A model generated the notes under the pieces. That model was not told the origin of the DNA and made no database searches. It saw nothing but the letters and a program-made list of their open reading frames with translations. Source: Microtetraspora fusca (lineage in GTDB: Bacteria; Actinomycetota; Actinomycetes; Streptosporangiales; Streptosporangiaceae). Taken from it: DNA of 64,000 bases. The translations under genes were made by a program, and so were the position numbers. This document shows positions 1 through 64,000 of the stretch, piece by piece (the first letter of the stretch is position 1; every line of letters starts with the position of its first letter). Location: NCBI RefSeq assembly GCF_001570365.1, contig NZ_BBYK01000044.1:1-64000 (forward strand), read 5' to 3'.

Positions 1-267
1 GATGTCCGAGTCGATCTTGGTGAGAAAACGTCATTGGAAAGCTTCACAGTTCGTAGACGCGATTCCTGTTCGATCGGTTCGCTTCCCTTGTCCCTATCCG
101 GGCGTCGGGAGAAAGAGCTTGCAGGGTCTGGACAAGCCCGGTCTGTGCTGCGTTCTCGGTTGCCCGGCCGCCCAGGCGTTCCCGGCAGGCGGCCAGATCC
201 CGCAGGCAGTCGGGGCGGCGGCGGGCAGCGGAAACAAGACCAACTGAGCCTCGCCTTCCTTTGGCAT

Positions 268-831
268 CTATTCCGGTGTGAGCACCAGAACAGCGCGAGA
301 GAAGTCCGCTTTCACCAGACGCAGCCGGATTTTGTTGATGCGGCCTGGCGTGCCCGTGGTCAGTGACATTTCTCCCTCATCACGACAGCGCCCGTTGACG
401 CAGGACCCTTGGACGCTGGTGTTCTCTCCTTCGACGCTCAGCCCGCCCGATGTGCCTTCGATTCGCAGCCTGACCTCATCAGCGCTCACGGATTTGATGA
501 TGATCGCGTTTACGCCGAACCGACTGTCGATCTCCAGCCGATCACCCGCCCGGACCTCTACTTCACAGTCCGCCTTCGCACACGCCGCAAGGTCGGTCCT
601 ATGGGATGCCACAGGCTGACTTGGGGAGACCCGAGGCGGACTAAGGGAGACCGGGGATGGGCTGGAGGAGACCGTGGACGGGCTGGGGGTCGACGTCAGG
701 CGGCTCGACACGGCGCCGCCACGCTGCGTCGGCGCTCCACCGTGATCGCAGCCGGCGAGGAGCACGGCCACCCCGACAGCGGCGAACCCGAGGCGGCCGA
801 AAAGGTTGGACGGGGCGGATCTGGCCCGCAT
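268..831 (-). CDS. Predicted secreted lipoprotein of unknown function
   Basis: The 187-residue product starts with a basic stretch, a hydrophobic segment (about residues 12-27) and a lipobox LLAGC, so it is probably exported and lipid-anchored on the outer face of the membrane. A Ser/Thr/Pro-rich linker (about residues 38-75) follows, as is common in actinobacterial lipoproteins. A compact C-terminal domain of about 110 residues contains two Cys pairs (CAKADC and CVNGRC). The beta-rich look of this domain (RLEIDSRFG, VRLRIEG, IRLRLVK) suggests a small all-beta fold. I recognise no family and no partner gene. Nothing conserved is seen in the 267 bases before it. The call as a real gene is firm; the function is unknown. 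Confidence 0.75.
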   Translation of the reverse strand: MRARSAPSNLFGRLGFAAVGVAVLLAGCDHGGAPTQRGGAVSSRLTSTPSPSTVSSSPSPVSLSPPRVSPSQPVASHRTDLAACAKADCEVEVRAGDRLEIDSRFGVNAIIIKSVSADEVRLRIEGTSGGLSVEGENTSVQGSCVNGRCRDEGEMSLTTGTPGRINKIRLRLVKADFSRAVLVLTPE

Positions 832-865
832 AGCATCCTCTCAGAATTCGCAAATCGGAATCCAC

Positions 866-1120
866 TCACGCGAGGATCAATGACCATTCGGCAGTCAGCA
901 CCTTGACGGCACCGTCCTGAGTCGTCGCCTGAGCGAATGTCACACCGGATGCATTATTTCTCATCTCAAAGCCGAATCCGCCCTTCCCCACATCCGGCGG
1001 CCACATCGGATACGCATTCAAGCGGTCCGAAGTCGCATTTTTCCCGATAACGCGAACAAAGCACCAATTCAGCGATAATGCTGAAATCGGCCTGCCAGCT
1101 CCGGTGAACGCCGGTTGGGC
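866..1120 (-). pseudogene. C-terminal remnant of an unrecognised protein
   Basis: Reading the minus strand gives about 80 residues ending at a TGA at 866-868. The composition is protein-like and rich in Asn, Trp and Phe (for example NWCFVRVIGKN and GGFGFEMRNNASGV), with noticeably lower GC than the neighbours. No start codon with a ribosome binding site is visible, and upstream the frame runs into the out-of-frame 3' end of the aldo/keto reductase gene. It looks like the tail of a secreted or lectin-like protein truncated by a rearrangement. It could instead be a short gene with an unusual start. The family is unknown. Confidence 0.4.
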
Positions 1121-1122
1121 GC

Positions 1123-2016
1123 TCAATCTCCGAGCGCGGTGAAGTCGTCCGATGTCAGGCGGATACGTCCGGCTTCCATGTTCTCCTCCAGGTGGCCGAG
1201 AGAACCCGTGCCGGGAATGGCCAGCATCACGGGCGAGCTCGCCAGCAGCCACGCGAGCGCGACCTGAGCGGCAGTCGCCCCATGTCGGGCCGTGACCGCC
1301 GCCATCGCGGTCGCGTCGATCGGACGGTGACCGCCACCAAGCGGGAAAAAGGGTACGAAGGCGATCCCGTCCTTCTCGCACTGCGCCAGCAGCCCGGTGT
1401 CACCCCGGTCCTGCACGTGGAAGCTGTTCTGCACGGCCGCCACCGGAGCGATCGCCCGTGCCTCGGCCAGCTGCGCGGCGTCGACGTTGCTGACGCCCAG
1501 GTGCCGGATCAGCCCCTCCTCGCGCAGTTCGGCGAGTGCCGCGAACCGGTCGGAGATCGACTCGCCGCCAGGGCCGCCCATGCCGCCGACCCGCAGGTAC
1601 ACGAGGTCGAGCCGGTCGACGCCGAGGCTGCGCAGGTTGTCCTCCACCAGGCCGCGCAGCTGGGCAGGGCCCGCCTCGCCACTCGGAACGCCGCTGGAGT
1701 CGAGCAACGGCCCGACCTTCGTCGCCATCACGAGGTCGTCTCCATAGGGGGCGAGTGCCGTGTGGATCAGCTCGTTCGCCACCACCCCCGCCCTTCGGTA
1801 GAACCACGCCGTGTCGATGTGGTTCACCCCGAGCTCGACCGCGCGGCGCAGTACGGCGATGCCCGTCTCCGGGTCGCGAGCGGGCCCGTGGAAGGTGCCG
1901 GTCGGGAGCCGCATGGCGCCGAACCCGAGCCGGTGGACCGGAAGGTCTCCGCCGAGAAGGAATTCACCGGTGAGCGCGGCCGGGGTTACCAGGTCTGGGT
2001 GCGTGTTCGTCGTCAT
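1123..2016 (-). CDS. Aldo/keto reductase
   Basis: NADPH-dependent oxidoreductase of the aldo/keto reductase superfamily (TIM barrel), expected to reduce aldehydes or ketones in the cytosol. With the start at MTTNTHPDL the product has 297 residues. The catalytic Asp68 (HIDTAWFY), Tyr73 and Lys100 (MATKVGP) are present. The fourth tetrad position, normally His, sits in LVYLRVGG where an Arg is found, as in several bacterial oxidoreductase subfamilies. The C-terminal cofactor-binding part includes AIPGTGS. An upstream in-frame ATG at 2052 exists, but the conserved protein begins at 2016. The gene is divergent from the HTH regulator starting at 2102, so the 85-base gap probably holds both promoters. 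Confidence 0.9.
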   Translation of the reverse strand: MTTNTHPDLVTPAALTGEFLLGGDLPVHRLGFGAMRLPTGTFHGPARDPETGIAVLRRAVELGVNHIDTAWFYRRAGVVANELIHTALAPYGDDLVMATKVGPLLDSSGVPSGEAGPAQLRGLVEDNLRSLGVDRLDLVYLRVGGMGGPGGESISDRFAALAELREEGLIRHLGVSNVDAAQLAEARAIAPVAAVQNSFHVQDRGDTGLLAQCEKDGIAFVPFFPLGGGHRPIDATAMAAVTARHGATAAQVALAWLLASSPVMLAIPGTGSLGHLEENMEAGRIRLTSDDFTALGD

Positions 2017-2101
2017 GCCCGTCAGCCTCGCGCAGATGTGAGGGCGGGCCAACGCGATGGCAGCAAGCTGCCATCGCCCGACAGGGAGCCATAATGGGCG
2101 G

Positions 2102-2767
2102 GTGACAGCCGATCAGGTCATCAGCTTTCACGGTGATGCGGAACTCGTCGCCCGGGCCGGTCACCTGTTCGCCGGTACTCGGCACGAGTTCGTGTGCGCG
2201 GCCCGCGATCTCAACACGTGGTCCCAGCCTGAGGCACGGCAGGCGATCAGCCGGCGAATGGGCGGGGCAGACACGTCCGGCATCACGGTCGACAAGCTCG
2301 TCAGCCCGGCCGCCCTGGCCGACGAGGCCGCACGGTCGCACCTTCGCGAGGTCGCGGCCAGGGGCGCACGGGTGCGGATCAGCTCCGCACCGCTGCCTCA
2401 CGAGACGATCATCATCGACCGCCGGGTGATGATCCTCGCCGGACGCGGGACGCCGGGCATGCGCGAGTTCACCGTGACCACCTCGCCCGTCCTGGTCGAC
2501 GGGGTGTACTCCCTGTTCCGTGCGGCCTGGGAGACCGCCACCGATCTGGCCGCCTATCTCCGCGGTGACGTGCCGCACCTCGACACCGGCAGCCGGGCCG
2601 TCCTCCGCGCTCTCGGCGCGGGATACACCGACGAGAGCGCGGCGAGACAGCTCGGTCTCTCGTTGCGCACCTACCGGAGACGCGTCGCCGAGCTCATGAC
2701 CACGTTGGAGGCCGATTCCCGGTTTCAGGCCGGGCTGCGCGCGGGCGAGCTCGGCCTCACGGGGTAA
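2102..2767 (+). CDS. LuxR-type helix-turn-helix regulator with N-terminal phospholipase-D-like (TrmB-type) domain
   Basis: 221-residue cytoplasmic DNA-binding protein. The C-terminal 55 residues form a LuxR/sigma-4-like HTH (YTDESAARQLGLSLRTYRRRV). The N-terminal part (EFVCAARDLNTWSQ, VRISSAPLPHETIIIDRR) resembles the effector domain of actinobacterial LuxR regulators that carry a PLD-like fold, as in TrmB proteins. The GTG start at 2102 is chosen because the conserved protein begins at VTADQV; an ATG at 2057 would add 15 unlikely residues. It is divergent from the aldo/keto reductase and is its likely regulator. The ligand is unknown. Confidence 0.8.
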   Translation: MTADQVISFHGDAELVARAGHLFAGTRHEFVCAARDLNTWSQPEARQAISRRMGGADTSGITVDKLVSPAALADEAARSHLREVAARGARVRISSAPLPHETIIIDRRVMILAGRGTPGMREFTVTTSPVLVDGVYSLFRAAWETATDLAAYLRGDVPHLDTGSRAVLRALGAGYTDESAARQLGLSLRTYRRRVAELMTTLEADSRFQAGLRAGELGLTG

Positions 2768-2846
2768 CGGCCGGCCGCCCCACGCTCGAGCCGGGCGACC
2801 ATTGGTCCAAAAACTGGAGCCTAGAGTCGGGCTCCTCCGGTTCGGG

Positions 2847-3217
2847 TCACGCCTTCCTGGCGCGTGGCCGACGCAGCAGCAGGAAGGTCCCCAGCAGGAA
2901 GAGCAGCCCGATCCCGACGCCGGAGCCGCCGATGATCAGGTAGTCGGTGTCGATGGGCGGATGCGCGAGGCCCCCAGGATCCCGCCCACGATCCGCCCTG
3001 CACCGCGCCGCGGCCTCTCGTCACCGGCCGACGGCGGCCCCGGAGGGTACGGCTGGTACGTCCCCGGCTGCGGTAGCCCGGGAGATCGGTACATCCCCGG
3101 CGGCTGGTACATCCCGGGCGCCTGATTGGGGCCGGATGGCGGATAGGGGGTGTGCGGAGGCTGCCCGGGGTTCGGCGGGTACACGGGCGGGCGGTTCGGG
3201 GACGGTGGGTATGCCAT
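2847..3217 (-). pseudogene. Proline-rich single-pass membrane protein interrupted by a frameshift
   Basis: The N-terminal frame (start ATG at 3217) encodes about 80 Pro/Gly/Tyr-rich residues (MAYPPSPNRPP, GMYQPPGMYRSP), then GRIVGGILG. It runs into a stop after a nonsense tail beginning around 2965. A different frame of the same strand, from about 2960 to the TGA at 2847-2849, reads PPIDTDYLIIGG, then a clear hydrophobic segment (GIGLLFLLGTFLLL), then a basic end (RRPRARKA). Joining the frames gives a typical small actinobacterial protein with a Pro-rich exposed region and one C-terminal membrane anchor. A one-base indel between about 2960 and 2985 explains the break. This may be a true mutation or a sequence error. 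Confidence 0.6.
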
Positions 3218-3592
3218 GCCTCTCCGGTTATGCGTGCCGTACGGCGAGGCCGCTCATGTCCGCGACGGTCGCGCCGACCGGGATGCGGAGCGGCACCGGA
3301 CGCACGCCGGATATAACCCTCCTGCCCCGATCATCACCTTCGGCACTATAGTCACCTTCCTCCCACAGCCGGGGCCGCATAGTCGCCCGTCATTTTCGCG
3401 ATGACGGTGCCCACTTCGTCGCGTCAGACGTGACCTTCATGCCGAACCACGCCGATTGGTGGGCACGGTTCCGCCGAGCGTCCTGTTCCCCGCCCTCGCG
3501 GTCTGGCTGACCGGCGTCCTGGAACTGGGCCGGGTCCGGTGGGCCTCGTACTCCCGGCCGCTAGGCAGGCGGCGACCGGCCGGTCGGCTCGG
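3218..3592. other. Intergenic region, no gene recognised
   Basis: 375 bases without a convincing coding frame. It contains the octamer ACTATAGT at 3345-3352, which is also the core of the palindrome in front of the rhodanese gene at 4215-4226, so the same TetR regulator could bind here. The region must also carry the promoter of the minus-strand Pro-rich protein. Confidence 0.4.
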
Positions 3593-4210
3593 TCAGGCCG
3601 TGCACCTCTCGGCGAGGCGGCGTAGCCCGGCCCGGATGCGCGGTTCGCCGAGTTCGGGCAGCAGCGCGCTCACGTGCTCGGCCGCGAGCGCGGCGAGCAG
3701 GGCGTGCGCGGCGTGGTCCGGGTCGGGTACGCCGTCCAGCAGGATCGCCACATGCCGGTGCCAGAAGCGGTAGGCCCCGATCCGGTACCGGGCGCCGGGC
3801 GCCGCGGTCTCCGACACCCGCACCAGATCCAGGTGTTTCAGCAGGTAGTCGAGGTAGGCGTCGACGAACGCGATGAGCCGCTCGGCGGACGGCGCGCCGG
3901 GACCCAGCGGTGGCGGTCCGTGCAGGATCGCCTCCTGCAGCACCTGTTCCCGCGCGTCGAGCAGCGCGACGGCCAGCCCCGACTTGTCGCCGAAGCGGCG
4001 GAACAGCGTGCCCTTGCCGACCCCGGCGGCCGCGGCGATCTGGTCCATGGAGACCGCCGCCACGCCGTGCTCGGCGAACAGCCGGGCGGCCGCCTCCAGT
4101 ACGGCGACCCGGTTGCGCGCGGCGTCGGCGCGCTCCTTGGGCGGCGGGGTACGAAGCAGCTCCAGCGGTATTGCAGAACCGGACTGCGGTCCGGTATCGT
4201 CACGAGACAT
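3593..4210 (-). CDS. TetR/AcrR family transcriptional regulator
   Basis: 205-residue repressor-type protein. Residues 30-78 form the TetR DNA-binding domain, with recognition motif SMDQIAAAAGVGKGTLFRRFGDK. The remainder is the helical ligand-binding/dimer domain (LIAFVDAYLDYLLKHL, HALLAALAAEHVSALL). The start at 4210 (MSRDDTG) is preferred over an upstream in-frame ATG at 4255, which lies beyond the operator and inside the divergent rhodanese gene. It is divergent from the rhodanese gene, and the perfect palindrome at 4215-4226 lies between the two starts. The simplest reading is autoregulation plus control of the rhodanese gene. Confidence 0.9.
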   Translation of the reverse strand: MSRDDTGPQSGSAIPLELLRTPPPKERADAARNRVAVLEAAARLFAEHGVAAVSMDQIAAAAGVGKGTLFRRFGDKSGLAVALLDAREQVLQEAILHGPPPLGPGAPSAERLIAFVDAYLDYLLKHLDLVRVSETAAPGARYRIGAYRFWHRHVAILLDGVPDPDHAAHALLAALAAEHVSALLPELGEPRIRAGLRRLAERCTA

Positions 4211-4214
4211 AAGC

Positions 4215-4226
4215 GGACTATAGTCC
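4215..4226. promoter_or_regulatory. Perfect palindrome GGACTATAGTCC, likely TetR operator
   Basis: A 12-base perfect inverted repeat lies 4 bases upstream of the TetR start and 19 bases before the rhodanese ATG (4246). It contains TATAGT, which could serve as a -10 box for the rhodanese gene, so bound repressor would block polymerase. The octamer core recurs at 3345-3352. The operator role is inferred from position and symmetry. Confidence 0.7.
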
Positions 4227-4245
4227 ATTTCCTGGAAGGGATGCC

Positions 4246-4572
4246 ATGACCGCACTCATCACTCGCGACGAGCTCCGGGCCGCGATCGACGACGGCACGG
4301 TGACCGTCATCGACGCGCTGGGCGGCGAGTACCACGCCAAGCAGCACCTGCCCGGCGCCCTCGCCCTGGCCCCCACCGAGGTGGACGCCCGGGCGGCGGC
4401 GCTGCTGCCGGACCGCGACGCCGCGATCGTCACGTACTGCTCCAATTCGGCCTGCCCGAACAGCGGCCAGGTCGCCGATCGACTCGCCGCGCTCGGCTAC
4501 ACCAACGTCCGCAAGTACCGGGAGGGCATCGAGGACTGGGTCGACGCCGGCCTGCCCACCGAGTCGGCCTAG
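4246..4572 (+). CDS. Single-domain rhodanese-like protein
   Basis: 108-residue cytoplasmic protein with the rhodanese fold (VTVIDALGGEYHAKQHLPGALALAP, then the active-site loop YCSNSACPNS). Cys65 in that loop is the expected sulfur-carrying residue; Cys70 is close enough to form a persulfide or disulfide with it. Such proteins transfer sulfane sulfur from thiosulfate or persulfides to acceptors such as cyanide or thiols. The ribosome binding site GGAAGG lies just upstream of ATG 4246. Divergent TetR control suggests induction by a small molecule, perhaps a reactive sulfur or electrophile. The partner is unknown. Confidence 0.88.
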   Translation: MTALITRDELRAAIDDGTVTVIDALGGEYHAKQHLPGALALAPTEVDARAAALLPDRDAAIVTYCSNSACPNSGQVADRLAALGYTNVRKYREGIEDWVDAGLPTESA

Positions 4573-4980
4573 TCAGGTCGCGAACCGGCGGAGCAGCAGG
4601 GCCAGCCGGCGTTCGTGATGCTCGGGCGGGAGCCGGCCGCCGCGCGTCAGCGTCATGAGCCCGTGGGCCGCGGCGACGTCGGCGAGCGCCTGCTCCGGGC
4701 CGCTCGCCGACGTGTGGGCGGCCCGGATCTCGACGGCCAGATCGGCGAACCCCTCGACCGCGACCGCCGCCATGATCGCGTCCTTGCCCGTGAAGTGGCA
4801 GTAGAGCACCGGCTGGCTGCACTCGTGGGTGTCCGCGAGGTGATCGGCCGGAGGATCGCCGGCCGGCCGCCGGGTCGTCACCGCCTCCCAGCCTTCGGCC
4901 TCAGCCGGCTCCCGGGCCGCCCTGACGATGAGCCGCTCCCGTTCCGCTCGCTCCCGCTCTCGGCGCGCCTGTATCGACAT
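4573..4980 (-). CDS. Short, degenerate TetR-like regulator
   Basis: 135 residues, against about 190 for intact relatives. The N-terminus (RERLIVRAARE, AEAEGWEAVTTRR) and SQPVLYCHFTGKDAIMAAVAVEGFA are clearly TetR-like. Between them the recognition helix is replaced by an unusual PAGDPPADHLADTHEC stretch, as expected after compensating indels, and the C-terminal ligand domain ends early after ALADVAAAHG in an unrelated tail. It may be a decaying pseudogene or a divergent functional repressor. It is divergent from the DUF4267/cupin operon, with two copies of a 13-base palindrome between them, so the ancestral protein almost certainly controlled that operon. Confidence 0.65.
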   Translation of the reverse strand: MSIQARRERERAERERLIVRAAREPAEAEGWEAVTTRRPAGDPPADHLADTHECSQPVLYCHFTGKDAIMAAVAVEGFADLAVEIRAAHTSASGPEQALADVAAAHGLMTLTRGGRLPPEHHERRLALLLRRFAT

Positions 4981-4990
4981 GCCTCGAATC

Positions 4991-5054
4991 CTAGCGCCGC
5001 TAGCGTTATTAGCTATCGCTATGCTAGCGTCAATCTTGCACCTAGCGACGCTAG
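4991..5054. promoter_or_regulatory. Double operator CTAGCGNCGCTAG upstream of the DUF4267/cupin operon
   Basis: Two 13-base palindromes, CTAGCGCCGCTAG at 4991-5003 and CTAGCGACGCTAG at 5042-5054, flank an imperfect related block (TAGCTATCGCTA and GCTAGCG, about 5010-5029). The second copy ends 6 bases before the Shine-Dalgarno GGAGG of the gene starting at 5070. The spacing of 51 bases between copies is about five helical turns, which fits cooperative repressor binding on one face. The natural binder is the TetR-like protein at 4573-4980. Confidence 0.75.
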
Positions 5055-5069
5055 TTTTCGGAGGAACCC

Positions 5070-5432
5070 ATGCTCACCCCCACCGCGTACGGCCTGGCCA
5101 TCGTGCTCGACCTGCTGGTCCTGTTCATCGGCGCCCGGTTCCTGTTGCAGCCCGAGGCCTCGGCCACCGGGTACGGCGTGCCGGCCAAGCCGAACGCCTA
5201 CCTGACCATCAAGGGCCTGCGCGACTTCAGCTACGGCATCCTCGGCCTGGCCCTGCTCGCCTTCGCGGGAACATACGCGGCAGCCTGGTTCATGCTCGTC
5301 GTCGCGCTGAATCCGCTGGGCGACACTCTGATCGTTCTGCGCAACGGAGGCACCAAGGCCGTCGCCTTCGGCATCCATTTCGCCACCGCCGTCGTCGTCC
5401 TGATCAGCGCCGCCCTGCTGTTCGCCGTCTGA
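5070..5432 (+). CDS. DUF4267 family integral membrane protein
   Basis: 120 residues with four hydrophobic segments (about 5-25, 47-70, 72-88 and 97-118). The conserved N-terminal signature around FIGARFLLQPEASATGYGVP matches the small DUF4267 membrane family that is often linked to TetR regulators. The start has a good ribosome binding site (GGAGG, 5 bases before ATG). It is the first gene of an operon with the cupin at 5447, 14 bases downstream. The biochemical role is unknown. Confidence 0.85.
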   Translation: MLTPTAYGLAIVLDLLVLFIGARFLLQPEASATGYGVPAKPNAYLTIKGLRDFSYGILGLALLAFAGTYAAAWFMLVVALNPLGDTLIVLRNGGTKAVAFGIHFATAVVVLISAALLFAV

Positions 5433-5446
5433 AGAGGAGCACGAGG

Positions 5447-5953
5447 ATGTCTCTGATCGTTCGCGACTTCACCGAGTCCGTCGTCGTACGGCAGGCCGAG
5501 GCCGAAGTGATCGGCCAGGCCCCCACCACCATCCGGCTCCTGGCCGACGCCGGATCCACCGGCGGCGCCCTCTCCACCCAGCGCGTCACCCTCAACAACG
5601 GCGCCGACGGAGCCAAGCCGCACCACCACGCGAATTCGGCCGAGCTGTTCTACATACTCGACGGCACCGCCCAACTGCTGTCCGGCGACCAGGTGGTGAC
5701 AGCCGAACGCGGCGACCTGGTCGTCGTACCTCCCGGCCTGTCCCACGCCTTCGCCGCCGCCCCCGGCCATGACGCCGACATCCTCATCGTCATCACCCCC
5801 GGCGTGGAGCGCTTCGAGTATTTCCGCCATCTTGAGCGCATCGCCTACGGCAAGGTCCCGCCGGAGAGCCTCCTGGACGTCCAGGAGCTCTACGACACCT
5901 ACTTCCGAGCCAGCCCCACCTGGAACAGCGCCCGTTCTCTGGTGGGCGAGTGA
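5447..5953 (+). CDS. Cupin-domain protein
   Basis: 168-residue cytoplasmic protein with a single conserved beta-barrel cupin. Motif 1 is PHHHANSAELFYILDGTAQLL, with His-His and Glu as likely metal ligands. Motif 2 is GDLVVVPPGLSHAFAA, which contributes another His. The C-terminal helix (PPESLLDVQELYDTYF) resembles cupins of the quercetin dioxygenase-like group. It follows the DUF4267 gene by 14 bases with ribosome binding site GAGGA, so both are under the CTAGCGNCGCTAG operators. It may be a dioxygenase, isomerase or binding protein; the substrate is not visible. Confidence 0.85.
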   Translation: MSLIVRDFTESVVVRQAEAEVIGQAPTTIRLLADAGSTGGALSTQRVTLNNGADGAKPHHHANSAELFYILDGTAQLLSGDQVVTAERGDLVVVPPGLSHAFAAAPGHDADILIVITPGVERFEYFRHLERIAYGKVPPESLLDVQELYDTYFRASPTWNSARSLVGE

Positions 5954-6061
5954 CCAACTGAGCGCTTCGACGGAGAACGCCCCAGCACCCACATCAAAGG
6001 GCGACAGGCCCGCGCCGCTCCCCAGTTCGTACGAACCTTCCCTGACGCCCCGACGTCTCAA

Positions 6062-6083
6062 TGATTGCTATATTGCGCAACCA
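6062..6083. promoter_or_regulatory. 22-bp inverted repeat upstream of the first LCP gene
   Basis: TGATTGC, 8 bases, then GCAACCA. The arms match 6 of 7 and the site ends 24 bases before the ATG of the LCP gene at 6108. The spacer ends in TTGC, giving TTGCGCAA at 6073-6080. The same arm-8-arm layout recurs at 9078-9099, 9115-9136 and 9265-9286. The likely binder is the ArsR-type protein encoded at 7597-7944. Confidence 0.6.
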
Positions 6084-6107
6084 TACAACCGTGGCGCGGG
6101 AGCGAGC

Positions 6108-7562
6108 ATGCGTACAGCAAGCACACCAGTGAGGCATCGTCCTCGCGACGCAGCCAGGCGTCGACGCCGGTCCGGGCGAGTGCCGGTCGTCGTACCTGTG
6201 GCGGTGACCCTCGCTCTGGTGATCGCAGCCGCGGGAGGAGCCCTGTACACGCGACTGAACGCCGACATCAACACCTTCGCCGCCGACGGCATCAACAAGG
6301 AGCGGCCCGCGGCGAACGTCGGCGGGCAGAACATCCTCATTCTCGGCTCGGACTCGCGCTCGGGCGACAACAGCAAGCTGGGCGGGGGCACCGGGGACGT
6401 CGGCCGCTCCGACACAGCGCTGCTGGTGCACGTCTACCGTGACGGCAAGCACGCCGTCGCTGTGTCGATACCGCGTGACACGCTGGTCGACATCCCACGT
6501 TGCCGGCTGCCCAACGGCACATGGACGGCCCCGCAGAGCGGTGTGATGTTCAACGCCGCGTTCACCGTCGGCCTCACCGCCAAAGGGAACCCCGCCTGCA
6601 GCCAGAACACGGTGGAGAAGCTGACCGGCCTGCGCGTCGACCACACGATCGTGGTGGACTTCGCCGGTTTCTCGAAGATCACCCAGGCGGTCGGCGGCGT
6701 CCAGGTCTGCCTGCCCAAGGACGTCTACCAGGGCGACCTCAACCCCAACCGCGGATCGAAGGGCGCACTGCTGTTCCCCAAGGGCCCGCAGACGGTCTCG
6801 GGGAAGAAGGCCCTGGACTACGTCCGCATCCGGCACGGCATCGGCGACGGATCAGACATCGGCCGCATCAAGCGCCAGCAGGCCTTCATCGCCAGCTTGG
6901 TGAAGAAGGTCAAGGCTCAAGGTCTCAGCCCCACCACGCTGCTGCCGTTGGCCGAGGCCGCGGCCTCCGCCATCACGGTCGACCCCGAACTGGGCTCCGC
7001 CGACAAACTGCTGTCCTTCGCTCTCGGGCTGAAGGACATCGACCTGCACAACACCAAGTTCATCACCCTGCCGTGGCGCTATCAGGGCGCTCGCGTCGCC
7101 GTCGTCCAGCCCGACGCCGACCAGTTGTGGGCCGCGCTCAGGGCCGACCGCACCCTGGACGGCGCCGACGCCAGCGGCAAGGCGAGTTCCTCGCCCAAGC
7201 CGACCCGCCCGGTGTCCGGTGCGGGCATCCGCCTGGCCCTCTACAACGGCACCACCGTCAACGGCCTGGCCGCCCGAGCCGCCGCCAAGCTCAAGTCGGC
7301 CGGCTTCACCGTCACATCGGTCGGCACCGCCGCCTCCCAGAACTACACATCCTCTGTCGTCATGTACGGCCCGGACGCTCAGGATCAGGCCAAGGTCGTC
7401 GCGCGGGCTGTCCCCGGCGCCAAACTCCAGTCGGGTTCCACACCGGGCATCACGGTGATCCTGGGTTCCAATTACGCACTGCCCACCCCGACCCCGACCG
7501 CGCTCGGTTCCAAGGCCCGCTCAGCGGACGACGACCCCTGTGCGGACCTGTCGTACGGGTGA
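6108..7562 (+). CDS. LytR-CpsA-Psr (LCP) family glycopolymer transferase with LytR_C domain
   Basis: 484 residues: short basic cytoplasmic tail, one membrane anchor (about 25-47), extracellular LCP catalytic domain (about 75-310) and C-terminal LytR_C domain (about 375-455, RLALYNGTTVNGLAARAAAKL). LCP enzymes transfer undecaprenyl-linked glycopolymers such as teichoic acids, arabinogalactan or capsule onto peptidoglycan. Key residues are visible: SDSRSGD (82-87), RSDTALLVH and IPRDTL (122-126), plus the late RIKRQQAFI motif. The start at 6108 is chosen because the anchor follows directly. The gene resembles the LCP gene at 9424, and both share upstream TTGC-N8-GCAA sites with tatB. Confidence 0.92.
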   Translation: MRTASTPVRHRPRDAARRRRRSGRVPVVVPVAVTLALVIAAAGGALYTRLNADINTFAADGINKERPAANVGGQNILILGSDSRSGDNSKLGGGTGDVGRSDTALLVHVYRDGKHAVAVSIPRDTLVDIPRCRLPNGTWTAPQSGVMFNAAFTVGLTAKGNPACSQNTVEKLTGLRVDHTIVVDFAGFSKITQAVGGVQVCLPKDVYQGDLNPNRGSKGALLFPKGPQTVSGKKALDYVRIRHGIGDGSDIGRIKRQQAFIASLVKKVKAQGLSPTTLLPLAEAAASAITVDPELGSADKLLSFALGLKDIDLHNTKFITLPWRYQGARVAVVQPDADQLWAALRADRTLDGADASGKASSSPKPTRPVSGAGIRLALYNGTTVNGLAARAAAKLKSAGFTVTSVGTAASQNYTSSVVMYGPDAQDQAKVVARAVPGAKLQSGSTPGITVILGSNYALPTPTPTALGSKARSADDDPCADLSYG

Positions 7563-7596
7563 CCGAGCCGCATCGAATCCACCGCGATCCGGTGCT

Positions 7597-7944
7597 TCAG
7601 TCTCCCAGGCCCCGGAGGCGTTCTCCTGGCTCGGTCACACGCGGGGTCAGGCAACCGATCAGATCCCGCACCATCGCGACGATGTCCCGGTCGTCGATCA
7701 AGTAGACGACGCGGCGGCCCTCCCTACGTGAGCGGACCAGGCCCGCGAGCTTGAGCTTCGCCAAGTGCTGACTTACGGCAGGCAGAGCGCTGCCCACTCG
7801 TTCCGCAAGCGAGGTGACATCGCACTCCCCCTGGGCCAGCACCCAGACGATGTGCAGACGCGGAGGCGAGGACAGCAGCCCGAACGCGGCCGCGGCCTCG
7901 GCCAGCACCGCGGCCGGCGGATCGCCGATCTCGGCCGCTGTCAT
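7597..7944 (-). CDS. ArsR-family winged-helix regulator
   Basis: 115-residue DNA-binding protein. The core LLSSPPRLHIVWVLAQGECDVTSLAERVGSALPAVSQHLAKLKLAGLVRSRREGRRVVYLI is a typical ArsR/SmtB winged helix, with recognition helix ALPAVSQHLAKL. The usual alpha-5 metal ligands (DxHxxxL type) are absent: the segment reads DDRDIVAMVRDLIG. It probably senses something other than a metal, or uses Cys. The start at 7944 is supported by AGGAGG 8 bases upstream. It lies between the first LCP gene and tatA and is the best candidate to bind the shared 22-bp inverted repeats. Confidence 0.88.
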   Translation of the reverse strand: MTAAEIGDPPAAVLAEAAAAFGLLSSPPRLHIVWVLAQGECDVTSLAERVGSALPAVSQHLAKLKLAGLVRSRREGRRVVYLIDDRDIVAMVRDLIGCLTPRVTEPGERLRGLGD

Positions 7945-8403
7945 TGAGCTTGCCTCCTTCTGGAGTCGAGGTACGCACACGCCGACGGGGCCGATCGGAC
8001 AGCGACGACGCCCGTGCAGCCGAAGTCAGGACATGCCGCCCGCATACGGTCGCCTCGGAGATGGGACGGCCAGGCGAGCGGCGCTGTTCTTCGGACTCGG
8101 CAGGCGCCTTTCCATCGACGGCGGCATCCCGACCGTGTGATGGCGTGACCGTCGACGGCGACCTCATCTCACCGCTTTGCCTGGCACGCTCGACACGCGA
8201 CCCGGACCGAGTGGTCCATGTGCACGTCCATGCAGGTGGTCGCCCCTCATCCGGCGTACGGCCAGATGATCGGCGATGAGAGCGTGGCCGACGGGTTCAG
8301 CGGCAGGACTCAGCGCGCCGTACAGCGCACGTGAATACGGCGTCGAGCACCGCCAAGGGACGGGCTTCCCGCGCCGGCCACGCCCTGACCTGAGATCCGA
8401 GGG
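7945..8403. other. Intergenic region, no gene recognised
   Basis: 459 bases between the ArsR gene and the end of tatA, both on the minus strand. No frame shows protein-like composition. It must hold the ArsR promoter. I see no copy of the 22-bp inverted repeat found before tatB and the LCP genes, so the regulator may not be autoregulated by that site. Confidence 0.4.
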
Positions 8404-8673
8404 TCAAGAAGCGGACGGCTTGTCCTTCGCGTCGGCCGCCGCCTGAGCACGCAGTGCGGCCGCCTGCTGTTCGAGCTGGCGGGCCTGCTCCTCCGCCGAC
8501 GGCAAGGCGGGCGGAGCCTGCGGCTCCTCCTGGTCGGACCGGGTCACTTCGGCCTTGAAGATCCGCAGCGACTTCCCGACAGAGCGAGCGGTGTCGGGCA
8601 GCTTCTTGGCGCCGAACAACAGCACCGCGGCGATGGCCACGATCATCCAGTGCGTGGGGCTCAGTCCGCCCAT
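8404..8673 (-). CDS. tatA: Twin-arginine translocase subunit TatA
   Basis: 89 residues with the TatA layout: N-terminal membrane helix (HWMIVAIAAVLLFGAKKLP), hinge FG, amphipathic helix (LPDTARSVGKSLRIFKAEV) and an acidic/Ala/Gln-rich C-terminal tail. TatA oligomers form the pore through which folded Tat substrates cross the membrane. The ATG at 8673 is preferred over an adjoining GTG because of GGAG spacing. It follows tatB by 46 bases. No tatC is in this window, so this is an additional tatA/tatB pair that must use a TatC encoded elsewhere. Confidence 0.9.
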   Translation of the reverse strand: MGGLSPTHWMIVAIAAVLLFGAKKLPDTARSVGKSLRIFKAEVTRSDQEEPQAPPALPSAEEQARQLEQQAAALRAQAAADAKDKPSAS

Positions 8674-8719
8674 CACCTTCTCCTTCTGTTCATGCCGTCA
8701 CCGGGACGGCGATCAGCGA

Positions 8720-9043
8720 TCACGTGGACTCGGGGTCATAGGGAGGGATCTCCCCCCACGCCAGCTCACCGGTCAGCGGCGCGGTCGGCGCCGGCGGCGG
8801 CACCGGGCTCTCGCCCGATTCCTCCAACAGGTATTTACGAGCCAGGGTCTTCGGGTGCAGATCCGTGACATCGAGGTGGGCGAACTCGGGGCCGAGCTCC
8901 GCACGGGCGTTCTCCACCAGCCGGCGGAGCTGGCGAAGCGCCCGCCCCGCCTCCGCCGCGATCTTGGGGAGCCGCTCCGGACCGAAGACGAGCAGGGCCA
9001 CGACCGCGAGCGCCACGACCTTCGTTATGTCCAGCCCGAACAC
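8720..9043 (-). CDS. tatB: Twin-arginine translocase subunit TatB
   Basis: 107 residues: short periplasm-facing start (VFGLDITK), membrane helix (VVALAVVALLVFGPERLP) with the conserved GPERLP hinge, an amphipathic helix (KIAAEAGRALRQLRRLVENARAEL), then a Pro-rich end. TatB forms the substrate receptor with TatC. GTG 9043 is chosen because AGGAG lies 5 bases upstream and the mature TatB signature begins there; a farther ATG at 9088 would add 15 residues. It is the first gene of a tatB-tatA operon. Two copies of the 22-bp inverted repeat lie 35-93 bases upstream. Confidence 0.9.
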   Translation of the reverse strand: MFGLDITKVVALAVVALLVFGPERLPKIAAEAGRALRQLRRLVENARAELGPEFAHLDVTDLHPKTLARKYLLEESGESPVPPPAPTAPLTGELAWGEIPPYDPEST

Positions 9044-9077
9044 CAGATCTCCTGACCGGGAGCCACCGACGACAGGA

Positions 9078-9136
9078 TAGTTACGCAATCACGCAAATGT
9101 CACCATCCGTTGATCACTTGCGCAACCAAGCAAGTG
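9078..9136. promoter_or_regulatory. Two 22-bp inverted-repeat sites in the tatB promoter
   Basis: The stronger site, 9115-9136, is CACTTGC, 8 bases, GCAAGTG: perfect 7-base arms. The weaker one, 9078-9099, keeps the TTAC/GCAA core with the same 8-base spacing and also contains the direct repeat ACGCAA. Both lie in the divergent region between tatB and the second LCP gene. Confidence 0.65.
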
Positions 9137-9264
9137 GAATCTCAGGCTATCGCGACATGTGCATGCCCACCACGTCACCCCTGGTTCCGCCGATCCCTCA
9201 CCCGCTCCGGGGGATCCCTGCCGCCGCACCGGTCCGGCGAGTCGAGAGGCCGTCAACACCTGCT

Positions 9265-9286
9265 CACTTGCAGAATTGCGCAAGTG
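9265..9286. promoter_or_regulatory. Perfect inverted repeat CACTTGC-N8-GCAAGTG before the second LCP gene
   Basis: Identical arms and spacing to the tatB site at 9115-9136, 150 bases away (close to 14 helical turns). It lies 138 bases before the LCP start at 9424. The rest of this 380-base divergent region shows no gene. Confidence 0.65.
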
Positions 9287-9423
9287 ACGCCAAGATTGCC
9301 AACGGCCTGAGCAGGGGGCGTTCCGGGCATAGAGCGCCGACCCGTACGGCAGGCCCTCCCTCATGACAAACGGCAAGTTCCGGTCACGGTCGGTGTCGTG
9401 ACCCTGATCCTTCGGAGCGACGT

Positions 9424-10821
9424 GTGAACAGCGCGGACAACCAACCGCCATCGCGCGGCCGATGGCGGCGTCGGCTCCGCTGGCTGATCGCGCTCGGCCT
9501 GGCCCTGCCGCTCGCGGCGGCGGGGGTCGTCGCGGCCGCCTATGCCAAGCTCTCCGGAAACGTCCGGCACATCGAGGTGACCCCGCAGGACCTCGGCGAG
9601 ACTCGCCCGCCCAAGGCCCCCACCAAGGCGGTGAACGTGCTGGTCGTCGGCTCGGATCAGCGTGACGGCAAGAACGCCAAGTACGGCCGCCGCCTGGTCG
9701 GCGAGCGTACGGACACGATCATGCTCGCCCACGTGTCACCCAACCGGGACAACGCCCTGATCATCAGCTTCCCCCGCGACTCGCTGGTCCGGCTTCCCGC
9801 CTGCCGCGCGGACGCGTCGAAGAACCTCACCGGCCAGGCCCCGCACGTCGGCATGATCAATGAGTCGTTCAACTTCGGCGGAGTAGCCTGCACCTGGAAG
9901 ACCATCGAGACGCTGACCGGCATTCACATCGACCACTTCGTGAAAGTCGACTTCACCGGGTTCAAGGGCATGGTCAACGCCGTCGGGGGGGTCGAGGTGT
10001 GCGTGCCCCAGCCGATCAACGACACCAAGGCCGTCCTCCACCTGCCGGCCGGCCGCCAGACACTGAAGGGCGAGCAGGCGCTCGGTTACGTACGCGCCCG
10101 GTACAGCCTCGGCGACGGCTCGGACATCGGCCGGATCCAGCGGCAGCAGATGTTCGTCGCCTCAATGATCAAAAAGGTGATGAGCGGCGAGACGCTGACC
10201 AGCCCGACCAAGCTCTACGACTTCCTGGACGCCGCCACCAAGTCCGTCACCACCGACCCCGACCTGACTCCGGGCGTGATGAAGGACCTGGCCGACAGCG
10301 CACAGGGACTGAGCGCGGGCGAGATCCGCTTCATCACCGTCCCGTGGCGGTATTCGGTCAAGAACCCGGGGCGGGTGGAATGGGTTCAGCCACAGGCACG
10401 CACGCTCTTCCAGCTTGTCGCGCAAGACAAGAGCACGAAGAACTCGAAGCTGCGTAGCGGCCAGATCAAGATGGCCCGCTCCCGGGTGGAGGTCGAGATC
10501 CGCCACAGCGCCGATAGGGCCTCGCTCGCCACCCAGGTGGCCGCCGCTCTGGAACAGCGGGGCTACCACATCTCCAAGATCCGCCCAGGTCGCGATCCGT
10601 ACCCGAAAACGACGATCCTTTACTCGCCCAAGGGCGAGACCCGCGTCCCGACCCTGGCCAGGGATCTGAAGAAGGGCAAACCCCAGCTCGTCTCAGGCGG
10701 GACGACGTCCCGGCTGGTGCTGCTCATCGGTGACGACTGGCGGGGGTTGAAGCCCATGCAGGCCTCCGACTCGGAGGAGTTGACCGGTTTCGACGCCACT
10801 CAGGACTCCTGCGCGGCGTGA
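9424..10821 (+). CDS. LytR-CpsA-Psr (LCP) family glycopolymer transferase with LytR_C domain
   Basis: 465 residues, same layout as the LCP protein at 6108: basic cytoplasmic end, membrane anchor (about 19-41), LCP catalytic domain with GSDQRDG, ERTDTIMLAH and SFPRDSL, then SDIGRIQRQQMF, and a C-terminal LytR_C-like domain (VEVEIRHSADRASLATQVAAAL). It is expected to attach a lipid-linked glycopolymer to peptidoglycan outside the cell. The GTG start is at 9424. The motifs are equivalent to the first LCP protein but overall divergence is considerable, so this is an old pair, not a recent duplicate. A strong bidirectional hairpin follows at 10832-10861. Confidence 0.92.
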   Translation: MNSADNQPPSRGRWRRRLRWLIALGLALPLAAAGVVAAAYAKLSGNVRHIEVTPQDLGETRPPKAPTKAVNVLVVGSDQRDGKNAKYGRRLVGERTDTIMLAHVSPNRDNALIISFPRDSLVRLPACRADASKNLTGQAPHVGMINESFNFGGVACTWKTIETLTGIHIDHFVKVDFTGFKGMVNAVGGVEVCVPQPINDTKAVLHLPAGRQTLKGEQALGYVRARYSLGDGSDIGRIQRQQMFVASMIKKVMSGETLTSPTKLYDFLDAATKSVTTDPDLTPGVMKDLADSAQGLSAGEIRFITVPWRYSVKNPGRVEWVQPQARTLFQLVAQDKSTKNSKLRSGQIKMARSRVEVEIRHSADRASLATQVAAALEQRGYHISKIRPGRDPYPKTTILYSPKGETRVPTLARDLKKGKPQLVSGGTTSRLVLLIGDDWRGLKPMQASDSEELTGFDATQDSCAA

Positions 10822-10831
10822 ATCGCGACAG

Positions 10832-10861
10832 GTGCGGCCCGTCCCGAGGGACGGGCCGCAC
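10832..10861. terminator. Bidirectional hairpin terminator between LCP gene and aspS
   Basis: Perfect 14-base arms (GTGCGGCCCGTCCC and its complement) with a GA loop, 10 bases after the LCP stop and 6 bases before the stop of the converging tRNA synthetase. It has no T tract, as usual for actinobacteria. Confidence 0.85.
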
Positions 10862-10867
10862 GCGTCG

Positions 10868-12202
10868 TCACGGGGTCAGCCGGTGAAGGTCACGCGGGAA
10901 CAGGGTGGCGCGGCGGATGTTGTCGGCCTCGGTCAGCCGGGTGGTCCACCGTTCCAGGCCGATGGCGAAGCCGCCGTGCGGCGGCATGCCGTGCCGGAAG
11001 GCGGCCAGGTATCCGGCGTACGGCTCGGGCGACTCTCCACGCGCCGCCAGGGCGGCGAGGTAGTCCTCGTAGCGGTGCAGGCGCTGGCCGCCGGTCACCA
11101 GCTCCAGGCCGCGGAAGAGCAGGTCGAAGCTGTTGGAATGCTCCGGCCTGCCGGGCTCGGGGTGCGTGTAGAAGGGGCGCTTGACCATCGGGTAGCCGGT
11201 GACGAACAGGAACTCACTGCCGTGCTCGCGCAGCGCCCACTCCGACAGCCAGCGTTCGTGCGCCGGGGCCAGGTCCGGCTCGCCCCGGGGGTCCTCACCG
11301 GTGTGCTCGGCGAGGAGCTCCTGGGCCTCGGCGAAGTGGATCTCCGGGATCTGTCGCGGGACCTCGGGCAGCTTGACGTCCAACAGGGCGCACGCCTCAC
11401 CGGCCCGGTCCGCGACGGCGGCCGTCATCCCGGCGAGAACCTCGCGCAGCACGGCCATCACGTCGCGGTGGTCGGTGATGAAGCCCAGCTCGGCGTCCAG
11501 CGAGGTGTACTGGGCCAGGTGCCGCGCGGTGTCGTGCGGCTCGGCCCGGAAGACGGGGCCGATCTCGTAGACGCGCTCGAAGACGCCGACCATGGCCTGC
11601 TTGAAGAACTGCGGCGACTGGGCCAGGTAGGCGCGGGTGCCGAACCAGTCGATGGCGAAGACGTTGGCCCCCGACTCGGTCGCCGAGGCGACCACCTTCG
11701 GCGTGTGGATCTCGGTGAAGCCGAGCGAGTCCAGCGCCGTACGGAAGCCCGCCAGCGACGCGGCGGAGATGGCGTGGGGCGCCCGCAGCTGTGGGTGCCG
11801 CAGGGCGACCGGCGCGTGGTCGAGGACGGTCGGCAGCGTCGCCGGCACCGTGGGGCGATAGAGGTCGAACGGCGGGGCCACGGCGGGGCCCGACAGGGCG
11901 ACCACCTCGGGCGAGGTCACCTCGGCTCCGCCGGGCGCCTGTGGGTTGGCGGTCACCGTCCCGGTGACCTGCAGGACGGTCTCTTCGGGGTGGTCGCCGA
12001 CGGCGCTCATGACGTCGGGCTCGGCCACCACGACCTGGGCCAGGCCGGAGCGGTCGCGCAGGATGAGGAAGGCCACGGATTTCAGGACCCGCCTGCGGTG
12101 GAGCCATCCCTGGACGGTCACCTGCCGGCCGACGTGATGGGGAAGCTCCGCTGCCAGGACGCGGCAGGAGGCGGGCACTGTTGCGGACGTGGAGATCAAC
12201 AC
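10868..12202 (-). CDS. aspS: Archaeal-type aspartyl-tRNA synthetase (AspRS2/AsnRS-like)
   Basis: 444-residue class IIb synthetase: N-terminal OB-fold anticodon-binding domain (VTVQGWLHRRRVLKSVAFLILRDRSGLAQVV) and catalytic domain with class II motif 2 (ERVYEIGPVFRAEP) and motif 3 (GGFAIGLERWTTRL). It lacks the GAD insertion of bacterial AspRS (about 590 residues), so it belongs to the shorter archaeal/eukaryotic group that in bacteria is either a second AspRS or a non-discriminating enzyme. A T-box leader with a GAC specifier precedes it, supporting Asp. The start is GTG 12202 or TTG 12199; AGAGG spacing slightly favours the TTG. Confidence 0.85.
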   Translation of the reverse strand: MLISTSATVPASCRVLAAELPHHVGRQVTVQGWLHRRRVLKSVAFLILRDRSGLAQVVVAEPDVMSAVGDHPEETVLQVTGTVTANPQAPGGAEVTSPEVVALSGPAVAPPFDLYRPTVPATLPTVLDHAPVALRHPQLRAPHAISAASLAGFRTALDSLGFTEIHTPKVVASATESGANVFAIDWFGTRAYLAQSPQFFKQAMVGVFERVYEIGPVFRAEPHDTARHLAQYTSLDAELGFITDHRDVMAVLREVLAGMTAAVADRAGEACALLDVKLPEVPRQIPEIHFAEAQELLAEHTGEDPRGEPDLAPAHERWLSEWALREHGSEFLFVTGYPMVKRPFYTHPEPGRPEHSNSFDLLFRGLELVTGGQRLHRYEDYLAALAARGESPEPYAGYLAAFRHGMPPHGGFAIGLERWTTRLTEADNIRRATLFPRDLHRLTP

Positions 12203-12204
12203 AA

Positions 12205-12470
12205 ACCTCTGGTCAGTGAGTGGTGATCCCTTGGGAGTGCGGGCGAGAAGGGAACTCGCGGTGCCACCGCACTTTCACCGCCGTGACACGGCGGCCTCGA
12301 CGGCCCGGTGACGGGGGCCGGCCGGCGGGGCATTGGGCGTGGGCGCCGTTCCTCCCCGCACTCAGGAGGGTCTTCGTCTCCGGGGGCAGGTCCGCCTTCG
12401 CAGCTTCCGGCGGCTCTCTCCTACCTGCACGGTCCGGTGACTACTCGTCTCCGTCAACGCGTTGCCGGAA
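12205..12470 (-). promoter_or_regulatory. T-box riboswitch leader controlling aspS
   Basis: On the minus strand the leader shows, in order, GACGAGTAG (about 12436-12444), AGAGAGCC (about 12412-12419), a stem-loop GCTGCGAAGGCGG, a candidate specifier GAC at 12370-12372 followed by CCTCCTGAG, and the conserved T-box GGTGGCACCGCG (about 12258-12269). These elements and their order match T-box RNAs, which pair with uncharged tRNA and switch expression of the downstream gene. GAC is an Asp codon. After the T-box, GTGCGG...CCGCAC with inner GCGAG/CTCGC can form the competing hairpin. No U tract follows, so control may act at translation or by an atypical terminator. Confidence 0.85.
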
Positions 12471-12645
12471 GCGTACGTGCGAGTTCTCCCACCCGCAAGC
12501 GCGACCCGTCCCCGAGCGTACGGCTGCGGCCGGCGGCGTCGCTTCGTGAGCGTCGAGGTCGCTGCGCCGCGTCCGTGTGACATGTGTGGATACACCGGAC
12601 ATGACATGTCTGCTGAACATCTGTTGATTCGTCCAGTCTTTCGCC

Positions 12646-13947
12646 GTGGATAATCTTCACCGAATGCGCGGGAGAGAGCAGGAGCACCCATCGGCGGGGG
12701 ATCGCCTGGGCCCGGACCCGGCGGCGAGGTCCCCGGACGAGGCCGAGCCCGAAAACGCGACCGGCGGTGGAGAGCCGGCCGGGCCGGAAGAGCAGGCGGA
12801 GTACAACGGCGAGGCCGGCCCCGGGGTGGCGGAGCGGGAGCTCAACCGGGCGGGCGAGCGTTACGCGGTCTGGTTCCGTTCGGCGGTGATCGTGCCGTGC
12901 GCCGCTTTCGGGATCCTCGCGACCCCGGACGAGCTCAGGACCGCGACGATGTCGATGGCGGCCCTCGTGATCGGCTGGTGCGCGCTCCGCCTGGCCTGGA
13001 CGCGGAACCGTACGCTCTCGCGGTCGTGGCCGGCGGTCGCGGTCGACGCGACGGTCCTCGTGGCGGTGGGCCTGGGCCAGGCGGCGACCGGCACCGGTGA
13101 CCCCGGCGGCTGGGTGGTGGCGCTGGTCTCGATCACGGCCGTGACGTATCCGTACGAGTGGCCCACCAGGCCGCTGCTGGGGTGCGGCCTGGGCGTCCTG
13201 GGGCTCGGCGCCTTCGTCGCGGGCTCCTTCATCCACCTGGGCGAGTGGTCGATCGCGCTGGCCGGCGCGCGCGTGCTGCTGGAGCTGGCACTGTCCCGGC
13301 TGTCCTATGTGCTCGTCCGCGCCCAGGCGCGCTCGGCGGACCGGCTCACCGCGCGGGTGGCGGCCCGGCGTCGGCATGCCGCGGTCGCCGCGGCCAGGCG
13401 CTCGGGCGAGCGGGAGTACCTGGCGACCCTGCACGACACGGCGAGCACCACCCTGCTGATGGTCGCGGTGGGAGCCCGTGACGGAACGCGATGGGTGCCC
13501 GAGCGCGCTCGCCAGGATCTGGAGCAGCTCGCCAAGGTGCCCGGCTCGGACGACGGCCGCGTCGACCTGGGGCCGCTGCTGGGCACCGCGACCCGTCACC
13601 CCGCCGTCCGCGTCGAGGTGGAGATCGACGCCCTGCCTCCGCTGCCCGCGACGCCGGCGCTCGCGATCTTCCACGGCGTACGCGAGGCGCTGACGAACGT
13701 GGAGCGGCACGCGGGGGTGCCGGAGGCGTCGCTGCGCGCGGGGCTCGACGAGAGCGGACGGATCGTGGTCGAGTTGCGGGACCGGGGCCGCGGCTTCGAC
13801 CCGGAGCAGGTCGCCGCGCACCGTCGCGGCCTCTCCGGTTCGATCGTGGAGCGGATGACCGGGGCGGGCGGCCGGGTGCTGGTCGGCTCGCGGCCGGGCG
13901 GGGGCACCACGCTGAGATGGACGTGGCCGGATGACGGAGACGGCTGA
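12646..13947 (+). CDS. Membrane-bound NarL-type sensor histidine kinase
   Basis: 433 residues: a long acidic/Pro-Gly-rich cytoplasmic N-terminus (about 1-75), several membrane helices (about 78-215), a HisKA_3-like dimerisation helix with phosphoacceptor LATLHDTAST (His near 264), and an HATPase domain with N-box (GVREALTNVERHA) and G-box (DRGRGFDP, GGGTTLRW). It should phosphorylate the response regulator at 15046. The start may be ATG 12646 or 12664; neither has a strong ribosome binding site. It overlaps the next gene by 17 bases, so three genes form one operon. The sensed signal is unknown. Confidence 0.85.
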   Translation: MDNLHRMRGREQEHPSAGDRLGPDPAARSPDEAEPENATGGGEPAGPEEQAEYNGEAGPGVAERELNRAGERYAVWFRSAVIVPCAAFGILATPDELRTATMSMAALVIGWCALRLAWTRNRTLSRSWPAVAVDATVLVAVGLGQAATGTGDPGGWVVALVSITAVTYPYEWPTRPLLGCGLGVLGLGAFVAGSFIHLGEWSIALAGARVLLELALSRLSYVLVRAQARSADRLTARVAARRRHAAVAAARRSGEREYLATLHDTASTTLLMVAVGARDGTRWVPERARQDLEQLAKVPGSDDGRVDLGPLLGTATRHPAVRVEVEIDALPPLPATPALAIFHGVREALTNVERHAGVPEASLRAGLDESGRIVVELRDRGRGFDPEQVAAHRRGLSGSIVERMTGAGGRVLVGSRPGGGTTLRWTWPDDGDG

Positions 13948-15073
13948 GCGCCGCCGCGACGGGTCGGCCGTCCGGATCGAGGACCGGCTCCTGCGCGGCA
14001 CCCACGCGGCGGTTCTGGCGGTCACGGTGGCCGTGCAGTTCGGCCTCTGCCTGCCCACGCTCATCGAGCACAGCCGACGCTACGACCCGCTGTGGCTGGA
14101 GATCGCCGGATTCGTCTTGCTGGCCGGTGTCGCGGCCGGCGCCGCCGTGTGCCTGGCGCGCCATGGTCGCATCCCGCCGCCGGCACGGCGCGTCGGCGCC
14201 TCGCTGGTGCTGCTCGCGGCGGGCGCGGCGGCGGTCGCCGCGCCGCCGGGCAACTATCTGGACCGGGCTCACTGGTACTTCGGCCTGGTCGGCTGGTACG
14301 GCGTGCTGCTGCTGTTCGACCGGCCGCCCACGCGCCTGGCCCTCTTCCTCGGCGCGAACCTCGTCGTCGCCCTCGCCAAGGCCGTCCTGTCGGGCCCGCC
14401 CGATCCGCTGGAGTGGGCGGCGATGGCGGTGTCCGTGGTGTCCGTCTACGGGTTCCAGCTCGCGCTGAGCCTGGTGATCCAGGAGGTGCGGCGCGTCGCC
14501 GCGCGGGCGAGGGAGACGGCGGAGGAGGAGGAACGGCTCCGCACGGCGGAGGCGGTGGCCGAGCACCTCCACCGCGACCACCGGCAGCGCTACGTCGCCC
14601 TGCTCGGCACCACCGTCCCGCTGCTCGCCGGGCTCGGGTACGGCTCGCTCGACCCGTCCGATCCGGACGTCCGGCGTCGATGCGCGCGCGAGGCGGCCCG
14701 GATGCGGCGCCTGTTCGCGGAGAGCGACGACGTGTCGGACCGGTTGGTGCACGAGCTGCGGGCGGTCATCGAGGTCGCCGAGCGGAGCGGGATCACCGTC
14801 CAGTTCGCGGCGCGCGGCGCGCCCCGGGATCTTCCCAAGGACGTACGGCGCGAGCTGATCGATCCGGTGGCGGCCGTGCTCGCCGCGGCCGCGTCCAGCG
14901 CCCGGGTCACGGTGGTCCGCACGCCCGACCGGGTCCGGGTCAGCGTGCTCGGCGACGGGCCGGCGCCGCCGCGCCCGGAGTTCGCGTCGCGGCACGTCGA
15001 CATCAATCGTGTAGTCGCGGAGAACCGACTGTGGGTGGAGGCGGTGTGGCGGCAGACGACGCCATCACGGTGA
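13931..15073 (+). CDS. Degenerate sensor kinase-like membrane protein
   Basis: 380 residues with membrane helices over about 25-185, a coiled-coil linker (VRRVAARARETAEEEERLRTAE), then a region with the length and helix pattern of a HisKA_3/HATPase module. It lacks the canonical LHDT phosphoacceptor (it reads LHRDHRQRY) and recognisable N-, G1- and G2-boxes; the C-terminus (VTVVRTPDRVRVSVLGDGP) only echoes the ATPase fold. This suggests a pseudokinase partner of the active kinase encoded just upstream. The genes overlap at both ends (17 and 28 bases), implying translational coupling and stoichiometric production. Confidence 0.75.
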   Translation: MTETAERRRDGSAVRIEDRLLRGTHAAVLAVTVAVQFGLCLPTLIEHSRRYDPLWLEIAGFVLLAGVAAGAAVCLARHGRIPPPARRVGASLVLLAAGAAAVAAPPGNYLDRAHWYFGLVGWYGVLLLFDRPPTRLALFLGANLVVALAKAVLSGPPDPLEWAAMAVSVVSVYGFQLALSLVIQEVRRVAARARETAEEEERLRTAEAVAEHLHRDHRQRYVALLGTTVPLLAGLGYGSLDPSDPDVRRRCAREAARMRRLFAESDDVSDRLVHELRAVIEVAERSGITVQFAARGAPRDLPKDVRRELIDPVAAVLAAAASSARVTVVRTPDRVRVSVLGDGPAPPRPEFASRHVDINRVVAENRLWVEAVWRQTTPSR

Positions 15074-15702
15074 CGCTGATCGACGATCATCCGGTGGTCC
15101 TGGCCGGGGTGAAGCACTGGTACTCGGCGGCGGGCCCGCCGATCGAGGTCGTGGCCTCCGGCGCCACGGTGGAGACGGCGTGGACGCCGCCGGGGGACGC
15201 GGCCGCCGTCGTCGTGCTCGACCTGCAACTGAACGGCCGCCCGCCCGTGTACGGCGATCTGCGCCGGCTGGTCGACGCGGACCGGCAGGTCGTCGTCTAC
15301 ACGATGCGCGACGACGAGAAGACCGCGCTGACCTGCATGGACATCGGGGCCTTCACCTTCCTCACCAAGGCCGAGGGTGAGGAGCACCTGGTCGCGGCCA
15401 CGGTCGCCGCCGCGCACGACCTGCCGTACACGCCGCCGGCGCTGGCCGGGGCGTTCGGTGCGGACACCGCGGACGATCGGCCGAAGCTCTCGCTGCGGGA
15501 GGAGGAGGTGCTGATCGAGTGGTTCCAGTGCGAGTCGAAGGAGCTGGTCGCGCAGAAGCTCGGCCTCACGCCGCGGACGGTCAACTCCTATCTCGATCGG
15601 GTCCGGATCAAGTACGCGAACGTGGGCCGGGAGGCCCGGACCAAGGCGAACCTGGTCGCGCGGGCGATCCAGGACGGGCTGATCGACGTGGACGACCTGT
15701 GA
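15046..15702 (+). CDS. NarL/FixJ-family response regulator
   Basis: 218 residues. Receiver domain with acidic pair (LIDDHPVVL), phosphoacceptor Asp in VVVLDLQLNGR, Thr in VVYTMRDDE and Lys in FTFLTKAEG. C-terminal LuxR-type HTH (LSLREEEVLIEWFQCESKELVAQKLGLTPRTVNSYLDRVR). The GTG at 15046 has GGAGG 4 bases upstream; the start lies inside the preceding gene. It is the probable output of the kinase at 12646 and the kinase-like protein at 13931. The target genes are unknown; the secreted lectin 236 bases downstream is a candidate. Confidence 0.88.
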   Translation: MAADDAITVTLIDDHPVVLAGVKHWYSAAGPPIEVVASGATVETAWTPPGDAAAVVVLDLQLNGRPPVYGDLRRLVDADRQVVVYTMRDDEKTALTCMDIGAFTFLTKAEGEEHLVAATVAAAHDLPYTPPALAGAFGADTADDRPKLSLREEEVLIEWFQCESKELVAQKLGLTPRTVNSYLDRVRIKYANVGREARTKANLVARAIQDGLIDVDDL

Positions 15703-15938
15703 TCAGTCGATCGCGGTACGCGTTGCGGGTCGAACGACCGTCACGCCCGCCGGCTCCGGCTTCCTAGGGTGGTGGCCGCGTCACCGAGCCTGGCGCGCCC
15801 CTGTCGCGGCGCCCGGTCGGGGGATCGTTCACCGGCGCGTGCAGGGCCCGGTCCATGCCGCCGAATGCCGCGGGGCCGGCGCATCGGGTGGTGACGGAGT
15901 TCGGACAGGCAAGCACAAGAAGATTCGGAGTTTGTGTC

Positions 15939-16727
15939 GTGAGGCGAGATCGGAAGCGATCACTCAGGCGGGCGGCCGTACGCGGGGCAGGGGTGAGCGC
16001 GATCCTCGCGGCGGCGCTGGCGCTGCCGTTGTCGGCGACGGCCCACGCGGGCGCGATCGACAGGACGGACGACAAGCTGAGCGCCGGAGAGGTTCTCAAG
16101 CCGAACGAGTCGGTGAAGTCCGAGAACGGCCAGTACAGGCTGATCCAGCAGGCACAGGGCAACCTCGTCCTCTACGGCCCGGGTAACACGGCCCTGTGGG
16201 GGTCGCCCACGTCGGGCGCCACGGCGTACGCCACCATGCAGCGCGAGGGCAACCTCGTCATCTACAACACGTCCAACCAGCCGCTCTGGGGCACCAACAC
16301 CGCCGGCCACCCCGGCGCGTACCTCAAGGTGCAGAACGACGGCAACCTCGTCATCTACTCGGCGAGCAACGAGTTCCTCTGGTCGCGGCACGCGTACGTC
16401 GGGTCGCTGCCGTCGGGGCACACGCTCAAGACCGGGCAGTGGGTCCAGTCGAAGAACGGCGAGTACAAGCTGCTCATGCAGAAGGAAGGCAACCTCGTCC
16501 TCTACAACCGGGCCAACAAGGCCCTGTGGACGACGCCGACCGCGGACCGGCCGGGCGCGTACGCCGCGATGCAGAAGGAGGGCAACCTGGTGATCTACAG
16601 CGCGCAGAACGCGGGCGTGTGGACCACCAAGACCGCGGGCAACGCCGGCGCCTACCTCGCGGTGCAGAACCAGGGCAACGTCGTCATCTACTCGAAGGAC
16701 AACAAGCCCCTCTGGTCGGCGAAGTGA
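15939..16727 (+). CDS. Secreted protein with two bulb-type (GNA-like) mannose-lectin domains
   Basis: 262 residues: a Sec signal peptide (RRAAVRGAGVSAILAAALALPLSATAHAG), then two tandem bulb-lectin (B_lectin) domains of about 110 residues. Each has three repeats of the form QxxGNxVxY. Of the six, only QNDGNLVIY keeps the full mannose-binding consensus QxDxNxVxY; the others have Glu or Gln in place of Asp, so carbohydrate affinity may be altered. Such proteins are usually secreted carbohydrate binders or small antibacterial lectins (lectin-like bacteriocins). GTG 15939 is chosen for GGAG 8 bases upstream and because the signal peptide begins there. A hairpin follows at 16739. Confidence 0.88.
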   Translation: MRRDRKRSLRRAAVRGAGVSAILAAALALPLSATAHAGAIDRTDDKLSAGEVLKPNESVKSENGQYRLIQQAQGNLVLYGPGNTALWGSPTSGATAYATMQREGNLVIYNTSNQPLWGTNTAGHPGAYLKVQNDGNLVIYSASNEFLWSRHAYVGSLPSGHTLKTGQWVQSKNGEYKLLMQKEGNLVLYNRANKALWTTPTADRPGAYAAMQKEGNLVIYSAQNAGVWTTKTAGNAGAYLAVQNQGNVVIYSKDNKPLWSAK

Positions 16728-16738
16728 CCGTGTGACGC

Positions 16739-16767
16739 CGCGGGTCGCCCACACCGGGCGACCCGCG
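16739..16767. terminator. Bidirectional hairpin terminator
   Basis: 12-base perfect arms (CGCGGGTCGCCC and complement) around a 5-base loop, between the converging lectin and acetyltransferase genes. It ends the lectin transcript and the long minus-strand sugar operon. Confidence 0.85.
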
Positions 16768-16771
16768 AGTG

Positions 16772-17689
16772 TCAGAAGTAGTCGGCCGTCCAGGCCACGG
16801 CGCGCGGGTCCTCGACGACGGTCCTGACCTCGGCCGGGTCGGCGAGGATCGGCCGCGCCATGCCTGTCGGGTCGCCGTCCGCCGCCCACCCGTCGAAGAG
16901 GCTCGGCAGCGCGGCGCGTATGGCGGGATCGAGCGGCGCGTACAGCTTCAGCGACGGCAGGCCGCGGGTCCGGGCCCGTCCGGCCACGGCGTGGAACAGC
17001 GGGACCGCGGCGTCCTCGGCCCCCAGAGCCACCTCCAGCACCTCGCCCTCGCTCCAGTCCACCACCGCGTACGCCATGGGGGCGTCGTGCCGGCGGAGGA
17101 GCAGGATCTCGCACGGCGGGGCGTACCAGAGGGGGACGCGCTCGGTCCAGTCCCGGGGGGAGCGGACGGTGGTGAGCGGCCGCCGCTCGTCATACCGGTC
17201 GTGCAGCCGGGCGAGGTCCAGCCACCGGTCGAGACCGACCGGCGCGGCGGCCCAGCCGTCCTCCAGGAGGCCGCCGGCGGCGGGAGGACCGGCGACGAAG
17301 GGCCGGTCGAACACCTGCCATCCGGAGCTCGCGTAGACCTGGGGCGTCCCCGTGAACAGCAGCGACCAGGCGCACCCGTCCGCCGTCATGGCGTCGGCGG
17401 CGAGGGCGAGCAGCCGCTTGACCAGTCCCCTGCCCCGGGCCTCCGGCCGGGTCGCGACGCTGGAGACGCAGCCGACCCGGCGTACCGCGCCCGAGGCGTC
17501 GCGGATGTCGCGAGGGAGCCAGTAGACGACGGCGAGAACCCCGTCGCCGTCCGTGGCCACGTACGTGCGCTCCCTCCGGCCGGGATCCTGCTCGTACAGC
17601 GGGACGATGTGGGACGCGGTGAAGGAGCGCGCCCACACCTCGTAGAGGGAGTCGTCGTCGGCCGCGCGGGCCGTCCTGAACTGCGTCAC
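16772..17689 (-). CDS. GNAT-family N-acetyltransferase
   Basis: 305 residues. The N-terminal half has a clear GNAT acetyl-CoA site (VGCVSSVATRPEARGRGLVKRLLALAADAM) and the C-terminal half is a second, degenerate domain (DVVDWSEGEVLEVALGAEDAAVPLFHAVAGRAR), an Eis-like two-domain layout. It probably acetylates an amine or amino sugar. It is the last gene of the minus-strand operon, overlapping the hydroxyacid dehydrogenase by 4 bases (ATGA), and may modify an intermediate of the imported sugar, which would fit an amino-sugar substrate. Confidence 0.85.
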   Translation of the reverse strand: MTQFRTARAADDDSLYEVWARSFTASHIVPLYEQDPGRRERTYVATDGDGVLAVVYWLPRDIRDASGAVRRVGCVSSVATRPEARGRGLVKRLLALAADAMTADGCAWSLLFTGTPQVYASSGWQVFDRPFVAGPPAAGGLLEDGWAAAPVGLDRWLDLARLHDRYDERRPLTTVRSPRDWTERVPLWYAPPCEILLLRRHDAPMAYAVVDWSEGEVLEVALGAEDAAVPLFHAVAGRARTRGLPSLKLYAPLDPAIRAALPSLFDGWAADGDPTGMARPILADPAEVRTVVEDPRAVAWTADYF

Positions 17690-18663
17690 CCCATGCGCTC
17701 CAGCATCTCGGGCGTCACCTCGTGGCGCAGCGGGAGGCCGCGGAGGTGGCGGCTGATCTCGTCCAGCACGATCGCCCCTTGGCGGCGCCTGGCCTCCACC
17801 GTACCGGCGGCCTGGTGCGGCGTGATCAACGCGTTGGGCAGCGCGCGGAAGCCGTGGTCCGCGGGCAGCGGCTCGGCGTCGAACACGTCGATCGCGGCGT
17901 CGATCCGCCCCGAGCGCAGCTCGGCGAGCAGCGCGGTCTCGTCCACCAGCCAGGACCGCGCCGTGTTCACCAGGCCCGCGCCGTCCGGCATGAGCGCCAG
18001 CTCCCGCGCGCCGAGCAGGTGCCGCGTCTCGGGCAGCACCGGCGCGTGCAGCGCGACGATCCTGCTGGTGGCCAGCAGTTCGTCGAGGGGAACGGCGGGT
18101 ACCCCGGGCTCACCGGCGAAGTAGGGGTCGCTCACCATCACCTCCGCGCCGAGGGCGCGCACCAGGTCGATGTACGCGCGACCGGTGCGGGAGGCGCCGA
18201 CGACCCCGATCCGGCAGCCGAGGATCTCGTGCCGGGCCGGGGCCTGCTCGGCGACGCTCCATTCGGCGCCGTCGCGCAGCGCGTGGTCGAACCGGTGGAT
18301 CCGGTGCAGCAGCGCGAGGGTGAAGGCGAGGGCGACCTCGGCGACCGGGCGGGCCATGGCCTGCCCGGCCTGGGTCACCCTGACGCCCCGCGCGAACACC
18401 TCGCCGGTGACGAAGAACTTGACGCTGGCGCCGATGTGCGCGACCAGACGCAGCTCCGGGGCCAGGTCCAGCAGTGCCCCGTCGAGGACCGGCATCCCCC
18501 AGCTCGTCACCAGCACCTCCGTGCCGGGGAGCGCCGCGGCGAGCGCGTCCGGGTCGGCCGGGTCGTCGAGGAGGCGGGCGTCCGCGACCCCGTCCGGGAA
18601 CAGGCGGGCCCGCAGCTCCGGGGGGACGGCGACCACCGTCCGCCGGTCAGGCGAGCCAGTCAT
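17686..18663 (-). CDS. D-isomer specific 2-hydroxyacid dehydrogenase family protein
   Basis: 325 residues. NAD-binding domain with IGVVGASRTGRAYIDLV and Asp at the end of beta-2 (MVSDPY). The catalytic triad is visible: Arg in NTARSWLVDE, Glu in VFDAEPLP and His in ITPHQAAGT. Such enzymes interconvert 2-keto and 2-hydroxy acids and are common at the end of sugar-acid pathways. It starts inside the end of the DapA-like gene (17-base overlap) and overlaps the acetyltransferase start by 4 bases. Confidence 0.88.
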   Translation of the reverse strand: MTGSPDRRTVVAVPPELRARLFPDGVADARLLDDPADPDALAAALPGTEVLVTSWGMPVLDGALLDLAPELRLVAHIGASVKFFVTGEVFARGVRVTQAGQAMARPVAEVALAFTLALLHRIHRFDHALRDGAEWSVAEQAPARHEILGCRIGVVGASRTGRAYIDLVRALGAEVMVSDPYFAGEPGVPAVPLDELLATSRIVALHAPVLPETRHLLGARELALMPDGAGLVNTARSWLVDETALLAELRSGRIDAAIDVFDAEPLPADHGFRALPNALITPHQAAGTVEARRRQGAIVLDEISRHLRGLPLRHEVTPEMLERMG

Positions 18664-19636
18664 CGAGGTGCTCCGCCACGAAGTCGTCGTCGGTGAGCCA
18701 GGGGTAGGCGGCGGCGACGCGGGTCAGCTCCTCGGCCTGGCCGGGCGAGAGCCCCTCATCCGGATCCAGGCACCAGGTGCCGGCGAGGAGTCCCTGCCGC
18801 CTGAGCACCTCGTGTACGCCGGCGATGCAGCCGGCGAAGCCGTTCAGCGCGTCGAAGACGGCGGCGTTGGCGTCGGTGAGCTGCTCGGCCTTCGCGGCCA
18901 GGTCGCCGGGGTCGCGGCGCAGCCGCTCGAACATGGCGACGGCGGCCCGCGTCCAGACCGCCCACTGGCCGAGCAGCCCGCCGCGGAAGCGCAGCCCTCC
19001 GGGCAGGGACGCGAGCAGGTCGCCGATGATGTGGTCGTCGTTGCCGGTGTAGAGCGCGACCTCGTCGCGCCGGTCGGCGGCGGCGACGCCGTGCGCGACC
19101 TCCAGCGTCCGGTAGCGGTCGAACGGCGCCACCTTGACGGCCGCGGTGGACGGCTGGTCGGCGAGCGCCCGCCAGAAGTCGCGGGAGAGCTCGGGACCGC
19201 CGATCGCGCGTTGCAGGTAGAACCCGATCACGGGCAGCACCTCGCCCACCGCACGCGCGCGGTCGAGCAGCTCCGCCTCGGAGGCGCCGGGCACGACAGG
19301 GGACAGCAGCACGGCGTCGTAGCCGAGCTCGGCGGCGAGCCGCGCCTCCGCCACCGCCTGGCCGGTCGGCCCGCAGGCTCCGGCGACCAAGACGATGTCG
19401 GCGCGGCGGCTCTCGGCGGCGGTCTCCGCGGCGAGTTCCAGCACCGGACGCAGGAGCCCGGCCTCGCGGATGGCGAACTGGGTCGTGTGGACGCCGACGG
19501 CGAGGCCGCCCGCGCCCGCCGCCAGGTAGTAGCGGGTCAGCGCGCGCTGGCGCCGCTCGTCGAGCGTACGGTCCGCGGTGAGGGCGAGCGGGTGGGCGGG
19601 GATCACGGTCCCGGCGAGCAGCGGGGCCAGGGACAT
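18647..19636 (-). CDS. Dihydrodipicolinate synthase/N-acetylneuraminate lyase (DapA) family protein
   Basis: 329-residue TIM-barrel enzyme. The Schiff-base lysine lies in TAAVKVAPFDRYRTLEV, with an upstream aromatic segment PVIGFYLQRAIGG corresponding to the conserved Tyr region. The family contains aldolases and dehydratases acting on 2-keto acids such as 2-keto-3-deoxy sugar acids and 4-hydroxy-2-ketoacids. In this operon it is a likely dehydratase or aldolase for a keto-deoxy sugar acid. ATG 19636 has GGAGG 5 bases upstream and overlaps the previous stop by one base. Confidence 0.85.
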   Translation of the reverse strand: MSLAPLLAGTVIPAHPLALTADRTLDERRQRALTRYYLAAGAGGLAVGVHTTQFAIREAGLLRPVLELAAETAAESRRADIVLVAGACGPTGQAVAEARLAAELGYDAVLLSPVVPGASEAELLDRARAVGEVLPVIGFYLQRAIGGPELSRDFWRALADQPSTAAVKVAPFDRYRTLEVAHGVAAADRRDEVALYTGNDDHIIGDLLASLPGGLRFRGGLLGQWAVWTRAAVAMFERLRRDPGDLAAKAEQLTDANAAVFDALNGFAGCIAGVHEVLRRQGLLAGTWCLDPDEGLSPGQAEELTRVAAAYPWLTDDDFVAEHLDDWLA

Positions 19637-20655
19637 CAGAACCTCCCGTCGCGTACGGCGAACTTGGTGGGCTTGCCGGAGACCGGCAGCCCCTTGGCCA
19701 GCCAGTCGGCCTGCCACTCGACGAGGGTGCCGAGCGGGACCTCGGGGTAGCCGAACAGGGCGTGGCAGCGCGTGGCGTCGTTGAGCAGCGCGGTGCCGGC
19801 CTCGGCCCCGATGAACTCGGCGGTCGTGCCGAACCGCTCGGCGAACCGGGTCGCGACGCGGCGCACCGACGCGGTCTCCGGGCCGGTGAGGTTGAGGACG
19901 AACGGATCGGTCGAGGCGTGTTCGAGGGAGCGCAGCGCCACCTCGTTCGCGTAGCCCTGCCAGACCACGTTGACGTGCCCGGTCGTGACGTCGACCGGCG
20001 CTCCCGACAGCACGGCCTGCCCGACGTCGGCGAGCACGCCGTAGCGCAGATCGACGGCGTAGTTCAGGCGCAGGACACTCACCGGGGTGCCGCGCACCGC
20101 GGCGTGCTCGAACACCCGCTCCCGGCCGAGGCAGCTCATGGCGTACTCGCCGACCGGCCCGACCGGGTCGGTCTCGGCGCAGCCGCCGGTCTCCAGGGAG
20201 GTGAGCGGGTACACGTTCCCGGTGGAGAAGGCCGCGATCCGCGCCCCGGCGTACCGCTCGGCGACGCGGGCGGGCAGCGCCGCGTTGACCACCCAGGCGA
20301 GGTACGGCGCGGCGGCGGTGCCGAACTTCGCGCCGACCATGAAGACCACGTCGCGGGCGTCGGGCAGCGCCGCCAGGTCGGCGTTCCCGAGCAGGTCGAA
20401 GGCGACCGTGCGCACGCCGTGCTGTTCGAGCGCCGCGGCCGCCCGCGGGTCCGACCAGCGCGACACCGCCCACACGGTGTCCCCCGTACGGCCGGCCGCG
20501 TCGAGGCCGCGCCGGGCGAGGCGGCACAGGGTGGGCCCCATCTTCCCGCCCGCGCCGAGCACGACCAGGTCGCCCGCGCCGGCGGCGAGGGAGGCGACGA
20601 GCGCCGGGGACGGCGTGGTCAGCCGGTCTTCCAGGGCGGATTCAGAGTCGAACAT
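19636..20655 (-). CDS. NAD-dependent epimerase/dehydratase-like protein with altered active site
   Basis: 339 residues with an extended-SDR Rossmann fold (LVVLGAGGKMGPTLCRLARRGL). The usual YxxxK is not kept: the corresponding segment reads GEYAMSCLGRERVFEH, with Tyr but Cys at the Lys position. It may use a different mechanism, be a reductase on an unusual substrate, or bind NAD without classic catalysis. FSTGNVYPL corresponds to the Ser/Thr segment. It sits between the permease and DapA-like genes (3-base gap and 1-base overlap). Confidence 0.82.
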   Translation of the reverse strand: MFDSESALEDRLTTPSPALVASLAAGAGDLVVLGAGGKMGPTLCRLARRGLDAAGRTGDTVWAVSRWSDPRAAAALEQHGVRTVAFDLLGNADLAALPDARDVVFMVGAKFGTAAAPYLAWVVNAALPARVAERYAGARIAAFSTGNVYPLTSLETGGCAETDPVGPVGEYAMSCLGRERVFEHAAVRGTPVSVLRLNYAVDLRYGVLADVGQAVLSGAPVDVTTGHVNVVWQGYANEVALRSLEHASTDPFVLNLTGPETASVRRVATRFAERFGTTAEFIGAEAGTALLNDATRCHALFGYPEVPLGTLVEWQADWLAKGLPVSGKPTKFAVRDGRF

Positions 20656-20658
20656 GAT

Positions 20659-21495
20659 TTATCCCTTGATTCCAGACATCGTGACGCCCTCGGTGAGGTA
20701 GCGCTGGCCGACCAGGTACGCGGCGAAGATCGGGACGAACGCCACGGTGGCCCCCGCGAGGACGACGTTGAGCGGCACGTTCTGCTCCTGGAGCGAGGCG
20801 ATGCCGACGGTGAGCGTGCGCATGTCGGTGCTCTGCCCGACGATCAGCGGCCAGAGGAAGTCGTTCCAGTGCCACAGGAAGACGAAGAGCCCGAGCGTGG
20901 CGAGGATGGGCTTGCACAGGGGCAGCACGATCGTGACGAAGATCCGCAGCTCGGACGCGCCGTCCAGCCGTGCCGCCTCGAACAGCTCGTCCGGCAGCGC
21001 GCCGATGAACTGCCGCATCAGGAAGACCGCCTGCGCGTTGGCGAGCGTCGGCACGATCAGCCCCCAGAAGGTGTCCACCCCGCCCGCGTTCGCGACCAGG
21101 ATGAACAGGGGGATCAGCGTCACGTGGTACGGCACCATGACCATCGCGAGGAACGACCAGAACATGGTCTCCTTGCCGGGGAAGCGCTTCTTCGCGAAGG
21201 CGTATCCGGCCAGCGAGGCGAGCAGCAGCACGAGCACCACGCTGACCACCGAGTAGATCAGCGTGTTGAGCGTCCACATCGGCAGGTCTCCCCCGCCGAG
21301 CACCCGTTCGTACGCTCCGGTGCCGAGCGGCCAGGGCAGCAGGCTGCCCGGGAACTCGACGGCCGCGACCGGCTTCAGGCTGAGCACGACCATGGCGTAG
21401 AAGGGGAAGATCGTGACGATCGAGGCGACGCTCAGCAGCGCGACGCGGACGGCACGGCCGGCGCGGCCCGGCTCCAGCGCTCGGTATGCGGTCAC
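20659..21495 (-). CDS. Sugar ABC transporter permease (MalG/UgpE type)
   Basis: 278 residues with six hydrophobic segments and the EAA loop that docks the ATPase (DELFEAARLDGASELRIFVTIVLPLCKPIL). It forms a CUT1-type importer with the permease at 21492 (4-base overlap) and the binding protein at 22474. No ATPase gene is present; such systems usually share an MsiK-like ATPase encoded elsewhere. Confidence 0.92.
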   Translation of the reverse strand: MTAYRALEPGRAGRAVRVALLSVASIVTIFPFYAMVVLSLKPVAAVEFPGSLLPWPLGTGAYERVLGGGDLPMWTLNTLIYSVVSVVLVLLLASLAGYAFAKKRFPGKETMFWSFLAMVMVPYHVTLIPLFILVANAGGVDTFWGLIVPTLANAQAVFLMRQFIGALPDELFEAARLDGASELRIFVTIVLPLCKPILATLGLFVFLWHWNDFLWPLIVGQSTDMRTLTVGIASLQEQNVPLNVVLAGATVAFVPIFAAYLVGQRYLTEGVTMSGIKG

Positions 21496-22388
21496 TTGGC
21501 CCTCCCGATGAGCAGCCGCTGGATCAGCGCGACGAACAGAGTGAGCACGAACAGGGCGACGCCGAGCGCGCTGGCGTAGCCGAGGTCGAAGTACTTGAAC
21601 CCCTGGTCGTAGAGGTCCATGACGAGGGTGTAGCTGGCGCGCGCCGGGCCGCCGCTCGTCATGACGTAGACCAGGTCGAAGACCTGGAAGGAGTTCGTGG
21701 TCTCGATCACGGCCAGGAAGAAGATCGTGGACCGCAGCTGCGGGAGGACCACGTAGCGGAAGCGCTGCCAGGGGCCGGCCCCGTCGCTGAGCGCCGCCTC
21801 CTCCAGCTCGCGCGGCAGGTCCTGGAGCCGGGCCAGGACGATCAGCATGCCGTACCCGAAACGGGACCAGACCGACACGATCACCAGGGCCGGGATGACG
21901 AGCACCGGCGAGGCCAGCCAGGAACCGCCGATCAGCTCACCGAGCGGCCCGGACGAGGAGAAGAGCCAGGTGAAGACGGTCGCGGCCAGGACGAGGCTGG
22001 TGATCACGGGCAGGAAGAAGACCGAGCGGAAGAGCCGGACCCCGCGGAACGAGCGGCGCACGAGCAGCGCGAGGCCCAGTGACACGCCGATCGAGAGCGG
22101 CAGGTAGAGCACCGTGTAGAGCACGGTCACCTTGAGCGCCTGCCAGAAGACCGGGTCGTGCAGCATCCGCTGGAAGTTCTCCAGGCCGACGAACGTCGGG
22201 CTGTCACCGATGGTGTATTCGAAGAAGCCGAGTAAGGTGCCCGCGACGGCCGGGCCGAACCGGAAGGCCAGGAACAACAGGAAGCACGGCAACACGAACG
22301 CCAGGCCCAGCCGGGCCTCGTACCGGGCGCTCGCCGACCTGCGCCGGGCCGTCGTGCGGCGCGGTCGCGCCTCCGCGGTGACCGTCAC
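21492..22388 (-). CDS. Sugar ABC transporter permease (MalF/UgpA type)
   Basis: 298 residues with a basic N-terminus (RPRRTTARRRSASARYEARLG), six membrane segments and the EAA motif (LPRELEEAALSDGAGPWQRFRYVVLPQLRSTI). It pairs with the permease at 20659. A strong hairpin in the 85 bases between this gene and the binding protein gene probably lowers permease expression relative to the binding protein. Confidence 0.92.
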   Translation of the reverse strand: MTVTAEARPRRTTARRRSASARYEARLGLAFVLPCFLLFLAFRFGPAVAGTLLGFFEYTIGDSPTFVGLENFQRMLHDPVFWQALKVTVLYTVLYLPLSIGVSLGLALLVRRSFRGVRLFRSVFFLPVITSLVLAATVFTWLFSSSGPLGELIGGSWLASPVLVIPALVIVSVWSRFGYGMLIVLARLQDLPRELEEAALSDGAGPWQRFRYVVLPQLRSTIFFLAVIETTNSFQVFDLVYVMTSGGPARASYTLVMDLYDQGFKYFDLGYASALGVALFVLTLFVALIQRLLIGRAK

Positions 22389-22422
22389 GGGTGAACCTCA
22401 CAGGTGTCTAGAAACTGTCGCG

Positions 22423-22468
22423 CCGCCCGGCCGTCCCCGTACGTGCCCGCTGGGGAGCGGCCGGGCGG
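22423..22468 (-). terminator. Intra-operon hairpin between binding protein and permease genes
   Basis: CCGCCCGGCCG at 22423-22433 pairs perfectly with CGGCCGGGCGG at 22458-22468. The arrangement is typical of ABC operons, where an intercistronic stem stabilises the upstream mRNA or acts as a partial terminator so that more binding protein than permease is made. Confidence 0.7.
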
Positions 22469-22473
22469 GCGCC

Positions 22474-23706
22474 TTACTGGCCGATCAGCGCGTTCGCAGC
22501 GGCGGCCGCGTCGGCGAGGGCCTTCTCAGGGGTCTTCTGACCGATCAGCGCGGCCTGGATCTCCGGCGCGAGCACGCCCATGACGTCGCGCGCCTTGTCG
22601 TGCAGGGGCGCTCCCTGCATCAGGTCGAGCGTCTTCTCCATCTCGGCGTTCGGCCCCTCGGTGTAGAGCGCGCCCGTCGACTTCTGCGGGGAGAAGAAGC
22701 CCGAGGCCGTGTCGTACGCCTTGGTGACGGCGGGGCTCGCGGCGAAGGCGAGCCACTTGCCGGCCGCGTCCTTGGCCTTGGACCCCTTGAGCATGGAGAG
22801 GGCGCCGATGGAGCCGTAGCCGACCTGCTTGGTGTCGCTCAGCGGCGGGTAGATCTTGATGTTCTCCTTGCCCCAGAACGACTCGACGTCGCCCGGGACC
22901 TGCTGCCAGGTGCAGGCCACCTTGTTCTGAGCCAGGTGCGTCTGCTCGAAGGCGGGGATGCCGGTGAGCAGGTCCTTCTCGACGTAGCCCTTGTCGGCGA
23001 GCGTCTTGAGGAAGGTCAGCGCCTTGATGCCCTCGGCGCCGTCGAAGGCGACCTTCGCGCCGTCGGGCGTGAACACGCCGCCGCCGGCCTCCCAGAGCAG
23101 GGGGTAGAACGACTGGTTGAGCGTGGCTCCGGGGTCGGCGTAGTAGTTGGTGACGTCGAAGCCCTTGTCCTTGAGCTTCGGCGCGATCGCGAGCACGTCG
23201 TCCCAGGTCTTGGGCGCCTCGACGCCGGCCGCGTCCAGCACCTTCTGGTTGCACATCAGCGGGTTGGCGCCCATCAGGATCGGGGCGCCCATCAGCTTCC
23301 CGTCGACGGTGACCGCCTGCTTGACGTTGTCGCGGTAGTCGGCCTTGGCGGCGTCGTCGAGGTAGGCGTCCACGGGCTGGATGGCCTTGGCGAACTTCGG
23401 GATCTGGTCGGGGATCAGATAGACCAGGTCGGGGCCCTTGTTGCCGGCGATCGCCGTGGTCAGCGACTCCTCACGCTTGGCCCAGGGGAAGATCTCGACC
23501 TTCACGGTGATGTTCGGGTTGTCCTTGGCGAAGGCGGCGATCTGCCCGTCCCAGAAGGCCTTGTGCTGGGCCTCGTCCGGGATGATCGGATACACCCACA
23601 TCGTGACGTTCTGCTTCTCGGATCCGGCGTCCGAGCCGGAGCCGCAGGCGGTCACCGTGGCGGCGAGCGCCGCCGCCATGACCGGTGCGATCATGCGAAA
23701 TCGCAT
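22474..23706 (-). CDS. Extracellular sugar-binding lipoprotein of ABC transporter
   Basis: 410 residues. Signal peptide with lipobox VTACG (lipidated Cys21), then a family 1 solute-binding fold (VTMWVYPIIPDEAQHKAFW, GPDLVYLIPDQIPKFAKA, PKTWDDVLAIAPKLKDKG). It should capture a sugar or oligosaccharide outside the membrane for the two permeases downstream. ATG 23706 (MRFRMIAP) is preferred over 23724 because AGAGG precedes it at suitable distance. The gene order after two secreted beta-helix proteins suggests the ligand is their cleavage product. Confidence 0.92.
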   Translation of the reverse strand: MRFRMIAPVMAAALAATVTACGSGSDAGSEKQNVTMWVYPIIPDEAQHKAFWDGQIAAFAKDNPNITVKVEIFPWAKREESLTTAIAGNKGPDLVYLIPDQIPKFAKAIQPVDAYLDDAAKADYRDNVKQAVTVDGKLMGAPILMGANPLMCNQKVLDAAGVEAPKTWDDVLAIAPKLKDKGFDVTNYYADPGATLNQSFYPLLWEAGGGVFTPDGAKVAFDGAEGIKALTFLKTLADKGYVEKDLLTGIPAFEQTHLAQNKVACTWQQVPGDVESFWGKENIKIYPPLSDTKQVGYGSIGALSMLKGSKAKDAAGKWLAFAASPAVTKAYDTASGFFSPQKSTGALYTEGPNAEMEKTLDLMQGAPLHDKARDVMGVLAPEIQAALIGQKTPEKALADAAAAANALIGQ

Positions 23707-23754
23707 GGGGAGTCGTCCTCTCATGAATGACGTTCGGGGGGTGTTCGGAGGGGA

Positions 23755-25008
23755 TCACTGTCCGGGCACGGTGACGACCGTGCCGGTGTGCCGGGCGCGC
23801 TCGGCGGCGAAGACCGCCAGGTGGCTGGCGAGCGACTCGGCCGGGCCGGACCTGATGTGCGACTCGTCGCCGGTGGCCACCGCCCGGACGAACGCGTCCA
23901 TCAGGCCGTCGTCGCCGCCGCCGTGGCCGTCGCCCGCGTTGCCGTCGCCGATCGGTCCGGTCTCGGCTATCTCGGTCCTCCCGGTACGGAAGTCCAGGAC
24001 GGACACCCGCTCGCCGTCGCCGATGAGCCGCCCGTGGCTGCCGAAGATCCAGGTCTGCCGGTGGGTCTGCTCGGTGAAGGCGGTCATGGTGAAGGTCCCG
24101 GTGGCACCGCCCTCGAACTCCATGGCCAGCACCTGGTGGTCCACCACGTCGTTGTCGCACGCGTACACGCACCTGCCGAAGGGACCGGTGCGCAGGGCCT
24201 CGGTGAGCCCGGCCTCGTCCGTCGCGTCGGTGATGGCGGTGACCGGCCAGACGGCCCCGCGCTCGCGCAGCGCGGGGTAGTACAGCTTGGGCGCGGAGTA
24301 GGGGCAGTCCGGCTCGATCGCGCAGTCGAGGCAGCGGTCGGCCGCGCCCGCCGGTCGCTTCTCCGGCCGGAAGTGGCCGAGGTCGCCGAAGCTCGACACC
24401 CGGGTGATCCCGCGCCCGGTGACGTACGCGAGCCAGTCGAGGTCGTGGCACGACTTGGCCAGCAGCATCGGGCTGGCCAGCCGCTCGCTGCGCCACGGCC
24501 CGCGCACGTAGGAGTGGGCCGCGTGCCACCAGCCCACCGGCTCCAGGTGCTGGACGCTCATGATCTCGCCGAGCACCCCGGTGCCGACGACCTTCCGCAC
24601 GAGGTCGGTGTACGGCGTGTACCGGAGCACGTGGCAGACGGCGAGCCGCACGCCGGCCTCGGAGACGGCCGAGACGATCGCCCGGCACTCCTCCTCGGAC
24701 GGCGCGAGCGGCTTCTCCAGCAGCAGGTCGTGCCCGGCGCGTGCGAACGCGACCGCCGGGGCGACGTGCTCCTGGTCCTGGGTCGCCACGATCACCGCGT
24801 CGGCGCCGGTGCCGGCGTCCAGCAGTTCCTGCCAGCTCGCGTACTCGGCGATGCCGGGGTGCTCGGCCGCGACGAGGGCGCGCCGGTGCGGGTCGGGGTC
24901 GGCCACGGCGACGAGCCGGGCACGGTCCGGGTTGCGCGCCACCCACGAGGCGTAGGTCTGCCCCCGGATGCCGGCCCCCGCCAGGGCCAGCGCGACTCGC
25001 CGTTCCAT
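23755..25008 (-). CDS. Gfo/Idh/MocA-family oxidoreductase with Cys cluster
   Basis: 417 residues. N-terminal Rossmann fold (ALALAGAGIRGQTYASWV), catalytic EKP motif in LLLEKPLAPSEEEC, and C-terminal alpha/beta domain (MEFEGGATGTFTMTAF). An insertion at about residues 225-240 has four spaced Cys/Tyr positions (DRCLDCAIEPDCPYSAPKLYY), a likely metal site found in a subset of these enzymes. They oxidise or epimerise sugars or inositols with NAD(P). ATG 25008 follows GGAG by 5 bases. It lies between the beta-helix and binding protein genes of the operon. Confidence 0.88.
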   Translation of the reverse strand: MERRVALALAGAGIRGQTYASWVARNPDRARLVAVADPDPHRRALVAAEHPGIAEYASWQELLDAGTGADAVIVATQDQEHVAPAVAFARAGHDLLLEKPLAPSEEECRAIVSAVSEAGVRLAVCHVLRYTPYTDLVRKVVGTGVLGEIMSVQHLEPVGWWHAAHSYVRGPWRSERLASPMLLAKSCHDLDWLAYVTGRGITRVSSFGDLGHFRPEKRPAGAADRCLDCAIEPDCPYSAPKLYYPALRERGAVWPVTAITDATDEAGLTEALRTGPFGRCVYACDNDVVDHQVLAMEFEGGATGTFTMTAFTEQTHRQTWIFGSHGRLIGDGERVSVLDFRTGRTEIAETGPIGDGNAGDGHGGGDDGLMDAFVRAVATGDESHIRSGPAESLASHLAVFAAERARHTGTVVTVPGQ

Positions 25009-25041
25009 TTGCACTCCTTCTGAGTGTTTGGGGGATAAAGG

Positions 25042-27162
25042 TTAGAGAAGGAGGTTTCCGGTGGTTTGGACCCGGGGGCCGTCCTCCGGAACCGTGCGGG
25101 CGACGCCCTCCTCGACGCAGGCCGTGTGCTGCAGCACGGAACCGTCACCGAAGGCGGCCGGGGCGAGCGTGAGCTTTCCACCGGACAGCCCGACGCCGAC
25201 GGCCGAGTAGACGTTCTTGCCGCTCTCGACCAGGACGTGCGCGGTACCCGCGTCGTCGGTGACGCTCCGGTAGTCACGCAGCTCCCACCGGACCGTCCCG
25301 GACCCGTCGCCGCGCGACAGCAGCGCCTTGGCGCCGTTGGTCCCCTCAAGCTGCGCGCCGCCGCCGACGTGGACGCGCTGGTCCGCCTTGGCGGTGACCT
25401 TGACGCCGGTCCCGGTCAGCCGTCCGCCCTGGATCCGTACGACGGAGGCCGCGACGGGCAGCGGCGCGCCGCCCTGCTTGCCGCGCAGCGTGCTGTCCAC
25501 GATGTGCAGCTCGCCCGTGCCGTTGCAGGGGTTGCCGTCCAGGTTCGACAGCGTGGAGCGCACGATGTGGACCGGCGTGGTGACGTTGGCCTGCACGATC
25601 TCCGTGCCCGCGGCGATGGTGAAGTCGCAGCCCTCGATGATGTTCGGCCGGGCCGACAGGCTGGACGCCTGCGAGATGATCAGCTGGTTGTTCGCCGAGC
25701 AGCCGCGCATCTGGACGCCGTCGGCGTTGACCCAGATCATCCCGGAGCCGTCGAGCGACTTCTTGCCGATCACCCGTACGTCCTCGAGCGTCAGGTCGGT
25801 GACCTTGACCCGCGCCACGAACCACGAGCAGACGTGCCGCCGCACGGTGATCCGCTTGGCGGCGGAACCCCAGGCGGCGCCGGAGTTGGCGAACGTCATC
25901 AGCCCCGAATTGCCGGTGTAGACGAGGTCGTGCTCGTACTGGCCGTGCGTGACGAAGGAACCCTGGTCGTCGCCGTCGCCGTGGCAGTTCTCCACCAGCC
26001 CGTACGCCGAGGCGGTCCAGTCGTTGAGGTGCCGGGCGTTGGAGGTGTGGCAGTCGGCCACGTGGCCGTACAGGCAGTAGATCTGCTGGGTCAGGTAGCC
26101 CGCGCCGCCCCAGGTGACGGACGTCGGGTTCTTCAGCGAGCAGCTCCTGGTCTGGAAGTGGGTGCACCAGCGGCGCATGACGACCGGCCAGAAGGTGCCG
26201 GTGGCGTCGATGCCGGACACGTCGCACCGGACGGCGTACTCGTACGCGATCGGGTGCGAGCCGGTGTACTGGTCCGCGCCCGCGCCGGTGAACACCATGT
26301 TCCGGATGTGGACCCGCTCCACCGGCTCGATCCGCGTCCACGTGATCGAGCGCCCGGCCTTCAGCTCCCACCCGTTGAGGTAGTTGACCCGGATGTGCGA
26401 GCCGTCGACGACCTCGGTGACCTCCACCAGCTTCTGCAGCTCGCGTTCCCACTGTCCGGAGGCCTTGTTCACCTCGGCCGCCCACCACTGGCCGACCGCG
26501 AACTTCTTGGAGTCGCCGACCTCGAACACATCGGACAGCTCCGGCATGTTCGCGGTGAGCGCGGCGGCCACCACGGTGTCGGTGACCTTTCCCCGGAAGA
26601 AGAGCACGGCGGCGAAGGGGTCGTCGTATCCCGCGTTCTCGATGCCGTCGGTGCGAACGGTGTGGCCGCCGAAGTCGAACTCCAGGTTGGAGCGGGTGTA
26701 CTTGTGGCGGCGGACGAACAGCAGGTCGGAGTGCGCCTCGATCCGATGGATCGAGGGATCGTTCACCATCGCGTCCAACGCGTCGTCGGCCGGCTTCTTG
26801 CCGTCGAACACGCCGAACGTCCGGAAGTCGCCCACACCCTGATGGACCTGCAACCAGCGACCCGAACCCGAACCGCCGAGAACCGTGCCACCGTTCGCCG
26901 CCGCCGTCGAGGCCGCGTCCCAGCGCACCAGCATCCCGCCGCCGTCACCGGCCGCGTGATAACCCGCCACCTGGACCAGGGTCCCGCCCGGGATCTTCCG
27001 CGTGTCCAGCGACAGCAGCTCGGCCACCGTGGCGATGCCGTACACGGCGTTCTTCAGTTCCGCCTGCGGACCGGCGTACGCGGTGCCGGGGACGAGGAGG
27101 GCCAGACCGCCGATGCCGCCCGCCGTCAGCAGGGCACGGCGCGAACTCGTGGATGAACTCAT
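25042..27162 (-). CDS. Tat-exported right-handed beta-helix protein (pectate-lyase-like), copy 1
   Basis: 706 residues. A Tat signal (SSRRALLTAGGIGGLALLVPGTAYA) is followed by a domain of about 100 residues like those preceding pectate-lyase-3 folds (VAGYHAAGDGGGMLVRWD, GDFRTFGVFDGKKPADDALDAMV), then a long parallel beta-helix region (repeated short strands such as VHIRNMVFTG, CDVSGIDATG, KITVRRHVCSW-type turns). It carries several Cys residues and a His-rich segment YTGSHPIAYEY. It is probably an extracellular polysaccharide lyase or hydrolase; the catalytic residues are not identified. The first about 165 residues are almost identical to the next gene at DNA level. Confidence 0.82.
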   Translation of the reverse strand: MSSSTSSRRALLTAGGIGGLALLVPGTAYAGPQAELKNAVYGIATVAELLSLDTRKIPGGTLVQVAGYHAAGDGGGMLVRWDAASTAAANGGTVLGGSGSGRWLQVHQGVGDFRTFGVFDGKKPADDALDAMVNDPSIHRIEAHSDLLFVRRHKYTRSNLEFDFGGHTVRTDGIENAGYDDPFAAVLFFRGKVTDTVVAAALTANMPELSDVFEVGDSKKFAVGQWWAAEVNKASGQWERELQKLVEVTEVVDGSHIRVNYLNGWELKAGRSITWTRIEPVERVHIRNMVFTGAGADQYTGSHPIAYEYAVRCDVSGIDATGTFWPVVMRRWCTHFQTRSCSLKNPTSVTWGGAGYLTQQIYCLYGHVADCHTSNARHLNDWTASAYGLVENCHGDGDDQGSFVTHGQYEHDLVYTGNSGLMTFANSGAAWGSAAKRITVRRHVCSWFVARVKVTDLTLEDVRVIGKKSLDGSGMIWVNADGVQMRGCSANNQLIISQASSLSARPNIIEGCDFTIAAGTEIVQANVTTPVHIVRSTLSNLDGNPCNGTGELHIVDSTLRGKQGGAPLPVAASVVRIQGGRLTGTGVKVTAKADQRVHVGGGAQLEGTNGAKALLSRGDGSGTVRWELRDYRSVTDDAGTAHVLVESGKNVYSAVGVGLSGGKLTLAPAAFGDGSVLQHTACVEEGVARTVPEDGPRVQTTGNLLL
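26641..27141. repeat. About 500-bp direct repeat, copy A
   Basis: Nearly identical to 28809-29309 at a constant offset of 2168 bases; it covers the first about 165 codons of the beta-helix genes. Only scattered differences are seen, for example CGCGTG versus TGCGTG near 27000 and GAGGGCC versus CAGCGCC near 27097. The remainder of the two genes is much more diverged, so gene conversion or strong selection has kept this block uniform. Confidence 0.85.
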
Positions 27163-27173
27163 GGGGGGACTCC

Positions 27174-29333
27174 TCAGACAGCCAGGTTGCCGGTGGTGGT
27201 GACGCGGGGCCCGTCGGCGGGCGTCGTACGGGTGACGCCCTCCTCCACGCAGCCCGTGTGCAGGAGATGGGAGTCGCCGCCGAAGGCGGCCTCCGCCAGG
27301 GTCAGCGCGCCGCCGCGGAAGCGCGCCCCGACCGCCGAGTAGTGGTTGACGCCGCCCGTGATCGCCACGTGCGCGGTGCCGGGGTCCGCCGTCGAGCTGA
27401 GGTAGTCGCCGAGCGCCCAGCGGACGGCCGCGCCGTCGTCACGCGACAGCAGCGCCTTGGCGCCGTTCGTCCCCTCGACGACGGCTCCGCCGCCGATCGC
27501 GATCCGCTGCTCGCGTACGGCGGAGAGGCGGATGCCGGTGCCGGTCAGCCGCCCGCCGGACACGACGACCTCGGCGGCGCCGATCAGGAGCGGGGCGCCG
27601 CCCTCGCGCCCCTTGATCACCGTGTCGGTGAAGTGGACGGGGCCGGGCCCGCGCATGACGGCGCCGTCCACCCCGGTGAAGACGCAGCGTACGAAGTGGA
27701 CCGGGTTGGTGACCGGCGTCTGCACGACCACCTGTTCCTTCGGCAGGTCGAAGGAACAGTCCTCGATGATGTTCGGCCGGTTCGACCGCGACGACCGCTG
27801 GGCCACCGCGAACGTCCGGGCCGAGCACCCGCGCATCTGGACGCCGTCGGCGTTGACGGTGAGGGTGCCGCCGGGGTCGAAGGTCGAGCGCGGGACGACC
27901 CGGACGTCCTCCAGCGTCAGATCCGTGATCTTGGTGTTGGCGACGAACCACGAGCAGACGTGCCGCCGCACGGTGATCCGCTTGGCGCTGATCCCCCACT
28001 GCGCGCCCGAGTTGGCGATGTCCATCAGCCCGGAGTTCCCGGTGAAGACGAGGTCGTGCTCGTACTGCCCGTGCGTGGTGAACGGGTTGCCCCCGGCGTC
28101 GTCGCCGTCGCCGTGGCAGTTCTCCACCGTGCAGTACGCCGAGGCGGTCAGGTCGTTGAGATGCCGGGCGTTGGAGGTGTGGCAGTCCGCGACGTGGCCG
28201 TACAGGCAGTAGATCTGCTGGGTCAGGTAGCCGGCGCCGCCGTAGAAGACCGTCGGCGGGTTCTTCAGCGAGCAACTCTCGGTGCGGAAGTACGTGCACC
28301 AGCGCCGCATGATCACCGGCCACCAGGTGAGGGACGCCGCGATGCCCGACACGTCGCACCAGGCGGCGTACTCGTAGGCCACCGGGTGCGAGCCGGTGTA
28401 CTCCCGGTCGTCGGGCAGCTCGCCGTTCTTCGGCCCGTCGTACGGCGGGGCGCCGACGAAGACCATGTTCCGGACGTGGACCCGCTCGACCGGCTTCACC
28501 CGGGTCCAGGTGATGGTGCGGCCCGCGTCGAGGTCCCAGCCGATCTGGTAGTTCACCCGGACGCGCGAGCCATCGACGATCTCGGTGACCTGCACCATCT
28601 TCTGCAGCTCGCGCTCGTCCCCGCCGGCGAGGTTGTTCACCACGGCGGTCCACCACTGGCCGACCGCGAACTTCGTGGAGTCGCCCACCTCGAACACGTC
28701 GGCCAGGTCGGGCATCGGGGCCGTCAGGGCGTGCCTGACGACCGTGTCGGTCACCTCGCCGCGGAAGAACATGACCGCGCCGAACGGATTGTCATGGCTG
28801 TTGCGCTCGATGCCGTCCGTGCGGACGGTGTGGCCGCCGAAGTCGAACTCCAGGTTGGAGCGGGTGTACTTGTGGCGGCGGACGAACAGCAGGTCGGAGT
28901 GCGCCTCGATCCGATGGATCGAGGGATCGTTCACCATCGCGTCCAACGCGTCGTCGGCCGGCTTCTTGCCGTCGAACACGCCGAACGTCCGGAAGTCGCC
29001 CACACCCTGATGGACCTGCAACCAGCGACCCGAACCCGAACCGCCGAGAACCGTGCCACCGTTCGCCGCCGCCGTCGAGGCCGCGTCCCAGCGCACCAGC
29101 ATCCCGCCGCCGTCACCGGCCGCGTGATAACCCGCCACCTGGACCAGGGTCCCGCCCGGGATCTTCTGCGTGTCCAGCGACAACAGCTCGGCCACCGTGG
29201 CGATGCCGTACACGGCGTTCTTCAGTTCCGCCTGCGGACCGGCGTACGCGGTGCCCGGGACGAGCAGCGCCAGACCGCCGATGCCGCCCGCCGTCAGCAG
29301 GGCACGGCGGGTCGAAGGGGATTGTTGCTTCAC
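27174..29333 (-). CDS. Tat-exported right-handed beta-helix protein (pectate-lyase-like), copy 2
   Basis: 719 residues with the same plan as copy 1: Tat signal (STRRALLTAGG), N-terminal module and beta-helix. The central and C-terminal parts diverge from copy 1 (for example an extra GAPPYDGPKNGELPDDREYTG loop), while YLTQQIYCLYGHVADCHTSNARHL is shared by both. GTG 29333 is chosen for GAGG 6 bases upstream and proximity to the signal peptide. It ends 11 bases before copy 1 begins and is the first gene of the ten-gene operon. Differing loops suggest different glycosidic linkages or products. Confidence 0.82.
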   Translation of the reverse strand: MKQQSPSTRRALLTAGGIGGLALLVPGTAYAGPQAELKNAVYGIATVAELLSLDTQKIPGGTLVQVAGYHAAGDGGGMLVRWDAASTAAANGGTVLGGSGSGRWLQVHQGVGDFRTFGVFDGKKPADDALDAMVNDPSIHRIEAHSDLLFVRRHKYTRSNLEFDFGGHTVRTDGIERNSHDNPFGAVMFFRGEVTDTVVRHALTAPMPDLADVFEVGDSTKFAVGQWWTAVVNNLAGGDERELQKMVQVTEIVDGSRVRVNYQIGWDLDAGRTITWTRVKPVERVHVRNMVFVGAPPYDGPKNGELPDDREYTGSHPVAYEYAAWCDVSGIAASLTWWPVIMRRWCTYFRTESCSLKNPPTVFYGGAGYLTQQIYCLYGHVADCHTSNARHLNDLTASAYCTVENCHGDGDDAGGNPFTTHGQYEHDLVFTGNSGLMDIANSGAQWGISAKRITVRRHVCSWFVANTKITDLTLEDVRVVPRSTFDPGGTLTVNADGVQMRGCSARTFAVAQRSSRSNRPNIIEDCSFDLPKEQVVVQTPVTNPVHFVRCVFTGVDGAVMRGPGPVHFTDTVIKGREGGAPLLIGAAEVVVSGGRLTGTGIRLSAVREQRIAIGGGAVVEGTNGAKALLSRDDGAAVRWALGDYLSSTADPGTAHVAITGGVNHYSAVGARFRGGALTLAEAAFGGDSHLLHTGCVEEGVTRTTPADGPRVTTTGNLAV
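28809..29309. repeat. About 500-bp direct repeat, copy B
   Basis: Partner of 26641-27141, in the 5' part of the upstream beta-helix gene. Recombination between the copies would fuse the two genes into a single chimeric beta-helix gene and delete 2168 bases. Confidence 0.85.
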
Positions 29334-29494
29334 AAAAGGCCTCAACCTTCGTGCCGGGCGGCGAGGAGCCACACGGCAGGGGGGTGGATGAAGGCCGGGC
29401 GTTCACGCGATGGCGTGCAGGCGGCGGAGCTGCTGACCGGAACCGTCCGCGGTCGGGGGCTGCGACATCGCGGGGGCCAACGTTCGCCCGATGT

Positions 29495-29520
29495 GGCGGA
29501 AACCTTAAGCGGGTTCCGCC
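29495..29520 (-). terminator. Hairpin after the IclR gene
   Basis: GGCGGAA (29495-29501) and TTCCGCC (29514-29520) form 7-base perfect arms that extend to about 9 of 10 pairs. It starts 8 bases beyond the IclR stop (29528) and lies ahead of the beta-helix operon promoter, so it should separate the two transcripts. Confidence 0.7.
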
Positions 29521-29527
29521 CGGGAAA

Positions 29528-30325
29528 TCAAGTGCGGTAGCCGAGCTCCCAGGAGATCCGGCGCGCCGCGTCGCGTACCTGACGTCCGAGTTCCTGGTAG
29601 CGCCACGTGGGCAGCGTCGGCTTCAGACCGGTGATGCTGATCGCGCCGGCGCAGGCTCCGGAGTGGTCGCGAAGGGCGCTGCCGATGCAGAAGACGCCGT
29701 CCGCGTCCTCCTCGTCGTCGAGGGCGTAGCCGACCTCGCGGATGTCGCGCAGGTGCGCGAGCAGCCGGTCCAGCTCGGTGATCGTGTGCGCGGTACGGCG
29801 CGGCAGCCCGACCCGCTCGATCAGCTCCGCGACCTGCCGGTCGTCCAGCTCGGCGAGCAGCGCCTTGCCGAGCCCGGTGCAGTGCGGCAGCTCCCGCACG
29901 CCCATCCGCAGGTCCACCTGGATCCGCTCGCCGTTGCTCACCTGGTCGATCACGACGGCCTGGTCGCTCTCGGGGACGGCGAGCCGGGAGTTCATCCCCG
30001 TGGACCGGGTCAGTTCCACCAGAATGGGACGCGCGACGTCGCGCAGGGAGAGCTGGTCGCGCGCCCGGTCGCCGAGCCGGGCGAGGGCCATGCCGAGCCG
30101 GTAGCGCCGGTTCATGCCCTCGCCGTCGTCCGCGGCCAGCCCGAAGTGCTGGAGGGTGTAGAGCGTGGCGAAGGCGGAGCTCTTCGACAAGCCGCAGGCC
30201 GCAGCGACCTCGGTCACGCTCAGCCCCTCGCCGGCCGGCCCCGCGGCCAGCGCCTCCAGGACCTCGGCGGCCCGGGCCACGCTGCGGATCCAGTAGCGGG
30301 AGCTCTCCGCTTCACTGTTCGTCAT
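29528..30325 (-). CDS. IclR-family transcriptional regulator of the catabolic island
   Basis: 265 residues. N-terminal winged HTH (LSVTEVAAACGLSKSSAFATLYTLQHFGL) and C-terminal ligand-binding domain (SRLAVPESDQAVVIDQV, HCTGLGKALLAELDD, GYALDDEEDADGVFCIGSALRDHSGACAGAISITG). IclR proteins sense small metabolites, often sugar-acid derivatives such as KDG, and control adjacent catabolic genes. ATG 30325 is chosen as the start because the upstream in-frame ATG (30373) would place the operator inside the gene. It sits between the two operons it probably regulates. Confidence 0.9.
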   Translation of the reverse strand: MTNSEAESSRYWIRSVARAAEVLEALAAGPAGEGLSVTEVAAACGLSKSSAFATLYTLQHFGLAADDGEGMNRRYRLGMALARLGDRARDQLSLRDVARPILVELTRSTGMNSRLAVPESDQAVVIDQVSNGERIQVDLRMGVRELPHCTGLGKALLAELDDRQVAELIERVGLPRRTAHTITELDRLLAHLRDIREVGYALDDEEDADGVFCIGSALRDHSGACAGAISITGLKPTLPTWRYQELGRQVRDAARRISWELGYRT

Positions 30326-30332
30326 AGCCGAA
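30318..30332. promoter_or_regulatory. IclR-type operator TTCGTCATAGCCGAA over the iclR start
   Basis: 15-base imperfect palindrome with arms TTCG/CGAA that overlaps the IclR ATG. It matches the copy at 30413-30427 at 12 of 15 positions with the same arm spacing, consistent with negative autoregulation. Confidence 0.6.
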
Positions 30333-30412
30333 CACTGTACCGCATTTTGCCTCACATCTCCGGCGAAAGCCATTGACCACCCAAATCGCCATGCCTATGA
30401 TGCCGATTACTG

Positions 30413-30427
30413 TTCGGCATCACCGAA
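30413..30427. promoter_or_regulatory. IclR-type operator TTCGGCATCACCGAA before the aminotransferase operon
   Basis: 15-base palindrome (arms TTCGG/CCGAA) about 90 bases upstream of the aminotransferase start, with a further TTCG half-site at about 30433. It shares the consensus TTCGKCATMRCCGAA with the site over the IclR start. The binder is inferred. Confidence 0.6.
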
Positions 30428-30519
30428 TGGTGTTCGTAAGACAATCGATCTGCGGCGGAAACATTCGCGTCGCACCGGGACGGGGCTGGTCTCGGTGGGG
30501 CGGCCAAGGAGACCATGTG

Positions 30520-31881
30520 ATGCAGCAAGCGGCCCCGTTCACGTCCCTTCCCGAACGTGCCCGCGGGGTCATCCCCGGCGGGGTCAACAGCGGGCAGCGG
30601 AACGTCCCGGGACTCACCGACCTGGTGATCACCCGGGCCCAGGGCGCGAGCTTCTGGGACTCGGACGGGCGGCAGTACACCGACTACCACGCGGCCTTCG
30701 GCCCTCCCCTGCTCGGCCACAACGACCCCGACGTCGTCCGGGCCGTAGCGGAGGCCGGCGGGAGCCTGGACCTGTGCGGGGTCGGCGTCACCGAGGGCGA
30801 GGTCGAGCTGGCCGAGACCCTCGTCGAGCTGGTGCCCAGCATGGAGCGCGTGCTCCTCACCAGCACCGGCTCGGAGGCGACCTTCCACGCCCTCCGCGTC
30901 GCGCGCGCGGCCACCGGCCGCCGCCTCGTGGTGAAGTTCCAGGGCTGCTACCACGGCTGGCACGACTCGGTGAGCCTGAACGTGATCTCGGCCCCCGACA
31001 GGGTGGGGCACAAGGACCCGATCTCCACCGGCATCCTGCCCGAGGTGCTCGACGCCACCCTCGTCCTGCCGTTCAACGACCGGGACGCGGTGCGCGCGGC
31101 GTTCGCCGAGCACGGCGCGGACATCGCGGCGGTGATCCTGGAGCCCGTGCCGCACAACGTCGGCTGCCTGCTCCCCGACCAGGAGTTCCTGGTCACCCTG
31201 CGGGAGGAGTGCACCCGGCACGGCAGCGTGCTCGTCTTCGACGAGGTCATCACCGGCGTACGGCACGGCCTCGGCGGCTGGCAGGAGGTCGCCGGCATCG
31301 TGCCCGACCTGACCACCATGGGGAAGGCCATCGCCAACGGCTACCCGATCGGTGCGATCGGAGGCCGCGCCGACCTCATGGACATGTTCAGCTCCCGGCC
31401 GGGCGCGCCGGTGTTCTTCGCCGGGACCTACAACGGCCACCCCGCCGTGGTCGCGGCGGCGCTCGCCACCCTGCGCAAGCTGCGCGCGGAGCCCGTGCAC
31501 GAGCACGTGTTCCGGCTCGGCGAGCGGGTGCGGACCGAGCTGCCGCCGGTGCTCGCGTCGCTCGGCGTCCCGGCCGTCGTCACCGGTTACGGCTCGGTGT
31601 TCGTCACGTACTTCATGGACCGCCTGCCCCACACGTACGACGACCTCCTGGACAACGACACCCGGATGTTCGTCGGATACCGTCGGCGCATGATCGACCA
31701 GGGCGTCTTCGAGCTGCCGCTCAACCTCAAGCGCAGCCACTTCTCGTACGCGCACACGGACGCCGACGTGGACCGGCTGATCGAGGTGACCGAGGCGGCG
31801 GTGCGCGCCCAGCTCGCCGACGAGGGCCCGCTCACCGACATGGACGGCACCTCGACCATGGGGGGTGCCACACGGTGCTGA
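30520..31881 (+). CDS. Class III aminotransferase (glutamate-1-semialdehyde aminomutase-like)
   Basis: 453-residue PLP enzyme. Visible: the N-terminal PGGVNSGQRN signature of the GSAM group, GSEATFHALRVARAATGR, the FQGCYHGWHD segment, PLP-contacting Asp in LVFDEVITGVR, and the Schiff-base Lys in TTMGKAIANGYPIGAIGG. In this context it more likely transaminates a keto-sugar or amino-sugar acid than glutamate semialdehyde; no other haem genes are nearby. AAGGAG precedes ATG 30520 by 8 bases (GTG 30517 by 5). It is the first gene of a four-gene operon with overlapping ends. Confidence 0.88.
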   Translation: MQQAAPFTSLPERARGVIPGGVNSGQRNVPGLTDLVITRAQGASFWDSDGRQYTDYHAAFGPPLLGHNDPDVVRAVAEAGGSLDLCGVGVTEGEVELAETLVELVPSMERVLLTSTGSEATFHALRVARAATGRRLVVKFQGCYHGWHDSVSLNVISAPDRVGHKDPISTGILPEVLDATLVLPFNDRDAVRAAFAEHGADIAAVILEPVPHNVGCLLPDQEFLVTLREECTRHGSVLVFDEVITGVRHGLGGWQEVAGIVPDLTTMGKAIANGYPIGAIGGRADLMDMFSSRPGAPVFFAGTYNGHPAVVAAALATLRKLRAEPVHEHVFRLGERVRTELPPVLASLGVPAVVTGYGSVFVTYFMDRLPHTYDDLLDNDTRMFVGYRRRMIDQGVFELPLNLKRSHFSYAHTDADVDRLIEVTEAAVRAQLADEGPLTDMDGTSTMGGATRC

Positions 31882-33062
31882 CCGTGAACACCACCCGCCC
31901 GGCCGGCCCCGCGGGCCGGATCAGCCGGGTGGAGACGCTGATCCTCGGCACCGCCTGGCGCGACTTCGGCTATGTGCGCGTCCACACCGACGAGGGCCTG
32001 TCGGGCGTCGGCGAGATCACCCACCCCTACCGGGCCCGGGAGACGTGCCTGCTCGCGGAGGCGATGGGGCAGCGGCACCTGCTGGGCGCCGACCCGTTCG
32101 ACGTCGAGGAGATCTGGCTCCGGCTCTACCAGGGCGACTTCCTGCGCGGCGGCGACGTCGGCGGCATCGTGGTGTCGGGCATCGACCAGGCCCTGTACGA
32201 CCTGATGGGCAAGGCGCTCGGCGTGCCCGCGTACCGGCTGACCGGCGGCGCCTGCCGCGACCGGGTCCGCGTCTACGCCAACGGGTGGTACACCGGCGAC
32301 CGCGAGCCGGAGGCGTTCGCCCGGCGCGCCCAGGAGACGGTGGCCAAGGGATACACAGCGCTGAAGTTCGACCCCTTCGGCGCGGGCCTCGGCGAGCTGT
32401 CGCGCTCCGAGCTGCGGCTCTCGCTCGACATCGTCGCGGCCGTACGCGAGGCGGTCGGGCCGGACGTGGACCTGTTCGTCGAGGGGCACGCCCGCTTCGC
32501 CTTCCACACCGCCGCCCGGCTGGTCCGCGAGCTGGAGCCGTACGACATCGGGTGGTTCGAGGAGCCCCTGCCGTGGACGCACATCGACCGGTACGCCGAG
32601 CTGCGGCAGCGGGCGAGCTTCCCGATCTCCGGCGGGGAGCACTTCCACAACCGGTACGAGTACGCGCGGCTGTTCGAGACGAACGCGGTGGACATCATCC
32701 AGCCGGACCTGTCGATGGCGGGCGGGTTCACCGAGGTGCGCAAGCTCGCCGCGATGGCGGACCTGCACGCGATGACGGTCGCGCCGCACAACTCCAACTC
32801 GCCGCTCTGCACCACCGCGTCGGTGCACGCCGTGCTGGGCATCCCGAACTTCACGATCCTGGAGACCTTCGACGGCCTGCTTGAGCCGTACGTCTTCGAG
32901 GCGGTCCGCGGTGCGCTGCCCGTCGAGTCCGGATATATCGGGATACCGGAGAAGCCGGGACTGGGTATCGAGCTGGCCGACGAGGTCTTCGAGGAGCACC
33001 CGCCCAGCCACCGCTTCTGGAACATGTTCGCCGAAGGCTGGGAGAAGCGGAACCGCACATGA
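31875..33062 (+). CDS. Enolase-superfamily (mandelate racemase/sugar-acid dehydratase) enzyme
   Basis: 395 residues. N-terminal capping domain (ISRVETLILGT, GLSGVGEITHPYRARETC) and barrel with metal ligands in DLFVEGHARF, WFEEPLPW and ISGGEHFHN, plus KFDPFG on strand 2 and a general base His in VAPHNSNSPLC. This matches acid-sugar dehydratases and related cycloisomerases. GTG 31875 overlaps the aminotransferase end by 7 bases. The substrate is probably a hexonate, uronate lactone or amino-sugar acid. It precedes the amidohydrolase with a 4-base overlap. Confidence 0.87.
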   Translation: MLTVNTTRPAGPAGRISRVETLILGTAWRDFGYVRVHTDEGLSGVGEITHPYRARETCLLAEAMGQRHLLGADPFDVEEIWLRLYQGDFLRGGDVGGIVVSGIDQALYDLMGKALGVPAYRLTGGACRDRVRVYANGWYTGDREPEAFARRAQETVAKGYTALKFDPFGAGLGELSRSELRLSLDIVAAVREAVGPDVDLFVEGHARFAFHTAARLVRELEPYDIGWFEEPLPWTHIDRYAELRQRASFPISGGEHFHNRYEYARLFETNAVDIIQPDLSMAGGFTEVRKLAAMADLHAMTVAPHNSNSPLCTTASVHAVLGIPNFTILETFDGLLEPYVFEAVRGALPVESGYIGIPEKPGLGIELADEVFEEHPPSHRFWNMFAEGWEKRNRT

Positions 33063-33901
33063 TCGTCGACGTCCACTCGCACCTGTTCACCTGCCCGGAC
33101 GACGTCGGCGACCCGTTCGCCGCGGAGTCGGCCCGCGCCCACGGCGGCCACGTCGATCTCACCGTGCGCTGGGACGACTACGCGGCCTCCGCGCCCGACG
33201 GTACGCGGACCGTCGTGGTGGGCGGCAAGGCGCGCAGGTCGGGGCTGTGGGTGGACGACGACGCCGTGGCCGCGTACGTGGCCGCGCACCCCGATCGGCT
33301 GATCGGCTACCTGTCGCTCGACCCCACCCAGCCCGGCTGGCGGGACGAGCTGGTGCGCGGCCACCAGGACCTCGGACTGCGCGGCATCAAGCTGATGCCG
33401 ATGTACGCCGGGTTCGACCCGGCCGCCCCCGAGTACGACGACCTGTTCACCTACGCCGAGGAGCACGGGCTGCCCCTGCTCGTCCACACGGGGACGACGT
33501 TCGTGTCGAAGGCCCCGCTGAGGTGGGCGCTCCCGGTCCACCTGGACGAGGTCGCCATCCGCCACCCCGAGCTGCGCATGGTCCTCGCCCACCTCGGCCA
33601 CCCGTTCGAGGGCGAGTGCATCGCGGTGATCCGCAAGCACCGGCACGTCTACGCCGACGTCTCCGCGTTGCACTACCGGCCCTTCCAGCTCTGGCACAGC
33701 CTGCGGCTGGCGCAGGACTACGGCGTGTGGCACAAGCTGCTCTTCGGCAGCGACTACCCGTTCACCACCGTCAACGCGTCGATCGACGGCCTGCGCGCGG
33801 TCGGCGCCGTGCCCGGCATCCCCGGGCTGCCGCCCCTCGACCGCGACGAGATCGAGAAGCTGATCCACCGGGACGCCCTCCCCCTGCTGGGGCTGGCATG
33901 A
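33059..33901 (+). CDS. Amidohydrolase family (amidohydrolase_2/ACMSD-like) hydrolase
   Basis: 280-residue TIM-barrel metal hydrolase. Metal-site motifs: VDVHSHLF at the start, LLVHTGTTF, LAHLGHPF and GSDYPFTT near the end. Relatives open lactones or decarboxylate, and in sugar-acid clusters act as lactonases on intermediates. It overlaps the gene before it and the SDR after it (ATGA at 33898), so it is translationally coupled. The substrate is presumably the lactone form of the compound handled by the neighbouring dehydratase and dehydrogenases. Confidence 0.87.
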   Translation: MIVDVHSHLFTCPDDVGDPFAAESARAHGGHVDLTVRWDDYAASAPDGTRTVVVGGKARRSGLWVDDDAVAAYVAAHPDRLIGYLSLDPTQPGWRDELVRGHQDLGLRGIKLMPMYAGFDPAAPEYDDLFTYAEEHGLPLLVHTGTTFVSKAPLRWALPVHLDEVAIRHPELRMVLAHLGHPFEGECIAVIRKHRHVYADVSALHYRPFQLWHSLRLAQDYGVWHKLLFGSDYPFTTVNASIDGLRAVGAVPGIPGLPPLDRDEIEKLIHRDALPLLGLA

Positions 33902-34725
33902 GCGGGCGCTTCGACCTGACCGGCCGTACCGCGGTCGTCACCGGCGCGGCCCGCGGCCTCGGCCGGGCGTTCGCGGCCGGACTCGCCGAGGCCGGAGCCG
34001 ACATCGTGGCGGTCGACCGGCCCGGCGGTCCCCCGCTGGACGAGACCCGGGCGCTGGTCGAGTCGTACGGCAGGGCCTGCCGCACGGTCGCGTTCGACCT
34101 GGCCGACACCGACGGGCTCGCCGGGCTCGCCGACCGGATCTGGGCCGAACGCCCGGTGGACATCCTGATCAACAACGCCGGGATCGCCCGGCTGGAGCAC
34201 TTCAACGAGATCACGGTCGCGGCCTGGCGGGAGATCATGGCCGTCAACGTGGACGCGGTCTTCTTCCTCTCCCAGCGGATCGCCGAGCACATGATCGCCT
34301 CCGGCACGCCGGGTCGGATCGTCAACGTCTCGTCGAAGAACGGCCTGATGGCCGAGGCCGGGCTGGCCCACTACAACGCGTCCAAGGGCGCGGTCGAGCT
34401 GATCACCCGATCCCTCGCCGCCGAGCTGGGCCCGCACGGCGTCACCGTGAACGCGGTCGCGCCCGGCATGATCGCCACTCCGATCGACGAGGAGTTCTCG
34501 CTGGAGCGGGAGGCGTTCGACGCCGCGTGGGCCGAGCGCATCCCGCTCAGGGGCGGGTACGGCACGCCGGACGACGTCGTCGGCGCCGTCGTCTACCTCG
34601 CCTCCGACGCCGCGCGTTACGTCACCGGTACGACCCTGGTGGTGGACGGCGGCGTGCTCGCCGACCAGATGCCGCGGCGCCGCTTCATGCCGCCGTACCG
34701 GTCCTCCCTGGAGCGGCCCGGCTAG
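33898..34725 (+). CDS. Short-chain dehydrogenase/reductase
   Basis: 275 residues, classical SDR: TGAARGLGRAFA (coenzyme site), NNAGIA, catalytic Ser in VNVSSKNGL and YNASK (YxxxK). Asp after beta-2 (IVAVDRPGG) favours NAD(H). It probably oxidises a hydroxyl of the sugar acid, as in 2-keto-3-deoxygluconate or uronate pathways. Last gene of the plus-strand operon; it converges on the UbiB-like gene with only 37 bases between the ends and no obvious terminator. Confidence 0.9.
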   Translation: MSGRFDLTGRTAVVTGAARGLGRAFAAGLAEAGADIVAVDRPGGPPLDETRALVESYGRACRTVAFDLADTDGLAGLADRIWAERPVDILINNAGIARLEHFNEITVAAWREIMAVNVDAVFFLSQRIAEHMIASGTPGRIVNVSSKNGLMAEAGLAHYNASKGAVELITRSLAAELGPHGVTVNAVAPGMIATPIDEEFSLEREAFDAAWAERIPLRGGYGTPDDVVGAVVYLASDAARYVTGTTLVVDGGVLADQMPRRRFMPPYRSSLERPG

Positions 34726-34762
34726 ACCACGTCCGCGCCGTCGGCTGTGCCCGTCACGACCG

Positions 34763-36724
34763 TCAGAACCCGTCCCGGCGGAACACGCCGACGAGGACCC
34801 GCAGCACCAGGATCGCGCTGATGACGAGCAGGTTGAACCCGATGAGCTCGTACAGGCTGATCACTCGCGGCATCACCTGGGGGCCGCCGTCCGTCCCGAG
34901 GAGGACGACGCCCATGATGCCCGCCGTGGCCCCCAGCACCGTGAGCACGACCTGGTGCAGCAACCCGGTGAGGAACCGGCGGTCCCGCTCGTCCGCGAGC
35001 AACCGCACGTTCATGCTGAACCGCCCGTGTTCCGCGGCGCTCGCGATCCGCTCGACCCGCCGGGGCAGCCGCCGCAGCATCGGCAGCAAGGTGGCGAGCT
35101 CGTGGGTCACCTCGTCCTTCAGCGACCTCGCGTCGAACTGCTCCGCCAGGTGCCGCCCGGCGAAGGCGCGGGCCTCCTCGATGAGGTCGAACCCGGGCGC
35201 GAGGGCGACGAGGGTGCCTTCCAGCGTGGCCAGCGCCCGGAAGACGGCCGCGACCTCGGGCGGCACGGCCAGGCCGTACTCCGTGACGATCTTGAACAGG
35301 TCGGTGAACATCACCACGCTCGCCGCGCCCGGCGCGAGATGCCTGGCCATGAACTGGCCCATCGCCCGCTCCAGAGCCGCCTCGTCGATCTCCTCCGGCC
35401 TGGGGACGACCTCCAGCAGCGCGTCGGTGACGCCGAGCGGGTCCTGGCGGTTCATCGCGACCAGGAACCGCTGCAGCGCGGCGCGCACGGACGCGTCCAG
35501 GCGGCCGACGGAGCCGAAGTCGAGCAGGCCGAGCGTGCCGTCGCTGAGCAGCATGATGTTGCCGGGATGCGGGTCGGCGTGGAAGACGCCCTCGACCAGG
35601 ACCTGCCGCAGCAGGCAGTCGAGCAGCGTGCGGGCCAGCTCGCGGCCCCGCTCATGGCCGCGCTCGACGGCGCCGGACAGCGGCTCGCCCACGAGGCGCT
35701 CCATGACGAGAACGCGTTCCGTGCACAGCTCCGCGTACGGGGACGGGTAGGCGACGGCGCCGCCGCCCGAGGCCGCGACGGCGGCCATGTTCCCCGCCTC
35801 GACCCTGAAGTCGAGCTCCTCCCGTATGGCGACCGCGAAGCCGTCGGCCAGGGCACGCAGGCCGAGCGCGCGGCCCCAGCGCGTCCTGGCCTCCAGGGTG
35901 CGGGCCAGCCGGGCCACGATGTCGAGGTCGCGGGCGACGACCGCGCGGATGGCCGGGCGCTGAACCTTGACCACCACGCTCTCGCCCGTGCGCAGCCGGG
36001 CGGCGTACGCCTGCGCGATGGACGCGGACGCCAGCGGACGGCGGTCGAACTCGGCGAAGACCTCGTCGACGGGCCCGCCGAGCTCGGCCACGAGGACCTG
36101 CTCGACCTGCTCCCACGGCGCGGGGGCGGCTCGGTCCTGCAGCGTGCCCAGCTCCTCGACGAACTCGGCGGGGAGCAGGTCGCGACGGGTGGAGAGCACC
36201 TGGCCGAGCTTCACGAAGGTGACGCCGCCGTCGTCGAGGGCGCCGCGCAGCGCCCGGGCGAGCCGTACCCTGCCACCCCGGTCGTCGAGCCGGTCGCCCC
36301 GCCCGCGCAGGTACGGCCCCAGGCCGTGCCGGAACGCGATGCGGGTGATCTGCGAGTAGCGGCGCGCCCTGGAGATCCGGCCGCGCAGCGAGCGGGCGAC
36401 CTCGATCGGCCCGGGGACGGAGCCCGGCGGCACGAGCGCCTCGGCGACCACCAGGATGACCATGGGGATCAGCACGATGCACATGGCCACGAGCACGAGC
36501 ACCCACAGCGGGCCGAGACCCGGGTCGCTCCCCGCCTTGGTGCTCTTGAACTGCGCCATGACCGGGGACAGCATCGGGCCGGCCAGGGCGAACGCCAGAA
36601 CCGCGGCGACGGCCGTGCGGAAGACGCCGAACGCGACGCCCAGGAGCCGTCTGGCCGCGACGGCCAGCAGGACCAACATCACGACGATGGCGAACGAGAG
36701 GACCAGAGTGAGGGGAAGGTCCAT
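34763..36724 (-). CDS. ABC1/UbiB-family atypical kinase, membrane-anchored
   Basis: 653 residues. N-terminal membrane segments (about 4-30 and 38-58, then 70-95), an ADCK/UbiB kinase-like domain with KxGQ (TFVKLGQVLSTR), Ala-rich loop (ASASIAQAY), VVKVQRP, ERLVGEPLSG and the catalytic HADPHPGNI / LLDFGSVG motifs, then a C-terminal pair of membrane helices (VVLTVLGATAGIMGVVLLG, LLVISAILVLRVLVGVF). Family members support biosynthesis of quinones and other isoprenoid lipids. ATG 36724 is used; an upstream ATG (36784) would extend into the regulator's promoter. It is divergent from the MarR-family gene at 36853. Confidence 0.88.
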   Translation of the reverse strand: MDLPLTLVLSFAIVVMLVLLAVAARRLLGVAFGVFRTAVAAVLAFALAGPMLSPVMAQFKSTKAGSDPGLGPLWVLVLVAMCIVLIPMVILVVAEALVPPGSVPGPIEVARSLRGRISRARRYSQITRIAFRHGLGPYLRGRGDRLDDRGGRVRLARALRGALDDGGVTFVKLGQVLSTRRDLLPAEFVEELGTLQDRAAPAPWEQVEQVLVAELGGPVDEVFAEFDRRPLASASIAQAYAARLRTGESVVVKVQRPAIRAVVARDLDIVARLARTLEARTRWGRALGLRALADGFAVAIREELDFRVEAGNMAAVAASGGGAVAYPSPYAELCTERVLVMERLVGEPLSGAVERGHERGRELARTLLDCLLRQVLVEGVFHADPHPGNIMLLSDGTLGLLDFGSVGRLDASVRAALQRFLVAMNRQDPLGVTDALLEVVPRPEEIDEAALERAMGQFMARHLAPGAASVVMFTDLFKIVTEYGLAVPPEVAAVFRALATLEGTLVALAPGFDLIEEARAFAGRHLAEQFDARSLKDEVTHELATLLPMLRRLPRRVERIASAAEHGRFSMNVRLLADERDRRFLTGLLHQVVLTVLGATAGIMGVVLLGTDGGPQVMPRVISLYELIGFNLLVISAILVLRVLVGVFRRDGF

Positions 36725-36810
36725 CGCTGTGTCAGTGTGAGGGGGCACGACTCGCGATCTTCCCACGCTCCCCCACACGATCACGCCGCCCGCCGTCCGG
36801 GCTAGAGTTT

Positions 36811-36836
36811 GTTTGTTCTGATCGATCCGAACAAAC
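36811..36836. promoter_or_regulatory. 26-bp palindrome, probable MarR operator
   Basis: GTTTGTTC at 36811-36818 and GAACAAAC at 36829-36836 are perfect arms around a 10-base centre that itself contains ATCGAT. The symmetry fails only at two positions either side of the centre. It lies 16 bases before the regulator ATG and overlaps its promoter (TATAGT at 36840-36845). Confidence 0.75.
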
Positions 36837-36852
36837 GGATATAGTTGGACGC

Positions 36853-37305
36853 ATGAGTGTCGATCAGTTCGTGGAGGACGCCGGACTCTTCTACGAGCGG
36901 CTTGGGCTGAGCCGCACGTCCGGGAGGGTCATGGGCTGGCTGCTGACCTCGGAGGCCGGCAGCGCGGACGCGCCGGAGCTGGCCGAGGCGCTGGCCGTCG
37001 CCAAGAGCAGCATGAGCGTCGCGTTGCGGCAGCTCGAACAAGCGGGCCTGGTGGAGCGGTTCCGGGTGCGGGGCGAGCGGCGCGACCGCTACCGGCTGGC
37101 CGAGGACGTCTTCGCCCGTGCCTTCCGCGCCAAGATGGCCGAGTTCGAGAGCTTCCGCGCGCTGGCCGAACAGGGCCTGCGGGCGGTCGGCGACGACCCG
37201 GCGCGCCGGCGGCGGCTGGAGCTCATGCGCGACATGTACGCGTTCATGATGGACCGCTTCCCGCGGCTGCTGGACGAGTGGGACGAGCTGAAGGGCGAGA
37301 GATGA
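36853..37305 (+). CDS. MarR/GbsR-family regulator with a leaderless start
   Basis: 150 residues with a winged HTH (APELAEALAVAKSSMSVALRQLEQAGLVERFRVRGERRDRY) and helical dimerisation ends. The ATG lies only 7 bases after a -10-like TATAGT, and no Shine-Dalgarno is present, so the mRNA is probably leaderless, as is common in actinobacteria. It overlaps the glycosyltransferase by ATGA. It likely represses its own operon through the palindrome at 36811-36836 and is relieved by a compound the glycosyltransferase modifies. Confidence 0.87.
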   Translation: MSVDQFVEDAGLFYERLGLSRTSGRVMGWLLTSEAGSADAPELAEALAVAKSSMSVALRQLEQAGLVERFRVRGERRDRYRLAEDVFARAFRAKMAEFESFRALAEQGLRAVGDDPARRRRLELMRDMYAFMMDRFPRLLDEWDELKGER

Positions 37306-38522
37306 GACCGTTGCTGATCACCGTGGGCAGCCGCGGCGACGTGCAGCCCTACCTCGCCCTGGCCCGCGGGCTGCTCGCCGCCGGGCACCGGCCGCTGCTG
37401 GCCGCGCCGCGCCGCTTCGAGGCACTCGTTGCAGGGCACGGCGTGGAGTTCGCGCCACTGAACGACGAGATGCTCACGCTGCGGGACTCGGCCAAGGGGC
37501 AGGGCGTGCGCGCCGCCATCACGGCGGCCCGCTCGGTCAAGCCGATGCTGCGCCGCCTCCTCGACGACCAGGCAACACTCGCCGCTGGCCGGGCCGACGT
37601 GGTCATCCACCATCCGAAGTCCCTCGGCGGGCCGTACATCGCCGAGAAGCTCGGTGTCCCGGCCGTCGCCGGTCTGCTGCTGCCGCTCTACCTGCCGACA
37701 TCCGCCTTTTCCTCCCCCATCCTCCCGGTTCGGGTGCCGCGCGCGCTCAACCGGGCGAGCTGGCGCATCACCTCGGCGGTGGAGATGCCCTACCGGAGCG
37801 CGGTGCGGGCGTGGCGGTCCGCGGCGCTGGGCCTGGAGGGCGGGTTACGGACTGTGACAAGCCTCGTCGCGGAGGGCGGCGTGCTGCACGCGTGGAGCCC
37901 TCACGTGCTGCCCGCCCCCGACGACTGGCCTGCCGCCGCACATCCGACGGGGTTCTGGACGCTGCCCCCGGACGACGGGTGGACGCCGCCCGAGCGGCTG
38001 GTCCGGTTCCTGGACGAGGGAGAGCCTCCTGTGTACGTCGGCTTCGGCAGTTCGGTCGGCGACGACCCCGAGGCGCTGGCGGCCACGGTCGTGGAGGCCG
38101 TCCGGCTGTCCGGGCGGCGGGCCGTGCTGGCCACCGGCTGGGGCGCCCTGCGGCCGGGCGCGGAGACGGACGGCGTCATGGTCATCGAGGAGGCTCCGCA
38201 CGACTGGCTGCTGCCGCGCGTCGCGGCCGCCGTGCATCACGGCGGCGTCGGAACGGTAGCGGCGGCCGTGCGCGCGGGAGTCCCGCAGATCGTCCGCCCG
38301 TTCATGGGAGACCAGCCGTTCTGGGCCGCCCGTCTGCACCGTCTCGGCGTCGCCCCCGCGCCCCTGGCGGGCCGCCTGACCGCCGAGCACCTGGCCGCCG
38401 CCATCGAGAGCGCGGCCCGGCTCGCCCCGGCCGCCCGCGTCCTCGCCGGTCGAGTGGCGGCGGAAGACGGCGTCGCCACCGCCGTCGCCCGCATCGCCGA
38501 ACACGCCGCATCCCACACCTGA
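37302..38522 (+). CDS. GT1 (UGT-type) glycosyltransferase
   Basis: 406 residues in the GT-B fold of sterol, antibiotic or macrolide glycosyltransferases: N-terminal acceptor domain starting LLITVGSRGDVQPYLALARGL and C-terminal nucleotide-sugar domain with VYVGFGSSVG, APHDWLLPRVAAAVHHGGVGTVAAAVRAGVPQIVRPFMGDQPFWA (donor-binding HHGG and GDQ). It should transfer glucose or a related sugar from an NDP-sugar to a small hydrophobic acceptor. Co-transcription with a MarR-type sensor suggests inactivation of an antibiotic or lipid. ATG 37302 overlaps the regulator stop. Confidence 0.88.
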   Translation: MRPLLITVGSRGDVQPYLALARGLLAAGHRPLLAAPRRFEALVAGHGVEFAPLNDEMLTLRDSAKGQGVRAAITAARSVKPMLRRLLDDQATLAAGRADVVIHHPKSLGGPYIAEKLGVPAVAGLLLPLYLPTSAFSSPILPVRVPRALNRASWRITSAVEMPYRSAVRAWRSAALGLEGGLRTVTSLVAEGGVLHAWSPHVLPAPDDWPAAAHPTGFWTLPPDDGWTPPERLVRFLDEGEPPVYVGFGSSVGDDPEALAATVVEAVRLSGRRAVLATGWGALRPGAETDGVMVIEEAPHDWLLPRVAAAVHHGGVGTVAAAVRAGVPQIVRPFMGDQPFWAARLHRLGVAPAPLAGRLTAEHLAAAIESAARLAPAARVLAGRVAAEDGVATAVARIAEHAASHT

Positions 38523-38948
38523 CAACCCGCCGCCGCGGGGCGCCGTCTGACCGTACGGCGGTCGCGGGGTCGCGGGGTCGCGGGGTCGCGGGGTCGCGGC
38601 GGTGCGGCGACGATGCGCGGCGAGGAAGACCGAATTCGCGCCCGCGCCGACTCCGGGCGCGCGGTTGACCGGGAATCCGATCCGGGCGCCGACCGCAGGA
38701 AGTGGTCGATCAGGAAGGTCACCTGGCGACGCCCCTTCTCCCTCGCACGACGAGGTGCGCGTGCTCGTCCCGGCCCCGAGGACAAGGCGGGGGCGTCAGG
38801 AGCGAGCTCCGATATTTCCTGGGATTCCTTCTCGCGTCCTTGCGCCCGGCAGCGCCCGGAACCTCACCCATTGTGATAGTCATGACACGGCCCGCAATCG
38901 GCAATGCGGCGGGGCCTCTCTGTCATCCCTCGGCAATGGGAGATCGTC
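38523..38948. other. Intergenic region with 8-bp tandem repeats
   Basis: No convincing gene in these 426 bases. At 38561-38600 the unit GTCGCGGG is repeated five times head to tail (last copy GTCGCGGC). The unit count is likely to vary between strains by slippage. A weak open frame over 38613-38876 has arginine-rich composition typical of GC shadows and no supporting features. Confidence 0.6.
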
Positions 38949-39797
38949 ATGCTGGTCTGCGTACTCGCCGTGGCGGCGGCGGTCGGCGTCGTGGCGCTGG
39001 CCGCCTTCCTCTTCCGGAAACTCGACCGGGGCGCCGACGACCGGGATCCCGGCGGCCCCTCCGCCGGCCACGCGGGTGCGATGCTGTCCGCCCTGTTCCT
39101 GCTGGTCTTCGCCATCGCGATCATCGTCCCGTGGACGACGGCCGACGCCGCCCGCCAGAACACCTACACCGAGGGCGACGCGGCGGTGCAGACGTACTGG
39201 GCCTCGACGGTGCTGCCCGCTCCGGCCGCGGCCGAGGTCCAGGCGCGGCTGCGCGACTACGTCGGGTTCGTGGTGGACGAGGAGTGGCCGCTCATGGCCG
39301 AGGGGCGGCTCAGCCCGGAGGGCGGGGCGCTGCTCAACGGGCTGCGCGCCCACGTCACGGGCCTCGAGGTGTCGGGGGACGACGCCCATGACGCCAAGAA
39401 CGCGGTGCTGGACGGGCTCGCCAACCTGTCGGCCGCCCGCCAGCAGCGAGCTGCGGACGCCACGGCCACGCCGCCCGCGGGGGTCCTGGCCCTGTCGATC
39501 CTGACCGGGATCGTCGTCATCATCTTCCCCTTCATGGCGGGGGCGCGGCCGCGCGGCATGGCGATGGTCCCCCTGGTGACGATGGCGGCCCTGCTCGGGC
39601 TCGGCACGTACCAGGCATGGGACATCTCGCACGTCTTCAGCGGCGGTCTCGCGGTCAAACCGGACGCGCTGCGCGCGGCGGCCCAGGAGATCCAGCGGAT
39701 TCCGCAGATCCCGGAGACACCGGTGAAGCCGGTGAAGCGTCCGGCGACCGAGATCTCGCAGACGCCCCGGGCTGCGCTGACCCCTCAGGGCCGATGA
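38949..39797 (+). CDS. DUF4239-like integral membrane protein
   Basis: 282 residues with an N-terminal helix (MLVCVLAVAAAVGVVALAAFLF), a second (AMLSALFLLVFAIAIIVPW), an external helical domain of about 90 residues, and two more helices (VLALSILTGIVVIIFPF, MVPLVTMAALLGLGTYQ) before a Pro-rich tail. The pattern resembles bestrophin-like DUF4239 proteins. ATG 38949 has GGGAGA 5 bases upstream. It overlaps the following gene (ATGA), so the two are coupled. Function unknown. Confidence 0.7.
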   Translation: MLVCVLAVAAAVGVVALAAFLFRKLDRGADDRDPGGPSAGHAGAMLSALFLLVFAIAIIVPWTTADAARQNTYTEGDAAVQTYWASTVLPAPAAAEVQARLRDYVGFVVDEEWPLMAEGRLSPEGGALLNGLRAHVTGLEVSGDDAHDAKNAVLDGLANLSAARQQRAADATATPPAGVLALSILTGIVVIIFPFMAGARPRGMAMVPLVTMAALLGLGTYQAWDISHVFSGGLAVKPDALRAAAQEIQRIPQIPETPVKPVKRPATEISQTPRAALTPQGR

Positions 39798-40591
39798 CGG
39801 GGCGGCACGGCCGGGCGGGCCTCCGCACCGCCGCCGCAGCGGCGGCGAACGCCCTGGCGGCGTCGGCGGTGGCGGCCTCCGTGCTCACGGGCTCCGCGTT
39901 CGTGGTCCTCGCCGACCCCGCGTCCGCCGACACACGCCTCCCCGTAGACGTGGGTGCGGCCGACGACGCACTCTCAGCCGATACCGGCGCGGGACTCGCC
40001 GCCTCCGTACAGGCCAGGGCCGACGCGGGCGCGGCGGACGTCGCGCTCTCCGCCCGCGCCGGAGCACACGTGGGAGCGGCGGGCCCCGGCGCGGACGGAC
40101 CCGCGGTCGGGGTGCAGCTGGGGATCTGCGTCGAGTTGCACACCGTGGTCGAGCTGGGGCTGGGGGTCGGGATAGGGAGCTATCCCTGTGGCTGCGGCTC
40201 CCAGTGCTCCACGCCCGAGCCGCCGCCCCCGACACCGGCCCCGCTGCCGCCCGAGACGGCGCCTCCGCCGCTGCCGCCCGAGACACCGCCGCCACCGCCT
40301 CCGCCGACGCCGCCGGTCGTGCCGCCCTCGCCGACGGAGACACCGGCTCCGCCTCCTCCGCCTCCCGTACGGGCCACACCGCGTACGGAGAGGCCGAGGC
40401 CGCCCGCGCGACCCGTGGTGGAGCACCGCCCCTCACCCTCACCGGTGGTGACGGTCCATCGGAAGCGGGCCCGCCAATCGGCCGGGCACCCCGTCCGGCA
40501 CCGGAACCCGCTCGGCACGATCCTCGTCATGGTCGTGCTCGCCACGGTGATCGCCTCCGCGGCGGGGCTCGCGTTCGCCGGAGCCCGGTGA
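39794..40591 (+). CDS. Secreted proline-rich cell-envelope protein with C-terminal anchor
   Basis: 265 residues: basic start and signal sequence (ALAASAVAASVLTGSAFVVLADPASA), an Ala/Asp-rich domain with GVQLGICVELHTVVELGLGVGIG and a Cys cluster YPCGCGSQCS, a poly-proline stalk (about 135-190) and a C-terminal helix (LGTILVMVVLATVIASAAGLAFAG). The layout suggests a protein spanning the wall and held by a C-terminal membrane helix. It is translationally coupled to the DUF4239-like protein. Downstream lies the IS element. No family recognised. Confidence 0.75.
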   Translation: MTGRHGRAGLRTAAAAAANALAASAVAASVLTGSAFVVLADPASADTRLPVDVGAADDALSADTGAGLAASVQARADAGAADVALSARAGAHVGAAGPGADGPAVGVQLGICVELHTVVELGLGVGIGSYPCGCGSQCSTPEPPPPTPAPLPPETAPPPLPPETPPPPPPPTPPVVPPSPTETPAPPPPPPVRATPRTERPRPPARPVVEHRPSPSPVVTVHRKRARQSAGHPVRHRNPLGTILVMVVLATVIASAAGLAFAGAR

Positions 40592-40656
40592 CGCGCTCCC
40601 CGGTCCGAAGACCGAAGAGCCCGCGAGCCGCGACCGCGGCCCGTCGCGATGAGCAA

Positions 40657-41848
40657 GTGGCCCGTCACCGAATCTCGGACGGGTAATTGCTCTCCGGCGG
40701 TGAACCCGTCAGGCTGGCTGCCTCTTCGACATTGGGAGGTGGTCGTGGCTCGCCGACCGGAAGTGTTCGTCCGGCCGTTGACCATGGAGGAAGGCCGCAA
40801 GCTACAACGGATCACACGGAGCGCGAAGGATCCGGTCAAGCTGCGGCGGGCGATCGTGGTGATGATGTCCGGCCAGGGCCAAAGCGTCCCGGACATCACC
40901 TCGTTGATGCAGGTCAGCGACGACTACGTGTGGGATGTCATCCACACCTTCAACGAGAAGGGGTTCGACGCACTGGACCCAAAATGGAACGGGGGCCGTC
41001 CACGAGCGATCAGTAGCCAGGTGCGTGAGCACATCTGCCTGATCGCCAAGACGGTCCCCGCTGAATGGGGCATCACCGGACACTCCACCTGGAGTCTGCG
41101 CACCCTGGCCGAGCACCTCATCACTCGCGGGGTGGTGGCGGCGATCAGCCGTGAGCACCTGCGGCGGATCCTGCGCGCGGGCGGGGTTACCTGGCAGACC
41201 ACCACCACGTGGAAGTCCTCCACCGACCCGCACTTCATCGCCAAGATGCAGCGCGTCCTGGACCTCTACGATCACCCGCCCGCTGATGGGCGGGTGATCT
41301 GCGTTGATGAGTTCGGGCCGTTGAACCTGATGCCTCGAAAGGGCAAGCGGTGGCGGCCGGCGGGTTCGCCGGCCCGGCTGCGGGCCACCTACCACCGCTA
41401 CAACGGCGTCATGCACATGATCGCCGCGCTCGATCTGGCTACCGGCAAGCTGTATTACCGGATCCGCACGCGCAAGCGCTGGCGCGAGTACCTGTCCTTC
41501 CTCAAGACGCTCCGCGTGCGCTGGCCTGGCGAAGCTGTATGTGATCGCCGACAACTACTCGCCCCACAAACATCCCCAGGTCCGCGCCTGGGCTGCCGGC
41601 AACGATGTTGAGCTGGTGTTCCTGCCGACCTACGGTTCCTGGTTGAACTGGATCGAGTCGGAGTTCGCCGCGCTGCGCTACTACGCGCTGAACGGCACCG
41701 ACCACCGCAGTCATGACGAGCAGAACGCGGCGATCGGTGCCTACGTCCGCTGGCGCAACGCCCGAGCCCAGCCCAAGACCAACTTCGCCGCCAGCTCGCC
41801 GATCAGAAGCTGGACCAGTTACCCGGCCAAGGTTGCGTGACGGGCCAC
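40657..41848 (+). mobile_element. IS630-family insertion sequence, decayed
   Basis: About 1.19 kb bounded by 12-base perfect terminal inverted repeats, GTGGCCCGTCAC at 40657-40668 and its complement at 41837-41848. The single transposase gene is frameshifted. TA at 41850-41851, the expected IS630 target dinucleotide, flanks the right end and lies within the TAG stop of the adjacent acetyltransferase. The left flank reads CA, so the target duplication is not intact or has mutated. Confidence 0.85.
40712..41840 (+). pseudogene. IS630-family transposase, frameshifted
   Basis: The N-terminal frame has an HTH region (VKLRRAIVVMMSGQGQSVPDITSLMQVS) and a Tc1/mariner-type DDE catalytic fold: first Asp in RVICVDEFGPLNL. 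Near 41525-41530 the frame shifts: after LRVRWPG the product continues in another frame with second Asp in KLYVIADNYSPHK and Glu in YGSWLNWIESEFAALRY. An extra base (or a two-base loss) in CCTGGCGAAGCTG explains the break. No A-rich slippery site is visible, so programmed frameshifting is unlikely. The start is uncertain (an upstream frame is open from 40649). Confidence 0.85.
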
Positions 41849-42292
41849 CTAGCCCTCGAGTTCCTTGCGCATCCGCACGATGGAGCGGCCCTCCAGCTCG
41901 TCACGGCCGGTCTCCACGTAACCGAGCGACGCGTACAGGGCGATGTTCGGCGTCATCTTGACATTCGTGATGAGGCGCAGCGCGGGGAGCCCGAGCCACC
42001 GCGCCTCCTCCTCGGCGAAGGCCAGCAGGCTCCGGCCGACGCCCCTGCCCTGCCGGTCGGGCCGGACGGCGACGTTGTCGACGAGCAGCACGCCGTCCTC
42101 CGGGATCAGCACGATGAGCCCCTCGATCCCGTCGGGCGCGTCCCGCACGTGCACCCGCCCCTCGGCGACGAGGGCCTCGCAGTCCGCCTCCATCGGCATC
42201 GGCGGCCTGCCGATGACCTCCGCCCACGGCTGGTAGGCGTCGAGGACCAGTCGTCTGACGGCCGCCACGTCCGTGGCCAGAGCCTTGCGCAT
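41849..42292 (-). CDS. GNAT-family acetyltransferase
   Basis: 147 residues, complete GNAT domain: IRGD-like N-terminus (KALATDVAAVRRLVLDAY), acetyl-CoA loop (VDNVAVRPDRQGRGVGRSLLAFAEEEARWLGL) and end strands (LRLITNVKMTPNIALYASLGYVETGRD). The substrate is unknown. Its stop codon TAG (41849-41851) directly abuts the IS630 end, so the insertion left the protein intact but replaced everything downstream. ATG 42292 is used; an earlier ATG (42328) is possible. Confidence 0.85.
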   Translation of the reverse strand: MRKALATDVAAVRRLVLDAYQPWAEVIGRPPMPMEADCEALVAEGRVHVRDAPDGIEGLIVLIPEDGVLLVDNVAVRPDRQGRGVGRSLLAFAEEEARWLGLPALRLITNVKMTPNIALYASLGYVETGRDELEGRSIVRMRKELEG

Positions 42293-42673
42293 CCACCGAT
42301 CATGCCATCCCGCTCGGAGCGCGGACATCGGGACCGGTCACCACGAGCACGGTGTGCTCGGGCGACAGAGTGGGGGCGTTCACCCGGTCCTCGATCACGT
42401 GTTTGTCGAATATCCACGCGAGCATGCACAGATCGGATGGACACTGTGTACTCGTGCGGCTTCGGTACAACTTCCACCTCTGCCCGACACCCGGTCAGCG
42501 CGTAGCGCCGGCCAAGGCGTTCGGGTGCGCACGGCGGCTTGACGAAGTCTCGGCCGCGGTGCGGGCCGCCCGACGAGACCGCGATCGAGTCGCTCAGCGC
42601 TCTCTGGTGCCGCACGATCTACTTCTCCTCGCCAAACCCCGCTTGACCTGACCCCACGCAGGAGGCAGAGCCG
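42293..42673. other. Intergenic region before the flippase gene
   Basis: 381 bases without a protein-like frame, between divergent acetyltransferase and MurJ-like genes. A perfect inverted repeat CGAGCAC-GGT-GTGCTCG lies at 42344-42360 and could be an operator or hairpin. AGGAGG lies 10 bases before the ATG at 42674. Confidence 0.45.
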
Positions 42674-44263
42674 ATGGACGAACCACAGGACGGACGCCCG
42701 CAGCCGCGTCTCGTCAAGGCAGGACGGGCGATGGCCCTGGCCACGCTGGTCTCCCGGGTGACCGGATTCGGCCGCACGCTCGCCCTGGTCGCGGCGCTCG
42801 GGCTCGGATCGCGGCTGCTCGACGCGCACACCACGGCCAACACTCTGCCCAACTCCATCTACGACCTGGTGTTGGGCGGTGCCCTCGCCGGCGTCCTGGT
42901 CCCCCTCCTCGTACGGCACGGCGACGATGCGTTCGCCCAGCGACTGCTCTCGCTGATCGTCTACGCCCTGGGCGTCACCGTCGCGCTCACGATGGTGTTC
43001 GCCCCGCAGATCGTCGACCTGTGCGCGCCCGGCTACACCCCGGAGCAGCGGCAGCTCACGATCACCTTCACCCGCTTCTTCCTGCCGCAGGTGCTGTTCT
43101 ACGGCGCGGGCGCGGCCCTGGCCGCCGTTCTCAACACCCGAGGACGCATGGCCGCCCCCATGTGGGCTCCGGTGGCCAACAACGTCGTGGTCATCGTCAC
43201 CGCCGTCGCGTACCTGGCTCTCGGGGGCGGCCATCGCATCGAGGAGCTGACCCCGGCGCAGACGCTGCTGCTGTCCGTCGGCACGACCGCGGGCGTCGCC
43301 GCACAGATGCTGCTGCTCGCCCACGCCGGACGGCGGGCGGGCTTCCGTCCCCGGCTGCGTGTGGACGTCCGCGGTGTCGGGCTCCGGCGCATCGTGGGCA
43401 TGGCCGGGTGGACGGTCGTCGCCGTCGTCGCGAGCCAGGCGGCCCTGCTGTTCGTCGGCCGGCTCGCCACGACTGTCGGTGCCGGCGCGACCGGCGTCTA
43501 CGCCAACGCGTACACGCTGTTCCAACTGCCGTACGCGATCATCACGGTGTCGCTCATCACCGGAGTGTTGCCCAGGATGAGCCAGGCGGCCGCGCGGCGC
43601 GACCTCGGCCAGGTCACCGCCGAGCTCTCCCAGAGCCTGCGCCTGTCCGGCGTCGCGCTGCTGCCGGTGGCCGCGCTCCTGATCGCCCTCGGCCCGCACA
43701 TCGCCACCGTGCTGTTCGCGCATGGAAGCGCGACGCCGTCGGCGGTCGCGCTGACCGGCTCCGTCCTGTCCGCGTACGGACTCGCGCTTGTGCCCTTCTG
43801 CGGGTACCAGATCCTGATCCGCGGCTTCTACGCCCTGGGGGACACCCGCACACCGGCGCTGATCGGCGTCCTCGTGTCCGCCGTCACGGCCGCCGCCGCC
43901 TGGGCCGCCTCGGCCCTCGTCCCCGGATCCGCGATGCTCATCGGCCTCGCCGCCGGGTACGCGCTGGCCAGCACCGTCGGTCTCCTCACCGCGGCGCTCG
44001 TCCTGCGGGCGCGGCTCGGACGCGTCGACGGCCACCGGCTGCTCTCCACCCACACGCGTACGTCGATCGCCGCGGTGGGCGCCGGCTTCGCCGCGATCGC
44101 GGTCACCCGCGCCCTCGCCCCCGCCATCGGGACGGGGTGGAGCGGATCCCTCGTTGTCCTGCTCGCCGCCGGCACCGCCGCCGCCGTGCTCTATCCCCTC
44201 GCCGGGCGGCTGCTCCGGATCGGCGAGCTCCGCGTCCTCCTCTCCGCTCTCCGTCCCGCCTGA
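42674..44263 (+). CDS. murJ: MurJ/MviN-like lipid II flippase
   Basis: 529 residues with about 14 membrane helices of the MOP exporter fold. Signature regions: LVSRVTGFGRTLALVAALG near the start, PNSIYDLVLGGALAGVLVPLL, TRFFLPQVLFYGAGAALAAVLNTRGRMAAPMWAPVANNVVVI and LIRGFYALGDTRTPALIGV. The protein flips lipid-linked peptidoglycan precursor (or a related glycolipid) across the membrane. It lacks the extra kinase-like extension of the mycobacterial MviN and is probably an additional paralogue. The next gene starts 7 bases after its stop, on the same strand. Confidence 0.88.
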   Translation: MDEPQDGRPQPRLVKAGRAMALATLVSRVTGFGRTLALVAALGLGSRLLDAHTTANTLPNSIYDLVLGGALAGVLVPLLVRHGDDAFAQRLLSLIVYALGVTVALTMVFAPQIVDLCAPGYTPEQRQLTITFTRFFLPQVLFYGAGAALAAVLNTRGRMAAPMWAPVANNVVVIVTAVAYLALGGGHRIEELTPAQTLLLSVGTTAGVAAQMLLLAHAGRRAGFRPRLRVDVRGVGLRRIVGMAGWTVVAVVASQAALLFVGRLATTVGAGATGVYANAYTLFQLPYAIITVSLITGVLPRMSQAAARRDLGQVTAELSQSLRLSGVALLPVAALLIALGPHIATVLFAHGSATPSAVALTGSVLSAYGLALVPFCGYQILIRGFYALGDTRTPALIGVLVSAVTAAAAWAASALVPGSAMLIGLAAGYALASTVGLLTAALVLRARLGRVDGHRLLSTHTRTSIAAVGAGFAAIAVTRALAPAIGTGWSGSLVVLLAAGTAAAVLYPLAGRLLRIGELRVLLSALRPA

Positions 44264-44270
44264 TCTCCGT

Positions 44271-44996
44271 ATGATCCGTCCCGTGCCGAACGGATTCGAT
44301 CTCGCGGCAGAGCTCGCCCGCGCCGTCCAGGGCCGGGAGCACGCATGGGCGTTCATCCGGGGGTTCGCCGCCGAGTGGGTGGGCCCCCTGCTCCCCGGCG
44401 ACGGCCACAACGCCGCCGAGCTGGACGCCGCCGAGGAGCGCCTCGGCCTCCGGCTCCCCGCCGCTCTCCGGGAGGCGTACGCGCTGGTCGGGCTGCGTGA
44501 CGACCTGACCGGTAACCAGGACCACCTGCTCCCACCGGACTCGCTGTACGTGGACGAGACGGGCGAGGTGCTGGTCTACCGGCTGGAGAACCAGCACGTG
44601 GTCGAGTGGGGCATCCCCCTGGCCGAGCTGGACCGGGACGACCCGCCGACGGTCTTCCGGGGCGACATGCTGGACAAGGAGGCCGAGCGCTGGGCGCCCT
44701 GGATCGACCGGCTCTCGTCGGCGTTCGTGGAGATCGTCATGTCGGAGTCGCTGTTCGCCGACGAGGACCTCGCGGACAACCGGGAACTCGATCCGGCGAC
44801 CGTCGCCGCGCTGGAAGCCCGCTACACGTTCGCCCCATTCCCCGGCTATCCGGCGGACGAGCCGGCGATCCGGTGGTTCTTCGGCCCCGACGCGCTGCTG
44901 CGCGACGACGGCCGGTCGTGGCTGTGGGTCCGGACCCGCACCCCCGAGGCACTGGACAACGTCCGCCACGCCCTGCCGGGCATGTGGTACGCGTAG
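44271..44996 (+). CDS. SMI1/KNR4 (SUKH) family protein
   Basis: 241 residues with a SUKH fold: NAAELDAAEERLGLRLPAALREAYALVG, HLLPPDSLYVDETGEVLVYRLENQHVVEWGI and WLWVRTRTPEALDNVRHAL. Bacterial SUKH proteins are frequent immunity proteins for polymorphic and contact-dependent toxins. It converges with the WXG100-like / large EF-hand protein / lipoprotein operon (ends 18 bases apart), a setting consistent with an effector-immunity locus. A GTG at 44283 is an alternative start. A role outside toxin immunity is possible. Confidence 0.8.
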   Translation: MIRPVPNGFDLAAELARAVQGREHAWAFIRGFAAEWVGPLLPGDGHNAAELDAAEERLGLRLPAALREAYALVGLRDDLTGNQDHLLPPDSLYVDETGEVLVYRLENQHVVEWGIPLAELDRDDPPTVFRGDMLDKEAERWAPWIDRLSSAFVEIVMSESLFADEDLADNRELDPATVAALEARYTFAPFPGYPADEPAIRWFFGPDALLRDDGRSWLWVRTRTPEALDNVRHALPGMWYA

Positions 44997-45014
44997 CCCG
45001 TCGCGGGCGTCCGG

Positions 45015-45608
45015 CTATGTGCCCGGCACGCACCCGTGCACCTCGCCGTAACGCCGCTGCGCGATCCGCATCAGCGCGATCAAGTCCCCCATCGCGTCCC
45101 TGCCCTTGGCGACCTGGGACAGGTAGAGCGTGACCAGTCGCTCCTGCCCGTCACAACGGAACTTGGCCACCACGCGATACGGCTGCTCGCCGAAGGGGCC
45201 ATCGGGCATGTGCACGGCCATGCCCTCGCCAAGGTCAACGGGCAGCACGACGCCGTCGTGCCTGCGGTACACCGCCAGCCAGTCATCCAGGACGCCCGTC
45301 AGATATTGCCGTGAGGCTGCCGGTCGTTCTTGCTTCCAACCGACCACCAGCGAGTACGGGCTGTTGCCTGGTGTCAGACATTCGCCGTCTTCGTCGCTTC
45401 CGTCCGTCTTCGCGGTCTGCGGTTTCGTCACACCGCTCACCAGCCGAAACGCCTGCTCCGGCACCAGCTCGCAGAGATAGGGCGCCGAATTGACGACGGG
45501 CGGCGTGGCGACGGGATCGGGGTCGCGCACATCCTTTTCGCCGGATGTGCATGACCCGACGAGCAACGCGGCCGCGGTCGTCGAGATCAGCAGGCGACAG
45601 AGTCTCAC
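45015..45608 (-). CDS. Lipoprotein, DUF3558-like
   Basis: 197 residues. Signal with lipobox LLVGSC, a short Pro/Asp linker, then a domain with YLCELVPEQAFRLVSG and GECLTPGNSPYSLVVGW that resembles the small actinobacterial DUF3558 lipoproteins. Last gene of an operon whose first two encode a WXG100-like protein and a 731-residue protein; the ends overlap by 4 bases. It may anchor or chaperone the secreted product, or be part of its cell-surface receptor. Confidence 0.78.
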   Translation of the reverse strand: MRLCRLLISTTAAALLVGSCTSGEKDVRDPDPVATPPVVNSAPYLCELVPEQAFRLVSGVTKPQTAKTDGSDEDGECLTPGNSPYSLVVGWKQERPAASRQYLTGVLDDWLAVYRRHDGVVLPVDLGEGMAVHMPDGPFGEQPYRVVAKFRCDGQERLVTLYLSQVAKGRDAMGDLIALMRIAQRRYGEVHGCVPGT

Positions 45609-47800
45609 TTACCGCTCCCGGAAGCAGGCGGAATCTGAAGACCGAGGTAATCGTCGACTTCGGTAGTGTCACGGAAAGTTCGACTGAAGCGATCTCGCAC
45701 GTCGTTGTCCATGCCGCTCCTGCTCGCCCACCTGAGAAAATCGCTGTACTGCTGCGGCGTCATCTCTGCGAACGGCTTGATCACCGGAGGCCGGCCGGTG
45801 GTAAACGTCGACACACTCAACGGCACGTCATCGAACATGCCCTTCTTGAGCATGGTGGTGGCGATCATTTGCTCGGTCAGGCGTTCGACGGCGAGGCGGT
45901 TGTCGGCGACGTTCTGGTAGGTCGCGTCGAGGCTGCGTCCCTCCGCCGCCATGAGGTGGGCGACCTGCTTGGAGATCTCGTCGTACGCCGCTCCCGTGGC
46001 CTTGTCGAACTGGCTGGTGAGCAGCTTCCCGAAGGCGCCGTCGGCGAGTGCGCCCACCTGCTTCGCGCCCGGGACGGGGAACAGCCCGATGGCGTCGCGG
46101 ACCATGGCACGCAGCGACTCGTCCGCCTTCTGGTCGTACTGCCCTTCGGCGATCAGCGCCTGGCGGCGGATCTCGACCAGATGGGCGAACGGGCGCGCCT
46201 CCGCCACGGTGCGGTCCACCAGGAACTGGTGGACGTCCGCCTTGCCGACCCGGCCGTCCTCGTCGAAGTCGAACATCTTGAGCTCGGCCTCGGTGAAGCC
46301 GAAGCGCTTGAGGTTGGACCGGTCGAGGCCCACCGGGGGCACGGTGTCGAGCGCCGCCCTCATGTGCTCGGTCTGCGCGCGGATCAGCGCCTCGAAGCCC
46401 GCCTCGTCGGTCGTCGCCAGCGCCAGCGCGTACGACATGTCCTGGGCGGCGACCTTTCCGAAGGTGTCGTGATGGAGCAGGAGCCGGGACAACTGGTCGA
46501 TGTTGGCCGCGATGGCACGGGCGAGTGGGTAGCGCAGCGGCGCGAGCCGGTCGAGCACGTCCTTGTCGGTGACCTCCAGGTTGCCGTCTCCCGCCTTCCC
46601 GAACGCTCCGCGTACCTCGTCGGCGAGGATTTTGGTCATCTCGGCGGCCAGCTTCCGGGAGGTCGGGTCCTGGCCGGTGGTCCCGGCCAGCAACACGCGC
46701 TCGAAGGCTCCGAACTCGCCGCTGAAGTGGAAGGCGTCCAGTCGGGTCGTCAGCAGATGCTCCAGAACGGACTGCTTCCACCCGGGCGGGGTGTGGTCGA
46801 GCAGGGCGTGCGCCGCGTCCTTGTCCGTCCCGGCCACCCGCAGCAGGTCGTCCACGACCGACGCCTTGTCCTTGGCGCCCACCTGTGGATCCGGTTTCAG
46901 CAGGCCGCCCAGGCCGAGCGCGGCGGCCAGGTCGTACAGCGGCACCTTGCCGAGCCCGACGCCCGCGCCGAACGACCACCTGTCCTTGTACTGCTCCTGC
47001 TCGTAGACGACCGCGTCGCGTCCCACGATTTCCATGAATTTCCGGGAGAATGGCTTTTTCCCGTCGTGGGCGGCCCAGATCAACGCCTGGGCCTGGTAAC
47101 CCGCATAGCTTTGGACGTCGCCCGAGGTGTGCTCCGCGCGCCCCTGTTCCGCCAGAGCCTTGAGAAATCCCTCGCCCATGTACGCCGGATTCTTCGGGTC
47201 CGTCGCCCTGGACAGGATGTCGCTCAACATACGGAGGGTCTTCTTCCCCCGGGCCGACAGTCCGGCCACGGCCTCGGTCTCGCCGTTCAGCCGGCCTGCC
47301 CTCAACGCGGCGGCGAGGGAACCGGGCAGCTCGGTGACGCCCTTCGCCCCGAGCTGGTTCAGGAACGCCTTGACGAAGTCCGCGTTCCCGGCCTTCGCCG
47401 CGTATTTCTCCAGCTTGGCGAGGGCGGCGGTGTCACCGCTCGCGACGCTCGACGCGGCGCGGCCCGCCACGGCGCCGTCGAGGAATCCCTGCGCGGCGTC
47501 GAGGGCGTCCGGCATGCCGAAGAGCGTGCCGCCGCCGGGCGTACAGGTGCCGAACGCGACCCGCTGCCGCTCCATCTCCTGGATCATCGCCTGACGCCGC
47601 CGCAGGTCCTCGGCCTGCGTGCCGACGCGGCGGGCCAGGTCGCGCAGGCGCAACGCGGGCCCGGTGTCCAGCCCGGCTCCCTGGAGCTCGCCGTACAGCG
47701 CCTGCGCCAGCCGGTCGAGTTGCCCGGCGGCGCGGGTGTGTCCGGCCGTCATCGTGTCGAAGTCGGGCTGCTTGACGCCGGTGAACCCCTGGGTCGTCAT
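45605..47800 (-). CDS. Large helical protein with EF-hand, partner of WXG100-like protein (DUF6571-like)
   Basis: 731 residues without signal peptide. The N-terminus (about 1-85) is a helical hairpin region like WXG/LXG proteins (DFDTMTAGHTRAAGQLDRLAQALYGEL, RRRQAMIQEMERQR). The middle is rich in helices (FVKAFLNQLGAKGVTELPGSLAAAL, KKTLRMLSDILSRAT). At about 509-520 lies a complete EF-hand loop DFDEDGRVGKAD. The C-terminal third contains a Gly/Ala-rich possible membrane-active helix (AIGLFPVPGAKQVGALADGAFGKLL) and a WASRSGMDNDVRDRF segment. It resembles DUF6571-type proteins linked to type VII secretion; the toxin or enzyme activity is not identified. Confidence 0.72.
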   Translation of the reverse strand: MTTQGFTGVKQPDFDTMTAGHTRAAGQLDRLAQALYGELQGAGLDTGPALRLRDLARRVGTQAEDLRRRQAMIQEMERQRVAFGTCTPGGGTLFGMPDALDAAQGFLDGAVAGRAASSVASGDTAALAKLEKYAAKAGNADFVKAFLNQLGAKGVTELPGSLAAALRAGRLNGETEAVAGLSARGKKTLRMLSDILSRATDPKNPAYMGEGFLKALAEQGRAEHTSGDVQSYAGYQAQALIWAAHDGKKPFSRKFMEIVGRDAVVYEQEQYKDRWSFGAGVGLGKVPLYDLAAALGLGGLLKPDPQVGAKDKASVVDDLLRVAGTDKDAAHALLDHTPPGWKQSVLEHLLTTRLDAFHFSGEFGAFERVLLAGTTGQDPTSRKLAAEMTKILADEVRGAFGKAGDGNLEVTDKDVLDRLAPLRYPLARAIAANIDQLSRLLLHHDTFGKVAAQDMSYALALATTDEAGFEALIRAQTEHMRAALDTVPPVGLDRSNLKRFGFTEAELKMFDFDEDGRVGKADVHQFLVDRTVAEARPFAHLVEIRRQALIAEGQYDQKADESLRAMVRDAIGLFPVPGAKQVGALADGAFGKLLTSQFDKATGAAYDEISKQVAHLMAAEGRSLDATYQNVADNRLAVERLTEQMIATTMLKKGMFDDVPLSVSTFTTGRPPVIKPFAEMTPQQYSDFLRWASRSGMDNDVRDRFSRTFRDTTEVDDYLGLQIPPASGSGK

Positions 47801-48039
47801 GCCGTGTCCGGTAGCGCGGCCAGTTTCTCCCGGGCGCTGCGCGCCGCGGCGGTGAGCAGGTCCTGCAGTTCCCGCTGCGCGGCCCGCACCTCCACACCGA
47901 ACCTGTCACCCGCGGGTCCCACCCACGCGCCGTCCTCCATCAGGCGGCAGGAGGGGGCGAGCGTCGACCAGTGCTCGTCCGACAGCCGCTGGATCCGGGC
48001 CGCGGCCGCCCGCATGGCCTCACGATCGAGGTTGGCCAA
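47797..48039 (-). CDS. WXG100-like small helical protein
   Basis: 80 residues forming two predicted helices around a W-x-G turn (GAWVGPAGDRFG), the hallmark of ESAT-6-like type VII substrates and chaperones. The start ATG 48039 has AGGAG 9 bases upstream. It overlaps the 731-residue partner (ATGA at 47797-47800), so it is made in equal amounts and probably heterodimerises with the partner's helical N-terminus for export. No EccC or other secretion component is in the window. Confidence 0.75.
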   Translation of the reverse strand: MANLDREAMRAAAARIQRLSDEHWSTLAPSCRLMEDGAWVGPAGDRFGVEVRAAQRELQDLLTAAARSAREKLAALPDTA

Positions 48040-48307
48040 GACGATCTCCTCGCATGACTCGGTACACGGAACACGGGTGAAGGGGGCGGCGCCTTCACGC
48101 CGATCACGCTAATCAACAATGGTGCATTGAACAACGCGCCGAGTCGACCGATGTCACATATCCGCTTTTCGGTTTTCAAATAACCCTTTATCGAGATAAC
48201 TCATAAACCGATCGGGTGGTTCCGCCCCATCGATCCGGAATTGAGCGTTACGTGTGCGCGGCAACAGGTCGCACAGCCTCGCCGCGAAAGGAGGCCGCGG
48301 AGATCCG

Positions 48308-48786
48308 TCAGCCGTGTACGGAAGATCGGCTGAGTGCGGGCCGGATCGAAACCGCGACGACGACCACGGCGGCGATCAGCGGCCCGTGGAAATACCAGAG
48401 GATCGACCAGCCGTGGAGCCACTGCTCCCACGTGGCCGCGCAGGCCTCGTCGAGGACGCGATCCACGGCGAGCAGCGAGAGCGTGACGACATCGGGCAGC
48501 GCCACGGCGATCGTGACGAGGGCGCCCACCGCCCGGCTCCAACCGCGGCGCCCCTCCTGAGCAGTGTCGCCCACACGGCGAATCCCGCCGCGACGACCAG
48601 GGGTTGGGCCACCCCGAGCGGCATCAGATAGGCGCTCAGGTCGTTGTTCAGCTCGAACCCCGGGCATCCGCCGTACGTGGTCATGGAGAACTCGTATGTG
48701 CCCGCGTCGGTCAGCAGGAGCGCGTAAGGGGCGACGGCGAGAACGAGGGCGGCCACCCAAAGGGCCACCGATGATCGTCGCGACAC
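48308..48786 (-). pseudogene. Small integral membrane protein with a G-run frameshift
   Basis: Start GTG 48786 gives SSVALWVAALVLAVAPYALLL, then an external loop (YEFSMTTYGGCPGFELNNDLSAYLMP) and helix VAQPLVVAAGFAVWATLLRRG. The frame then becomes nonsense, while another frame continues with GWSRAVGALVTIAVALPDVVTLSLLAVD, WLHGWSILWYFHGPLIAAVVVVAV and a stop at 48308. A missing G in AGGAGGGGCGCC (about 48552-48560) would restore one about 160-residue protein with four helices. This is either a true mutation or a homopolymer sequence error. Family unknown. Confidence 0.65.
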
Positions 48787-48926
48787 GAAGGGAACCGTAC
48801 CGCCCGAGCAGCGACGAATTCCCGCGATCAGCGAAATCCCCCACGAACCCCCTCGACGGGGACTATTTCCGCGCATCGCGGTGCTGACAGCGAAGAGAGC
48901 CGCCAAGGAACGAGCGAGGAGGCACC

Positions 48927-49256
48927 GTGTCCGAGGGACACCGCATCACCATCGAGCAGGGCACCCAGCACGTACGCGTCGAGCAGGACGGCGTGCTCCT
49001 CGCCGAGAGCCGCCGCCCGCTCCTGCTCCGCGAGACGGGACTGCCCGTCCGCTACTACCTGCCTCCGGAGGACGTGCGCACCGACCTCCTGACGCCGTCG
49101 GAGAACCACACCTACTGCCCGTTCAAGGGCACGGCGTCCTACTGGTCACGCCCGGACGCGGAGGACCTGGTCTGGGCGTATCCGGCCCCGAAGCCGGACG
49201 TCGCCCAGATCAAGGACCACTTCTGCTTCTACGACGTCGAGGTGGTGTCCGGCTGA
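48927..49256 (+). CDS. DUF427 domain protein
   Basis: 109 residues covering the whole DUF427 fold: VRVEQDGVLLAESRRPLLLRETGLPVRYYLPPEDV, then HTYCPFKGTASYWS and LVWAYPAPKPDVAQIKDHFCFYD. The family is small, single domain and widespread in actinobacteria; no reaction is firmly assigned. GTG 48927 has GAGGA 6 bases upstream. It converges with the SRPBCC gene 6 bases away. Confidence 0.88.
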   Translation: MSEGHRITIEQGTQHVRVEQDGVLLAESRRPLLLRETGLPVRYYLPPEDVRTDLLTPSENHTYCPFKGTASYWSRPDAEDLVWAYPAPKPDVAQIKDHFCFYDVEVVSG

Positions 49257-49262
49257 CCCCGG

Positions 49263-50015
49263 TCAGGCGAAGGACCGGGTGAGCCAGGACTGCCAGGCCT
49301 CGTCGAGGCGCGCCCCGTCCACGCTTCCGGAGAAGTCGTGGTGCTCGGCGACGACCGCGTCCTGGTAGCCGTGGATCAGCATGTAGAGGGCCTCGTCCGT
49401 ACGGAAGCCGAGGAAGCCGGGCCGCCGGGCGAACTCGACGACCCCCTCGACCGGGGGGAGGCCCTCGACGGCGAGCCGCCCAGGCACGCCCTCCGCGACC
49501 TCCGTGCCGGACAGGCCGAGCACGCCCGCGAACGCCGACCAGACCCGCTCCTTGTCCGCCACCTGGGGTCCGACCGCGAAGACGTTGTGCGCGGAGGTCC
49601 GGCCGGTGAAGTGCCGGAGGTAGACGGCGAGCTTGCGGAGGTACATGCCGTCGCCCACCTTGAGGGCGTCGTACTCCGCCTCCCAGTCGTCGCCAAGGAA
49701 GCCGCTGTGCACGAACCGGAGCACCGTGCTGCCGCTGTCACGGCCCTCGATCAGGTACTCCATGGCCATGAACGTGCCGTCGGGGTTGTCGTCCGTCCGG
49801 ATGGCGTACTTCTTCCCTGGCTCCCAGGCGGTGACGGTGGCCTCGGACGGGAAGCCCATGATCTCCTGGCGCGTCCTGCCGCCTTCCCGGGGCTCGATCG
49901 TGTTCCGTCCCATGAACCAGGAGTCCACCCCCGGTCCGGTGGCGATCGCCTCCCACACCTGTTCGGGAGTGGCGTCCAGGGCGATCTCCTCGCGCACCTC
50001 GAACTCGTGCGGCAT
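49263..50015 (-). CDS. SRPBCC (AHSA1-like) domain protein
   Basis: 250 residues. The N-terminal half is an activator-of-Hsp90-ATPase-like START fold (EIALDATPEQVWEAIATGPGVDSWFMG, VTAWEPGKKYAIRTD, STVLRFVHSGFLGDDWEAEYDALKVG), which binds hydrophobic ligands. A second SRPBCC-like half follows. It forms the common ArsR-SRPBCC pair with the upstream gene (1-base gap); in such pairs the regulator controls the SRPBCC gene. The ligand is unknown. Confidence 0.86.
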   Translation of the reverse strand: MPHEFEVREEIALDATPEQVWEAIATGPGVDSWFMGRNTIEPREGGRTRQEIMGFPSEATVTAWEPGKKYAIRTDDNPDGTFMAMEYLIEGRDSGSTVLRFVHSGFLGDDWEAEYDALKVGDGMYLRKLAVYLRHFTGRTSAHNVFAVGPQVADKERVWSAFAGVLGLSGTEVAEGVPGRLAVEGLPPVEGVVEFARRPGFLGFRTDEALYMLIHGYQDAVVAEHHDFSGSVDGARLDEAWQSWLTRSFA

Positions 50016-50016
50016 G

Positions 50017-50631
50017 TCAGGACTCCTTCGTCTGTGTCATGGGCTCGGTCACGGCCTTCACGCTCGGATGCACGGCGACGACCACCCGGTGGTCGCGACC
50101 GCCCTCGGCCGTCTCATCGTGATATTTCGACACCAGCGCGGTGACGGCGTTCGTCAGCTCCTCCGCGAACGCCGCGCGATCCGCCGCCGAGGCGAACCGC
50201 ACCTCGCCGTCCAGCGCGAACGTCGCGACCCGCTTGCGGGCCCGGGCCGCGCCCGTGATGAGGGCGCCGACATCGCTCACCAGCCGGGAGGCCAGGGCGA
50301 CCAGCCAGCGCGCCGACAGCCGGTCGGGCGAGCGGGCGGGGTCCGGCTGCACGCCGGCGAGCGCGACCGGCGAGATCACGTACGACGCCGCCGTGGCGCG
50401 CAGCACCCGTTCGGTGACGTTGCCCTTCCGGCGCTCCTCCACGAGCTCGACCAGCCCGTGCTTCTCCAGGGTCTTGAGGTGGTAGTTCACCTTCTGCCGG
50501 GGCAGGCCCACCCGGGCGGCCAGCATCGTGGCCGACCCCGGCTCGGCCAGTTCGGCCAGCAGCCGGGCACGCATGGGATCCAGTGAGACCTCGGCCGCCG
50601 ACGGATCTTCGATCACCGCGACTTCCAACAT
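50017..50631 (-). CDS. ArsR-family HTH regulator
   Basis: 204 residues. HTH: MRARLLAELAEPGSATMLAARVGLPRQKVNYHLKTLEKHGLVELVEERRKGNVTERVLRA, an ArsR-type winged helix without obvious metal ligands. The C-terminal half is of the helix-rich form found in larger regulators paired with SRPBCC proteins. It is probably autoregulated through the 10-base inverted repeat centred near 50665. It is upstream of and co-transcribed with the SRPBCC gene. Confidence 0.87.
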   Translation of the reverse strand: MLEVAVIEDPSAAEVSLDPMRARLLAELAEPGSATMLAARVGLPRQKVNYHLKTLEKHGLVELVEERRKGNVTERVLRATAASYVISPVALAGVQPDPARSPDRLSARWLVALASRLVSDVGALITGAARARKRVATFALDGEVRFASAADRAAFAEELTNAVTALVSKYHDETAEGGRDHRVVVAVHPSVKAVTEPMTQTKES

Positions 50632-50646
50632 GCGCCCACGATGTCA

Positions 50647-50684
50647 CCGACAACTTTTTTTGTCAATGCGGTGGAAGTTGTCGG
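50647..50684. promoter_or_regulatory. Inverted repeat CCGACAACTT-N18-AAGTTGTCGG, probable ArsR operator
   Basis: Perfect 10-base arms (50647-50656, 50675-50684) spaced by 18 bases in the 63-base gap between the poxB stop and the ArsR start. The inner T tract with TTGTCA could hold the -35/-10 of the ArsR operon. The inner arm ends 15 bases before the ArsR start codon. Confidence 0.7.
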
Positions 50685-50694
50685 ATGCAGACGT

Positions 50695-52437
50695 TCAGGG
50701 ACGAGGGATGTTGCGGAGGTTGGCGCGGGCCATCTGGACCATCCGCCCGACGCCGCCGTTCAGCACCATCTTCCCGGCCGAGAGCGCGAAGCCCGCGATC
50801 TGCTCCCCCGTGACGCGCGGCGGCAGGGAGAGGGCGTTCGGATCGGTGACGACGTCCACGAGGGCCGGCCCGCCGTGGCGGAACGCCTCGCGCAGCGCGT
50901 CCCTGACCCGCTTCGGGTCCTCGACCCGCACGCCGTACGCCCCGGCCGCCCGCGCGATGGCGGCGTAGTCGGTGTGCGGATATGTCGTGCCGTACGGCCG
51001 CAGGCCCGCGACCATCATCTCCAGGTCCACCATGCCGAGCGAGGAGTTGTCGAAGAGCACCACCTTCACCGGCAGGCCGTACTGGACCAGCGACAGGAAG
51101 TCGCCCATCAGCATGGAGAATCCGCCGTCGCCGGACAGCGAGACGACCTGGCGGTCCCGATCGATGAGCTGGGCGCCGAACGCCTGCGGCAGCGCGTTGG
51201 CCATCGAGCCGTGGCTGAAGGAGCCGATCACCCGGCGGCGGCCGTTCGGCGTGAGGTAGCGCGCCGCCCAGACGTTGCACATGCCGGTGTCCACGGTGAA
51301 GACGGCGTCGTCATCGGCCTCCTCGTCGAGGACGGACGCCACGTACTCCGGGTGGATCGGCACGTGCCCCTCCACGTTGCGGGTGTAGGCGTCCACGACC
51401 GTCGTCAGCGCGTCCGCGTGCTTCTTCAGCATGCGGTCCAGGAACCTGCGGTCGGCCTTCTCGGCCACGCGCGGGAGCAGCGCCCGCAGCGTCTCGCGGG
51501 CGTCGCCCCACACCGCCAGGTCCAGCTTGGACCGGCGGCCCAGATGCTCCGGCCGCACGTCCACCTGGACGATGCGCACGTCATCCGGCAAGAAGGCGTT
51601 GTACGGAAAATCGGTGCCGAGCAGGATCAGCAGGTCCGCCTCGTGCATCGCGTCGTACGCCGCGCCGTAGCCGAGCAGCCCCGACATGCCCACGTCGTAC
51701 GGATTGTCGTACTGGATCCACTCCTTGCCGCGGAGGGCGTGGCCGACCGGCGCCTTCACCCGTTCCGCGAAGGCCATCACCTCGTCGTGGGCGCCCGCCG
51801 TGCCGCTGCCGCAGAAGAGCGTCACGTGCCGGGCGTCGTCGACCATCGCGGCCAGCGCGTCGATCTCCTCGTCGGCCGGACGGATGGTGGGACGGCGGGT
51901 GACCAGCGCCAGCTCGGCCGCCCGCTGGGGCGCCTCGCGGGCCGCGATGTCACCGGGCAGGCTGACCACCGAGACACCGGAGCGGCCCACCGCGTGCTGG
52001 ATCGCCGTCTGCAGCACCCGGGGCATCTGCGAGGGGTGCGAGATCAGCTCCGAGTAGTGGCTGCACTCGGCGAAGAGCCGGTCGGGGTGCGTCTCCTGGA
52101 AGTAGGCCGTGCCGATCTCGCTGCTCGGGATCTGCGCCGCGAGCGCCACCACCGGCGCCATGCTCCGGTGCGCGTCGTACAGACCGTTGATCAGGTGCAG
52201 GTTTCCCGGGCCGCAACTGCCCGCGCACGCCGCCAGGTTCCCGGTGAGCTGCGCTTCGGCGCCCGCCGCGAAGGCGGCCGTCTCCTCGTGCCGCACCTGC
52301 ACCCAGTCCATGCCGGGAGCCCGGCGGATGGCGTCGATGACCGGGTTGAGGCTGTCCCCGACGACGCCGTAGATCCGCCGTACGCCCGCCTGACCGAGGA
52401 TGTCGACGAACTGCTCGGCGATGGTCTGCCTGGCCAT
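50695..52437 (-). CDS. poxB: Thiamine pyrophosphate-dependent pyruvate oxidase/dehydrogenase (PoxB-like)
   Basis: 580 residues, three-domain TPP enzyme. N-terminal PYR domain with GVVGDSLNPVIDAI and the catalytic Glu in RHEETAAFAAGAEAQLTG; central FAD-type domain (HVTLFCGSGTAGAHDEVM, ADLLILLGTDFPYNAFLP); C-terminal PP domain with GDGGFSMLMGDFLSLVQYGLPVKVVLFDNSSLG. It probably converts pyruvate to acetate and CO2 with electrons to quinone, or makes acetyl phosphate. ATG 52437 is chosen; the open frame upstream is Arg/Gly-rich and not conserved. It is transcribed alone, upstream of the ArsR gene. Confidence 0.9.
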   Translation of the reverse strand: MARQTIAEQFVDILGQAGVRRIYGVVGDSLNPVIDAIRRAPGMDWVQVRHEETAAFAAGAEAQLTGNLAACAGSCGPGNLHLINGLYDAHRSMAPVVALAAQIPSSEIGTAYFQETHPDRLFAECSHYSELISHPSQMPRVLQTAIQHAVGRSGVSVVSLPGDIAAREAPQRAAELALVTRRPTIRPADEEIDALAAMVDDARHVTLFCGSGTAGAHDEVMAFAERVKAPVGHALRGKEWIQYDNPYDVGMSGLLGYGAAYDAMHEADLLILLGTDFPYNAFLPDDVRIVQVDVRPEHLGRRSKLDLAVWGDARETLRALLPRVAEKADRRFLDRMLKKHADALTTVVDAYTRNVEGHVPIHPEYVASVLDEEADDDAVFTVDTGMCNVWAARYLTPNGRRRVIGSFSHGSMANALPQAFGAQLIDRDRQVVSLSGDGGFSMLMGDFLSLVQYGLPVKVVLFDNSSLGMVDLEMMVAGLRPYGTTYPHTDYAAIARAAGAYGVRVEDPKRVRDALREAFRHGGPALVDVVTDPNALSLPPRVTGEQIAGFALSAGKMVLNGGVGRMVQMARANLRNIPRP

Positions 52438-52561
52438 GGACGATTCCCCCTCACCGGTCCGCGGACGGGCTCGCCCGCCCCGCTGTCCCTGACCGCCCCC
52501 TGCCCCGCGTCGCACCGTGCAGTCACTCCGCGGCGTCTAAGGATGGGCGGGCGCGGCGCGC

Positions 52562-53194
52562 TCAGACGCGGCGGGCCCGCCACAGCTCCACGGCCGCCCA
52601 CAGGGCCCCGACGGCGATCAGCGCGCCGTGCGCCATCCGGAGCGCGGGCGGGCCGAAGAACTGCGGGATGAAGAGGGCGAATCCGACGGCCAGCGGGACG
52701 GCGCTCCACCGGGCGAGCACACCCGAACGCCAGACGGCGACGGCCGCCAGGACCACGCCGACGCCGAGCAGCAGGAGCCCGGCCCCGAACATCGTGACCG
52801 CCGCGGGGCCGTACCGGAAGTCGTCGGCGAGCGAGAGCAGTGACGCGTCCTGGTTCTGGAGGGCGCGGGCGGCGATGACGTTCAGGCCGAACACCTCGGC
52901 TCCGTAGTACGGGAGCGTCAGCCCCACGCCGACCGACGTGACCACCACGGCGGGCAGCGACGGGCGCCGGTCGAGCACGAGGTGCAGCGCCAGCAGGCCC
53001 AGCGTGAGCAGGACGAACCCCGCCACCGCGAACAGGTGCGCCGCGACCCAGGCAGACGAGGCCATCGCCCGCGCGCCGGCCAGGGTGGTCTCGTCCGAGT
53101 ACGGCCGGACCAGCGGATAGAGGAGGAACAGCACCCCGGCGGCGGCGAGAGAACCGGCGCCCAGCCGAGCACGGGACGAGTGGAGGGTGGACAT
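52562..53194 (-). CDS. Integral membrane protein of unknown function
   Basis: 210 residues with about six hydrophobic helices (LGAGSLAAAGVLFLLYPLV, AAHLFAVAGFVLLTLGLLALHLVL, VVVTSVGVGLTLPYYGAEVFGLNV, AAVTMFGAGLLLLGVGVVLAAV, WSAVPLAVGFALFIPQFF, GALIAVGALWAAVELW). ATG 53194 has GGGAG 6 bases before it. A perfect 15-base palindrome lies 43 bases upstream, next to a TetR pseudogene, so its repressor is probably lost and it may be constitutive. No named family recognised. Confidence 0.75.
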   Translation of the reverse strand: MSTLHSSRARLGAGSLAAAGVLFLLYPLVRPYSDETTLAGARAMASSAWVAAHLFAVAGFVLLTLGLLALHLVLDRRPSLPAVVVTSVGVGLTLPYYGAEVFGLNVIAARALQNQDASLLSLADDFRYGPAAVTMFGAGLLLLGVGVVLAAVAVWRSGVLARWSAVPLAVGFALFIPQFFGPPALRMAHGALIAVGALWAAVELWRARRV

Positions 53195-53236
53195 GGACGG
53201 CTCCCATCGAGAATCGCTAGCGCGTCGCTCTGTTTC

Positions 53237-53251
53237 GAGAGCAATGCTCTC
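53237..53251. promoter_or_regulatory. Palindrome GAGAGCAATGCTCTC, likely TetR operator
   Basis: 15 bases with perfect 7-base arms around one central A, between the TetR pseudogene and the membrane protein gene it would have controlled. This sequence type is a common binding site of actinobacterial TetR regulators. The cognate local repressor is no longer intact. Confidence 0.7.
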
Positions 53252-53268
53252 CTTAGAGAACGACGATG

Positions 53269-53686
53269 TCAACCGAGTCTCCCGCTCTCTTTGATCCGTG
53301 GGGCGCCGCCGCATGTCAGCGGCTCGGCCGGCTGTTCGACGATCAGGCCCGCCCGTACGGCCGGGGCGAGGCCCCGGGCCAGCAGGCGGCGGGCGCACCG
53401 GGGGTTGTCGAGGTGCTGCCAGCGGCTCCAGCCCAGCACCTACGGGCCTTCCTGGAGGAGGATCCGCTGGACCGGACGCTCAGGGCGGCGACGACGCGGT
53501 CGAAGATGTCGCCCTCGATCGTCTCCAGAACCGCGCGAAGACCTCTTCCTTGTCGGCAAAGTCGTGGTGAAGCGCTCCCCGCGTGACGTCGGCGCGGGCG
53601 ACTGTCCAACCGGGGAGTGGCGCGGCTGAGGCAGAGCGACGGCGGTCCAGGAGGTGGCGCGGTGCAATCGGCTCGCCGGTCTTCAC
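53269..53686 (-). pseudogene. TetR-family regulator, multiply frameshifted pseudogene
   Basis: Conserved fragments lie in three frames of the minus strand in the right order: PRHLLD (start), RADVTRGALHHDFADKEEVF (recognition helix and YHHF-like turn), then in a second frame RAVLETIEGDIFDRVVAAL, then in a third RILLQEGP, an in-frame TAG, VLGWSRWQHLDNPRCARRLLARGLAPAVRAGLIVEQPAEPL and a stop at 53269-53271. At least two frameshifts, one nonsense codon and a missing C-terminus show decay rather than sequencing error. It was very likely the repressor of the membrane gene at 52562, whose palindromic operator lies between them. Confidence 0.85.
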
Positions 53687-53729
53687 GCTCTTCAGGCGCG
53701 ATGCCGAACACCGCGGACGGCGAGGCCGG

Positions 53730-54410
53730 TCAGCGGGCGCCCAGTGGGCCGCCGGGGGAGATCAGTCCGGTCTCGTAGGCCAGCACGACGGCCTGAACAC
53801 GGTCGCGGAGGCCGAGTTTGGACAGGATGCGGGCAACGTGCGTTTTCACCGTCGTCGCGCTGAGTGTCAGCCGATCGGCCAGTTCGGCGTTGCTCAGGCC
53901 CGTGGCGAGCAGCCGTAGCACCTCCAGCTCTCGTGGCGTCAGTTCGGACAGGTCGCGGTGCAGGTTGGCCTTCGCCTCGTCACGGGGCGCGAAACGCTCG
54001 ATGAGGCGGCGCGTGATGGTCGGCGCGAGCAGGGCGTCGCCGGAGCGCACCAGACGTAATGCGGCCACCAGGTGCTCGGGGCTGACGTCTTTGAGCAGGA
54101 AGCCGCTGGCGCCGGCGGTGAGAGCGGCGTAGACGTAGTGGTCGAGATCGTAAGTGGTCAGGACGATGACGCGGGTCTCGCTCGCTCCACCGCTCATGAT
54201 CTGGCGGGTGGCTTCGATGCCGTCCATCCGCGGCATCCGGATGTCCATGAGCACGACGTCCGGCCTGGTGCTCCGAACGGCGGCCACCGCTTCGGCTCCG
54301 TCGGCCGCCTCCGCCGCCACCTCGATGCCGTCGGCGGCGAGGATCATCCGGAACCCGGTGCGGACCAGCGCCTGGTCATCGGCGATGACCGCGCGCAGCG
54401 GCCCGCTCAT
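53730..54410 (-). CDS. NarL/LuxR-family response regulator
   Basis: 226 residues. Receiver: AVIADDQALVRTGFRMIL (acidic pair), phosphoacceptor Asp in VVLMDIRMPRMDG, VIVLTTYDLDHYVY, and Lys in GFLLKDVSPEHL. Output: LTPRELEVLRLLATGLSNAELADRLTLSATTVKTHVARILSKLGLRDR, a typical LuxR HTH. It overlaps the kinase gene by 4 bases (ATGA at 54407) and is its partner. Targets unknown; the esterase divergent from this pair is a candidate. Confidence 0.92.
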   Translation of the reverse strand: MSGPLRAVIADDQALVRTGFRMILAADGIEVAAEAADGAEAVAAVRSTRPDVVLMDIRMPRMDGIEATRQIMSGGASETRVIVLTTYDLDHYVYAALTAGASGFLLKDVSPEHLVAALRLVRSGDALLAPTITRRLIERFAPRDEAKANLHRDLSELTPRELEVLRLLATGLSNAELADRLTLSATTVKTHVARILSKLGLRDRVQAVVLAYETGLISPGGPLGAR

Positions 54411-55744
54411 GCGGCGGTCCAGGGAATGCGGGCCGTGATCCGATATCCGCCTCCGGCACTGGGGCCGGCGACCAGGGTCCCGCCGTAGACGGCCAGCCGC
54501 TCACGTAGCCCGATCAGCCCGCGGCCGTTGCCGGCCCGGGACTGGGGGCCCGGCACGCCGCCGGTGTCGGTGACCTCGATCTCCAGCCAGTCGCCGCTGT
54601 GGCCGATCGTGACGGACGCCGCCGCGCCGGCCGCGTGCTTCATCGTGTTGGTCAGGGCCTCCTGCACGACGCGGTAGACGGTGAGGCCGACCCCGTCGGG
54701 CAGGGGACTCGGCGGCGAGAGCGCGACGTCCACCGACACCCCCGCGGCGCGTACCCGCTCGATGAGGCCGTCGAGTTGGTCGAGTCCGGGCTGCGGTTCG
54801 AGCCCGTCGCCCTCGTCGCCCGCGCGCCCGCTTTCCGGCCCGGCGAGCAGGCCCATGACGTTGCGCAGTTCGGCCATGGCGGCTCGGCCGCTGCTTTCGA
54901 TCGCGAGCAGTGCCTGCTTGGACAGTTCCGGCTCGGCGTCCATCACTTTGCGCGCCGCGCCCGCCTGGATCACCATCACGCTCACATTGTGAGTCACCAC
55001 ATCGTGGAGTTCGGCGGCGATCCGGGAACGTTCGGTCTCGACCGCCTTCCGCATGGCGTCCTCCTGGGCCTGTTGGAGTTCGGTGAGCCGATCCCGGCTC
55101 TGCCGGAAGAACCGGACGATGCTCGCGCAGACCCCGGCGCTCAGCAGGACGAGGTAGGGGGCCAGCCAGCTGGGGAGGCTGGGGAGGCTGGACACGATGT
55201 CCCGGTCCACGGCACCGGCGAGCACGGCCGCGAGCAGGAGGCCGGCCACGGCGGGCACTCGGTTGCGGCTGTGGGCGACGGCACTGTAGGCGGCGATCGC
55301 GCAGGTCAGTACGGTGATCCACGTCTCGCCGCCGTTCGTGGCCAGCGCCGCGGACATCACCACCCAGAAGGTGGTGAGCGGATACCTGCGCCGGGTCGCC
55401 AGCGGCAAGGCGGTCAGCGCCACCAGGAGCACGGGTGGCTCGTACTCGTTGGAGTCGACGCCGGGCACTGGGGGGATCAGCACCGGGACGGGCGACTGGG
55501 CGTCGATGCCCGGGTCCGGTAATGCCGGAAGAGACGGTACTGCCGGAGGAGACGGAGGCAGCGGAGAAGGCCGCAGTTGCAGCAACTCGATCAGAGGGCG
55601 CAGCTGCGTGTCGACGCGATGGACCTGGCCGGGGAGTCCCCCCGCCGCCATCAGCGCGGCGACGGTCAGGAAGATCGCAAGCAGCGCGTCGGCCGCGAGA
55701 GCCCTGTTGGACGGACGGGCGCTTCGCGGTTCCGGCCGCAACAT
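54407..55744 (-). CDS. NarL-type sensor histidine kinase
   Basis: 445 residues: membrane helix ALAADALLAIFLTVAALMAAGG, a Pro-rich external loop (SPLPPSPPAVPSLPALPDPG), three or four more helices, a coiled coil (RQSRDRLTELQQAQEDAMRKAVETERSRIAAELHDVVTHNVSVMV with phosphoacceptor His in LHDVVTHN), and an HATPase domain (VVQEALTNTMKHAAG, DTGG, NGRGLIGLRERLAVYGG). ATG 55744 (MLRPEPRS) is taken as start; ATG 55864 is an in-frame alternative. It controls the response regulator downstream in the operon. Confidence 0.88.
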   Translation of the reverse strand: MLRPEPRSARPSNRALAADALLAIFLTVAALMAAGGLPGQVHRVDTQLRPLIELLQLRPSPLPPSPPAVPSLPALPDPGIDAQSPVPVLIPPVPGVDSNEYEPPVLLVALTALPLATRRRYPLTTFWVVMSAALATNGGETWITVLTCAIAAYSAVAHSRNRVPAVAGLLLAAVLAGAVDRDIVSSLPSLPSWLAPYLVLLSAGVCASIVRFFRQSRDRLTELQQAQEDAMRKAVETERSRIAAELHDVVTHNVSVMVIQAGAARKVMDAEPELSKQALLAIESSGRAAMAELRNVMGLLAGPESGRAGDEGDGLEPQPGLDQLDGLIERVRAAGVSVDVALSPPSPLPDGVGLTVYRVVQEALTNTMKHAAGAAASVTIGHSGDWLEIEVTDTGGVPGPQSRAGNGRGLIGLRERLAVYGGTLVAGPSAGGGYRITARIPWTAA

Positions 55745-56030
55745 GTTCCGCACGTACTGCCGCCAAAGCCGTCGTCCGTCCGCTGCCACCGGAAGATTGT
55801 CGCGTTCGCGCCATCCGCAGCGCATCGGCCTCAGTGACCAGGGCGGTGTCCGTTGGGAGTACATCGCAAGGATGACGCCGCGGGCGGGTCGTTCCCCGGA
55901 GGTATGCGATCTAGGTCCGCCGGGCGACGCGCGTGGACATCGGCCGCTTCTAGCCTCGTCCCTGCCATCAGGCCGCCGCGGGACTCCCCGCGCCAAGGCG
56001 GCCGTCTCGATCGGAAGGACGGACACGTTC

Positions 56031-57362
56031 ATGGGGCATGTGACGGAACCGGTGGACACGGGCAGACGGTACGGCGGCGCGGCCGCACCGGCGCGCGCCG
56101 GCGGGCGGGGCGGCTCCCGGAGCGGAAAGGGCCGGATCCCGCGCGGCGGTGTGGTCGTCGCCGGGCTGCTCGCCTTCGCGGCGACCACGTCGTCCGCGTT
56201 CGCGCAGTCCGCGCCCGCCTCGGCCGGGCCCGCGTCCGCTTCGTCCTCGGCCGTGCCCGCCTCGGCCGGCCTTTCGGCGACATCGAGCAGCACGCCCTAC
56301 CTGCCCAAGCCGACCGGGTCGAATCCGGTCGGCACCACGTCCCTGTACCTGAAAGACACCTCCCGCCCCGACCCCTGGGTCCCTTCCGTGAAAGCCCGGG
56401 AGCTCATGGTCTCCCTGTGGTACCCGGCCAAGTCGCCGGGCCGTAAGCGGGCCCAGTACATGACGCCCAAGGAGTCCGAGCTCCTTCTGAAGGGCGCGAA
56501 GATCACCAATGTGCCGGCCGACACGCTGAGCAAGACGCGGACCAACGCCTTCACCGACGCCAACCCGGCAGGTCGCAAGCACGGTCTCCCCCTCGTCGTG
56601 CTCTCCCCCGGCCATACCAAGCCCCGGGCCGAACTCACGGGGCTGGCCGAGGATCTGGCCAGCCGCGGCTACGTGGTGGCCGCGATCGACCACACCTACG
56701 AGAATGTCGCCACCACCTTCCCCGACGGACGGGTGACCACCTGCGTCACCTGCGATATGGACAAGGATCCGGCGTGGTGGGAGAAGCTGGTGAAAAGCCG
56801 GGCGGCCGACGTCTCCTTCGTGCTCGACGAACTGACCGGGTCGCACTCGAAATGGAAGGGAACCCGCCTGATCGACCCGTCTCGTATCGCGATGGCCGGC
56901 CACTCCGTCGGAGGAGCGAGCGCGACCGCGGCCATGCTCAAGGACTCCCGGATACGCGCCGGCATCGACATGGACGGCACCACAGATCTCCCGATCCCGG
57001 ACAGTGGGCTGTCGCGACCGTTCCTGTTCCTGGGCAGGTCGTCCACCTACACCCCGGGTAAGGGAGAGCCGGCCGCCACCTGGGAGCGCGACTGGAAGCA
57101 TCTGACCGGCTGGAAGCGCTGGCTCCTGATGACCGGGGCGGAGCACACGTCCTTCACCGACCTCGGCGTGCTGGTCGACCAGATCGGCATCGACGTCGGC
57201 GCCGACGTCCCCGGCGTCCGGGCGATGGACATCACTCGCACGTACGTCGCGGCCTTCTTCGACCTGCACCTGCGTAAGCAGCCCCAACCCCTGCTGGACG
57301 AGCCGTCGACCCGCTACCCCGAGATCAAGTACTGCTCGGCCGAGACGAAAACCTGCCGGTAG
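56031..57362 (+). CDS. Secreted alpha/beta hydrolase (PAF-acetylhydrolase II/lipase-like)
   Basis: 443 residues. An internal hydrophobic segment after a basic stretch (GRIPRGGVVVAGLLAFAATTSSAFAQSAPA) serves as a signal or anchor, followed by an Ala/Ser linker. The catalytic domain has an oxyanion-type loop (PLVVLSPGHTKPRAEL), the nucleophile in MAGHSVGGASA, the acid Asp in AGIDMDGTTD and His in TGAEHTSFTDL. Relatives cleave short acyl esters such as platelet-activating factor; some degrade polyesters. An extra Cys pair (TTCVTCDMD) may form a disulfide. It is divergent from the two-component genes at 53730-55744. Confidence 0.88.
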   Translation: MGHVTEPVDTGRRYGGAAAPARAGGRGGSRSGKGRIPRGGVVVAGLLAFAATTSSAFAQSAPASAGPASASSSAVPASAGLSATSSSTPYLPKPTGSNPVGTTSLYLKDTSRPDPWVPSVKARELMVSLWYPAKSPGRKRAQYMTPKESELLLKGAKITNVPADTLSKTRTNAFTDANPAGRKHGLPLVVLSPGHTKPRAELTGLAEDLASRGYVVAAIDHTYENVATTFPDGRVTTCVTCDMDKDPAWWEKLVKSRAADVSFVLDELTGSHSKWKGTRLIDPSRIAMAGHSVGGASATAAMLKDSRIRAGIDMDGTTDLPIPDSGLSRPFLFLGRSSTYTPGKGEPAATWERDWKHLTGWKRWLLMTGAEHTSFTDLGVLVDQIGIDVGADVPGVRAMDITRTYVAAFFDLHLRKQPQPLLDEPSTRYPEIKYCSAETKTCR

Positions 57363-57680
57363 GACGCCGCCCGGTGAAGTACCGAACCCGCCGCCTCATC
57401 ATCACTCCCGGCGATCCGACCTTCACCGGCTGAAGCTTTCTCGCCGTCGCCGATCGTCCGCTCCGGGACCTGACCGCGTCGGCTCCACGCGGCGGCGGAG
57501 GCGTCGAGCAGCGGGCGGATCTCGGCGGCGGCCTTCCGCAGCTCGGCGGCGCGATCGCGGTCACGGCGACCGCCGATCACCTTCCGGGATCGCCAGGAAA
57601 ATACGCCACCTATATGTATGCATATGTCACACGCCGAAAACCCGATGTAGCGGGATGCTCCGCCCCGGAATGATGGCCGG
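57363..57680. other. Intergenic region, possible gene remnant
   Basis: 318 bases between the esterase and the acetyltransferase. On the minus strand, 57400-57600, a frame reads RDRAAELRKAAAEIRPLLDASAAAWSRRGQ, which looks helical and protein-like, but it is joined to low-complexity sequence and has no start or known match, so I do not call a gene. Nothing else is recognised. Confidence 0.35.
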
Positions 57681-58607
57681 GTGACCATCGCGAACGACCT
57701 CACCGTGCGCCCCTACGCCGACGCGGACATGCCACTCCTCCAGCGGACCTTCGCCGACTGGATCGCCGAGGCGGGCCGCTGCGGTTACGACCACATCGGC
57801 GAGCTGCCGCACCGCATCTACGAGAACCTCCGCGGCCGACGCCCGGTCGGCGAGCTGGTCCACGTCTGGGAGGGCGTCGGGGGCGTCGCCGGGCTCGCGA
57901 TCAACCTGCGCTTCGGGGCGGCCTTCGACGTGTTCACCGCGCCCTCGCTGCGCGGGACCGCGGCGGAGTCACACATGCTCCGCACCGCGTACGAGACGAC
58001 GGGCCGCCTCATGGGCGAGGACGAGCCCTTCGTGCTGACCGACCTCTTCGACTGCGACACCGTGCGGGCCGACCTGCTCAGCCAGCTCGGGTTCACCCGC
58101 TTCCGCGTCTGGGACCACGTCAACGAGCGCGATCTGTCCGGCCAGGTCGCCGAGCCCCGGCTCCCTGCGGGGTTCGTCGTGCGCGGCGCCCGCCCGGACG
58201 ACGCCGCCGGGCTCGCCGAGGCCCGCAACAACTCGTTCGAGGAGAGCTGGACGGGAGACCTGTACCGCTCCGCGGTCATGGAGAAGCCCGGCTACGACCC
58301 CGCCCGCGAGATCGTCGTCGAGTCGCCCGAGGGGCGGATCGCCGCGTTCACCGTCTACTGGACGGACGACCGGAACGGGATCGGGCACTTCGAGCCGGTC
58401 GGCACCCATCGCGACTTCCAGCGCCGCGGCCTCGCCCGCGCCGCCATGCTGTACGCGATACGACGCATGGCGGCGGACGGCATGACCGCGGTCACCGTCA
58501 ACCACAACGCCGAGAACACCCCCGCGGCCCTGCTGTACGCCTCGCTCGGGTTCGTCCGGCGACACGAGACGTACGGCTTCCGCCGCCCCCGCCCGAACGA
58601 CGTCTGA
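57681..58607 (+). CDS. Double GNAT-fold acetyltransferase
   Basis: 308 residues. The N-terminal GNAT-like half (LTVRPYADADMPLLQRTFADWI, GGVAGLAINLRFGAAFDVFTAP) lacks a clear acetyl-CoA loop, while the C-terminal half has it intact: GHFEPVGTHRDFQRRGLARAAMLYAIRRMAADGMTAVTVNHNAENTPAALLYASLGF. This resembles mycothiol-synthase-like tandem GNATs. GTG 57681 is used, with GCCGGGT just upstream. Substrate unknown. Confidence 0.87.
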   Translation: MTIANDLTVRPYADADMPLLQRTFADWIAEAGRCGYDHIGELPHRIYENLRGRRPVGELVHVWEGVGGVAGLAINLRFGAAFDVFTAPSLRGTAAESHMLRTAYETTGRLMGEDEPFVLTDLFDCDTVRADLLSQLGFTRFRVWDHVNERDLSGQVAEPRLPAGFVVRGARPDDAAGLAEARNNSFEESWTGDLYRSAVMEKPGYDPAREIVVESPEGRIAAFTVYWTDDRNGIGHFEPVGTHRDFQRRGLARAAMLYAIRRMAADGMTAVTVNHNAENTPAALLYASLGFVRRHETYGFRRPRPNDV

Positions 58608-58613
58608 CGATCG

Positions 58614-59237
58614 TCACCCGGAGGGCCGCGACGAGGAGGGCGAATCGGACCCGGTCGCGGCCCCCGGCAGGATCCGCCGGAGGTGGTGGTCGACGATCGC
58701 GGCCGCGTCACCCACGGCCAGTTCCCCGAGCAGCACCCCGTCGGCGAGGCCGCGCGCGAGGCCGAGCAGCGCGTGCGCCTCCGCGCCGGGGTCGACGTCC
58801 GCGGCCGGGCCGGAGGCCGCCACCAGCGCGGCGATCTCGCGATGGACGGCGTCGCCGCCGGCGCGATAGAGGTCGCGGATCTCCGGATCGCCGACGGCCC
58901 TGGCCAGGAACGCGTGCCCGGCGAGCAGCGGGATCGGAGCGGTCACACCCAGCCCGACGACCGCGAGCAGCGCGCGCCGCAGCGTGTCCGCCGGGCCGCG
59001 GGCGTCCCGAACGGCCTCGAGAATGCGGCGCTCGATCTCTCCTCGCATGACGTGGGCGCTGGCGCGCAGCAGATCGGCCTTCCCCGCGAAGTAGTGCTGC
59101 ACGAGCCCCTTGGAGACGCCGGCCTCCTGCGCGACCTGCCCGATGGTCACTCCGGCCAGGCCGTCTCGCGCGCACAGCCGCAGCGCCGCCTGGGCGATCT
59201 CCTCCCGCCGAGCCGCGTGGTCGACCTGCTTGGGCAC
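58614..59237 (-). CDS. TetR/AcrR family regulator
   Basis: 207 residues. DNA-binding domain: EEIAQAALRLCARDGLAGVTIGQVAQEAGVSKGLVQHYFAGKADLL. The helical remainder has LARAVGDPEIRDLYRAGGDAVHREIAALV and ALLGLARGLADGVLLGEL. GTG 59237 (VPKQVDHAARR) follows GGAGG by 7 bases; longer frames upstream overlap the operators. It is divergent from the alpha/beta hydrolase at 59326, with a nest of palindromes between, so it most likely represses the hydrolase. Confidence 0.9.
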   Translation of the reverse strand: MPKQVDHAARREEIAQAALRLCARDGLAGVTIGQVAQEAGVSKGLVQHYFAGKADLLRASAHVMRGEIERRILEAVRDARGPADTLRRALLAVVGLGVTAPIPLLAGHAFLARAVGDPEIRDLYRAGGDAVHREIAALVAASGPAADVDPGAEAHALLGLARGLADGVLLGELAVGDAAAIVDHHLRRILPGAATGSDSPSSSRPSG

Positions 59238-59260
59238 GGCCCGCCCTCCCTCTTTCGCAA

Positions 59261-59297
59261 TACGACCGTATCGTGATATCGATACAATACGATCGTA
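59261..59297. promoter_or_regulatory. Nested TACGAYCGTA palindromes, probable TetR operators
   Basis: TACGACCGTA at 59261-59270 and the perfect 10-base TACGATCGTA at 59288-59297 flank GTATCG-N6-CGATAC at 59268-59285. The three elements cover the divergent promoter region between the TetR gene (start 59237) and the hydrolase (start 59326). Operator function is inferred from symmetry and place. Confidence 0.7.
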
Positions 59298-59325
59298 CTG
59301 CCAACGGGGAACGGAGGACCCGTAC

Positions 59326-60276
59326 GTGAATGACCTCGTGCGGCCCAACATCGGAGCCGAGTTCCGCCGACGGCGCCTCGGGCACTTCCCGGACGCGCCG
59401 GCCTACGCGCGCTACCGGCGGAACTACGACCGGGCCATGGCCGACCTTCCGGCTCCCGGCGGGGTCCAGGACGTGCCGACCGGCTTCGGGACCGTGCGCG
59501 TCTACCGCTTCGGCACCGACGGCGCCGACGCCGGAAGGCCGCTCCTCCTGCTGCCGGGACGCACCGCGTCCACCCCGATGTGGGCGCCGAACCTCGCCGG
59601 TCTCACCGCGTCTCGCCGCGCCGTCTACACCATCGACCTGCTCGGCGAGCCCGGCCTCTCGGTGCAGAGCGAGCCGTTCGCGAGCGCGGCCGACCAGGGC
59701 GTGTGGCTCGCGGAACTCCTGACCGGGCTCGGCCTCGACCGGACGCACCTGCTCGGGGTGTCGATCGGCGGGTGGACCGCCTTCCAGCTCGCCAGGCACG
59801 CTCCGGAGAAGGTCGCCTCCCTGAGCCTGCTCGACCCCGCCTGCCTGTTCGGCCGGATCACCTGGAAGACGGTCGCCGTCTCGCTGGGATCGGTGGGGCC
59901 GCTCCCCGAGTCGTGGCGGCTGCGGCTGCTGAGCTGGATCTCCGGCGGAGCCGACCTCTCCGGCGACGAGCCGGTCGCCGACCTGATCTCCGCGGGGATG
60001 CGGGAGTTCACCGCCTTCCTGCCTCCGCCGACGTACCCCTCGGACGAACAGGTCGCCGCGGTCGACGTGCCGACCCTCGCTGTGATCGCCGGGCGCAGCA
60101 TCATCCACCACCCGGGCCGGGCCGCGGAACGCGCCCGCCGGCTGCTCGCCCGAGGGGTGGTCGAGCTGTGGCCCGACGCCTCCCACGCCCTCAACGGCGA
60201 GTTCCCGGAGCGGGTCAGCGCCCGGGTTCTCGCCTTCATCGACCAACTCGACGGGGACGACACCGGCCGCTCCTGA
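59326..60276 (+). CDS. Alpha/beta hydrolase
   Basis: 316 residues. Core: PLLLLPGRTASTPMWAPNLAGL (oxyanion loop), nucleophile Ser in HLLGVSIGGWTAFQLARHAPEKV, acid Asp near VPTLAVIAGRSIIHHP and His in WPDASHALNGEFPE. GTG 59326 has GGAGG 8 bases upstream; an overlapping longer frame from 59110 is not conserved. It is controlled by the divergent TetR gene. A likely small-ester or C-C hydrolase; the inducer may be its substrate. Confidence 0.88.
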   Translation: MNDLVRPNIGAEFRRRRLGHFPDAPAYARYRRNYDRAMADLPAPGGVQDVPTGFGTVRVYRFGTDGADAGRPLLLLPGRTASTPMWAPNLAGLTASRRAVYTIDLLGEPGLSVQSEPFASAADQGVWLAELLTGLGLDRTHLLGVSIGGWTAFQLARHAPEKVASLSLLDPACLFGRITWKTVAVSLGSVGPLPESWRLRLLSWISGGADLSGDEPVADLISAGMREFTAFLPPPTYPSDEQVAAVDVPTLAVIAGRSIIHHPGRAAERARRLLARGVVELWPDASHALNGEFPERVSARVLAFIDQLDGDDTGRS

Positions 60277-60301
60277 CCCTCGTGGCCGGCGGGAGCCGAG
60301 C

Positions 60302-62158
60302 TCAGCCCGGACGGGGAATCCGCAGCGGCGCGAGCCCGGGAGGCGAGGGGTCCGAGAACCCGTCGGCCATCATGGTCGCGACCGCGTACAGGTTCCAGAC
60401 CACGTCCATCCGCCGCCGCGGGAGGATCGCGAGGAACCGGCCGAGCTCGTCGCCCTCGACGAGACTCGCCAGGCTCTCGCGTACCCGCGCCTCGCCCGGA
60501 GCGGCGATGCCCGCGCGCAGCAGGTCGGCCACCTCCTCGGAGGGCGTCAACCGCCAGTTCCACGGCTTCCCGCCGCCTGTTCCACCGGCTGCGCCGGCGA
60601 CGGGAGGCCGGGTCCGTGCGCGCCGGCGCAGGATCCGGTTCACGAAGCCGTGGTCGGAACGCTCCACCGCGAAACGCCACGGCCTGCCCTCGATCGGGAT
60701 GCCGCGCAGCTCCGGCGCGAAGTGGTCGATCACCCGGTGGACGACGTCCTCGGAACGCCTCCACAGCGGGTCCATGCTCAGCGCGGCCCGTACGACACGG
60801 TTGTCCAGGAACGGCGGGATCGGATTGCTCGTACGCAGCAGTGAGGCGCGCGAGGCGGCGTGCCACCGCCCGACGCGATACGTGACGTAGAAGTGGTCGA
60901 GCGCCTCGGCCGGGTTCTCGTGGCACCGCGCGAGCCACGGCGAGGCCAGCGCCTGGGCGTGCTCCCTGGCCCGCTCGGTCAGCAGGTCCGCGTTCTTCGC
61001 GTAGAAGCCCTCCATCCGGCGCCTGACCGCCTTGTGGCCGGGGTCCTCCTGGTTGTGCAGGAAACCGGCGCGCAGGATCTCCCCGCCGTGCCCCGACATG
61101 CGCGGCGCCGGATCGAAGCGCGCCGGTCCCGGCACGTTCTCGTACGCCGACAGCATGCCCTCGCAGGCGTACCGGACGTTGTGCGCGCGAACCAGCGGAT
61201 GCGGGACGACGACGCTCTCGCCGTCCGGCGACCGTTTCGGCCGGTGGACGCGATGCTCGACGCCCAGCGCGGCGGCGACGCGCCGCGCGAGCTCCACGTC
61301 CGGGTCGCCGTCGTTCCCGCTCGTCGTGGCGACGAAGGGGATGCCGGCGCCGTGCAGCAGGGCGGCGAGCAACCGGCTGTCCCGTCCTCCGGTGAGCGAG
61401 AGCCGCACCGGCTCGGCCGTGCCGAGCAGCGGCTCGACGGACGAGAGCAGCGCGTCGCCCAGCTCGCCGACCTGGGCGCGGATGTCGCGCTTGGACGCCG
61501 GCATGGGACGCGCCGCCGGTAGCGGGACGACCGTGACGATGCGGCGGCCGCCGGCGATCCTGATCTCGCCACCGGGCGGCAACGCCGTCACACCCTCGAA
61601 CGGGGTCTCGTCGGAGAGGAAGTACCCCGTCCGCACCATCGACTCAAGAGCCGGCAGGTCCCAGACGATCTCGGGCCACGCCGAGCCGGTCCGGGCGGCC
61701 TGCGCGACCAGGTGGACGAGCAGGGCACGGGTGCCGACGACATGGACGTCCGAAGTCTCCGCGTAGAAGATCGGGCAGGCTCCCGTGCTGCCCGTCGCCG
61801 CGGCCAGGTCGTCGTCGCAGGCCCGCAGGACCGAGAAGCAGCCGCCGGTACGGCCGATCGTCTCGCCCAGCCGCGAGGCCGCGAGCAGCGTGTCGGCGTC
61901 CGACGGCCTGCCGAGATGTCCCGTGATGCCCGCCACCCGGCCGTCACGCCGCAGCATCACCGGCAGCCCGTGGTCTTCCGGCTCGTTCGACCAGGAGAGC
62001 AGCGAGATGTGGCCGCGCGCGGAATGCCACTCATGCGCGACGACGGTCTCGGCGGGCACCGGGAAGGCCCGCGTTATGGCCTCGCGGGCCGTGGTGAGGG
62101 CCTCGAGCGGCAGCGGGACACCGGCGCGCCTGGCCGCGATGCCTAGATGAACGCGCAC
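60302..62158 (-). CDS. Asparagine-synthase-like amidotransferase/cyclase
   Basis: 618 residues. The N-terminal half follows the glutaminase-like domain of AsnB (GCFSVLRACDDDLAAATGSTGACPIFYA) but the product begins MRVHLG, so the catalytic Cys2 of a glutaminase is absent. The C-terminal half has the ATP pyrophosphatase loop VRLSLTGGRDSRLLAALLHGAGIPF and NPIPPFLDNRVVRAALSM. Proteins of this shape act as ATP-dependent amide formers, including lasso-peptide cyclases and beta-lactam synthetases. No precursor peptide, protease or RRE gene is seen nearby. Single gene, convergent with the hydrolase at 59326. Confidence 0.85.
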   Translation of the reverse strand: MRVHLGIAARRAGVPLPLEALTTAREAITRAFPVPAETVVAHEWHSARGHISLLSWSNEPEDHGLPVMLRRDGRVAGITGHLGRPSDADTLLAASRLGETIGRTGGCFSVLRACDDDLAAATGSTGACPIFYAETSDVHVVGTRALLVHLVAQAARTGSAWPEIVWDLPALESMVRTGYFLSDETPFEGVTALPPGGEIRIAGGRRIVTVVPLPAARPMPASKRDIRAQVGELGDALLSSVEPLLGTAEPVRLSLTGGRDSRLLAALLHGAGIPFVATTSGNDGDPDVELARRVAAALGVEHRVHRPKRSPDGESVVVPHPLVRAHNVRYACEGMLSAYENVPGPARFDPAPRMSGHGGEILRAGFLHNQEDPGHKAVRRRMEGFYAKNADLLTERAREHAQALASPWLARCHENPAEALDHFYVTYRVGRWHAASRASLLRTSNPIPPFLDNRVVRAALSMDPLWRRSEDVVHRVIDHFAPELRGIPIEGRPWRFAVERSDHGFVNRILRRRARTRPPVAGAAGGTGGGKPWNWRLTPSEEVADLLRAGIAAPGEARVRESLASLVEGDELGRFLAILPRRRMDVVWNLYAVATMMADGFSDPSPPGLAPLRIPRPG

Positions 62159-62484
62159 CGTGCCACCCCTGCCGTCCGGCAGCCCGTACCGCCGTCGAGA
62201 TGAAGGGGAAACGGTGCCCGGGAACGACCGGGCCGAGCCATGGTTGTGCTCCGATAGATCACGAATCGCATACCCGGTAAGAGACGCCGGCGGTCAGGAA
62301 AGTTGGCGAGAACTCGTCACGACCGATCCGCACCCGTGTATCGGCACTCGCGCCGAGGTTACCCGACGGGTCCGGCACGCTCGCCGAGGTTCCCCGACGG
62401 GTCTGGCAGCGTGCCGCAAAAGGCAGCAAACTGAGCCTTTCACGCACGGCGGCACCCGGCTGACGCGGACCCGGCGGAGGCAGC
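62159..62484. other. Intergenic region with a 26-base direct repeat
   Basis: 326 bases between divergent genes. Two copies of a 26-base sequence, 62352-62377 and 62383-62408 (period 31, about 24 of 26 identical), each contain GAGGTT and a CCCGACGGG palindrome. They may bind a regulator of either neighbour. No gene is recognised here. Confidence 0.5.
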
Positions 62485-63753
62485 ATGACGACGGCGCACC
62501 GCGACCCGCCCCAGACGCGACGGCCGGAGTTGGACGTCATCCGCGCGCTCGTGGTGGTCGGGCTGGTGTTCTTCCACGCGGCGCTGGTGTTCGACACGGG
62601 CGACGACTACTACGTCAAGAACGCCGAGACCACCGAGGCGACCACGGTCGTGGCGGGCCTGGCCGTGGTGTGGGCGATGCCGATGCTCTTCCTCATCGCC
62701 GGGCTCGGCGCGTGGCACTCCCTCCGCCGTCGCGGGCCCGCCGGGTTCGCGGTGGAACGGCTGCTGCGGCTCGGCGTTCCCCTGGTCTTCGCGACCATCG
62801 CCCTCCTACCGGTGCCGCAGTGGCTGAGGCTGCGGGCGGACCCCGCCTACCAGGAGTCGTATCCGCGCTTCCTGCCGCGCTTCTTCGACGTACGGCTGGA
62901 CCTGTCGGAGTTCCCCTTCGTCGTGCAGGGCGAACACTTCGAGTCCGGCCATCTGTGGTTCGTGGTGATGCTGCTCGCGTACGCGCTGCTGCTCGCCCCG
63001 CTGGTCCGCTGGCTGCCGCGCGAGCCCGGCCGCCGGATCCGCGAACGGCTGGCCGCCGCCGTGCGGACGCGCGGGGCGATCCTCGCGCTTCCGGCGCTCC
63101 CGATCTCCCTGATCACCGCCCTGGCGGGCATGGAGAAGCCGTTCGCCGGGTGGAGCCGCTGGGCATACCTGCTGTTCTTCCTGTACGGGTTCGTGCTCGC
63201 CTCCGACGAGCGGTTCCGCGTCGCGATGCGGCGGGACGCCCGCCCCGCGCTCGGCTCCGCGCTTGTTCTACTGGGGATCGGAATGCCGGGCTTCCTGATC
63301 GCGGGCGACGCCCTCGGCGCGGACCCCTTCACCGACATGACCGCGCTCGCGATCACGGTCCGCGCGCTGTACGGCGCGGCCGGCTGGTGCTGCCTGGTCG
63401 CCATCCTGGGCCTGCTCGACCGCCGCCGCACCGCGCGGAGCCCTGGGACGGAGCCGACCGCCCCTGCTCTCTCGTCCTCGCCGGGGCGCGGCCCCGGAGG
63501 GCCGCATCCGGCGCCGCGGGCCGGCCTCGGCAGGCGGCTGTACGGCTACCTGGCCGCCGCCGTGCTGCCGCTGTACATCCTCCACCAGCCGATCCTCGTC
63601 GCCGTCGCGTACGGCGTGGTCCGGTGGGACGCCGCGACGCCGGTCAAGTACGTCGCGATCGTGGCGGCCTCGCTCACCCTGACGGTCGCCGCGTACGAAC
63701 TGGTGGTGCGCCGCACCCGCGCGACCCGTTTCCTGTTCGGGATACGCCGATGA
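62485..63753 (+). CDS. Acyltransferase-3 family integral membrane protein
   Basis: 422 residues with about ten membrane helices. Conserved N-terminal motif RPELDVIRALVVVGLVFFHAALVF (with the key Arg and His), SGHLWFVVMLLAYALLLAPLV and PLYILHQPILVAVAYGVVRWD near the end. Family members O-acylate sugars, glycopolymers or antibiotics at the membrane. A hydrophilic Pro/Ser insert (TARSPGTEPTAPALSSSPGRGPGG) separates the last helices. It is divergent from the asparagine-synthase-like gene; joint action in a natural product pathway is possible but unsupported. Confidence 0.88.
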   Translation: MTTAHRDPPQTRRPELDVIRALVVVGLVFFHAALVFDTGDDYYVKNAETTEATTVVAGLAVVWAMPMLFLIAGLGAWHSLRRRGPAGFAVERLLRLGVPLVFATIALLPVPQWLRLRADPAYQESYPRFLPRFFDVRLDLSEFPFVVQGEHFESGHLWFVVMLLAYALLLAPLVRWLPREPGRRIRERLAAAVRTRGAILALPALPISLITALAGMEKPFAGWSRWAYLLFFLYGFVLASDERFRVAMRRDARPALGSALVLLGIGMPGFLIAGDALGADPFTDMTALAITVRALYGAAGWCCLVAILGLLDRRRTARSPGTEPTAPALSSSPGRGPGGPHPAPRAGLGRRLYGYLAAAVLPLYILHQPILVAVAYGVVRWDAATPVKYVAIVAASLTLTVAAYELVVRRTRATRFLFGIRR

Positions 63754-64000
63754 GCGAGCCGCCCGTCGCGCGGGCCGGTTCCACGGCCGGCGTACGGAGG
63801 CTGAGCTGCGCGTCCGCAGCCCGATGATCTGGGAACGCGCCGACGTCCGCGTCCGCCCCTTAAAGCTTCCAGGTACCCGACAGAACCGGTCCCCCTCACC
63901 ATCTCCTTATGCGGCGCCTGGACGGCCCGGGAGCCTTTCATCCCTCACCCAAGGCTTCTACGGGTCGGATCGGGTTCGCACACTTTTCCGCCCCTAACCG
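63754..64000. other. Non-coding end of window
   Basis: No gene, hairpin or repeat is recognised in the last 247 bases. Confidence 0.4.

Follow-up and report, generated by a model that had tools for sequence, protein, structure and literature searches.

Related systems

ArsR/SmtB repressors act at palindromic operators in promoters and are often linked to a P-type ATPase. The classical members carry a set of His/Asp/Glu residues in the alpha-5 helix or a CxC motif in alpha-3. The TatE protein of Escherichia coli is an auxiliary Tat subunit (an extra TatA-type protein without a TatC of its own). Control of MgtA is known from the PhoPQ, M-box, and mgtA-leader systems. In Streptomyces coelicolor, the sigma-E envelope stress regulon controls genes for LCP (LytR-CpsA-Psr) proteins, and mutants need high magnesium (PMC6767563).

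We analyzed a 64-kb window of the 9.02-Mb genome of the soil actinomycete Microtetraspora fusca (contig NZ_BBYK01000044.1). An ArsR-type regulator of this window has the winged-helix fold of SqrR, SmtB, CzrA, NmtR, and SrnR; its fold matches SqrR and SmtB, with 39-41% identity to SqrR and 33-35% identity to SmtB in the alignments. Unlike the known repressors, this regulator and its homologues show no conserved Cys, CxC motif, or set of alpha-5 His residues, and their putative targets are LCP, Tat, and MgtA-type Mg2+ pump genes instead of efflux or metallothionein genes. The window also encodes a TatA and a TatB which, like TatE, lack their own TatC; unlike TatE, this TatA is accompanied by an extra TatB and by an operator in common with LCP genes. 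As in the PhoPQ, M-box, and mgtA-leader systems, MgtA seems to be a controlled gene, but the regulator is a one-component protein of the ArsR type, and there was no Rfam match in four stretches scanned. Sigma-E differs in being an ECF sigma factor with other promoters, and the words ArsR and TatA are absent from the main text of that article (PMC6767563).

The best overall explanation, which we consider likely, is a conserved, ArsR-repressed regulon of LCP and auxiliary TatA/TatB genes, often with a Mg2+ pump. The regulon apparently has no published description; we found none in the open-access literature, outside of which most subscription journals fall. If correct, this explanation would assign a regulator and an operator to the LCP transferases and spare Tat subunits of antibiotic-producing actinomycetes, and one switch would tie the attachment of wall polymers to the export of folded proteins and to Mg2+ uptake. 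To our knowledge, no condition of use has been described for such LCP transferases and spare Tat subunits, and we know of no common switch for these three processes. The operator is rare, with 1 to 7 exact matches per genome in 16 chosen genomes with this ArsR, so the regulon can be listed by a pattern search.

Gene content of the locus

The initial annotation described two LCP transferases that flank arsR and a spare tatB-tatA pair, and Pfam and NCBIfam agree on all five identities (Table 1). The LytR_cpsA_psr domain scores 137.2 bits in LCP1 and 165.7 bits in LCP2 (cut-off 24.6), which places both in the LCP family. TatA and TatB are assigned by the TatA_B_E domain and by NCBIfam models of the TatA and TatB types, all above cut-off; the tatB model TIGR01410 is itself below cut-off (40.7 vs. 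56.5). Because the only tatC in the genome adjoins another tatA, on contig C40, the Tat genes of the window are indeed spare copies. A search of the genome found no TatC that belongs to the window pair, which is thus not a complete separate Tat system.

Table 1. Genes and operator sites of the locus, in window positions.
Feature	Positions	Strand	Details
Operator 1, before LCP1	6063..6090	.	exact core 6065-6080 on -; 24-bp form 6065-6088; score 41.7
LCP1, LytR-CpsA-Psr glycopolymer transferase with LytR_C domain	6108..7562	+	PF03816 6.3e-40, PF13399 1.1e-16; TIGR00350
arsR, ArsR-type winged-helix regulator, 115 aa	7597..7944	-	PF01022 1.5e-10; NF033788; model pLDDT 85.4
tatA, spare; start GTG 8676 or ATG 8673	8404..8676	-	PF02416; NF001854 85.9 bits (cut-off 72)
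tatB, spare	8720..9043	-	PF02416; NF002377 117.3 bits (cut-off 96)
Operator 2, imperfect; TTACGCAATCACGCAA at 9081-9096	9071..9098	.	score 18.5; 25/28 identical in L053
Operator 3	9108..9135	.	exact core 9118-9133 on +; 24-bp form 9110-9133; score 34.6; 24/28 identical in L053
Operator 4, before LCP2	9258..9293	.	exact core 9268-9283 on -; scores 18.3/18.1 in two registers; 33/36 identical in L053
LCP2, LytR-CpsA-Psr glycopolymer transferase with LytR_C domain	9424..10821	+	PF03816 1.1e-48, PF13399 2.9e-9; TIGR00350

The regulator belongs to the ArsR/SmtB family (PF01022, 41.2 bits with a cut-off of 22; NF033788, 82.5 bits with a cut-off of 55). As first noted from the sequence, it lacks the usual metal ligands: across 93 aligned homologues, there is no conserved alpha-5 His set and no CxC, so it does not qualify as a classical metal sensor of the family. 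Positions 84-104 contain no conserved histidine (His at 87 in 15/93), but acidic residues are conserved there (D84 in 85/93 and D85 in 93/93), as is His31 (88/93). Judging from these residues, His31 and the acidic positions could form another metal site. The cysteines of the window protein are poorly conserved (C41 in 24/93 homologues and C98 in 2/93), and we set aside redox sensing via these two residues.

Operator sites

The initial annotation reported four inverted repeats with arm-8-arm geometry, two of them with perfect arms. All four are present: the arms match at 7/7 positions at both 9115-9136 and 9265-9286, at 6/7 positions at 6062-6083, and at only 4/7 positions at 9078-9099. A loose palindrome (up to 3 mismatches) recovered just two of these sites and had 3 matches in the window, as compared to a mean of 2.17 in shuffled sequence. 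Because it performed no better than chance, we dropped it and redefined the site. The form that fits the repeats is the 24-bp palindrome TTGY-N4-TTGCGCAA-N4-GCAA, and within it we defined an exact core, TTGCGCAA-N4-GCAA, with 12 defined bases.

The exact core occurs four times in the genome (0.34 expected from base composition; none for the reversed pattern), and all four copies are upstream of LCP or Tat genes. Three of the four are in the window block, where 0.0024 are expected per 64 kb from base composition. With one mismatch allowed, there are 21 matches in the genome, versus 12 for the reversed control. We also scanned the window with a weight matrix that drew on the exact sites of contig C41 and of other genomes, near relatives included, with the window excluded. 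The four sites are the top four places (41.7, 34.6, 18.5, and 18.3); outside the block, the highest score is 5.6.

Operator 1 contains a -10-like hexamer (TATATT, 6069-6074), and tatB has a -35-like GTGACA (complement of 9098-9103) and a -10-like TATCCT (complement of 9074-9079) with operator 2 between them. More broadly, 65 of 120 sites have a TANNNT that overlaps the core, counting either strand. The scan found no site in the gap between tatA and arsR, so arsR could be controlled only via a tatB-tatA-arsR transcript.

The fourth exact core is on contig C41, ahead of a further LCP gene that belongs to a second block. This block also contains a TatA gene, an ArsR gene whose product is 68% identical to the window's ArsR, and an ATPase that is MgtA-type by model score (TIGR01524, 684.6 bits with a cut-off of 610.75); it is below cut-off for the subfamily model NF011702 (675.1 vs. 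975), and its specificity for Mg2+ is putative. On contig C46, a variant operator (TTGCGCGA-N4-GCAA) joins a divergent mgtC/mgtA pair and a 38% identical ArsR. Among 200 genomes of the family, this pair of TTGCGCGA sites is found only in the window genome and in G064. The variant as a whole was not above the reversed control, among the 36 matches listed, and its link to the mgtC/mgtA genes and to this ArsR is only suggestive.

Conservation across genomes

We compared 80 named loci seeded on the window's ArsR (the best 80 of 467); they are mutually related rather than independent, and their genes were called with a crude GC-frame method. The exact core is present in 52 of the 53 loci with an LCP or Tat gene nearby, versus 3 of the 27 without, and in 1.24 Mb of sequence from these best 80 loci there are 91 exact cores and no reversed ones. 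Against the proposed regulon, 22 of these 80 loci have ArsR-MgtA without LCP, Tat, or the core nearby. Genome-wide, 16 chosen genomes with this ArsR have 48 core matches, versus 4 for the control, with overlapping doublets counted twice.

The initial annotation had made its reading depend on conservation in relatives. The operator meets this expectation: it precedes LCP and TatA/TatB genes in both Streptomyces and Streptosporangiaceae-type genomes, and in an alignment with Microtetraspora malaysiensis, 82/92 positions are identical inside the site blocks, versus 165/288 outside. The gene order does not, as M. malaysiensis is the only other genome in which we saw the full five-gene layout of the window; the commoner form, which is widespread, combines ArsR-MgtA with LCP and TatA.

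The core also tracks this ArsR. In a sample of 394 genomes from the class, 14 of the 15 genomes with the ArsR (E <= 1e-35) have the core, as do 76 of the 379 others; within the Streptomyces-like genus g53, the counts are 12/13 with this ArsR and 0/26 for the rest. On the other side, family genomes without the ArsR at 1e-25 have the core in 2 of 30 cases, and five weaker relatives of the ArsR (about 1e-26) have no core. One genome (G385) has an ArsR of the window type and lacks the exact core.

Proposed mechanism and alternatives

From the sequence comparisons, ArsR is probably the repressor of this regulon; its binding to the operator, its action as a repressor and not an activator, the nature of the signal, and the function of the Tat pair are all our inferences. 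An ArsR-type winged-helix dimer would bind the 24-bp palindrome, and the paralogue from contig C41 probably binds the same sequence. The palindrome overlaps -10-like or promoter-spacer DNA of LCP1, tatB-tatA(-arsR), and LCP2, and therefore the dimer would block RNA polymerase. A signal that releases the dimer would then lead to more glycopolymer transferase and to extra TatA and TatB, which would partner with the single TatC. The original idea of one switch for Tat export and wall attachment thus survives in that a common operator, which tracks ArsR, precedes the LCP, TatA, and TatB genes; it missed a main partner, the Mg2+ ATPase. As for the suggested special export capacity, the window block includes no dedicated Tat substrate; a special Tat cargo of the regulon is hypothetical.

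In the more frequent arrangement of the locus, an MgtA-type ATPase follows arsR, and for this reason we regard Mg2+ limitation, or an envelope stress relieved by Mg2+, as the most probable signal. We tentatively suggest that this ArsR, without the known metal sites, could be a one-component sensor of Mg2+ (via the conserved carboxylates) or of a Mg2+-buffered state of the wall, and that one 24-bp operator could couple Mg2+ import by MgtA (or, in one Nonomuraea, by a CNNM/CorC-type protein), attachment of anionic wall polymers by LCP proteins, and an inducible supplement of TatA/TatB. Streptomyces and its relatives would then have an as yet unrecognized Mg2+/envelope regulon. Rfam gave no Mg2+ riboswitch or other family at the gathering threshold in L001, L005, L053, or the window, which is neutral.

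There is a substantial chance, if short of an even one, that the regulon and the repressor are as proposed but respond to a signal other than Mg2+, either general stress (envelope or osmotic) or a small ligand such as a thiol or a lipid. MgtA would then be one effector among stress-type membrane proteins. Exact sites are also near GlsB/Transgly_assoc genes (20/112), TerD genes (6), DUF6542 genes (5), and one MscS-type gene, and a general stress signal fits these neighbors as well as Mg2+ does. The control of an S. coelicolor LCP gene by the envelope-stress factor sigma-E points the same way (PMC6767563). On the other hand, MgtA neighbors this ArsR far more often than any other gene does (54 of the best 80 of 467 loci), and the poorly conserved cysteines argue against a thiol.

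It seems unlikely that a different regulator recognizes the palindrome, with ArsR as a linked gene or a fellow member of the regulon. The window lacks a good site within 560 bp before arsR, as do 58 of the best 80 of 467 loci, where nothing scores above 0 over this distance, and exact cores in genomes without this ArsR would also fit. But the other 22 of these 80 loci do have a site upstream of arsR, two other ArsR genes, of this or other genomes, have related sites nearby (C46:194747 and L155), and the co-occurrence within genus g53 would not be expected. Finally, a chance collection of genes with coincidental repeats, as the loose palindrome and the rare five-gene layout might suggest, is highly improbable given the exact-core counts, the footprint, and the co-occurrence, with the cross-species counts strongly opposed.

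We inspected six loci with core matches in genomes that lack the window-type ArsR (L151, L154, L155, L156, L157, and L161). The cores in L157 and L161 looked like chance matches. In L155, a doublet of sites is close to an ArsR gene of another kind, and L151 and L156 have a common inner sequence upstream of genes that are unrelated.

Putative operator sites in the LCP-Tat block

The four repeats described in the initial annotation are present in the window; searched as a loose palindrome, the pattern is no more frequent there than chance would predict. Their common core is TTGCGCAA-N4-GCAA. The genome contains this core four times in exact form, as compared to 0.34 copies expected from base composition, and three of these copies lie in the block; a genome search with the reversed pattern gave 0 matches. 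With one mismatch, there was a small excess (21 matches versus 12 for the reversed control). The fourth exact core (C41:253536, on another contig) is upstream of another gene for a LytR-CpsA-Psr (LCP) glycopolymer transferase. The locus also carries a divergent TatA ORF, a P-type ATPase of the Mg2+ type, and an additional ArsR that shares 68% identity with the window ArsR.

Among 120 exact sites taken from the loci that we examined, 78 have TTG at -8, versus 0.6% in flanking sequence. This arm was outside the search pattern; with it, the palindrome is 24 bp long. The hexamer TANNNT overlaps the core at 51 of the 120 sites in one orientation and at 65 in either, and this is where a repressor would sit. 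Before tatB, the weakest window site fills the 18-bp spacer between GTGACA and TATCCT (putative promoter elements, read by eye).

Genes of the block in the window
Gene	Position	Strand
LCP1	6108-7562	+
ArsR	7597-7944	-
TatA	8404-8676	-
TatB	8720-9043	-
LCP2	9424-10821	+

The M. fusca genome encodes 12 LCP domains and five TatA/B-type genes, but just one TatC. Another tatA lies directly before tatC (its product is 44% identical to the window TatA across 73 aligned amino acids), and another tatB is on C41 (52% identical across 119 amino acids). Given the single TatC and these further copies, the window's tatB-tatA pair is indeed a spare set of subunits without its own TatC.

Conservation in close relatives

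The block singled out by the initial annotation is conserved in part: the sites recur in relatives, and the five-gene layout beyond M. fusca was seen only in Microtetraspora malaysiensis. In the M. malaysiensis locus (L053), all five genes occur in the same order, with three exact sites and an imperfect fourth. Genome G064 is very likely the assembly of this species, as its contig number and coordinates agree with those of L053. Between LCP2 and tatB, the two species are identical at 82 of 92 positions within site blocks, versus 165 of 288 elsewhere; these blocks follow the site positions given by a weight matrix (built from exact sites of other genomes and C41), with an alignment already known. 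Of 150 genomes from the same family, 126 had a match to the block's DNA, nearly always to a single LCP gene, and among the matches listed, several of the five genes were covered only in M. fusca and G064.

Three other genomes from the genus (G001, G002, and G003) have an exact site at a locus encoding ArsR and MgtA (an MgtA-type Mg2+ P-type ATPase). LCP is present at this locus in G002 and G003, and TatA in G001 and G003. Elsewhere, G002 has an LCP2-like gene with an exact site and a divergent TatA.

Co-occurrence of ArsR and the core

In a scan of named genomes, we retained the best 80 of 467 loci with similarity to the window ArsR, mainly from Streptomyces. The neighbors at these 80 loci included MgtA (54 loci), LCP (49), and Tat (30), and 55 had an exact core. 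The core was present at 52 of the 53 loci with LCP or Tat, versus 3 of 27 without, and the 1.24 Mb contained 91 cores and 0 reversed matches. Since the loci are related, these counts are not independent events. At 22 of the 80, ArsR and MgtA occur without LCP, Tat, or a core nearby.

Genome-wide, 16 hand-chosen genomes with ArsR had 48 core matches versus 4 for the control. In a sample of 394 genomes from the class, ArsR was found in 15 (E <= 1e-35), and the core is present in 14 of them (G385 is the exception). Of the other 379 genomes, 76 have the core; five genomes with a weaker ArsR have none. Within one Streptomyces-like genus (39 genomes), a manual tally from the core and ArsR tables placed the core in 12 of 13 genomes with ArsR versus 0 of 26 others (Fisher p = 3e-9). 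In the family of M. fusca, 16 of 150 genomes have ArsR (E <= 1e-25), and across the 37 covered by both searches, the core is in 5 of 7 with ArsR versus 2 of 30 without.

At 91 of 112 physical sites, a gene of one of six kinds starts within -130 to 450 bp: LCP (49), Tat (28), GlsB-type (20), ArsR (15, including one of another ArsR kind), TerD (6), and DUF6542 (5). In these counts, one ORF is assigned to ArsR rather than TerD by sequence.

ArsR as the candidate regulator

As initially claimed, ArsR lacks the usual metal ligands: across 93 aligned homologs, there is no conserved alpha-5 histidine set, CxC motif, or cysteine. Conserved residues are D42 and D85 (invariant), E40 (91/93), H31 (88/93), and D84 (85/93). 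The modeled structure (pLDDT 85.4) adopts an ArsR fold, with SqrR and SmtB as its nearest matches.

A site scoring above 13 by the weight matrix lies within 560 bp before arsR at 22 of the 80 loci, and the other 58 score below 0. In three Nonomuraea loci (L055, L062, and L076), near-exact sites are followed by the series TatA-ArsR-MgtA. In the window, the only route by which the sites could control arsR is via tatB-tatA-arsR. The tatA-arsR gap is about 460 bp (7945-8403) versus 123 bp in L053 (7878-8000, by gene calls), or about 340 bp longer.

The best reading of these patterns is a regulon in which ArsR would act as a repressor at the LCP and auxiliary Tat promoters; in many relatives, it would also repress its own arsR-mgtA unit. 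MgtA is the most common neighbor, a CNNM/CorC-domain ORF lies directly at a site in N. jabiensis, and a passage in PMC6767563 describes Streptomyces envelope mutants as needing magnesium. Together these point to Mg2+ limitation, or envelope stress that Mg2+ relieves, as the candidate signal. General envelope stress fits as well, and the GlsB-, TerD-, and MscS-type neighbors of sites are compatible with it.

Possible Tat cargo is suggested by gene neighborhoods. In L077, TatA is followed by an ORF that encodes a phosphoesterase domain and whose start is twin-arginine-like. PhoA-type phosphatases are near a site in five loci, with TatA in between in three (L070, L072, and L096); by eye, their starts have no clear twin-arginine motif. 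No candidate of either type adjoins tatA in the window.

In the open-access library searched, we found no title or abstract on this gene combination or operator, and nothing joining MgtA, ArsR, and Streptomyces. Because most subscription journals were outside the search, this is weak evidence of novelty.

Other ArsR genes and variant sites

On contig C46 of M. fusca (G000:C46:186000-197000, L005), the variant TTGCGCGA-N4-GCAA occurs twice. The site at 187892 separates an MgtC-type gene from a second MgtA, which scores 1343 bits against TIGR01524; the site at 194747, 7 kb away, is located where another ArsR (38% identity) starts. Among 200 family genomes, this pair is common to M. fusca and G064 only. 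The mgtA leader downstream of 187892 is near-identical in G064 and has a possible 19-amino-acid leader ORF; it has no match in Rfam. A third ArsR (50% identical; G000:C81, about 1295-2842, L171) adjoins an ORF with a very histidine-rich N-terminus, perhaps a cation efflux protein. A one-mismatch core (G000:C44:109415-109430, L004) precedes a CadD-like transporter ORF by 12 bp; this ORF scores 115.8 bits, short of the 181.65 cut-off. Finally, in a genome from another family of the class (G514), the doublet TTGCGTAG-TTGCGCAA-GTTCGCAA (L155, 3157-3180) is near a different ArsR, so this type of operator may extend beyond the subgroup of the window ArsR.
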